Part shown: positions 1 to 64,000 of the stretch, one piece after another
How positions within the stretch are numbered: position 1 is the stretch's first letter
Layout of the letters: each line of letters begins with the position of its first letter
NCBI GenBank assembly: GCA_949130485.1
Contig: OX422187.1
Location: 2,100,659-2,164,658, forward strand
Length of the DNA: 64,000 bases
Direction: 5' to 3'
From: Agelas oroides
Lineage: Eukaryota > Porifera > Demospongiae > Agelasida > Agelasidae
Made by a program: the position numbers and the translations under genes
The notes under the pieces: model-generated
Seen by the model: the letters and a program-made list of their open reading frames with translations, nothing else
Database searches by the model: none
Told to the model about the DNA's origin: nothing

Positions 1-49
<49 letters not shown>
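1..49. repeat. (CA)n microsatellite at the window edge
   Basis: A pure CA dinucleotide run opens the window. On the minus strand it lies in the ATRX intron that follows the last visible ATRX exon. Confidence 0.95.
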
Positions 50-50
<1 letters not shown>

Positions 51-102
51 ATACATGTGCACCATGCGTGTGCACACGTTCATACATCACCCATCCACCT
101 AC

Positions 103-2306
103 CTCAGGCCTTTCATAAGGCTTGTCAGGTTGTGTGGCAGCAGGGGGAGGAGGAGAGTAAGTGAACAGCTCCGCCAGGTCTGAGGCAGTGTAGTGCCTCC
201 CAATCTGTTTCTCATCAACCACACGCATCGAGAGGGATTGCTTGGTCACTTGTCTGTCATATATCTTCTCCTCCATTGTGCCCTGAAGAAATTAGAGACC
301 ATAATTCTAATTTCTCAAAACATTTGTGTGCAGACTGAAAGGTGTGTGTGTGCTTGCATGTGTGTGTCCGTGCGTGTGTGCGCTTGTGCTTGCATGACAT
401 TGTGTGTGTGTGTGTGTCTGTGTGTGTGTGCGTGAATGCGCATGCGTTTGTGTGTGTCTGTGTGTGCATGTGTGCGTGTCCGTGCATGTGTGCAAGTGTG
501 TGTGCGTGAGTGCGCATGTGCGTGCATGTGTGTGTGTGCATGCGTTTGTGTGTGCGTGTGTGTGTGTTTGTGTGTGTGAGCGAGAGAGAGCCTTGCAGCA
601 TATTACAGCATGAAAATAGCTGGAGTATGGAACAAACCTGCGCAAGTAGCCGGTAGACAAAGATGGGTTTTGTTTGACCAAAGCGGTAGGTCCTAAAGAC
701 AGCTTGCAGATCGTGGGAAGGATTCCAGCAAGCATCAAAGATAACAACCCTGTTTGCAGCCACAAGGTTCACCCCGAGAGAACCTGCTCGCGTCGAGATC
801 AGGAAGAGCCTCATCCTGTTGAGAGGTGTGGTGAGGAGGTGGGTGAGTGAGAGGTGTGGTGAGGGGGGTGGGTGAGTGAGAGGTGTGGTGAGGGGGTGGG
901 TGAGTGAGAGGTGTGGTGAGGGGGGTGGGCGAGTGAGAGGTGTGGTGAGGGGGGTGGGCGAGTGAGAGGTGTGCAGCATTGCGTACAGACTGAATATGCT
1001 TTGGCCAATCTACCTACAGTAGGAAGTCACTTATGTGAACTTCAGTTATCCGAACCACCAAAATAATGAAATTTTACTGTGCTTTAAATGGAAAGTGATC
1101 TGCTTTGCATTCAAATAGTATTGTTTCACTTATCCGAACATTTCAGTTATCAGTCCGGTCCCAACGTGTTTGGATAAGTGACTTCCTACTGTATGTGGTA
1201 TTAGACAAAGAACACATTCAAGCAACAGTAGAAGGGAGAGAAGGGAGAGAAGGGAGAGAAGGGTGTGGAAGGGTTGCAGCCTCGTCCCCGAGACATGCAC
1301 CCTACTCACGTAGCCACAACGAACCTGTTGTTGTTCTTGGCATTGAACTCAGCCATGTAGGAGGTTCTGATGTCGGACTTGGTGGACCCGTCCAGCCGAT
1401 AGTAGTCTATTCCTGGCGTCCAATCACCAAACTCCTGCTTGTTCAGAAACATCTCGATGATGTCAAGCGTCAGCAAACTCTGGGTAAAGACAAGCACCTT
1501 CTCCTTCAACTTCTCCGCCTCTTGCAGCAGCTCAAACAAGAACAGAAGTTTCCCGCTCATGTCCATCCTGGTCTCACATTCCTCTAAAAGAAGATCGTGG
1601 TACCAAAGGGGTGGAGAGTCTGGCCTCAGGGACACAGGTTGAGCAGGCTGTACCCCACTGGGGCCTGGAATACTGGAGCTTGTCGAGTCGGGTAGTGTCA
1701 CGTCTTCTGACTTCACCGATTTGATATTGCAGTCAATGATACAAGGATTGTCATTGTCTTCGTTGCCGCTAGAGAGAATGATGACATCATTACTGGGAGT
1801 CGTGGATCGTGAGTGAAGGTTAGAGGGGTGTGGACTGCACACAGAGCTACTTCGGCTACTGGCAAGAGAGCTGCCACACTGGGGTGAAGGCTGGAGAGAG
1901 GGAAGAAGAGAAGAGCAACACTCATCACTGGCCACAAAGATGAGGTAACTCTTCTCTCTTACATTTCACTGAAATCCTTACCTTCTTTTTCTTCTTTTTC
2001 TTCATGGTCTTCTTCTTGCGTACCTCCTCTTCCTCCTCGTCGTCCTCCTCCTCTTCCTCACTTCCAGATACAATGAACCCCCCTAGACTGTCATCACTCT
2101 CCCCGTACATGGCCAGACGCTCAGCCCGTTCATTCTGCCGCTGTTCATCAAGCTTGAGCACCCATGGGTGGTTCCACACCTGTGTGTGTGCATGCACATT
2201 ACAGTTCGTCATTAGCACTTGACACTTCAGGTTCCACTGACATGTACTAGTTCACAAAGAGAAACAAACGGGTTATAGAAAGGATATGCTATAGCTCAAA
2301 AGCACA

Positions 2307-2344
<38 letters not shown>

Positions 2345-5300
2345 CTCGTTCCCAGGCCTCCCCCGTTTCTACCTTCCGTTTGCGTTCACAATAATGCACG
2401 GGAGCGGAAGACCAGCGAAAAACGAGGAAGGCCTGGGAGCATTCATCACGTGAATGACGCCAGGTGGATGTGAGGTGGACGTAGGGGGGGGGCAGGGCCC
2501 AACCGCCAAAACAACGCACTGCATCATCCGTTCGAGCACTTTACCACAGTTTTGGACTCCAGACCTTAGCGTGATCGAAACTACCCGTCTTGACCGGTAA
2601 GAAACTTACTTTCGATACATATACTTGAATATCGGCTCCGCCCCTCCTATGTCCACCTCGCGTCCACCTGACGTCATTCACGTGATGAATGCTCCCAGGC
2701 CTTCCCCGTTTTTTGCTGGTCTTTCGCTCCGGTGTATTATTGTGAACGCAAACGAAAGGTAGAAACGGGGGAGGTCTGGGAACGAGGCTAATACACACAC
2801 ACACCTTTTGCAATGTTGTGAAGGTACTAAAGAGATCAGAGGAGGTGTGGTAGCCGCTGCCCTTGTCTAGGAACCTGCGGTACAGCTGGTCTTGCACAGG
2901 AGAGAGACGGATGTTCAGCACATACTCCTGCTTGGGAGGAAGACACTCGGCCAACACACGATAATCACGACGCTAGTGTGCATGTGTGTGTGTGTGTGTG
3001 TGTATGAGTGTTAGTGTGTGTGTGTGTTGTTGGTGCATGTAAGTAGGCAGTACATTATCAGATACAAATCCTCCACATGACATGTACACCCACCCACGTA
3101 CACACACCTACACGTGTACATCCATATATATACACCCACCTACCTCCACATGACATGTACACCCACCCACGTATACACACCTACATGTACATGCACATAC
3201 TCCCAAAACACACCCACCACACCCACCCACACACCACACCTACCTGTACAGAACCCACAAGTAGCTCGTGTAGGATGTGAGCTCGCAACTTCATCTTTCT
3301 CACATCATAGGGGGTGGAGTCCTGACATTGGCCGTTGGTAATAGGGTTCACAAACCGGTTCTTGAACTCCCGGATGGTGCCAAGAAGGCTCGGCTTCACA
3401 AAGCTCACCATTGTGTAGTCTGAGCAGAAGAGGGAGGAAGGGGGGAGAGCAAAATCAAATTTTTCACACACACCCTGCAGCCCATCGTGAAAAATAAGGG
3501 CTGGCCACTTTCACTAGGAAAACTGGTGCCAGTGGTCAGTTAGTTGCGGGAAGGTATTGATCGCAAACTGTCACATTGTCAGTGCAAGCCATGGCACCCA
3601 CGAACTTACAAGCTGGCCACGCACCTGGGATGACATACATGTATAAGCAATCTGATTGGTGCGACAGCATGCCGATATGCTTTATAACTAGAAAATGTAG
3701 AACATTGTGGGGGCGAGCCTGAGCAAGCAGCTACTATGGCTACACATGAATAGACTAAGCTTCACGCTGAAATCATGAGCTGAATTGCTAGTGTTCATGA
3801 GTGCCGTTTATGCATGACCCTTACCTGAAGCGATCTCAACCCGGTGTGTCATTTTGTACGGTCTGCGGGCAGTCTGCCGTTGATGCCGGGTCGGTCCGTA
3901 GCTGCTATGACAAACATAAAGTAAGGTGCCGTGCGTGCTTCAACTTGAGCCGTCTCCGGGTTGGCGACGCTGCACTCTGGCAGTAGCCCAGCATTGCCCT
4001 TCACCTATTGAGGCTACCTACTAAGTGCATGAGGACGTTCAATTTTCGGGAAGTATTTAAATGCGCATTTAAAATTCACGGTATATGGCCGCAAGCATAG
4101 ATAGATACACACACAGTTCCGCAATGCAGTCCCGCTAGTGTGGGGTTCGCTCAGGCTCGCCCCAATTAGGCCCAAGTTTTCCTAGTGAAAGTGTCCAGAC
4201 ACTGATTTTCGACAAGGCCGCAGGAGCACACACAAATTTGATTTGGGGACGAGACTAATGTTGTAGTCTAAACAACAAACAGATCACTCCCAGGATGCCA
4301 CCTCAGAACAGGGTCTACAAACTCTGTATGTCGCCATGACAATACCGCAGTGTTGTTGTAGGTAGAATCTAATACTTATGACATGTAAGGTACAGGTATA
4401 GGTAAGACCTCTCCTAAAATCACCATCAGGATCTACTCAAAGAAGGAAATACATCTTACACTCAAGGAGGTTGTTCTGCAGTGGTGTACCGGTGAGCACA
4501 ATCCTGCCGAGCGTTCTCACTTGGTTCAGGACCAGCGAGATGTTGGATTTTGAGTTTCGCATCACATGACCCTCGTCACACACAACCAGGTCAGGGCCTG
4601 AGGTGGAGGAGAGAGGAAGGGAGAGAGGGAGGAGGAGGAGGGAAGTAGAGAGAGGGGTTCTGTCAATACAGTGAAAACTGGCATATCAGACATGATACCG
4701 TAGATCGGGAAAATTTCGCTCTTAAAATAATTTTGCAGTCGAGACCAACCGCGAAAATGTAACACACGAAAAACAAACAAAAAAAACATGCGGCGATGAT
4801 CAATGAATAAGTGTGCGGGGAAGTCCACCCCCCCCCCCCCCCCCCCCCCCGGGAGGTAAATGTCCAATCGACGACTACAGCTGGCGATACCTGGCTCTCT
4901 CGATACCTCGTAGTAGACTAAACACTAGGAACGCTCCAGGCGCTCGTCCTTATTGTAACCGTCACTCTGTTAGAAAATTTTTGCGGATCGAACGAAACAG
5001 CGAAAATTTAACACCATGAAACCTGAAGACAGAGGTACATGGATCCAGGCCTGGGTTCCACTGTACTCCCCCTACTTCTCCTTCTAACACACCTGGGTCA
5101 AGAAGGAACTTCTGAAAGTCCTCCTTCTGTGCTTTTCTCTTCATGTGCTTCCCTTGCGCAAGGTTTCGGAACATGTCATAGCCAATGAACATGATGCCTC
5201 CGCCATCAAACCATCTCCGGAGTCGATGATAACGCTGCTTTGTTCCTGGTGATGTCATGAGGAAGATCTGGAGGGTTATTGAAAGAGGAAGGGTTAAGAG

Positions 5301-8300
5301 GAGAAGAGAAGAGGCAGAAAAGGAGCAGCAAGGAAAGGGGAAGGGTGGAAAGAAGAGGAAGGAAGGGAAGGAGGTAAAGGATGGGGGCAGGGTAGAGAAG
5401 GAGAGGTGGGGAGGGGAAGGAGGAAGAGGACATGGACATGGTAGGACAAGGAAGAATAGAGGCAGAGAAGGGAGAGAGGAAAGGCAGGAGAAAAAGGGTA
5501 GGGGAGGAGGAACAAGAAGAAGAAGGAGCAGCAGAAGGGAAAGTGGTGCTTACGTTGTAGTCGCACTTTGAGTAGGGTATCCAGAGGTTAAATTCGTTCA
5601 TCCAGTTGTGTATGGTGTTCACAGGGCTGAGGATGAGGACACGAGAGACCCCACTCTCCTGACAGTTTAGAAGTGCATCGATGAAGGCAATCACTTGAAG
5701 GCTCTTCCCAAGGCCCATGCAGTGGGCAAGGACGGCACCACCTCTCTCCCCCGTCTTATTGAGATTCTCCACAACAGCATTGTAGAGAAACTTGATGCCC
5801 TCTCTCTGGTGTGGCTTGATGCGACGCACAAGGGATCTCCGTACCTCCAACCTGACCTCCTTCGTTTCCTCATCCTGCTCCAAAATCAATCTGGCCTCGT
5901 CTTTAGTATCACTGTCACCCAAGAGTTTTGCCCTCTTTTTCAATCTCTCCATCCTCTCCCTCTCCATCCGCTGAGCCGTTCTGGTGTCCACTGCCAACTT
6001 TGAATCAGTAATCAATTTTCGAATTTTCTTCCGTTTCTTGCCGGGAGTGGCACTCTTGTCTGGCGAACCCTCCTGGGAGTTTTCAGCACTGCTGCTGCTC
6101 TCCATCTTGTCCTCTCGTTTCACTTCAGCTTCTTGCTCAGAGTCCATTTCGCTGTCCGATGTCAAAACAGATTTCCTCACTCTCCGTTTCAGTCTTGGAC
6201 CTCGGAGTGAGAGATCTTCAAAGTCGTCATTGTCTGAGGACCGGAAAGCAGCTCTTTTGAGCTTCTTTGTTTGTGGTTTGCGTCTCTCACCCTGATCTTT
6301 AGAACTTAGCAACCCCTGGATGCGCTTCTTGCTGCCTCGTGTCCTCCCAAGAAAGCCACAGTCAGAATCCGATGAAGACCCAATTTTGCTTCTTGTAGCA
6401 TAGTTGATGGCCCTGTCGGAGCGCAGCGGAGTGGCAAGCATGGAAGGTGAAGGGCTGTGTAAACCACCACCACCACCATCATCATCATCATGAGAGACCT
6501 GGGATCTCAAGTTCCATCTTTCACTTTCAGATTCACTTCCTGATGAAAGAGCACTTGCAAATCGGCTCTTCTTCTTCCTGGTCATTTTATCATCACTGGA
6601 GGAAGCTGAGCTCATCGAAAGGGGACGCTTCTTTGGGTTTTTCTTCTGAGAGAGAAGAGGTTGGCCCTCGAAATCACTATCACTAAGAACGGAACTACTC
6701 AAGCGACGAATTCTTTTCTTCCTTCTCTTAGCCACTTGTTCTGGCTTCACAATTGCACTGACAGTTGAACTGACTGACAAAGATTGAGGCTCTCGGCCTG
6801 GATTACCCGAGGTGTCTGAGTCTGTTCCAGAATTGGCTGATTGCACCTCACGTTGGCGTTGCTGTTTCCTGCTTCTCTTCTTCTTGTGTACTCCACAGTC
6901 AGAATCAAACAAACTGGAGTCCGACATCGAAACATCATCTGTGTTCACTTCTAACGAGTCACTGGAGCCATGATTGCTGTCACTCTCACTGGACGAGTCC
7001 TGCCATAAGCTGCTTCTCCTTCTGCCTCCACCACCTCTCTTCCCAGACGACCCCGAGCTCTTGTTCTCCCCTCCACCTCCCTTCCCCGCATCGACTCCTG
7101 AACTATCTTTACCCTTGCCCCCGCCTGACTTTGAACTTTGTTGGTGTTGCTCATTGTCCTGGCTCCCCTTCCCTTTCGCGCCTCCACCATCCATCTCTTG
7201 GTCACTTCCACCATCGTATGCAGGAGAGGAACCAAGACTGGTTCGTCTTGAACTCTTTCTGTTCGGAGAAAAACCAGAAGTACTGGTACCTGCAGCTCCA
7301 CTGTTCCCCCCATTGCCACTAGAGTCTGAGGGATAAGAGGGCTTTGAACTGTGGCTGCTGCTTTCGCTCGAGTGGGAAGACTCCTCACTGTCACTACCAA
7401 ACTCTAACTTCTTCCTAGCTATTTGTTTCCTACGGTGTGGCCGGTTCCGATAGTAATCGCACAGAGCCTCGCAAAGCGTCTGCTGCGTGGAGAGTGGAGA
7501 AGAATCGCACATAAAGCAGTTCCAGTCAGTGCCTGGAGAGAGGATCTTCTTGAGGTAGCTCTTGCCGGCCGAGCGGGCGATGCAGCTCTGACAGAAGCTC
7601 TTGTCACACGTGTCACAACACACCAGGTTCCCACCATCACCACACAGTGTGCAGTATATCTCACTTCCTTCTTCAATTGTAAAGGTACCATTCCGGAACT
7701 TGTTCAAACACTCCTACAATAAGAAATACACACCATACCTACACCATGCATATGAGTAGCTCAAATCACATGACTTCACAGGAACAAAACACACCCATGA
7801 TTTTGCAGGCAGAACATAATAGGTGCCCATTGATACATACATACATACAAACATACATACACACATGCATACATTGTACATATATGCATGCATACATACA
7901 TACATACAAACATACATACATACACACATGCATACATACATACAAACATACATACACACATGCATACATTGTACATATATGCATACATACATACATACAA
8001 ACATACATACATACATACACACATACATACATACACACATGCATACATTGTATATACATACATACATGCATGCATGCATGCATCCATCCATCCACCCACC
8101 CACCCACCCACCCATCCATCCATCCTCCACTGTACATACATATTTACAGTTAAGCTTATGCTCAGCCTCTCCCACACACGTAAAGAAGGTCTGGTATTCC
8201 GAGCCACTCCTCACAAGACAAGAAATGCTATTTTACTATGCAATCTAGCTTCGTTCCCAGGCTCTCGCCCACCTTCCTGTTACTTGCAGTGGGAGAGAGC

Positions 8301-8512
8301 CTGGTAAATGTTTTACAATGTTTTACTATTGGCAGAATAGGTAAAGTTGTTGCAGAGTCAGTGAATTGCTGTAGTATGTACCAGCCAGCTAGGTGGCCAT
8401 CCTTACCATGCATATGAGCACCTTCAGTCTTGGGTGGGAGTGGATGGGCTGGTCGCTCCAGTGGATCCCTTTGCCACACCCTGTGCAGTCGATGACTTCA
8501 GGAAGAGATAAC

Positions 8513-8553
<41 letters not shown>

Positions 8554-10663
8554 TTGGATATATTCAAGCTATTAGATAGCCAAACCTCAAGCTGCACTCA
8601 AGCTACAGAGCTAAGCATCAGGCTAAGCAATGTGCCAGGCCACAAGCCACAAACCCAAGCTACAAGCCTACACCACACCAAGCTGTGTTCCAGGCCATGA
8701 GTGAGGCCACAAGCCTTGCTACAAGCCCCCACATGACGAGTAAAAACCATGTGCCTGGCTACAAGCCCACACCACAAGCCAGGCTGCAAGCCAAGCCAAG
8801 CAATTAGTCAATACTGTCCTAAACATCATTTGACCTTCCATGTGCGGTTATATACGAGTGTGTAAACACAGAAGTTAGTTTAGCATAACACAAGTCTTGT
8901 ATCTGGAACAGCTTAGTACAACTGGTCAAACACTTGCACCACTTACCTCTGGACATCTTGTCCTTCCCCTTGGGTGACTTGTCGTCCTTACCCAGTTTCC
9001 CTTGTAGCACAGCCTCTTTCTTCTCCTCTCCCTTCCTCCCACTGACACCGGCCCCACCATCGCTCCTCTTGTGACTGGAGACACTCTTCTTCAGACCACT
9101 ACTTTCTCGCAGCTGTGAACTCGGGGGGATATCAAAATCACTTTCTGAGCTCCATTCTTGCTTGGGAACTTTCAATTGACTTGATACAGCGAGCGAGATC
9201 TTTGGCAATGAGGCTTTCTGAGAGCTGGCAATCTTCTTGGGGTGGGTTGCTTCTGTTTTCGACTTCTTTCCTCTTGCGGTACTACCTAGGCTCGGCTCAG
9301 GTTTCACATTAATTTGTGGGACCGAATAACTTAGATCCATTTCATCCCCACTTTTGTGGAAAGAGCCGATGGTCATGTCAGAATCAAGAGAACTTTCCCT
9401 TTCTCTCTCCCCTCCTCTCTCCCCTCCTCTCTCCTTAGTAGCCTTCAGATCCAGTCTTGCACCAGATTTCACACCAAACTCTTCTACCACTTTCCAGGGC
9501 AGTCTTTCCACCACAACTGAACAGGGCTTCAGTGGCTTTTGCTGGTGATACACAAATCCTCCCCCTTTCATCGACTTGGACGTGCTTAACTTCAGTAACT
9601 TCTTGGGCTTCATTCCGGTGGAGTAGCTGGCCCGAAGTTCGTTCAGAACAGTTCTAATCCCAGAAGGAGTATACTCAGAACAGAGAATAGAAGGACTAGG
9701 AGTGGGGCTCATTTCCGAGCTGGGTGTTGATAGCCCTGAATCCATCTTGGTTGATGTGGGGACAGGAAGACACTCGGGGGCTCGAGTTTCAAAGTCTGCA
9801 TGGTCGGAAAAGTCAGCGGGATATTCTGGTGGGGTTTCATAATCCTCGGAAGTTTCTGTGATGTTAAAAGTGGACACTTGCACCACCTCGTCCAAATCTT
9901 CCAGGGGGGTTGGGTTACTGCTTCCAGTCGGAGTGGTGCAGGCAGTATTAAGTGTGTGATCAAGGGGCTGCCTAAAAGGAGCTGATGTGTGACAGGGCAC
10001 CCTACCACCATTTTTACCTCCTGTGCTTGTGATATGAGCCTGAGTGTCTATCCTTTGGCTCCGAGTGTGAAGCTGTCCTCTCTCAGACTTTGTGCTGCGA
10101 TGCCTTGGCCTATACTCCCTCATTTCCTGCTCATCGGATGATTCACTTTCCGAACTTTGCTCACTGTACAAAGATTTCACACTCCTCACACCGTACTTCA
10201 TATTCCTTGTATCGGATCGAGTCCACCGACGGTTGTCATAATCCTCGTCGTTCCTAAAGAAGGTGACCACCTCCGCTTGGGCTCTGGGTGTGTCTTTAGG
10301 GGGTATGTCCTCCACAGGGAGATACTGGCGGGACATTGGCAGCTGGATGCTGCTTCTGGAGTATACTACAGACTGTGAGTTATTGAACCTGGCATTGGAC
10401 AGGCCCACACGGGGTTCTGTACCAGGGGGACCGATGACAATCACTGGGGCCTCGAGGTGCTCGGGACTACCACACCATTCCTCTTCCTTCTTCCTTTGTG
10501 AAGTGAGGTTGGCTAGAGGATTATAGGTGAGTTCAGTGGCTAGTTGAGAAATCTGAGATACCTTCGACCAGATTTCTAATGAAAGATCTCCTTTCCCAAT
10601 TTTGGTTTTAGAGTCAGTGTCTGAGTCATTTTTGCCTTCGATACGGCGCAGGCTACGAAACAT
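103..10663 (-). CDS. ATRX: ATRX-type SWI/SNF chromatin remodeller (C-terminus missing)
   Basis: ATP-dependent nuclear remodeller that deposits histone H3.3 at heterochromatin and repeats with DAXX (family knowledge). Exons read on the minus strand: 10663-8947, 8495-8407, 7713-5554, 5267-5093, 4597-4460, 3419-3244, 2972-2805, 2180-1982, 1890-1310, 815-638 and 282-103. The ADD domain is split between exons 2 and 3: a GATA-like CxxC pair (IDCTGCGKG, then LICMEC) followed by a PHD finger ([17 protein letters not shown]). A long acidic/serine-rich linker follows. Then come Walker A HCMGLGKS, the DEGH box (CDEGHVMRN), motif [12 protein letters not shown], and the helicase C lobe with [19 protein letters not shown] and YRFGQTKP. 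An acidic/lysine stretch is inserted at 1982-2100. The first exon opens at ATG 10663 without alignable sequence upstream, so a further 5' exon is possible. The residues after 103 lie outside the window. Confidence 0.95.
821..972. repeat. ~26-bp minisatellite in ATRX intron
   Basis: About six copies of a GAGGTGTGGTGAGGGGGGTG-type unit sit directly against the 3' splice site of the ATRX exon at 815-638. On the minus strand it is CACCACACCTCTCA, so it supplies the polypyrimidine tract of that acceptor. Confidence 0.8.
1017..1191. mobile_element. pogo/Tigger-like MITE, 175 bp
   Basis: Terminal inverted repeats CAGTAGGAAGTCACTTAT at the left and its complement at the right, with inner CAGTTATCCGAAC / TTGGATAAGTGAC motifs. 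The element is flanked by TA at 1015-1016 and 1192-1193. Termini of the form CAGTnGnnnnTCACTTATCC with TA duplication are typical of pogo/Tigger non-autonomous elements. There is no coding capacity. It lies in an ATRX intron. Confidence 0.75.
2342..2790. mobile_element. Long palindromic MITE, TAGYCTCG family, copy 1
   Basis: A ~449-bp element with arms of about 170 bp. The left end AGTCTCGTTCCCAGGCC is matched by the complement of GGTCTGGGAACGAGGCTA at the right. It is homologous throughout to the copy at 33475-33918. It is inserted in a CA repeat, so its target duplication cannot be fixed. It lies in the ATRX intron between the exons at 2805-2972 and 1982-2180, only 14 bp from the donor of the former. 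Confidence 0.8.
3686..4155 (+). mobile_element. ~470-bp repeat with GGGGCGAGCCTGAGC termini, copy A
   Basis: The ends carry GGGGCGAGCCTGAGC and its complement. The same sequence occurs inverted at 41411-41937 and as a degraded fragment at 29558-29660. I see no protein with recognisable domains; the short frame at 3801-3986 has no known motif. It is likely a non-autonomous DNA transposon. The outer boundaries are approximate. Confidence 0.65.
4669..5063. mobile_element. pogo/Tigger-like MITE, ~395 bp, with poly-C tract
   Basis: Left end TACAGTGAAAACTGG, right end complementary to it (GGGTTCCACTGTA), with TA on both sides (4667-4668, 5064-5065). It includes a run of more than 20 C at about 4829-4850. 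It lies in the ATRX intron between the exons at 5093 and 4597. Confidence 0.6.
5280..5545. repeat. Polypurine tract in ATRX intron
   Basis: About 265 bases of almost pure A/G on the plus strand, which is polypyrimidine on the ATRX sense strand. It fills nearly the whole intron between the exons ending at 5554 and starting at 5267. Confidence 0.9.
7837..8113. repeat. (CATA)n tetranucleotide microsatellite
   Basis: Imperfect CATA/CACA/CATG repeat ending in a (CCAT)(CCAC) stretch, in the ATRX intron that splits the ADD domain. It is open in several frames on both strands only because of its periodicity. Confidence 0.95.
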
Positions 10664-11582
10664 GGATTAAAAGAGAAATACTTGTGAAGCTTAGGGTAAC
10701 AAAATCTACATAGTTTGTGGTAATGTGATAGGGGAGGGATCCTCACCTTTTGTCCTTTAAAAGATGGTTGTGGTCACATTCCTGTATTGATGGAAGCATA
10801 GATAGTATATAATGGCATGTACAGAGGAGCAGCCTATTCCCTCACAGTGTCAACACACTATAAACAGATCAGCTCAACGCTCGACCCCCAAAAACAGGTA
10901 TTCATTTGATGTCTGTATCCCCCCTCCCCCACCCACGGATTACCCGTTTGTCCAGGGGGTTGATGCCATATTATACAGGTAGTTCGTACTGTAATACACA
11001 CGGGGGTGGGGAGGGAAAGGGGGGTACAGATATCAAATGGAATAGCCCAATGATGTAATACCATGGCAACCAAATGCTCCGAAAGCAAAGGGGCTATATT
11101 CTGCTCGATAGAATTCCCTCTAGGATTAAAACAAGCTTGAGTATTCAAATCGACCAACACTTTAACTAGTCTCGTGGTCAGGTCTGGGCACGAGACTACA
11201 CATTAGCTGTATTTATAATAGAACATAACACAGTATCCTCACTGAGTCATCTAGCAGGGCGGACAGTTTTTGGTTAAAGTTTGCCAGCAGGCTGATAACA
11301 CGGATGTCCAGGTTCATCTGTCTTGCTTTATACCAGCAGCTAACCCCGTTCAGATATCTCAAGGTCACATTACACCCTACAAACCAGCCTGGAGCTAAAG
11401 CTAAAACAGTTCATTTCTGCGAGGATGCGACCTATGCTAAAACCAACTGCTCCTGGCGGCAACTTTTTAACGCAGACCATGTGGCACGTGCAAACTAGAC
11501 CGAAGGCGCGTGATCAATACAGTGAAAGTGCCTAATAATCACGTGATGGGTGCCCCCGTCATTAGGGCTGAAATTGTTACTG
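10664..11582. promoter_or_regulatory. Divergent ATRX / FANCF intergenic region
   Basis: About 0.9 kb separates the visible ATRX start (minus) from the FANCF start (plus). A palindromic E-box TCACGTGA lies at 11539-11546, 37 bp before the FANCF ATG, and a second CACGTG lies at about 11484. A 32-bp TAGTCTCG...CGAGACTA palindrome is at about 11170-11201. A possible non-coding ATRX 5' exon with donor AAAAG/GTGAGG lies near 10750. No TATA box is evident. Confidence 0.5.
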
Positions 11583-13869
11583 ATGATGGATAGTCTAATC
11601 GAGAATGCTCAGAGATACTCTGACATTCTCAAGCGGTGCAGCTTGCCTGAAATTGCAAACTGGAAAGTCGAAGACATTGAAAGAGCATTCCACTGGGCTG
11701 ACTACTTCAAGAATGTCAGCTCAGCTACACCAACTAAATTTAGACATAGATATATAGTGTCACTCTACTATCAGATTTATGTATATACCTCTAGGTGCAC
11801 AGGCGTGCTGCTCAAAGGCAATCTCTTATGGACAAACTGGATGTTCAACTCAAAAAAATGGGTCATCAGTTTGGGTGGAGGTTTGCTGGGGAAGAACTTT
11901 GCTTCAAGTTCCTTGCATGCAGTGCTGAATACCTAACAAAGGTTAGCGAGTAAGTCATACCATGTGCAGCATTCATGATAATTATTTCACAGGCTTTGCT
12001 GGAAAACCCTGCCTTACCAGCTCATCTGAAGGAGAAGGTGCTTGAGCATTCAGACGATGCATTACACAAGGTTGGCACTATATTTAGCCATCATGCATCT
12101 GACATTCAGGCTCAGTCTTTTTCTTTACAGCACTTGGAAGATATATCAACATCTCAGACATTACTGGCAACTTTTTCAGCTATGCATGACAAGCTTGCAG
12201 ACTGTGTGAAAACAGAAGAACAGAAAACATCTTTTATTGGTATAAATTTAATCCTCTCCTCATGCACATGGCCCTGCATGAATGTTTGATATGCTTACTA
12301 TGTGTACAGGCTTGAAACACACCAATGTGTTATGTCTCCATGACGATATCAAGTGGCAGCTTACCCACCCTACAGAGTAAGCCCCAAGGAAAATTATTAC
12401 CAATTGGATTAATATCAATACTGCTTTCAACAAGATGATCTATAGCTAGTCACTATTATTGTCTCAAAATCAGTTTCTGAAAATGTATACTAACTTTCAG
12501 TAGATGACAATTACTCTGCAAGAGGACACTATTGTATAGGTGTCTGTCTGGTATTTTTGTAAAATCTTCGAGCCTCGTTCCCAGGCCCCAAAAAGGAGGA
12601 GGAGGGCCTGGAAACAAGGCTATATAATATTTCTAGCCTTGTTTCAAGGCTCACCTTGAAATGACCCATTGAAAAGGTTGTGTGGTAGCCTGGGAATGAG
12701 ACTATTGTAATTTTCTGAAAATAACTTACAGCCGAGTCATCCCTCTTTAAAAATGAAGTTTTTTCAAAGGTATCCATTTGTTGGAGAGGCAGTACAGTGG
12801 GAGAGGTGGGGCTAAAAAATGAAAGTAGGAAGGTACCATTTGCTGTTTATTGCACGAGAGGTTTACCGAGTCATTGCACAGAACTGCATATGCATGGTTG
12901 TGAACATAGTGATGGGATATCTTAATTGACTGATCATGAAATCTGACGCTAGGAAGACATCCAATGCTCAGTTACAGTTGCAGCTTTTTGGGAATATTGA
13001 CTCATGCAGTAATTGTGTTTGGGCTAAAAGCGACTCTGCCTGAATGTCTGGCAGTGGCTGGTCCCTGGTGGGTGCATGCTAGTCCCTGGTGGGTGCATGC
13101 TAGTCCCTATCTTAACCAGCCTCTCTTGTTTAACATAACTTGCTATTGTGTGGCTTGTCACTGTTTTTCAGACAACTAGGAAGTCTAGTGGAAAAGCGAC
13201 TCAACGAATTCGCTCAACAGGATGGTGGAATGGTGAGCCCAATGATTCAAGTATTGATGTAGCTATGCTGCATGTTAATGTGCATGGTCAATTTTTGTCC
13301 ACGTGTGTGTGTGTTGGAAACACATGCAGGAAATAATTCTTCTGGTGCTTCTCTACTCACCTGGCGCCGACAAAAAAACTGCACCACATGAGGGTGATGG
13401 GGCAGGTGCATCAGTGGACCCTGTGAAGAATGCTGTTCTAGAGTGGCTTATGAAAGAGATTAGAAATGTCACTGCTACAAGACCTGCTGCCCAGGAACCA
13501 AGTCAACTCACCAAAGTACTTTGGAATCAAGATCCCACACTTCTTGGTCAAGTCTCCAGCCAGTACTTGACATTCTTCAAGGAGCATATCAAGTATCTTG
13601 TACACAAGGTGGAGAGTCTTCGAGCTGAAACTGATAGTACATCAGTGAACTCAATTGCTGCTCAGGAGGTGAAATACAGATGGATTAGATCACACTTTTT
13701 TGCACTGGCTTTATCTGGAGACAGTGTTCGAGATGTTTGTATTTCTCTGGTCAAGTCTAGAATGTCTCCAGAAATGCAGTCTACATACGGGGCTAGTTTA
13801 GGGGCACACTTAATGGATGTGTGGAGTAAATTGTATTCAGAAATAACAGCTTCTTGTAAACTACATTAG
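11583..13869 (+). CDS. FANCF: FANCF-like Fanconi anaemia core complex subunit
   Basis: In vertebrates FANCF is the adaptor that holds the FANCA-FANCG and FANCC-FANCE modules in the ubiquitin ligase core complex acting on FANCD2 (family knowledge). Exons: 11583-11714, 11795-11941, 11993-12239, 12310-12376, 13172-13232, 13330-13869. The summed length, 1194 nt, is in frame. The product is 397 aa, or 377 aa if the in-frame 60-nt stretch 12071-12130 is spliced as an intron, close to the ~374 aa of the human protein. The N-terminus MDSLIENAQRYSDIL...AFHWADYFKNVHRR follows the FANCF pattern (start MESL, then RALQWARYLRHIHRR). The last exon gives the helical C-terminal domain (VLEWLMKEI...LMDVWSKLYSEI). 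Overall similarity is low and the assignment rests on the N-terminus, length and architecture. No AATAAA is seen before the next gene. Confidence 0.72.
12570..12710. mobile_element. Remnants of TAGCCTCG-family MITEs
   Basis: Two adjacent imperfect palindromes with AGCCTCGTTCCCAGGCC / GGCCTGGAAACAAGGCT and TAGCCTTGTTTCAAGG / CTGGGAATGAGACTA ends, in the FANCF intron between exons 4 and 5. No clean target duplication remains. Confidence 0.6.
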
Positions 13870-14018
13870 CATGCACCCACTCCTTTCACTTTTACATCGT
13901 GTCCTGCATGCAAAGCGGACTGTGAGGGAGAGGTCCCGGGAGTGGTTTGGAGGAAGTTTTGGCAAAGTTGGCGCCGAAACGAATGTTGTGCAGCCTTTGT
14001 GCGGCATCACTGATTGGG

Positions 14019-14025
14019 TATAAAA
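14019..14025 (+). promoter_or_regulatory. TATA box of the lipid-transfer gene
   Basis: TATAAAA lies 82 bp before the ATG at 14107 and only 150 bp after the FANCF stop. The FANCF 3' UTR and this promoter must therefore be packed together or overlap. It is the only clear TATA box seen upstream of a gene in this window, which suits a regulated secretory gene. Confidence 0.6.
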
Positions 14026-14106
14026 GCGACGCCGCATCCCGTAGTAGCTAGCGTGCATGTTAGCTACAAGTACAACCCTGCGCAAACAGTGCAAGAAGGG
14101 TTCATA

Positions 14107-18357
<4,251 letters not shown>

Positions 18358-18633
18358 AGAGGCTGGATTTCTCCAAGTAACAACATACTGACATTTATAC
18401 GGGATTATAGTAGTATCTATTTAGATTCATGGTTAGAGAGTTGAGAGATAACTCACTTTTTGTACCAGGTTTTCTGGCTTCTGAACTGAACTTATTTGTG
18501 CATTATGTGTCTACTTCATAGTTAGGTATCTACTCTTTTAATTGTACTCCTTTTCTGTGGGGTGAATAATAATAATAATTGTTTTTAATCATGCTGCAAT
18601 GATAAATGAATCATGGATAACACTGATTGATTG

Positions 18634-18639
18634 TTTATT
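18634..18639 (-). other. RECQL5 polyadenylation signal
   Basis: AATAAA on the minus strand only 15 nt after the RECQL5 stop codon (18656-18654), implying a very short 3' UTR. The lipid-transfer gene ends convergently 297 bp away. Confidence 0.55.
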
Positions 18640-18653
18640 TGTGAACAAAATGA

Positions 18654-27571
<8,918 letters not shown>

Positions 27572-28448
27572 CGTCAATGGCGTCGGTGGGCCATCCTCGG
27601 TGCACTCAAATTAAAGTCCGAGTGACGGATGTCGACTTTCACCAACGACACTCGTAATCAATTGCAAGCATCCTTGCTTCCACCATAGACCATGCTTCCA
27701 CCACATGAATGTCATTAACACCAGCAGGTGGCACAGCACAGGCTCGACAATCTATAGCTACGAGCACAGCTGGCACACACTCCAGTAGTCTCAAAAAACA
27801 GATCCACTGTACATGGCTGTATTGACCGGACCCTTCTGGGAGCAGGAATAGACTCTCGATCCTTTTAGCAAAATAATAACATGCTATTAATTATACTAAT
27901 AACACTGATGCATGCACTCCTTTTATGTTGCTTAGCAACCAAAAACAGGTACTAACTTTTAGCCATGCCCAATTGATGAAGTCAGATAATAGTCAGATAA
28001 AATTAAAAAAAAAACGCACACCTACAAACTACAATGTATGCAAGGATTGAAGAACTTTGTGTCTTGTCGAAGTGATTGGTTCCAGAATGGGACTTGACCT
28101 GCATGGAATACAATAGTGCCAACAGTAAGACCATGAAGAATAATACCCCTTCTGAGCATTCTATTCCCATGATATCATATTGGAAGTCAAATACGATCTG
28201 CGTTTACAGTACAACATGTTCTGTCCCTCGCGTCAAGATGCTAACACTGACCTTTGCACTCTTGACCTCCGATATGACATAATATCATGAAAACTAAAAA
28301 AGGCTCAGAAAGGGGTCTATGATGGACAGCATCATGACTAACAAGTAGCCTCGTTCCTTGTCTTGGTGCAAAACTAGACTCATGAATTGTTGTACACAGT
28401 GCAGCGTGCTGATATGATACACACTCGGACTTCAGACTCGGACTTGCT
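27572..28448. other. RECQL5-RanGAP1 intergenic region
   Basis: Both neighbours are on the minus strand, so this holds the RECQL5 promoter and the RanGAP1 3' UTR. I see no TATA box near 27571, no AATAAA for RanGAP1, no open frame with recognisable motifs and no clear repeat. Confidence 0.5.
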
Positions 28449-29943
28449 TTACCCAAAAGCTTGCTCCCATAGTCTCACTCTCAGGCTTCTCCTATTTCTA
28501 TTTGTACTAGTGCTATTGTTGGCAAATTTGCTTGGTGAGGAAGGAGGGAAGGAGGGAAGGAGGGAAGGAGGGAAGGAGGGAAGGAGGGAAGGAGGGAAGG
28601 AGGGAAGGAGGGAAGGAGGGAAGGAGGGAAGGAGGGAGGGAGGGAGGGAGGGAGGGAGGGAGGGAGGGAGGGAGGGAGGGAGGGAGGGAGGGAGGGAGGG
28701 AGGGAGACAGGGAGGGAGGGAGGCAGGGAGGGAGGGAGGCAGGGAAGGAGGGAGGGAGGGAAGGAGGGAAGGAGAGAAAGAGGGAAGGAGGAAATTTACC
28801 TGGTGAGGAAGAAAATCAGAATGTCTGCAGAGCCTCTTGGGAAGTAGTGTTGCCTCACAATGTGTGCCAGAGCCAGGAGGGGACCCTCCACATCTTTTAC
28901 TGGTCTGAACGTCTTGTCTTCAGACTGCAAATGGAAAGGCAAGATGAGCTCTTGGGGAGGCCCACATAAAACCTGGGTATGTAGCTGCCTCGAATCATGG
29001 CTTTCTATTGAGGATTCTGTCTTGCAGTTTTGGAGAAAAATCCGTTTTTCTGCAAAGCTGCAAGACAGAATCTGAACGGAATGCCTGGGTTCAAGGCTAG
29101 CCGGATATCAGGAGTGTGCTAAAAGCTGTGGGTGACCAAACAGTTGCATGTAACTCTCTCCAGCCTTGTTCCCAGGCTGTGCGAGAAGAGGGAATGAGGC
29201 TAGCTAACATGTCCCACTCTAGCCCTGAGGTGAAGTATCTCTACACACCTTGATCAGTCCAATCTGGACTAGTATTCCGTTGATGAGCTCGTTCATGTGT
29301 CCAGCTTGAGACATTTGCAACAATGCATCTGTGACCAAGGATATAAAACAATCAGTTATTGCAAACAAACCACACTCCAAGATGCCTTCGGAGTGGAGCA
29401 AATTTCAGCACAATCAGCAAACATTGCAGCATTCTTGCAGCAGCCAGTTAGCAGCGTGAGACAAGCTGCTTTACGATTCCATGACAACTGTCTCACAGTA
29501 CAAAGGCTGCTTGCCGTAGATTTACAGACGGCAAAAATTATGCACAATGACTGAGGTCACTTCAGGTGAGGGCCATGCATAGATGGCATTCATAAACAGC
29601 AGATTCAGCTTGTGATTGGAGTGTGAAGCTTAGTCCATGCTTGTGTAGCCATAGCAGCTGCCCTGACTGGAGAAATGGCAGCAATTTATGATCACCTATC
29701 TTTGGTGAGGACTTAGCTACTCATGCATTACTACTCACGCATTATGTGATGTTTCAACTATAAAGTGCACTACATAGGAGAGAGCAAATTTGTTCTCTGT
29801 ACCGACTGTCTGTAGTATGGCGTCCTTCACTGCATTGCTGCAGTTCTCAGTATAGCAAGAGGTCACCTTAGCATACATTTCTGCAATCTCCTGGGACCCC
29901 GGACCCTCCTGTAAGATGTGTGTGTGTGTGTGTGTGTGTGTGC

Positions 29944-29980
<37 letters not shown>

Positions 29981-32900
29981 ATGCGTGCGTGCGTGTGTGT
30001 GTGTGTGTCATGCGTGCGCGCATGTGTGTGTGTGTAAAGAATGGTGGAAATACCCAGATGTTTATAAGAATGTTGCAATCCACACTAATGCATAATTATC
30101 ACTACAGTGATGTAATATGATCGAGGTAGAGTATTGTTACGGCCTTACCCCGAGTGATCTGGTGATCATCTCACTTCTCTCCTCTCCCAATGCAACAAGG
30201 TTTTCACCAGAGGGGTGCAACAAGTACGCTTCTAATGTTACCTATATACATGAATGGAGCAAATAGTGGTTATATAGGACATGTCCACGTGCACTAGATA
30301 GAACAAATTGGATATCCATCCATGCAGGTCAAGAGCGCATAAGAACGGGCGGCTAGAGTAAGAGCGTGCAACTCTGTAAAATTTGAAACCGGTCGAAATT
30401 TACCGCCAGTACTAAAAATAGTAACACGTATTGTGCATGCTGCGTAGACATGACATACGCCGTTGTTGCATGCTAAGCATGTGACCGGTTGTTCTATTCT
30501 CAGTACGGTTCAATAATTTTTGACTGGACTACGGGCTTCTATTGGAGTTACATGCTCTTACTCAAGCTGCCCATTCTTATGCGCTCTTGATGCAGGTGTT
30601 ATGTAGACTGGTAAATGTATCGAGCTATCTTGTTTGTTGCTCCCAGCTTGCAGCGAGTGAGAGAATGTATCGAGCTATCTTGTTTGTTGCTCCCAGCTTG
30701 CAGCGAGTGAGAGAATTCATCAACCTTGATAGGCTAGAAATTTAGCCTTCATTTCCCATGCAGCGCTATTTGAGCCAATTTCTTGCTTGGCAACAGGACA
30801 CACACGTACCATCCACATATCCAGTTGGGTTAGAAATGTTTCATGTATACATGGTGCACACATAATACAATGTATAAATAAAAAAAAACAACTGAAATTG
30901 AAAATACATGCATTCTTGGATGCAAATAATATAACAATATACTCTTGCACTGTTCAACAGCACTGCGTGGATGGCTAGGAGGTCAGAAAGCGGTTATGTT
31001 CATTGGTCCTGGTAAGGCTCAGAGCAATGCTATAAAGTTAGTGATTCTAGTTTTTGTGTGAGGTCTTCCGTCTCCTGGAGGTGGGCCAGAGAAAATGACC
31101 AAGACTAAGTCATTACCACAAACAGGAAGGCAAAGGAATATACTCATGAGTGACTTCCTAGCCATCCAAGCTTGCTGTATTTGCTACCACTCCTTCTCTC
31201 TCTCTCTCTCTCTTTGTCCCACACAGACATACACCCTCCTCCCCTCTCCCCACACATACACACACCCTCCTTCCCTCTCCCCACACATACACACACCCTC
31301 CTTCCCTCTCCCCACACATACACACACCCTCCTCCCCTCTCCCCACACAGACATACACCCTCCTCCCCTCTCCCCACACATACACACACCTTTATAAAAA
31401 TTTAATTTCCAGATAACCCCACCACAGTTTGCCTCCCCAAAAACTGTGAAGTGGAAACTCACAGTTTTTTGGTTCTGTTGCTGCATGTCAGCTTCGTCAT
31501 TCCTCAGCCCATGTTCTTGCAGTTCTCCACTTGTACCTCCAGCATCATTCTCCTCCTCCTCTCCCTCCTCCTCCTCCTCCTCCTTCTTCTCCTCCTCCTC
31601 CTCCTCCTCCTCCTCCTCCTCCTCCTCCTCCTCCTCCCCCTCCTCCTCTTCACTCTCCAACCCTTCGTCATCACTCAGGGACCCCAGGGCATCCAAACAA
31701 CCCTTGGCGTCCAATGATTCCCTAAGCAGCTCTATGCCATTCTCTCCCAGACAGTTGCCTATAGGGTAGAAGAGTTAGAAACTCAGCAATCAAGTACAGA
31801 AGAGCAAGAGAGGGCTGTCTATTTTCTTCTTCATCATTCAACCACCAGAGAGAAAAGGAGAAACATGTCTGCTCTTTTCTTGATTAGAAACTTGACACTG
31901 CTAACCATTCGAGTGAAAAGGTGAGAGGAAAAACGTGTAATTCCTCCTTGATTGCCCTGCTCTTCCTTTGATAGGCAAGACAAAAACTTTTCATAGCCTC
32001 ATACCCATGCCACCTTGTTCCACCTCCTATGTGGCCTGGGTATGAGGCTAAACTTGACACTGCTAACCGTTGAGATCAATCTTCTTCAGTTGCTCCTTGT
32101 CGGCCAATGCTTCTGCCACTGCCAAGGCCGCACCTTGGTCCACCTCGTCAAAACTTAAAATCACCTCCTAAAAGGAGAGAAACTACTCATAGCATGGATG
32201 CCCAAGAGCACGTGACAAAACAAGGTTCTCACAGACCTTGGTTTTGACCATCACTTCCTAAATCCCACCCACAACACTTGCTGACTTGGCTTCCCACTTG
32301 AACTCTATCAGTCTCTAGTTACACATTAGCAAACCTCAAGAAGTAAATTTCTAGCCACAACCCTAACGCAAAACTATGCGTCTAGTACCAGTGAAAGGTA
32401 GCCTTGTTCCCAGGTTCTCTTACAGGGAGAACCTGGGAACGAGGCTAATTAAAAGGGCATCAGGGTAGTTCCGAATGGGAAGTGATCACAACTCTCAGTC
32501 AACATGCCACTCCCACTTGTAGTTTTATTTAAAACTTGCCAGTTATGTACACACACATACTTTGTGTGCATATTTGCAATTGTGAAAGTTTTCATTAAAA
32601 TGAACCTAGACAAAAAGTCTTACCACATCTTTCTTCAGGGTATGAATACCAATGAGCTACAGTGCACCTCTAATGTATGGTATGCATTTCCTCCTCCAAT
32701 TGTTTACATGATCATATGTACACTATATACAGTGGACCCTCACTTATCCGGCTACAAAACGGGACCAGACCATGGCCAGATAAGCGAAATAGCCGGATAT
32801 GTGAACCATCATGCAAATAGTGTCTACAATGTATCATTATTAGCACTGCTGTTTCTTTTCCTGTCGTGATTGTGGTGCAAACAATCGTCATATTTCGACC

Positions 32901-35543
32901 TCTTCAGGCTTTGGACAGTCGAAATTCCGGCATCTTTGCGTGGTTACTCCTGCCTTCAAACGATCTAGTATAGCTACTTTGCTCCGTGCACACCGTGGGC
33001 ATTAAATAGAATGTGCAGAGATCGAGGCCGGATAATCCGAGCAGCCAGATAGTTGAGGTTCGGATAAGTGAGGTTCCACTGTACACCCACCTCTAATTGT
33101 CTGTGTCCATCTTTTATTGCCTCTGCAATCACCCTGGCACCGTCTGACCGCACAAGACAGTCCCCAAAGTTGATCACTCTTAGATCCTGGAGGTCAGGAA
33201 GGACCTCTGCCATGGCCAGGGAGCCCTCCTCTGTGAACGTGTTGTCGTTCAAGTCGATAATCTGCAAGTAGAAATCTTGTGACAGTTCCTGTCTGTCCTA
33301 GTCTCATTCCCAAACCTCATCCAACGCATAAATCACTCCATTATAACACAAGTTATATTGGGGTTGGTCTGGAATCTGGGATTGAGTGGTATTTGTCTGA
33401 TTTCAAAGTTTTTGAGTTGTTGTTTACACTTCAGTAAGCTGCTGAAAATACTTTGTACATAGTACACATTTTCATAGCCTCGGTCCCAGGCCTCCCCCGT
33501 TTTACCTTCCGTTTGCGTTCACAATAATACACGGGAGTGGAAGGCCGGCGAAAAACGGGGAAGGCCTGGGAGCATTCATCACGTGAATGACGTCAGGTGG
33601 ACGCGAGGTGGACGTAGGGGGGGAGGGACCCAACTGCCAAAACAACGCACAGGACCATCCGTTCGAGCACTCTACCGTGTTTTCAGGCTCCAGACCTTAG
33701 CGTGATGGAAACTACCCGTCTTGACCGGTAAGAAACTCACTTTCAAGTTTAGTACGTTTATATTTGAATATCGGCCTCTCCCCCCCTACGTCCACCTCGC
33801 GTCCACTCACGTGATGAATGCTCCCAGGCCTTCCCCGTTTTTCGCCGGCCTTCCACTCCCGTGTATTATTGTGAACGCAAACGGAAGGTAAAACGGGGGA
33901 GGTCTGGGACCGAGGCTAACATTTTCACACAGTATTCCCTATACGTAAACAGTTGAGTCAGTATGATGTATTAAAGTCACAAAAAAGTTTGCCAAACGCA
34001 AACAAGCACATGTAGGGATGAAATCCTCAAAAACCAACCAAACAAGACGGGAACGACACCACAATACTTTTACACCATCCCTACATCTTGTGCCATTTTG
34101 CCAAAACTGTGTGTTTGTATTTGTTTTTTAGTTGTGTGTAGAAGAGGGTTGTCTTGTAGATGGAAGGGTGTGGCGTGGGTGTGTTGTGCATAGTGAGTAT
34201 GTTGTGTTGTTGGTGGTTGCTACTGAGTGTAGCAGGTATGGTCCAAGTTGTGTGTAGAAGGTGTGGAGTGAGTGAGGAGTGGTGAGTGTGTGTGTTATGT
34301 TGGAATGTGCATTATGTTTTTAAGTTTTATGCCTGTTTAGCATGATAGATATGGGTTGTCTTGTATACAGGTGGCTGTGAAGTGAGTAGTGGTAATTTTG
34401 TAATGCTTTGTGAAGGATGGGTTATTTTGTGAGATAGTTGAATGGAGTGAAGTACTATGTTTGTTTGTGGTTGGTGTGGGCTAATAAGTACAAATGTAGA
34501 GGGTTTTGTGTTGTGTACAGGTGGCAAAATGGCACAAGATGTAGGGATGGTGTAAAAGTATTGTGGTGTCGTTCCCGTCTTGTTTGGTTGGTTTTTGAGG
34601 ATTTCATCCCTACATGTGCTTGTTTGCGTTTGGCAAACTTTTTTGTGACTTGTTTCTGTTGTTTTTTTTTTGTTGTTGTGTAACCACACCCCAAGTGAAA
34701 TGACTTGTTATGTAGTTTATTGTTGATGTTGATGGATTTCTGGAGGATGTTAGCTGTTTGCACTTATCCACTTGACAATGGAATCATGGGTGTAACTGTT
34801 GTCTAATTGGGTATGTGCATGTGTGTGTGAGTGGTTGTTCTAAGGCACTGTGGTATATACATGACTGTCTACCTGTTCTGTTGTATGACAGGGTTGTAAC
34901 ACTGTATGTTGTGTGTTGTCCAAGGAACAGTTTCTATAGCTGGTTATACATTGTGGGCAGGTGTGCGTAGGTTGTGTATGGTGGGTGGCAGGTACATAGG
35001 TCATAAAGAGGTAAGGCATAACTGTGGTAAAGGAACCCTTGGAGAGTAAGAGTGTTTTTCCGGGTTCTTCCAGTACTTGTTACGGGACGCTTGCCTTTTG
35101 CTTTCTTTGTTTCGCAGATAGTTCTGCTTATCCCGCGCCCGTTTCTTGTGGACGTTACGCATACTGCGTTCCTTGTCAAATCCAGCACAAGTACGTCAAC
35201 TGCTGTATGAAAGTAGCAATCGTTTGGGAATCAATCGATCGTCAAGTTCTCTACGGAAGTAGAATAACCGCAGCTGCATGCCAACTTCACGTGCTGTAGC
35301 TGTTGAACTTCTGTTGACGTAATCGCTATGAATATTCTATTCTAACAAAATGGCGTATAGCAGCAAGCATAAGCGTGGGGTTACCTGAGAATCGCCGATT
35401 AATTCGACTTCTTTCTTTGAGAACGATGAGTGGTGGGTACAATACCCAGTAATTTATGCTGATCTTTCGCGTTTGAATCGTTGTAATAGCTTCAGCCGTT
35501 GTCGTGCTATCGTGGTGAGCAAAAGAAGAAGAAGAAGAAGAAG

Positions 35544-35574
<31 letters not shown>

Positions 35575-37395
35575 CAGAAGATAGACGATTTGCCTTTTTT
35601 AGCGACTTGACTGTCAGGTACTTAGCGATGCTTTCCAGCAAATTTAACGATCCTGTTGCCCATGGAAGCACTCGATAATGTCTGATATGGCTCATGGAGG
35701 CCGTTGACTTATCTAACGCGGACATTTCGAGCGTGTCATTTGTGCACTTTGAATGTGGCCGCCATTTTTTTTCGGGGTCATCCCTACATATGGCGTACTA
35801 CCGTACGCCATGATACTCACAATGTGCAGTAACCAGCGTACTGTTTCTTCTTACGTACCTGCATTTTGGGGTTTTTGGAGAATGATTTTGCTAGAGCGCA
35901 TACTCCTTCGTGTTGAATACCGTTCTGAGGCATTCCAACATGTATGAGGGTGCCCAGTGTCTGAAGGATGGACAAAACATGCAAAGGTAGCTCGTAAGTA
36001 GAATAAGGCCACTAATGGCCACTTACAACATACCTCAAAAACCTGTGATAGAGCAGTAGCTCCGTCGTTCTCGAGGCGATTTCTCCCAGCAATAAAGACC
36101 TCCAGTGCAAGCCTCTGTCCTGCCTTCAAAGCCTCTTCATGACTCTCCAACAAGGCTCGGGAGATAATCTGAAGGAAAGGAAGGGGAGGGAGGGAGGAGA
36201 GGGAGGTAGGAGGAAGGAGGTAGGAGGAAGGAGAGGGAGGAGAGGGAGGGAGGAGGAAGGAGAGGGAGGGAGAGGAAGGAGAGGAAGGGAGAGGGAGGAG
36301 AGGGAGGGAGGAGGAAGGAGAGGGAGGAGAGGGAGGGAGGAGGAAGGAGAGGGAGAGAGGAAGGAAAGGGAAGGAAAGGAAGGAGAGGAAGGAGAGGAAG
36401 GGAGAGGGAGGGAGAGGGAGGGAGGGAGAGGGAGGGAGAGAGAAGGAGAAGAAGGGAGAGGGAGGGAGAGGAAGGAGAGGAAGGGAGAGGGAGGGAAGGA
36501 GAGAGAGGGAGAGGAAGGGAGAGGGAGGGAGAGGAAGGGAGAGTGAGGGAGAGGGAGGGATGGGGAAGGAGAGGGAAGAAGAGGGAGAATTTGTAGTACA
36601 GTACACTTCCATTGGCTACATGAGCTATTATTTACTGTGTGTACCTTGCCTCCACCAATGCCCAGTCCATTATTATTGAACTTCAGGACTTTGAGGGAGT
36701 AGCCGGAGGGGCTGGTCAGGAGGGTCGTGATGGCCTCCACTCCAGCAGGACCAAATGCATTGTCGCTGAGATCCAACTCGGTTAGGTGGGCTTCTGCAGT
36801 AATGATGCCATTACCAAGAGCCGTCTATGATTGAGTATTGAGGGGAACAAGGAGAAATTAGTTCACTCAATTGGTAACCTACTGTTGTTTGTGTACATCA
36901 TCTTGAAACACGAGCTTGCTCAAAATTTAGCCAAATACTATGGGAAGGAGGGCCGGTGTGTTACTATACCAGAGCCGGTGGAATCTCTGTCTTGAGTCTG
37001 CTGACAAACATGTCACTCCAGAGCGCCCTCTGTAGAGTAGGCGTGTGTGCTAACACCTCTGCTATGGCTCCAGCTGCCTCAACACCCAGGCTGTTTCCAC
37101 TGAGTCTCAGAGTGGCCATGTTTTCACATTCCGTCATCGCTTTCACTATGTAAGCAACTGTGGAGACAGCCAGCCAGGAAGGAAGGAGGACGGAAAGTGA
37201 TTTAAATATAGCAGTAGGGTTGAGTAATGTCTAGCTTATTTCTAGTGTGGATAATGTTTTGTCAGTATTCACATTCGCTAGAGATGACACACGTTTATCT
37301 ACTGTACCATCTTCCTTTGTATCCAGTTTCTTGTTTTCTCCAGGAATGGTGAGCTCCTTTTCAGTAACGTTACAATCAACACTTTCCGACGCCAT
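28449..37395 (-). CDS. RANGAP1: Ran GTPase-activating protein 1
   Basis: Cytoplasmic/nuclear-pore GTPase activator that drives the RanGTP gradient (family knowledge). Exons: 37395-37308, 37157-36970, 36824-36645, 36168-36034, 33261-33091, 32167-32068, 31758-31463, 30241-30149, 29908-29803, 29328-29249, 28924-28800, 28530-28449. Total 1644 nt, in frame, 547 aa against ~587 in human. Leucine-rich repeats: [97 protein letters not shown]. Next is an acidic tract with long Glu runs (31550-31650). The C-terminal RanGAP1 domain follows ([49 protein letters not shown]). The last exon ([20 protein letters not shown]...) is chosen from frame and splice sites only and is less certain. Confidence 0.93.
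28531..28799. repeat. (GGAA/GGGA)n filling the last RanGAP1 intron
   Basis: The proposed 269-bp intron 11 is almost entirely GGAAGGAGG / GGGAGGGA on the plus strand, i.e. TTCC/TCCC on the transcript. The plus strand has long uninterrupted GGGA runs with G-quadruplex potential. Confidence 0.9.
29558..29660 (-). mobile_element. Degraded copy of the ~470-bp GGGGCGAGCC element
   Basis: CACTTCAGGTGAGGGCCATG through GTGTGAAGCTTAGTCCATGC and GTGTAGCCATAG matches the inner left part of the copies at 3686-4155 and 41411-41937. It lies in a RanGAP1 intron. Confidence 0.6.
29917..30034. repeat. (GT)n microsatellite
   Basis: GT/GCGT repeat directly upstream (transcript sense) of the RanGAP1 exon starting at 29908. 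Confidence 0.95.
30330..30589. mobile_element. hAT-like MITE, copy 1 (260 bp)
   Basis: Terminal repeats CAAGAGCGCATAAGAACGG at the left and its near-complement (ATTCTTATGCGCTCTTG) at the right. The perfect 8-bp duplication ATGCAGGT flanks it (30322-30329, 30590-30597). Related copies are at 40341-40591 and 52929-53153. The 8-bp duplication and CA...G termini suggest the hAT superfamily. Confidence 0.8.
30615..30716. repeat. 51-bp tandem duplication
   Basis: ATGTATCGAGCTATCTTGTT... is repeated perfectly with period 51 in the intron between RanGAP1 exons 7 and 8. Confidence 0.9.
31199..31392. repeat. ~28-bp pyrimidine/CA minisatellite
   Basis: Repeats of CCTCCCCTCTCCCCACACAY... next to the donor side of RanGAP1 exon 7. 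Confidence 0.85.
32399..32447. mobile_element. 49-bp TAGCCTCG-family mini-MITE
   Basis: TAGCCTTGTTCCCAGGTTCT / AGAACCTGGGAACGAGGCTA palindrome with a short spacer. The flanking 9-mers AGTGAAAGG and ATTAAAAGG agree at seven of nine bases. Confidence 0.65.
32730..33081. mobile_element. pogo/Tigger-like MITE, 352 bp
   Basis: Left CAGTGGACCCTCACTTATCC, right complement GGATAAGTGAGGTTCCACTG, flanked by TA (32728-32729, 33082-33083). Its right end is 9 bp from the donor of RanGAP1 exon 5 (33091). Confidence 0.85.
33299..33385. mobile_element. Degraded TAGTCTCR-family MITE
   Basis: TAGTCTCATTCCCAAACCTC ... GGTCTGGAATCTGGGATTGA resembles the element at 43374-43494, with loss of symmetry. Confidence 0.5.
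33466..33927. mobile_element. Long palindromic MITE, TAGYCTCG family, copy 2, with 9-bp TSD
   Basis: Element body 33475-33918 (444 bp). Ends TAGCCTCGGTCCCAGGCC and its complement, arms of ~170 bp. It is flanked by perfect 9-bp duplications ACATTTTCA (33466-33474, 33919-33927). It is homologous throughout to 2342-2790. No coding capacity. It lies in the RanGAP1 intron between exons 4 and 5. Confidence 0.9.
33974..34651. mobile_element. 678-bp foldback element with 129-bp arms
   Basis: The left arm 33974-34102 and right arm 34523-34651 are inverted copies that look essentially identical over 129 bp. The 420-bp centre is GT-rich and non-coding. I found no convincing target duplication. It lies in the large RanGAP1 intron 4. 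Confidence 0.85.
35522..35574. repeat. (GAA)n trinucleotide repeat
   Basis: About 17 uninterrupted AGA/GAA units on the plus strand (TTC on the RanGAP1 transcript). The surrounding 34660-35990 is intronic sequence in which I recognise nothing else. Confidence 0.95.
36173..36590. repeat. Polypurine (GGGAGAGGA)n tract
   Basis: About 415 bases of A/G on the plus strand. It makes up almost the entire intron between RanGAP1 exons 3 and 4 and starts within 5 bases of the exon 4 acceptor. Confidence 0.95.
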
Positions 37396-37874
37396 CCTCT
37401 CCTGAACAAGTTATTTTTGGATATCCAGAGACCTGGTAGGCCACGACGCACTTTCTGAACTACTTTCAACTGCTTTGTACTGCCCCTCCATACGCATGCG
37501 CACTTGATCATTACGTCATAACATTGAACATTACGTCATACATTGAACGTCTGGGTTCAAATTTTACTCTGATTGCTCGTTCAAAATATTGTGCGAGTAG
37601 TCGTTTGTTACCACAAAAATTAGCTAATTTTGTCAGGGTGAGTACATGTTACCCGGATTTTCCCAGGGAAAGTACCGACTTTTCGTGTCACGACACGTAC
37701 ACGGCAAAATACCAGACCCTCTCAATTGAGAATGGTGTTCTAGAAAGAAGGAGGCGTTTCTGGGCGAGTCAAGTGTTTGGAGCGAGTTCTACGCTAGGCG
37801 GCATAAGTCTTATGCCCAGGCCGAGGGCATATCTATCCTAAGGCGCGCTAATTAGGTGAATAGAAAGAGTTGCC
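37396..37874. promoter_or_regulatory. Bidirectional RanGAP1 / OTUD4 promoter
   Basis: 479 bp between the two start codons. An NRF-1-like palindrome CGCATGCGCA is at 37493-37502. Two ATF/CREB-like sites TTACGTCAT are at 37511 and 37531, exactly 20 bp apart inside a short direct repeat (ATTACGTCATAACATTGAAC type). No TATA box is seen. Confidence 0.6.
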
Positions 37875-40800
37875 ATGGGCAAAAAAGCTCGACGTACTAG
37901 GATTATCCCAGCGAAGACCACCTATCGAGTGTCGCTGGACGAATTCCTGTCGCAAAAACAGCTCTGGAGAAAGTCCATCGCTAAGGACGGTTCTTGTCTC
38001 TTCAGGGCTGTTGCGGAACAGGTGAGTTTGAATTGTAACGGTGGGTGTAACCGTGTTGCGAGTGCCTGTACTTCACTCCCGCCCACCGGTGAAGAAGAAG
38101 GGATTAGGGGGTAGGGAAGTTACTAGCCCAAAAGATTGTTTTATGATGTGTAGGTTAGAGAACTGGGCAATTTACTGTGAAAGCAGTACGTTTTGTAGGA
38201 TAGGTTTTCTTAAGTTAACTTTCTCAGAATCTTTTGCTGTAACGGAAGTTGCGCTTCACACAAGAAAAGTTTTTAGAATCAAGGCAACTGAATTCCTCAA
38301 ACTCAAGGAGTTACACTAGAAAAGTTTTCTGAGTTGGGGGAGGGAAAAGGAGCAATTAATTGTGTTCACTTAACTATGGATGAGTAATAGAACACTGTGA
38401 CCTAACCAGAAGGAGAAAGGAAAGGTGTACGTGTGTGGGAATTGCCATGTTTGGTTTTGTGGCAACTACTGTCTTCTTCAAACAGGTTTATCCAAGTCAG
38501 AATTACTACCAGAGCGCAAGGCTGCGGTGTGCAGAGTACATACAAAACCATCAGGATGATTTCAAGGAGGTTTGTGACAGCCTTTCATGCTATACACTGG
38601 TAGTGTAGTACTGGAGAAGTTCCAGTGTAGTGGTTGCACGGAGGAGGAAGGGGGGGAAGGAGGAGGGGGGGAGAGGGAGGAGGGGAGAAGGAGGAGGGAG
38701 AGGGAGGAGGGGAGAAGGGAGAGTGATATAGTGGTGTGGATTAATTGGAATTCAATGTCTTTTTCTCTTTTCTCATTGCAGTTTTTGACTGTCCCAATAG
38801 ACGAGTATCTGACCATGCTAAGAGATGGCAAGGTAAGTTGAAATAAAAAAAAGGGTGGTATGGGGTCAGCGTTTTCTGTGTTCAAAATTCCAGTACTTCT
38901 AATATGTTGCTACACAATGTTTATTCTACATGCACACACATACACACACACACAGCTATGGGGTGGGGAGGTGGAGCTGGTGGCATTGAGCAAGCTGTAT
39001 GGCCGGCCGCTGGTGGTGTACAACGAACAAGAGGACAGCGTTCAGGAGCAGGTGTTCCCCTCCAGCGAGGAGGAAGAGCAGCCCACTTCTGCCGAGCAAC
39101 TCCAAGACCCCGTGAGTCTACTCTGCTTCCTCTTAGCCTCTCTAGTCACTTGTGGGCAAAGGATGATGCACTTCCATTTCGCAGTTTTCGACATGGGTGC
39201 TAATGATGGCCAAACCTTCCTTGGATGTCTGATGCCCACTAATGTAGTCTAAAGCAGGAACATTTTCTGTTTTTCATCCACTACCTAACCCAAACCACCC
39301 CAGTACTTCTGCGTTGCTTGTGGAATGAGACACAGTAAACCTTGAGTTAGCAGGCCGTCGCTGATCTATTGCTTAACTCTTGCAACTGAAGGATAAATGA
39401 CGCCTCATTAGCATCATACGTGCACAAGGCACGGTCTGGCTTGCAGCTTGTTGTCCATGTTTGCCAAAAGTGACATACATTGAATGTAAAAAGCCAATTT
39501 GAAGAGCACATGAGCCACATAATGTGCTTTTATAATGCCCTGTTTGTATTTGAACCCACCCACCTGCCTGCAATGGGTTTCTGATAACATGGGAAACAGA
39601 AAATGAAACTGCTCTCAGACGCTCAGCTGTGACTGTCACCACAACAAAGGCAAGCTATGAGTTAACAGTCTCCTAGGGGAGAACAATTTTAACCACACTT
39701 GTGTATAGTGTATGTACATTTACATACACATACATGTAGTACTTATGGACGAAGAAAAGGTTGCATGAACGTTCAACGAACCGTATCTCCCTGAAGAATG
39801 CAGGCCTGGATGTTACACAGAGCATGATACATGAGGCGGAAACCGTGAAAGCACAGACTTGTGTCGATAACACATGTAGTGCAGTATGAGCAATGTCATA
39901 CATAAAGACGTTTTGTGGCACAAATTATTAAAGTACCCTAGCTGAGCTTTTAATCACCAATTCACCTGTATATGTATCACACAGTTCATGCATGTCCATG
40001 TAACTTGTATGTAGTAAATCCAGTTAAAAGGTCTTTCATATGTATCACACCGTTCATGCATGTCCATGTAACCTCTTGTATGTACTTATTGCAATACATA
40101 CAAGCCTGCGGGAGGTCGTTCATTGTCCTCCTTCCTCCACAGATCCTTCTGGCTTATAGCGACGGTAACCATTATGACAGCGTCTACACCATACAACATA
40201 AGAGCAGTACAGCCCTGTGTCAAGGTGAGCAAAACTGTAGATCACTTTGTCTTACAGACTATCAGAGGAGGTAGGACAAGCTCAGTGTGCAGGTGGTATA
40301 GTGGCATTCTGTATATGTGATACCACACTATAGTGCACAGCAAGAGCACATAAGAACATACGGCTCAAGTAAGAGCGTGTAACTCCAATAGAAGCCCATA
40401 GTCTGGTCAAAATTATTGACCTGTACTAAAAATAGAACACCCGGTCACGTGCTTAGCAACAATGGCTTATGTCTATGCACAGCTGCACAGTATGTGTTAC
40501 CATTTTTAGTATTGGCGGTAAATTCTGACCGGTTTCAACTTTTATGGAGATACATGCTCTTACTCAGGCCACCCATTGTTATGCGCTCTTGTGCACAGTG
40601 GTATGCACAAAGTATGCAGAAGTGTGATGCACAATTGGGGCACACTTGCTCCACATACTGACTTCTATCTAATAGTTATCATTTGAGTGCAGTTGATTAG
40701 TCTACATTCACTGATAGTCCTCATAGAGTCAGCTTCATCCTATGTGAAGCTAACCATGTGCATGCAACCTGACTGCATTTTGTGCATGAGATCCCCATCC

Positions 40801-42809
40801 CCTGTTCACCCCAGCATAGCTAGCTGATGATTCCTGGTGTTGGCCGAAATGTGTCCTGCGCAGTGGGTGACTTGGCATATCATCTAGGCTTGTCTGTTTT
40901 AGACGTGGTTCATTGGTTGTTCATGCACATACATAGCAGTGCATTAGCCTTGTTCCCAAGCACCGCCTGGAAGCAAGGCTCATGTCTTCAGAATGCGGTG
41001 AAACCGCAAAGCAAATTCTCTCACAAATGAGGAATAGCGATGGCATACATCATACAAATAATGACTGCACACATGATCTTGTCCTGTCCTCCTCTGAGTA
41101 AACATATATGCCCTATTTCTGCTGAATATCGATAACAGTACTTTTTTTCCCCCTCACTTCAGCGATTGTATATAGTATCTTGTATGAGCGAGTGTTGAAA
41201 GACAGGATCCCTTACCACTGCAAAGAACGCCTGAAGACCTTGACGGAACACGACAAAATCTTCTCCCCTATGTCTGACGATAGGGCCCTGGTTAATCTAC
41301 GGAAACACTACCCCACGGAGTGCATCATCAGTATGGCTCCACAGCTGTGTCGTAATGTCGCCATGGACGTGTATCAGCGGGAGAGAGCCAGTAAGTGGAC
41401 CACTGTTATTGGGGCGAGCCTGAGCGAGCCCCACACTAGCGGGACTGCATTGCGGAAGTGTGTGTGTATGTACCTATGCTTGCGGCCATATACCGTAAAT
41501 TTTAAATGCGCATTTAAATACTTCCCCAAAATTGAATGTCCTCGTGCAGGTAAAGGCCAATGCTGGGCTACTGCCAGAGTGCAGTGTCGGCAACTGTAGT
41601 GGAGACGGCTCAAGTTGAAGCACGCACGGCACCTTACTTCTTGTTTGTCACAGCAGCTACGGACCGACTGGGCATCAACTAGTCTCGCGGGCCAGACTCT
41701 CCCCGTGTGAGAGTCTGGCCTGCGAGACTAGGCATCAACGGCAGGCTGCTCGCAGACTGTACAAAATGACACGCGGGGTTGAGATCGCTTCAGGTAAGGG
41801 TCGTGCATAAACGGCACTCATAAACGCCAGCGATTCAGCTCACGATTTCAGCGTGAAGCTTAGTCTATTCATGTGTAGCCATAGTATACGTAGCTGCTTG
41901 CTCAGGCTCGCCCCCACAATGTTCTACATTTTCTAGTATAGCCTCATTCCCAAGTGTCCCCACTGTCTGGTTTTGGGTTGCTTACAGTGTACAAAAACTG
42001 GATGGTGGGAAAGGCATGGGATATGACTAGACTAGTGTAGTGTGTATCTATTCTTGCGTCATGTTTACCAGTGTATAATACTGGGAATGTGATGAATACA
42101 ACCTTCCAAGAGGCACACCTGCATAGTTTCAAGAACTGTGAATCTACCTGAGCTCATGAATAATGTACAACTCATTATTCAGAATGCTGACACAATGGCA
42201 TACTTTACACGAGAAGATGAAACAGCATGAACTGTCAAATTTCTGTTTCCCTGCCTTTTGCAGTTCCGTTAACAAAATCAGTTTGATAAGGTGCAGCAAA
42301 CTTTTCATGGCTGATTCTCATACGTAGTTGGACCAGTCTCCATTAGACACCAAGCAGTCTCCGTTAGACACCAAGCAGTCTCCGTTAGACACCAACCAGT
42401 CTCCCTTAATCACATTACTGTGTTCAAAGCACTGTATCGGTGATGTTCCGTTAAGGGGGTGGAGCTAATAGCACTTCAGATATTGACACACTGTGCCAGA
42501 GTCCCGCCCCTAGAAGTCCAGTGTTCAGTGCTGCAGTGGTATGAGTGACAGATTGTAATCTGATTTCTACCCAAAACTGCCACCTTTATATTCTGACTTG
42601 ACATTTTGAGTCACAAGTGAAATGGATGTTCTGGTAACTGATGATGTCATGGTGAGGGTATTTCTACTTTCAGGTATTGAGCAGCGTGACCGCCACGTTG
42701 CTGCTAGCATCCAGTTCCAGGTGGGGGACAAGTGCCAAGTGAAGCTTCCTGAAGGACAGACGTACCGTGGAGAGGTCACTCGACTAGACGTTACACCTGG
42801 GTGTCACAT

Positions 42810-42854
<45 letters not shown>

Positions 42855-42982
42855 TGGGTGTGTGTGTGTGTGTATGGGTGTGTGTGTGTGTGTGTGGGTG
42901 TGTGTGTGTGTGGTGTGCGTGTGTGTGTGTGGTGTGTGTGTGTGGTGTGCGTGTGTGTGTGTGGTGTGCGTGTGTGTGTGTG

Positions 42983-43026
<44 letters not shown>

Positions 43027-45558
43027 ATGCAGGCTTGGTTCACAAAGATAACAATTGTACATGTAGAGAGAAAGGGTGAGAGTAAGAAGAGCTAATGTCA
43101 CATTTTGTTTGTTTCACTGCAGGTTTATGTATATGAGTGCCACGAAGAGTAAGTATTACTGTCTAGTTCAGTAGTCACTGTCATATTTAGTAGCAATGTA
43201 GTCGACCTTTGTACAAAATCATCTTTTATCATAATTTGCTTCTCTCTGTGTCCAGGTGGGAGGTCCCTTATAAGGACATTACACTACCACCTTCTGCCAG
43301 CAACGTACCAGCATCAGGTACAGCTGTGTTGATGCTAGCAAACAAAAGTTGAAAGCAAGAGTTGTATGTTTCCTAGTCTTGTCCCCAGACCTCATCCGGC
43401 GCGTATATCGCTTCCAGTATAACGCGCGGGAAAACGCGTGCAATACTGAAAGTGATCTGCGCTGGGGTTGGTTTTGGGTCTGGGACTGAGACTATATGTT
43501 GCCATATAAATTTTCACTGTAATGATATGGGACTTCCCCTCCTCTCACTTAGCACGCCGTAACACATCTTCATATCAGAACAGACCACCAAAGACTCAGT
43601 CCCGTCCTCCGGTACCTGACCGAGCCCCCTCCCAGCACCCCCACAACCCTCATAAGGACACACACACACCTTCTGCTACCCCCAGGGACTCACAATCCAC
43701 ACGCACCCCTTCTGCTACCCCCAGGGACTCACAATCCACACGCCCCCACAATCCCCCTCCATCAACCCCCAAGGACACACAACCCACACGCACCCCTTCT
43801 GCTCCCCCCAGGGACCCACTGCTCCCACGTCCTCCTCCCACTAAATCCAAGGAAACGCGTCTCCATCCTGCATCGTCCAGAGAAGCAAGAAAGACGACTG
43901 GACAGAGGAGGGAGAATACTGAGGGAAATAGCAGCGGTGCCAGCAACTCGAGTCAAAAGTTCCGAGGAGAGAAACAGGCAAAGGAAGTCAAGAAGATCCC
44001 TGTGAAGCCAACCGTCTCGACTCCAACACTTGACAACGCATCGTTTCCCCCTCTTCCCAGCTCAAAGATGGTACCTTCGTCTAATGGCAGTGAGGTTGTG
44101 ATTGGCAAAGAAACTGTTGCACTACAGGTGAGTTAATACAAATTGGACCCTCTTAAATTTTCATCAGCAGTTTCCTCCCTTCTGTAGTGCAACTTCTTTC
44201 TCTTTTGTGACCTCACTTTCTCTTGTTCATTTCAGGCAACCACTGAAGACAAGTCAATCAACCCTGTGCAGAATCGTCTTGGAGGGGGCAGTGTCGACAC
44301 ATCGCTTCACAAGAAGGGAGCCATACGGAAGACCACCACACCTGGAGGCCAAGTTACAGTGACACCTGTACAAGTTCCTTTACCACCGGTAAAAGTTCCG
44401 TCAAGTTCGTCTTTCCCTCCTTCTGCTGTTAACCTCACGAAGACTCCCCCTGGTCCACATGGATCACTGACTTCTGATGACTCGAGTTATTCGAGCAGCA
44501 GTGACGAATCCCCCAACGGAAACCATCCAGTGAATGCGACGTCCACCAATGCCAACCAGAACCATCTTGTGTTTCAATTCCAACCCTTCCCCCTGCCTGA
44601 TCAGCTTGTAACAGGAGCCTGGGAGATCCCTGACAGCAAGCAGCCTGATGCGAAGAGATACACACGGGAAAGAGGAGATCTCCAGAAGCGTGGCAGTTCC
44701 AAAGAACAGAAGACAAAGCTCAAGAACAAGCCACCACATTTTTCTGACGCTGGAGTAGATGAGCAGTTAATAGGTGGCCGAGAGAGCCCTTACCTGGAGC
44801 CTCAGATCCCCCGGGCCAAAGATTCTTCACAGCCAGAAGATGCCTGGCCCATGATCATTGTTGAAAGCACCAGCCCTCCCCTCCACCCTCCTCCTCCACC
44901 TCCTTCCGACACTGCCAATCTCAACATGCCTCTTCCCATGATGATGCATCCCACACTTCCCTCTTGCTCTCATCCTGCCCTCCCTCCTGGCTCTCATGCT
45001 GCACTCATAACAGCACCGATACCTATGGTTCCAAGTCCACTGATTGAAACCCACGTGCAAGCAACTGTCAGCCCCACCATGAGTATGATGCCACCACTGA
45101 TGACAGTGCAACAACCTAACTCGGTCAAGGTTTCATGCAAGGACCACTCCACACAAACATCGACCCCAAAGCTTCAGAAAAAGCATATTCAGGTCCATCC
45201 AGAGGTTCGCAACTGTCCAACGCAGACAGAGTCAATCAAGAGCCGCTCTGTATACAGCCAGACAATACTCCACTCCACTGTTCTTCCTGTGGACGACTTG
45301 AAACCACCACCTCTGCCCAAGGAGAGCGACAGTGAGTACACATTATGCTAGATGAATATTGCTGGGGTGATTTAGGAGCTTGTACTTTCTGTTTAGATGC
45401 TGAATGTGGGCCTCTGATTGGTCACACCATAATTGAGCTAAAGCATACTGTATAATATTTGCTCAATAGTCAACTTGCTGTTTACATGACAATGGCTATC
45501 TCAACAGAGTGGGACGTTAACCAGGGTTGTCGTCATGTCATGTATGTCAAAGTGCAAG

Positions 45559-45623
<65 letters not shown>

Positions 45624-45640
45624 GTTGATTGATTGATTGG

Positions 45641-45687
<47 letters not shown>

Positions 45688-48088
45688 GTTGGTTGATTGA
45701 TTGATTGTCGATTGATTATGATTGATTGATTGATTGATTGTCAATGTAACATTAATGACCTGCTTCTCTTTTTTCCTTTCCAGTGGCTAACCTGAGGTTT
45801 ATCATCGGTTACGCTGCACAGGTGGGCTGTTTGTGTGGTGTAATATATTGATGATGATGCAATGGTAAATTAATGATGTCATAGCTGATGTCAAATGATG
45901 TAACATTATGTAATGACAGTAGGATGTGTGATGTCATAGTGTGTTACTGACTAACATTCTCTGCTCTATGCAGTGTCTGAAGGCATACTCCCTGTACAGT
46001 GGTGAGAGCGTGGATGGTACTCTGGCAATGGTAGAACAGTTTGAAGAAAAAGGGCTACCCAATATACTGGTACTGGAGGACGTTGACACCATCTCTTCTG
46101 CTAGCTCCAAAGAGGACAACCCTATAAAACTGCTAGACTCGGAGCAGCAGACCTTCATCCAGTCACTGACGAAACCGCCGAACCTCCCTGCGCATGATAA
46201 GAAAATCCGCCATCACTCCAAGTCAAAGAAACAGGCGCTCGTCACCAATCCAGCCTCTGAACCAGACCAGCTTGTTAAACCCAACCAAGAGGCTCCAAAG
46301 CGTGTCGTACGGTCACAGACCACTGCAAAACCCCCACAAACTAAACCGCCACCGTCACAAAGCAGCCAAGAACAGCACCCCCAGGCCCATGTGCCACTAC
46401 CTGCAGCAGCTACACTACAGAAACCTCCTGAAGCAGAGACTAAAGGGGAGAACATGAAACCACTAATTCCAGACGCCAGCAAGAAATCTCCAGCTCTAGA
46501 AAAGCCTGCAGAAGACCAGGAGAGGAAAGGAGAGTCGAGTGGTCTACACCCCATGGAGATGCTTCCCCAGCAGGAACACGCAATGCACCCCTACCCCCCA
46601 CTCCCCCACCCCCAGATGATGATGGCTGGAGCAAGGCCTCCTGGAATCATGGTGGGCATGCCGATGCCTCCTGTCTGGCCATACCCGCCACACATGGGCA
46701 TCCAGATGGTTCCCGTGTACATGCCACACACCCCCTTTGCCCACCAGATGATGCCTCCAGCAGCTAGTCACATGATGTCCAACCAAACCCTTGCCCCAGA
46801 CCTCCAACCAGAAGATCCAGAGGACCCAACTGTGTATGAGCTGCCCAGCGAAAGTGCGAGTGAAGTGCCAGAAAGTGACCAAATTCCTAAGCTACAGTCA
46901 GTCAAGGTGAGTGTTGGTACAACACCGGAGCCGTCGGCTCAAGACATTAGAGAACAAGGTGCGGAAGAAGACGAGCCTGGTGTGCATAATACCCAAGAGG
47001 AGAATCCATCTGAGCCTGAACAAGCAGATGATTACCGAGAGTACGCTACGTCTGACGGTGTGGAAGACACGCAGGGCGATCTGTACCCCAAGAATTACCC
47101 ACCACAAGAAGATCTTTCGTCCACACTTGAGGAAGCGCATCATGGATCTGGCTCTGAGTCGTATTCAGATGTTGAACATGATAGCCAAATGTCAACTCCC
47201 ACTTCCCGCCCTGAAACGCCAGAAAACACCGGAAAACAGCCAACCCTTCCCAGTCTGCCCTGTAGAGGCCCAAGCACGCCAACCCACGCTCGTGAAATTG
47301 AAGTACCAAAGAAAGAGCAGAGTCAGGAATCGAGAAAGGAATCCAAAGTGTTGAGAGAGTCCAAGCTGTCCAAGGCCTCCCAGCCACCTGTGGCTCCTGC
47401 CAATAAGGAGGAAGTGAAGGGAGTAACAGCAGAAGTGAGAGCTGAACCGCAACAAAAGTGGAACAAACATAGATTCAGCGCAAAGTCCAAGGGAAGGACA
47501 CCAGGAGTGGGGGGAGCCAGGGGTGGGGCAGCCAGCAGTAGCGGGAAGAGTGGCAGTGGCAGACAGCAGAAGCCAACATCACAGGAGGGTGGACAGCCTG
47601 TACATTCAACTGGCCATTCTCAGGGTCGGTCGTTCAACCGAGACAGGAGAGCTGGGAGGACCCCCAGGCAGCATGGTGGTTCAAGTGGGAGTGGAAGGAC
47701 TACACAGGAGTCCACTCGAAGTGTACCTTATTCCACTGGAGACAGATCCCCCCACAACACTTCCACCCACCTGCCACCTTTCAAGACCCTCTTTTCCTTC
47801 GCCTTGCCCTCAGCTGACGATGACTGCCGTGATACATACAAAAAAGCACAGGACTGCTCAAGTGCTAGTGTTAGCCAGTGGCCATGGCCCCTAGAGAACC
47901 ATGATACACGTGGAGAGGAAACACCGTACACAACACCACACCCAGGAAGTTTCCTTCCCCACAAAACAGGCACCAGAGTCTCCTCGACTCAGCCTGCATC
48001 AGAGCTGAATAAGGACAACCTAATAAGGCAACTGAACTCTGAAAGCGGTGTTCTATATCAGTGGGAGATCGAGGCTCACTACAGTTAG
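37875..48088 (+). CDS. OTUD4: OTU deubiquitinase OTUD4
   Basis: OTU cysteine protease acting on ubiquitin chains and linked to RNA and DNA-damage regulation (family knowledge). Exons: 37875-38021, 38486-38569, 38782-38832, 38956-39111, 40143-40224, 41163-41390, 42674-42810, 43123-43148 (26-nt microexon), 43256-43317, 43553-44127, 44236-45331, 45784-45821, 45974-48088. Total 4797 nt, in frame, 1598 aa. Catalytic Asp/Cys lie in AKDGSCLFRAVAEQ and the His in LLAYSDGNHYDSVYTI. The segment ALCQAIVYSILYERVLKDR follows OTUD4. A Tudor-like region VGDKCQVKLPEGQTYRGEVT...VYVYECHEEWEVPY comes next. The remaining ~1100 aa are Pro/Ser/Gln-rich and disordered with Met/Pro-rich blocks. Exon 7's donor lies at the start of a GT microsatellite. 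Confidence 0.93.
40341..40591. mobile_element. hAT-like MITE, copy 2
   Basis: CAAGAGCACATAAGAAC...TTATGCGCTCTTG, homologous to 30330-30589 and 52929-53153. The flanks share GTGCACAG (7-8 bp; one base is ambiguous with the terminus). It lies in OTUD4 intron 5. Confidence 0.75.
41411..41937 (-). mobile_element. ~470-bp GGGGCGAGCC element, copy B (inverted, carries a nested MITE)
   Basis: Inverted copy of 3686-4155 with the same termini and the same inner blocks. It is interrupted at 41680-41730 by a 51-bp palindrome with a perfect 9-bp duplication. It lies in OTUD4 intron 6, starting 20 bp after the exon. Confidence 0.75.
41671..41739. mobile_element. Nested 51-bp MITE with perfect 9-bp TSD
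   Basis: Element 41680-41730, TAGTCTCGCGGGCCAGACTC / complement. GGCATCAAC is duplicated on both sides (41671-41679, 41731-41739). The related copy A at 3686-4155 has a single GTTGATGCC at this point and no palindrome, i.e. an empty site. Confidence 0.95.
42811..43024. repeat. (GT)n at the OTUD4 exon 7 donor
   Basis: GTGTGTG starts at the first base after exon 7 (CACATG/GTGTGTG) and continues for 214 bp with GGT interruptions. Confidence 0.95.
43365..43503. mobile_element. 121-bp TAGTCTTG-family MITE with 9-bp TSD
   Basis: Element 43374-43494, ends TAGTCTTGTCCCCAGACC and GGTCTGGGACTGAGACTA. The flanking 9-mers TATGTTTCC and TATGTTGCC agree at eight of nine positions. It lies in OTUD4 intron 9. 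Confidence 0.8.
45558..45742. repeat. (GATT)n tetranucleotide repeat
   Basis: GATT units with GGTT variants in OTUD4 intron 11, ending about 40 bp before the 38-nt exon 12. Confidence 0.95.
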
Positions 48089-48148
48089 CATTGTTGTCAC
48101 TCGTGGTAATCTGCTACTGTCTTGTACAGAAGATATATTATGTAAATA

Positions 48149-48154
48149 TTTATT
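48149..48154 (-). other. PLK4 polyadenylation signal candidate
   Basis: AATAAA on the minus strand, about 240 nt past the PLK4 stop (48395-48393) and 61 bp from the OTUD4 stop on the other strand. Confidence 0.5.
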
Positions 48155-48392
48155 GTGGTTCATGTAGTCGGTTTTTTTTTTTTCATCACCAATGTATTGT
48201 ATCACCCATACCATCCCATTTATGGTACATGTATCTGCAATCTGATTGCAACCCAACACAAATTTGGCACAACATGTAACATTGTGTGATCTTGCTTTGT
48301 ATTGTTGTTGCATAGTTTAGAAAATTGATATTGTGTTTGATAAAAAAAAACCTGAAGTCAGAAAATATACAACTATTATAGGTAATTTGCGA

Positions 48393-51256
48393 CTATGTAT
48401 TGGGTTTGTTTGTTGCAAATGTGTTTATGATGTGGGGCAGGTGGGCCAGTTTGGACTTAACTTCGCTGGGAAGCTGGTCATTCCTGCCAAACCTGTAGAA
48501 CAAGAATTAATTGTGCATGTGTCAAGTCAGCCAACATTAGCCATGCTATAATCATCTGGAGTTACTGGTGTATCAAACTAGCAGTTTCAACCTAGCCTCG
48601 TTCCCAGTTCTCCACCACAGCTATCGTCACTTGCAGTGCATATAATGCTGAAGGTTGGAGTTTTATCTGAGCACCGTCGTTGCATATAATGCACTGCAAG
48701 CGACAATAGCTGTGGTGGAGGACTGGGAATGAGGCTAGTTTCAACCTCAGGCACTGCTTAGTCTTGGAATCAGACCCTCAAATAAATAAAAAAGGGACCC
48801 TCCCTTCCTCTAAGATGCTAAACTGTATATACCAGGCTATCTGCTGCCTCAGGCTTGTGGCCAGGCCGCATGGCCTGAGTACGAGGCTACCTGCTGCCTC
48901 AGGCTTGTAGCCAGGCCGCATGGCCTGAGTACGAGGCTACCTCTACAGCTGTTACTAAAGTGAAATTGCTACAAATTAGGATAATACAGTAATGTGTTAC
49001 CAGTATAATTTTTGCACTACATGCCTTGATTGCTGGCCCTGTGGACTGATATACATCACAGCTGCACCCCCTGAAGGTTGGAGTTTTATCTGAGCACCGT
49101 CGTTGTATTGCACCCAAACTTCTCCAGAGGAGAGCTGAAGGAAGAAAAAGAGGAGAGGAGGGAGGAAAGCAAACTCGTAAATCTGGCTCCTGAGAGCAAA
49201 TTCATGGTCCACTTGAGTTCTGAGCACTATAGGTAGTTTCATGGCTTAGCTTCACTTTCAGAGGGCAAAAGTCGGTATATCTATGTTCCGTACAGCAAAA
49301 CACAGAAAAAGATTGCCAAGGAAGCATAACATCAAGTCCTTATAATCAGTGTCAAATAAAAAAAGAAATGGCTTCTCTTAAGGCGAAAGGTCTGCTATGC
49401 AGCTATCTCTTAATCATGCACTTACCCTCCAGAAGTAGGTTACATATGTAACTGACATTTGAAAAAGACTTACCTGTGATGCCCATCCTGTGTTCACCAC
49501 ATAAACACTTTTGAGAACTACTGGTTCATCTAGGGGCTGTCTGTCACCACCTGTGGCGGTGGTGTATGCAGAGCGGAGGGAGTGGTCTGATCGACTCCGT
49601 GTGGGTCTGGGGTGCCCTCTCCCATTCCCAGGGAGGAGAGAGGACTCGTGAGGAGAACCCTGGTAGGAGGGAACCTGCAGGCAGACACACATGTGCTGAA
49701 ATCACTCACTTTTTCATTTAGGCATGGGGAGAACCATGGAATGATTCTATAGATGGATATCCACAAGGTAAAACTGCAACCAACATGCCATCATCACTCC
49801 TTTGTCTCTAGCTGTGAGAAAATGTGGAGGTGACCAGGTACCTGTACCTGTATGTTTTCTGAGAGTTGTAGAACTGACGGTGAGGTCTGGCACATGGCCC
49901 CGAGGGAGGGAGGGCTTTGTCCAGTGGCTTTTGTTCCACGTACACTCTGTGGGCTCTTGGGACTGTTCTTGGGTGCACTGAAGGTCGGCCGCCTGTGGGG
50001 GGGGAGGTGCGGATAGAATTACACTATTTATGAAGGTCGGCCACCTGTGGAGGGTGCGGATAAAATTACACTACTTAATATGACATCATTCCCCTTTTAA
50101 TGGGCAGAAAAGAGTGTACCCCCCCACTCTTTTCTGCCAGTGTAATGGGTAAAAAACAGTATCAGGGTACATCAACCACCCTACAAAAATTATACTGGTA
50201 CATCTTAATGATGTCATAAATAGTGCTAAGCCACACCCCATCTAGTATGTTAATTTGTAATGGAAAAGTGGTATACCTTCTGATGGTGACTGGAAAGTAT
50301 GAAGCATCCGAAGATTGTTTTTCAAGGTTGGTGATGGCAGCCTCAATATCCCTGCACTTCTGCAGGCACTGCGGATGATAAGCACTCCAATTAATGCACA
50401 CCAACAGTCAAATGGTGGAGCATGGTGAGCAATCCTACAAGTGCATCTGTACACTCTGCTGCCTCATTAGTTATGTATTGTTAATGTACCTCTTGCATGT
50501 GCTGGTAGCAGGGTGCAATGTTGGTGGGTATTTCTGCCCCCCGTTCCAGAGTGTAGTTGACTCCTCCCTGTTCAATGCACCTTATCCTCACACTCGACTG
50601 GTGGAGCTTGGCCCCTGGAAGGATCGAGGGATCACAGAAGAAGAGATTGAAATCTTGGGTACCGTATGTTAACCTCATACCCAAGCTCTTGGTAGAGTTG
50701 GTTACTCTTTTTTCTTTCCAAAAACTTCCTTTTTTCTCTCTTCTCTTCTGCCCTGTACCACTGTTTATTGGATGTTGCTTAGCAACCAAATCTTTGAACT
50801 TGAATAGCACAAAGGGAATGGGTGGAGGGTGATAATGGATGTGGCAGTGTTGCTAGGAGTAACATCCAACATAGTTACATTCCCCAGACAGAACAGCATG
50901 AGCCCAAAAAGGCAAATACTGTTCCATCGGGGGAATGCAACTAGTTACTTACTTGCAGGCAATACGTATATATTTTAGGGCAAAATAGCAAAGTATTCTC
51001 TGAGCATTTTGGGGTGTGGTTTAGACTTGTATGTACACACAGTACATGTACATGTATGTATGTATGTATGTATGTATGTGTGTATGTATGTATGTGTGTG
51101 TGTATGTATGTATGTATGCATGTATGTATGTATGTGTGTATGTATGTATGTGTGTGTGTATGTATGTATGTTGTATGTATGTGTGTATGTATGTATGTAT
51201 GTATGTATGTATGTATGTGTGTATGTATGTATGTATGTTGTATGTATGTATGTATG

Positions 51257-51288
<32 letters not shown>

Positions 51289-51398
51289 TGTATGTGTGTA
51301 TGTATGTATGTATGTGTGTATGTATGTGTGTATGTATGTATGTATGTATGTGTGTATGTATGTATGTATGTATGTATGTATGTGTGTATGTATGTATG

Positions 51399-51429
<31 letters not shown>

Positions 51430-54400
51430 GTGTATGTATGTATGTATGTGTGTATGTATGTGTGTATGTATGTATGTGTGTATAAGAAAGGCTCCACTGT
51501 ACAACTGAGGGAGTAGCTCACCACTGTAGAAGCAGGCCTCAAAGTCAGGGTTGGGTGCATTCTCCATGAGCATGCACTTGGCCTGGTCAGAGTAGAGTGT
51601 CACCTTGGGCGTCTTGGAGCGCACCAGCTGGACAAACTGGGATGCGTACTGGTACTTCTTCCAGTAGCGTGCGGGGAGGTCGTGGTAGGTGTAGCTGGCG
51701 TGTGGGTAGAAACCCTCATGCTCCTGAGAGGGAAGGTGGATACTTCTGGAGGACATCAAGGGGCGGAAGATCTCAATCTGTGGTACGTGGATGCAAGGAG
51801 AGAGGAGCAAAGCCAATAGTTGGCAGTACGTTCATGAGGTCTTAAGGTGGGCGTAAGAATCTACCAAGGAAGTGGCAGCTGTGACAGAATACTGCACTAG
51901 TTGGCAGTATGTTCATGAGGTCTTAAGGTGGGCATAAGAATCTACCAAGGAAGTGGCAGCTGTGACAGAATACTGCACTAGTTGGCAGTATGTTCATGAG
52001 GTCTTAAGGTGGGCGTAAGAATCTACCAGGGAAGTGGCAGCTGTGACAGAATACTGCACTAGTTGGCAGTATGTTCATGAGGTCTTAAGGTGGGCGTAAG
52101 AATCTACCAGGGAAGTGGCAGCTGTGACAGAATACTGCACTAGTTGGCAGTATGTTCATGAGGTCTTAAGGTGGGCGTAAGAATCTACCGGGGAAGTGGC
52201 AGCTGTGACAGAATACTGCACTAGTTGGCAGTATGTTCATGAGGTCTTAAGGTGGGCGTAAGAATCTACCGGGGAAGTGGCAGCTGTGACAGAATACTGC
52301 ACTAGTTGGCAGTATGTTCATGAGGTCTTAAGGTGGGCGTAAGAATCTACCGGGGAAGTGGCAGCTGTGACAGAATACTGCACTAGTACTTAGCTGAAAT
52401 GATACCAAAGTTATCAGTAGCCTCGCCCCCAGGTGCTTGGAAAATCCATCCTTCCAAGCACCTAAAAACGAGGCTAAGTCTTCAGGTGACATACGACATG
52501 TCATGTAAGAGTCGCTTACGTCCATCCCATTCTCTGAGATCTGCACAATCTCTATGACCTCCTTCTCACCGCTGCTGCCGCTACTGGTGTGCTGGCCCTT
52601 CTTCATGAACTGTAGACATACTGTACGACTGTCAGTAATGCTCACCTACAGTGACAATAACAAAACTAACAGGTGAATTCATACAAGTGTCTTTGAAGGG
52701 TCTTCAGCATGACAATTTGACAAAGAGGACCACAACTGAAATAACACGGTAGATCAGGTATTGTATATCAGCTTTGTGCTTATAACTTCATACACCGTCA
52801 TTGCAAGCTGGCCACAAAGAACCGTCAGTCTACATAAATATTATTTTGACTTACTGAGGAGCCATTGGAATGTAAATATAATGTTGTGAATGTCGGCATT
52901 CATTTTTTAGGGGTGTAACTACACTGTACAAGAGTGCATAAGAACGGGTGGCTTGTGTAACTCCCATAGTCTGGTCAAAATTATTGAACCGTACTAAAAA
53001 TAGAATATCCAGTCACGTGCTTAGCAACAATGGCTTATGTCAATGCAGCATGCACAGTATGTGTTACTATTTTTAGTAGTGGCAGTAAATTCCGACTGGT
53101 TTCAAATTTTACGGAGTTACACGCTCTTACTCAAGCCTTCTTATGCACTCTTGACTGTAACAATGCATTATATTGGTGTACAGACATGTACAGTATAAAA
53201 TAGGAATAGGGTAGGGGCCGAGTGAGCGAGTTGGTACAACTCACAATGGCACTCCTGGTCTGCTGCCGAATTGGTCTCAGTCGTGCAGCGTTCAGAGGAG
53301 GGACCAGCTCCCTCAGAGAGGCTCGCTTCTCCCCACCATTGGTAGTCGAGACACTCCCCTTCCCTAGAGAACCCCCACCTGAGGGTTGCACATTGGTGCG
53401 GTCCCGGAATGGGTTAGGCTTTCCCCTCTGACTTCCAATGATGCTCCCAGAGTCGCTTATTGCTGTCCTTGCATTCGAGCCAGTAACGACAGAGACGTTC
53501 TCCTTGTTGCTGTTGCAGAATGAATTTGGCAGCTCTCCACAGCTGGATGACTGTCCCCTAGGTAGTGTGCCACTGAATGTGTGTTCAGTGTGTGTTGAGA
53601 GATAGGGAGGAGCAATCTGACTTGAGCAACTACAGTGGGAGCAAGTGCTGGCATCACTGGCTGCCGTGGGTAGGTCCTCAACGCTGTGAGCACGTCGGTT
53701 GGAGGGAGGGCGGGGGGCAGTGGTGGTTGTAGTTGGTTGAGTTGCAGAGGAGGTTGAGTGGTGCCGTGAGTGATGATGGCGATGTTGGGAGGTGGCGTGA
53801 GCAGAGCCAACAAGATGGGTGCTGGAGGATGGAAACCACGCCTATATCTTTGTTCAGTAAACCTCACCATTAGTACACATACTGTGGTGCATATTGCTAA
53901 ATCTGCCTTGTACAGCAAAATAACCTCTCCACTCCAGACACTTTGGAATAAACCTGATTATTAAGTAGTAAGTTTTATGGGTAAATAAATTACATTGCAA
54001 GGGCCAATCCAGGTCTAGCTTTTCATCACTCACTGTACAGAAAAGTGACGAAAGTTAGGCAGGGCCTAGGAACGAAGCTACCATTCTCCTAAAGCTCCTA
54101 ACCTCCAGTTTGCTTACCTTGGCTGGCTGGACTGAGACACCACTGTCTTTCTGGACGAGGAGCTGTATGTCGACATGTTACTCCTGGTAGCTGAGAGGGA
54201 GGACAGCTGAGAGGAGGTGGCGTGTCGCTGTGGTATACCCCGTGGTCTGAGTGTGGCCCTCAGGGGACCTCTGCCTTGGTTGGTGTGGGCGGAGGAGGAG
54301 GTCATGGTAGCATTGCCACTGTCCAGCGAGGCCAGTGAGTGGATAGGTGCCTGCAGGGTGTGTGTGGTGGGGGCTCAGTCTTGCCTCACTCCAACTCCTC

Positions 54401-57400
54401 TCCCCTACAGCTATTGTAGCTGCCAGTATGAGCAGTACTACTCGTACTGTAAGTGACGATAGCTATGGCAGTAGCCTCGTAGGCCTGGGTACGAGGCTAC
54501 TATGGCAGAAATTACCCAGGCTAGATTGAGCCTGGGTAAAAATTAGGTTGGTTGCTTATGTAACTGAGGGGCTGAGAATCAGAGTGGCCTAACCCACAAA
54601 TGTTGAATTAGCCCCCCCCCCCACCTAACATGGATACTCTTAAAATGTGTTTCAGAAGCTGCTGAAAATTTAAGATGTTCAGATTTCTGAGCTTTTGTTC
54701 ACAGGGTTTTATATTGCATTTCTGTGCATATCACGCAATTCCAGTATTCAATTTTGAGTTAAACCAGTATATACGGTTCTGAGCCTTCAATTATGTATAC
54801 CAAGAAGGTGTATACAAGTTTCATTCCCAGCTCAGAAGGGGGTTTGGGAATGAGACCAGTAATACAATAGCACAGTTGCTGATCATGAGTACAGTATGTA
54901 AATGAACTAACGTGTTGTCCTCCTCTGCTCCCTTGGTGGCTGGGAGCCCCTCCCACCTGCTCCCTCATGAAAGGGTGGTCGAGGATCTGAGAGAGCTGAA
55001 GACGCTCAGCAGGGTGCTGTGTGAGAGACAGAGGGAACAGCAATCACAGTATCAGACCAGTGGATCCAGAATGAGCCTTTTTGTTCCCTACCTTCTTGAG
55101 TAGGTCGGTGATGAGGTCTTGTGCTTCTTGAGATAAGTCTCTGAAGAACGGAGAGAAGTAGCTCGTAAACTGCTACTTGGTAACCTCTCACTCACAGACT
55201 CTTCCCCAGCTTTTGTCATGTACAGTATGAGACTAAAAGCCGTAGGAGCCAGGGTGCCTGTAGGGGCGCACGATGGACTACTGCACAGTGTGAAACAAAA
55301 GCTGCGGAGGAGCCAGGGTGCCTGTGGGGGTGGACAATGGACTACTGTACAGTATGAGACTAAAGCTGCAGAGGAGCCAGGCTGCCCGTAGGGGTGCATG
55401 ATGGACTACTGCACAGTATGAAACAAAAGCTGCGGAGGAGCCAGGGTGCCTGTAGGGGTGCATGATGGACTACTGCACAGTATGAAACAATAGCTGCGGA
55501 GGAGCCGGGGTGCCTGTAGGGGTGCATGATGGACTACTGCACAGTATGAAACAATAGCTGCGGAGGAGGTTGGGCAGTTTGAGACAAGAAGCCTGGGAAC
55601 GAGGTTATACCTTGGTAGGTCAAACTCGGCACTGACAACTTTGTTCAGAGTATTCTTCACTCCATCAGTCTGCATGTAGAATGGTAGGAGGTGATACAGT
55701 TACATTTAGTGTACTGGTTTAAACCGATCACTCACATCAAACGGAGGGTGTCCCACAAGGAGGGTGTAGAGCATGCACCCAAGGGACCAAACATCAGACT
55801 CCAGTCCGTGGGGACCTCGAGTAGCCACCTCTCTGCATGAGTAGAACACAAGTGTCACATAACAACATACAGGTAGCGCTCACTCTCAGGGCCTCGTGCA
55901 GAGCCCAGGAACGAGGCTAAGAGTTAACTTTTCCTTACATGACCTGCGTATGAGGCTAACGGCAGGGGTGTAAAGGTTTCAAGCCTTGTCAGGAACCACA
56001 CTTCTAGCTTTGTTCCGTTCTCCTCATGCTGTACTGAAAGTGTTAGAAAGTTGGGCAGGGCCTGGGAACAAGGCTACCTAACTCTTTACAGACCATGACA
56101 CATTCCCAGGGCTTCTTGCATAAGGATGGAGAGTGTGTATATGCAAAAATGTTAGTTGGGAAGAAGGATGTCTTGTTCCCAGGCCTTCCCCACCTCCAAT
56201 TTTTATCGCTTGCAGTATGCAAAACAGAGGGAGAAGACCTGGTGAATCTTACCACGTAATTCGTGGCACATGATGTCACAGGTTCTAGACACGAAGACAT
56301 ACTGCAAGCGATCATAAACTGGAGGTGGGGAAGGCCTGGGACCGAGGCTAATCGTCGGTGTATGTATGAAAGAATGGCGCGTCAGAAGTACTCACGGAGC
56401 AATGTAGTTGGGTGTGCCACACATGGTATAGTGTTTCTCATCGGACCTCTTGAGTTGAGCGGCCAAACCAAAGTCTGCAATTTTCTGCAATATGACAATG
56501 GCGACACTTAAATAGCATGGATCCCCTCAGTGGAGCACTTTGTGAAATTACTTATCTGTCGGTACTACACAAGCAGTTACTGTATCATGGACTGTTATGT
56601 TGTACAGCTGTGCACGTACGGCATCCATGGTTCTGGTGAGCAGCAGGTTGGAGAGACTGAGGTCTCGGTGTAGAATCTTGTGTGAGTGCAGGTAGAGCAG
56701 ACCTTGGACCACCTGCCGGAAGACCCTCCGAGCTGCAGACATAGCAAATAACAAACAGGAAATCTTTCTTTGCTCAATGGCCGTCCCAGGCTTTGGCATA
56801 CATGGTGCATATACCAAAACTAAAGCTAGATGGGACAGCACCATGGCAAGACAGCATAGCGTACCTTCATTCTCGGTAAGTCTTTTCTGAGTGGTTTTGA
56901 GGTACCGGTTGAGCTCTCCGTTCTGACACATCTCTAGTACTAAGTACACATAGTTGTCATCTTCAAAGTAGTTATACAGCTGTGAGTAATAGCATGGTCA
57001 ATATTATGGATGACAGGAACAATATCCTGCCCTAGTCTCGCAAGCCAGACCCTTTTCATTCTATAGCACTGATCGCTTTCAGTATCGGCACGTGGAGGAA
57101 GGGTCTGGAGACTTAGGACTATTGGTGCTGTGGAACTAAAAGGGTCTGGCTTGCGAGACTAGGGCAGGATATTATTCCACAGCACTGATGGTTCTAAGTC
57201 TCCAGACCCTTCCTTCGCGTGCCAATACTGAAAGCGATCGGTGCTGTGGAACGGAAAGGGTCTGGCTTGCGAGACTACCCCTGCCCCACCCTTGCTCCCA
57301 AAACAGCAAAGCTGTATCAAAAGATTTAAGTTCCCAGGTTTTCTCAACTATCCATTTCAGTATGCAATCAAAAACTGGAAGGCAATGAAAGCCTGGAATT

Positions 57401-57847
57401 GAGGGCTGTCTCACCTCGAGGATTGAGGGGTGCTTGAGTCGGCTCTGTATCTCAACCTCGTTTCTCACCCGGGACACCATCCCGGCAGCTTGCATCAGCT
57501 TCTTATCAATCTAAAGTAGTTGTGGAGGGATGGATTTGTGGCTCATATATGCCAATAGTCTCACATGGCCCAACTTCTCCTTGGGAGGGTCCAGCTTTGT
57601 GAGACTACTTGAGCACAACTTTCTTACCATTTTGATGGCAACTTCTTGTCCATTGGTTTTGGACTTAGCTCTGTAGACACAGGCAAACCCTCCCCTTCCT
57701 AGCAGATCCAGGACAACATAGCTCTACGTGTGTGTGTACGGGTAGTCAATAGTTATAGCTATGACATTCATGGTTCATTTGACCAGCTGGCAGCTGTTGT
57801 ATTTAGATTAAACTCACCTCTATTGAATCTCCAAAGATTGAACTCAT
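48393..57847 (-). CDS. PLK4: Polo-like kinase 4 (centriole duplication kinase)
   Basis: Serine/threonine kinase that starts centriole assembly (family knowledge). Kinase exons: 57847-57818, 57723-57628, 57510-57415, 56979-56865, 56732-56620, 56484-56396, 55832-55736, 55669-55611, 55140-55092, ~55016-54915. Motifs: [42 protein letters not shown], activation loop [14 protein letters not shown], and PLK4-type [12 protein letters not shown]. The exon around 54113-54352 carries LDSGNATMT, matching the beta-TrCP DSG degron. PB1 starts near 53300 ([16 protein letters not shown]); PB2 is at ~51780-51530 ([30 protein letters not shown]). Middle exons are approximate. PB3 uses ~49680-49474 ([12 protein letters not shown]), 49134-49025 ([16 protein letters not shown]) and 48492-48393 ([20 protein letters not shown]). 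The last junction uses a GC donor (AAG/GCATGT) and is supported by frame and PB3 similarity. Confidence 0.94.
48584..48746. mobile_element. 145-bp MITE carrying a PLK4 exon fragment in its hairpin apex
   Basis: Element 48593-48737. Perfect 9-bp duplication GTTTCAACC (48584-48592, 48738-48746). Arms 48593-48647 and 48683-48737 are 55 bp each and pair at about 49 positions. The apex 48648-48682 is identical to 49071-49105 in the PLK4 exon 49134-49025, in the same orientation. TGCATATAATG is directly repeated on both sides of the apex (48637-48647, 48681-48691). It lies in the last PLK4 intron. Confidence 0.92.
48839..48950. repeat. ~57-bp tandem duplication
   Basis: Two near-identical copies containing CTGCTGCCTCAGGCTTG ... 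GGCCTGAGTACGAGGCTACC. The ends resemble TAGCCTCG-family termini. In the last PLK4 intron. Confidence 0.8.
49241..49465 (+). repeat. Dispersed repeat, copy 1
   Basis: Similar over ~220 bp to 60472-60690. Shared blocks: GGCTTAGCTTCACTTTCAGA / GGCTTCACTTCCAGAGGGCA, AGTCCTTA, TGGCTTCTCTTAAGGCGAAA and ACCCTCCAGAAGTA. Non-coding, class unknown, possibly a SINE. In the PLK4 intron before the GC-donor exon. Confidence 0.6.
51050..51482. repeat. (TATG)n tetranucleotide repeat
   Basis: About 430 bp of TATG/TGTG with occasional TTG interruptions in a PLK4 intron. It is open in every frame because of its periodicity. Confidence 0.97.
51819..52388. repeat. 81-bp tandem repeat, seven copies
   Basis: CTTAAGGTGGGCGTAAGAAT recurs at 51841, 51922, 52003, 52084, 52165, 52246 and 52327. 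Copies differ only at a few sites (for example CCAAGGAAG, CCAGGGAAG, CCGGGGAAG), giving an ordered series of variants. In the PLK4 intron between the PB1 and PB2 exons. Confidence 0.95.
52418..52476. mobile_element. 59-bp TAGCCTCG-family mini-MITE
   Basis: TAGCCTCGCCCCCAGGTGCT ... AGCACCTAAAAACGAGGCTA. The flanking 9-mers AGTTATCAG and AGTCTTCAG agree at seven of nine positions. Confidence 0.7.
52929..53153. mobile_element. hAT-like MITE, copy 3
   Basis: CAAGAGTGCATAAGAACGG ... TTATGCACTCTTG. Homologous to 30330-30589 and 40341-40591; ACTGTA occurs on both sides (imperfect duplication). In a PLK4 intron. Confidence 0.75.
54463..54508. mobile_element. 28-bp palindrome with perfect 9-bp TSD
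   Basis: Element 54472-54499: TAGCCTCGTAGGCC / GGGTACGAGGCTA. CTATGGCAG occurs directly on both sides (54463-54471, 54500-54508). It is barely more than two terminal repeats of the TAGCCTCG family. It sits in what looks like an arm of an older element of the same family (54395-54470). Confidence 0.85.
55240..55565. repeat. ~63-bp tandem repeat, five copies
   Basis: Unit GGAGCCAGGGTGCCTGTAGG ... GGACTACTGCACAGTATGAA in the PLK4 intron between the exons starting at 55140 and ending at 55611. Confidence 0.9.
56165..56350. mobile_element. TAGCCTCG-family MITE (diverged)
   Basis: CTTGTTCCCAGGCCTTCCCC ... GGGGAAGGCCTGGGACCGAG, inner GCTTGCAGTATGC / CATACTGCAAGC. Ends ~45 bp before the PLK4 exon 6 donor. 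Confidence 0.65.
57035..57276. mobile_element. Composite TAGTCTCGCAAGCC palindromes
   Basis: Three arms of TAGTCTCGCAAGCCAGACCC: two facing (57035-57165) and a third following (to 57276), with inner GATCGCTTTCAGTATCGGCA. This suggests one element plus a rearranged or nested partial copy. In PLK4 intron 3. Confidence 0.7.
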
Positions 57848-63141
<5,294 letters not shown>

Positions 63142-63329
63142 GTGAGTCCCATACCCCATGCCTTTGTGCAGTGTATAATAGCGGTATGTATCCTAATAAG
63201 GGTTTACACATGAGCATGTGACTCACGAGTTAGTACATGTAGGTGTGTGTGCGTGTGAGTAGGTGTGTGTGTGAGTAGGTGTGTGCGTGTGAGTACTCTC
63301 TTTAGCATGTGTATTGATTGGGTGTTCTC

Positions 63330-64000
63330 CCTTCACCTGAATGCGTGTGCAGACTACTAAAAGGAAGCAAGTACTCACATGTGATCTGTACTGTAGCTGA
63401 GTGCATGTGCAGACCGCTAAAAGGAAGCAAGCACTCACACGTGGTCTGTACTGTAGCTGAGTGCATGTGCAGACTGCTAAAAGGAAGCAAGTACTCACAT
63501 GATCTGTACTGTAGCTGAGTGCATGTGCAGACTGCTAAAAGGAAGCAAGCACTCGCGTGATCTGTACTGTAGCTGAGTGCATGTGCAGACTGCTAAAAGG
63601 AAGCAAGCACTCGCGTGATCTGTACTGTAGCTGAGTGCATGTGCAGACTGCTAAAAGGAAGCAAACACTCACATGTGATCTGTACTGTAGCTGAGTGCGT
63701 GTGCAGACCGCTAAAAGGAAGCAAGCACTCACACGTGGTCTGTACTGTAGCTGAGTGCATGTGCAGACTACTAAAAGGAAGCAAGTACTCACATGATCTG
63801 TACTGTAGCTGAGTGCATGTGCAGACTGCTAAAAGGAAGCAAACACTCACATGTGATCTGTACTGTAGCTGAGTGCGTGTGCAGACCGCTAAAAGGAAGC
63901 AAGCACTCACACGTGGTCTGTACTGTAGCTGAGTGCATGTGCAGACTGCTAAAAGGAAGCAAGTACTCACATGATCTGTACTGTAGCTGAGTGCATGTGC
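63330..64000. repeat. ~56-60-bp minisatellite running off the window
   Basis: Eleven or more copies of ATCTGTACTGTAGCTGAGTG ... CTAAAAGGAAGCAAGCACTC, in alternating length variants (with or without a 4-bp ACGT/ATGT segment), in HSPA4 intron 9. Confidence 0.95.

Follow-up and report, generated by a model that had tools for sequence, protein, structure and literature searches.

PLK4 locus and its palindromic MITE

Within the window (by which we mean the whole 64,000-nucleotide stretch of Agelas oroides DNA that was analysed) a PLK4 gene was placed on the minus strand. Its polo-box-3 (PB3) exon (49025-49134, minus strand) and its last exon, which holds the stop codon (48393-48492, minus strand), were both recognised by their match to solved PLK4 chains. 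Spliced together, they matched 4yyp, 2n19 and 5lhy over 68 residues (best E 1.5e-14), as compared with about 8e-8 for the open reading frame of the PB3 exon alone against the same chains; an exon further upstream also matched PLK4 (E 1.5e-21). Since the spliced exons match better than the single reading frame, the last intron lying between them (48493-49024, minus strand, with the splice junction placed from the protein match) is supported, and judging by its GC donor (AAG/GC...CAG/GT) it appears to use a GC-AG boundary.

This intron houses a palindromic MITE of 145 bp (48593-48737, unstranded) with the ends TAGCCTC...GAGGCTA, whose arms are paired in 45 of 49 outer columns. It is flanked by a 9-bp target-site duplication (GTTTCAACC; left copy 48584-48592, right copy 48738-48746, unstranded) that matches at 9/9 positions between the two sides. 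A sequence-only reading of the same DNA had proposed a 145-bp MITE with a perfect 9-bp duplication, situated in the last PLK4 intron and carrying a copied piece in sense orientation; the element was borne out by its ends and the agreement of the duplication, as was its setting, with the gene placed on the minus strand. The size of the element, its terminal inverted repeats, its dispersed copies and its fixed-length target-site duplication are those of a MITE. Target-site duplications in the MULE superfamily measure 9-11 bp, and the 9-bp duplication is thus of Mutator-like length, in an element that is known here by its ends and target-site duplication.

The same PLK4 intron contains a tandem pair of a 50-bp unit with GAGGCTA-like sequence inside (48830-48929), apparently a duplicated MITE-like piece. 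Further elements that end in TAGYCTC-like sequence and are bounded by 9-bp target duplications with 0-1 mismatch were noticed at 2341-2790, 33475-33918, 41680-41730, 43374-43494 and 61474-61789, and with these five the window can be called dense in such elements. An irregular long array of CAGTATATTGCCAGTATT-type units occupies 21106-22130.

An exon copy at the hairpin apex

The apex of the MITE (48648-48682, minus strand) is a copy, sense relative to PLK4, of 35 nt inside the PB3 exon (49071-49105, minus strand). The two segments are identical over their whole length and have the same orientation, as had been claimed, with a measured gap of 388 bp between them (offset 423), and past one mismatch (TGTAT vs TGCAT) the match to the exon extends to 37/38. 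The copy is bracketed by a direct repeat, TGCATATAATGC (first copy 48637-48648, second copy 48681-48692, both plus strand), the two copies of which are separated by 32 nt and span the tip of the palindrome; such a bracketing repeat had been noticed before and is indeed present, but its exact length is 12 bp rather than 11 bp. At the junctions the donor match enters the 12-bp repeat by 1 nt on one side and by 2 nt on the other, a microhomology that is near chance and singles out no one pathway.

Throughout the 259.3-Mb assembly the 35-mer was found at 2 places (<=3 mismatches allowed; the reversed-pattern control gave 0), and 14-mers of the 35 nt were absent from all of the other loci returned for the MITE (24/24). 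Given that the 35-mer is confined to these two places, that the other copies are free of its 14-mers and that the exon is conserved PLK4 coding sequence, the PLK4 exon gave and the MITE received. This direction agrees with the sequence-only reading, and the observation that the latter had named as speaking against it (the 35 nt recurring in further family members) was looked for and did not turn up in these 24 copies. We attach a negligible probability to the reverse transfer, with the MITE as donor and the exon as recipient: nothing was found in its favour, and it is contradicted by the match of the exon to solved PLK4 polo-box 3 and by the other copies checked, which do not hold the 35 nt. 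A search at <=3 mismatches for a sibling having exactly the PLK4 form but an empty tip gave 0 places, so the pre-insert state is read from the arms alone.

The MITE family and the variety of its tips

Copies of the family have common ends (TAGCCTCGTTCCCAG) and 9-bp target duplications, the latter being seen, with <=1 mismatch, at no fewer than 16 of the 39 other loci, a lower bound because each locus was represented by its best pair alone and some best pairs came from other elements. The inner-arm pattern CTTGCAGT-N5..65-ACTGCAAG matched 728 places per strand, as against 1 in the reversed control. Inner-arm spacers of 38-66 were recorded at 107 places (by parts, 61 for 38-50 and 47 for 51-66) and spacers of 67-92 at 59 places; the spacer patterns overlap slightly, some of the matches are non-MITE, and the kept inner arms are partly built into the pattern. 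One pattern match, C6:7147805, is a coding exon, which reads like myosin (by our own reading).

The tips were inspected among the matches listed (50 of the 107 with spacers of 38-66, 50 of the 61 with 38-50, 47/47 with 51-66 and 50 of the 59 with 67-92) and proved highly variable: by inspection, some hold remnants of a longer native interior, some hold copies of the element's own arms, and some hold foreign-looking sequence. The tips of C6:9000973, C2:8507739 and C17:2574077 (the last by inspection) look self-templated, with their own arms copied. Self-templated-looking apexes (own arm or own terminal repeat) were also seen, by inspection and among the matches listed, at C20:994719, C14:249173 and C15:3852140.

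Local captures at other tips

Besides the PLK4 case, three of the 37 tips tested hold a non-repetitive piece with a source ~0.27-1.0 kb off. The palindrome at C13:8780666 is perfect over 29 columns and has a 9-bp target duplication of its own; 16 nt interrupt its centre, of which 15/16 lie within a 17-nt match in the same orientation (source offset ~273 bp), and its sibling C7:1417096 has an uninterrupted tip. The tip of C7:1160344 carries 21 nt, inverted, with the source 1.0 kb off; the insert begins with 7 nt (ATTCGTA) identical to the element's own arm and overlapping the 21-nt match, which looks like two successive template switches. At C19:1453799 a diverged 44-nt match was found 1.0 kb off, with an alignment score of 53 (maximum of 38 among 200 shuffles of the letters, and of 31 for the 83 other loci), and this copy looks old.

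Three further tips of the 37 have a local match of low complexity and were counted as compatible only. CCCTAA/TTAGGG tips were found at C9:3543919 (L069) and C7:10474314 (L068), with CCCTAA arrays 99-942 bp away, and the third, a G-run tip, has a run of G at 1.0 kb. Telomerase repair as the origin of the telomeric tips (an idea drawn from the excerpted part of PMC2246262) was not retained, local copying being an equally good account with CCCTAA arrays that close. Among the matches listed, CCCTAA/TTAGGG repeats were also observed in the tip of C12:8522766.

For eight foreign-looking tips (L002, L005, L070, L072, L073, L075, L078 and L083) no local match of >=12 nt was detected within ~1-2 kb on each side. 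The tip of L083 (C7:3692888) has ~60 nt reading like an exon end plus GTAAGT on the other strand, and matches five other places in the genome at 80-83%, none of them within ~1 kb.

A layout like that of the PLK4 case, with ~17 nt bracketed by TTCCCTCAGAATTA, recurs at 6 places (C1:6742298, C8:1904729, C8:5206357, C10:5570645, C17:2486269 and C20:2904095), the tip-spanning repeat measuring 14-15 bp in the three copies measured. Three copies of this type were fetched, and their flanks are common and their target duplications similar in sequence, with 1-2 mismatches from one side to the other; consequently, we rejected the idea of a re-transposed, amplified capture, and take it that a larger repeat carries these copies, which go back to one ancestral event.

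Are captures enriched at the tips?

A match of >=15 nt to the own flank was found for 6/35 tips (3 unique, 3 low-complexity), compared with 9/1186 pairs in the cross-locus control, all 9 of which are repetitive by our own reading (telomeric, MITE or G-run). With L083 (no match) and L084 (a match) added, 4 unique matches are counted among 37 tips, the PLK4 case included, in a set where L081 is probably non-MITE and the tips were partly picked for their foreign look. In the window background, 359/3000 random 55-nt segments had an own-flank match of >=15 nt (191 after a low-complexity filter), many of these matches being TIR pairs and tandem arrays; when TIR pairs and arrays were removed by eye, 6 isolated pairs were left in the 64 kb besides the PLK4 pair (~10 if those at 24204, 25733, 25770 and 31888 are included). 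The expected number of matching tips among the 36 others is 0.37 (0.62), versus 3 observed (P 0.006 (0.025)).

A simple claim of enrichment at the tips was weakened by the window background and is kept here in reduced form only: a general excess of local captures at tips over background is plausible but only modestly supported. Because the window background provides a weak contrast and the tips were partly chosen as foreign-looking, each capture must rest on its own junctions. As a tentative generalisation, which we put forward with some reserve, palindromic MITE tips might record germline template switching, several hundred hairpins having apexes that would sample DNA within ~1 kb (a host exon, a CCCTAA array, the own arm).

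Probable template switching at the palindrome tip and its alternatives

The outcome seen at the PLK4 tip combines an exact copy, a donor that is retained and local, small microhomology, an insert at the centre of the palindrome and a 12-bp duplication around that centre. We regard it as likely that a near-perfect palindromic MITE was present in the intron, and that a stall or break at its tip was followed by a short template switch to the PLK4 exon. Such a palindrome would have entered the last PLK4 intron (as attested by the target duplication and the arms), and at a later time its tip may have stalled a replication fork or broken. Synthesis at the tip would then have switched to the exon ~420 bp away, copied ~35 nt, and returned to a point 12 nt before its departure, which would leave the 12-bp direct repeat spanning the tip. 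In yeast, palindromes stall replication and break (according to the part of PMC7999016 drawn on here), and short templated insertions are described at breaks (in the excerpted text of PMC11724301). The cases described above support similar events at a small number of other tips within this transposon group. The sequence-only reading had told a story of tip breakage and repair, of which the capture at the tip, the copying of a local template and the tip-spanning duplication stand, while cruciform cutting is conjectural: a stalled fork with template switching gives the same junctions.

Were the tip instead cut as a cruciform with 12-nt staggered ends, and had fill-in of these ends been accompanied by end-joining of loose PLK4 exon DNA (a displaced flap or debris) at the break, the 12-bp duplication would be expected to lie nearly symmetrically around the tip, as it does, and the capture of DNA fragments by end-joining at breaks has been described (again in the excerpted text of PMC11724301). 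We nevertheless consider this unlikely: the donors traced for other tips lie within ~1 kb (~1-3 kb having been searched on each side), a distance that speaks for copying in cis; C7:1160344 gives the impression of two switches in succession; and C13:8780666 has, by inspection, nothing comparable to the 12-bp duplication. Copying is thus favoured over fragment capture on account of the local donors and the apparent two-step tip. Even less probable is that PLK4 pre-mRNA or mRNA was reverse-copied into the broken tip: although the 35 nt are entirely exonic and in sense orientation, they contain neither a poly(A) tail nor a spliced junction, and other tips appear to have been copied from their own arms or from CCCTAA arrays.

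Palindromes are able to provoke polymerase switching in vitro as well, by which the insert could be an artefact of hairpin assembly or amplification. We hold this to be very improbable, in view of the C1:6742298-type insert, which is found at 6 places and must be inherited, since the three fetched copies have common flanks and target-duplication sequence, and of the diverged copy at C19:1453799, which looks old.

Hairpin RNA and significance

The RNA is predicted to fold into a very stable hairpin (-98.1 kcal/mol, as against a mean of -36.6 for shuffles) whose apex, which contains the PLK4 piece, is weakly paired. The earlier suggestion of a hairpin displaying polo-box sequence is accordingly correct as a predicted structure, but has no evident effect. 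Silencing of PLK4 by the hairpin was considered and rejected: the predicted apex is weakly paired, and the snippet, being in sense orientation, cannot pair with PLK4 mRNA. On these predictions the snippet should not silence PLK4, and we propose no function for it.

The locus offers a miniature view of transposon gene capture, in which ~0.5 kb of DNA holds the donor and the acceptor as well as the junctions, and illustrates that exon-like snippets in introns can originate by such capture without having a function. If MITE tips do in general gather local inserts, they would allow template switching at natural hairpins to be assayed within the genome itself. Among the titles and abstract openings listed from the PMC literature, none dealt with brief captures of neighbouring DNA at the hairpin tips of MITEs.

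Comparison with known systems

The sequence-only reading had likened the locus to the Pack-MULEs of plants, which (in the portion of PMC8277862 cited here) also hold a piece of a host gene within a TIR transposon; this is fair as a functional likeness, but the gap-filling class of animal Pack-TIRs treated in the same portion is closer. Unlike in Pack-MULEs, the PLK4-derived insert is tiny and was seen in one captured copy only. In approximately one-third of Pack-MULEs the capture has been amplified by transposition (PMC8277862, same portion), whereas the 35-mer exists only at its donor and in the PLK4-intron MITE.

Short palindromes as repeated landing sites for copied DNA are also known from the human 180-bp palindrome at Xq27.1, for whose insertions hairpin formation and MMBIR were proposed; the inserts mentioned in the excerpt (PMC6489244) are of a different order, 105 kb and 78 kb, and came from PAR1 and chromosome 8. 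With the Tm1 Mutator/Foldback elements of root-knot nematodes (as characterised in the excerpted part of PMC3169594) the MITE has in common the richness in inverted repeats, the mostly 9-bp target duplications and the existence of MITE-like members, but its terminal sequence differs, and the likeness resides in repeats and target-site duplication.

The closest counterparts are the single-copy, gap-filling Pack-TIRs of animals (Tan et al. 2021, PMC8277862, to the extent excerpted), in which TIR ends and a target-site duplication likewise surround unique, nearby DNA of the same chromosome. Among the 281 animal Pack-TIRs of that survey the parental copy lies within 15 kb in 56.9%, microhomology is present at one or both breakpoints in 67.6% (1-36 bp, median 2 bp), and breakpoints are skewed toward the interior of the TE; the PLK4 case resembles them in its ~2-bp microhomology and interior breakpoints, and has TE ends around a unique piece of host DNA whose parental copy can be identified. 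It departs from them in the size and place of the insert (35 nt in the apex of the hairpin, below the length demanded by the survey, BLAT minScore 100, to which longer inserts were visible), and in that the MITE gained a 12-bp tip duplication instead of losing sequence. The PLK4 case hints at how capture might start, ahead of any amplification, and the best reading of it is as a very small, tip-located version of animal Pack-TIR gap-filling capture as portrayed in those excerpts (PMC8277862).
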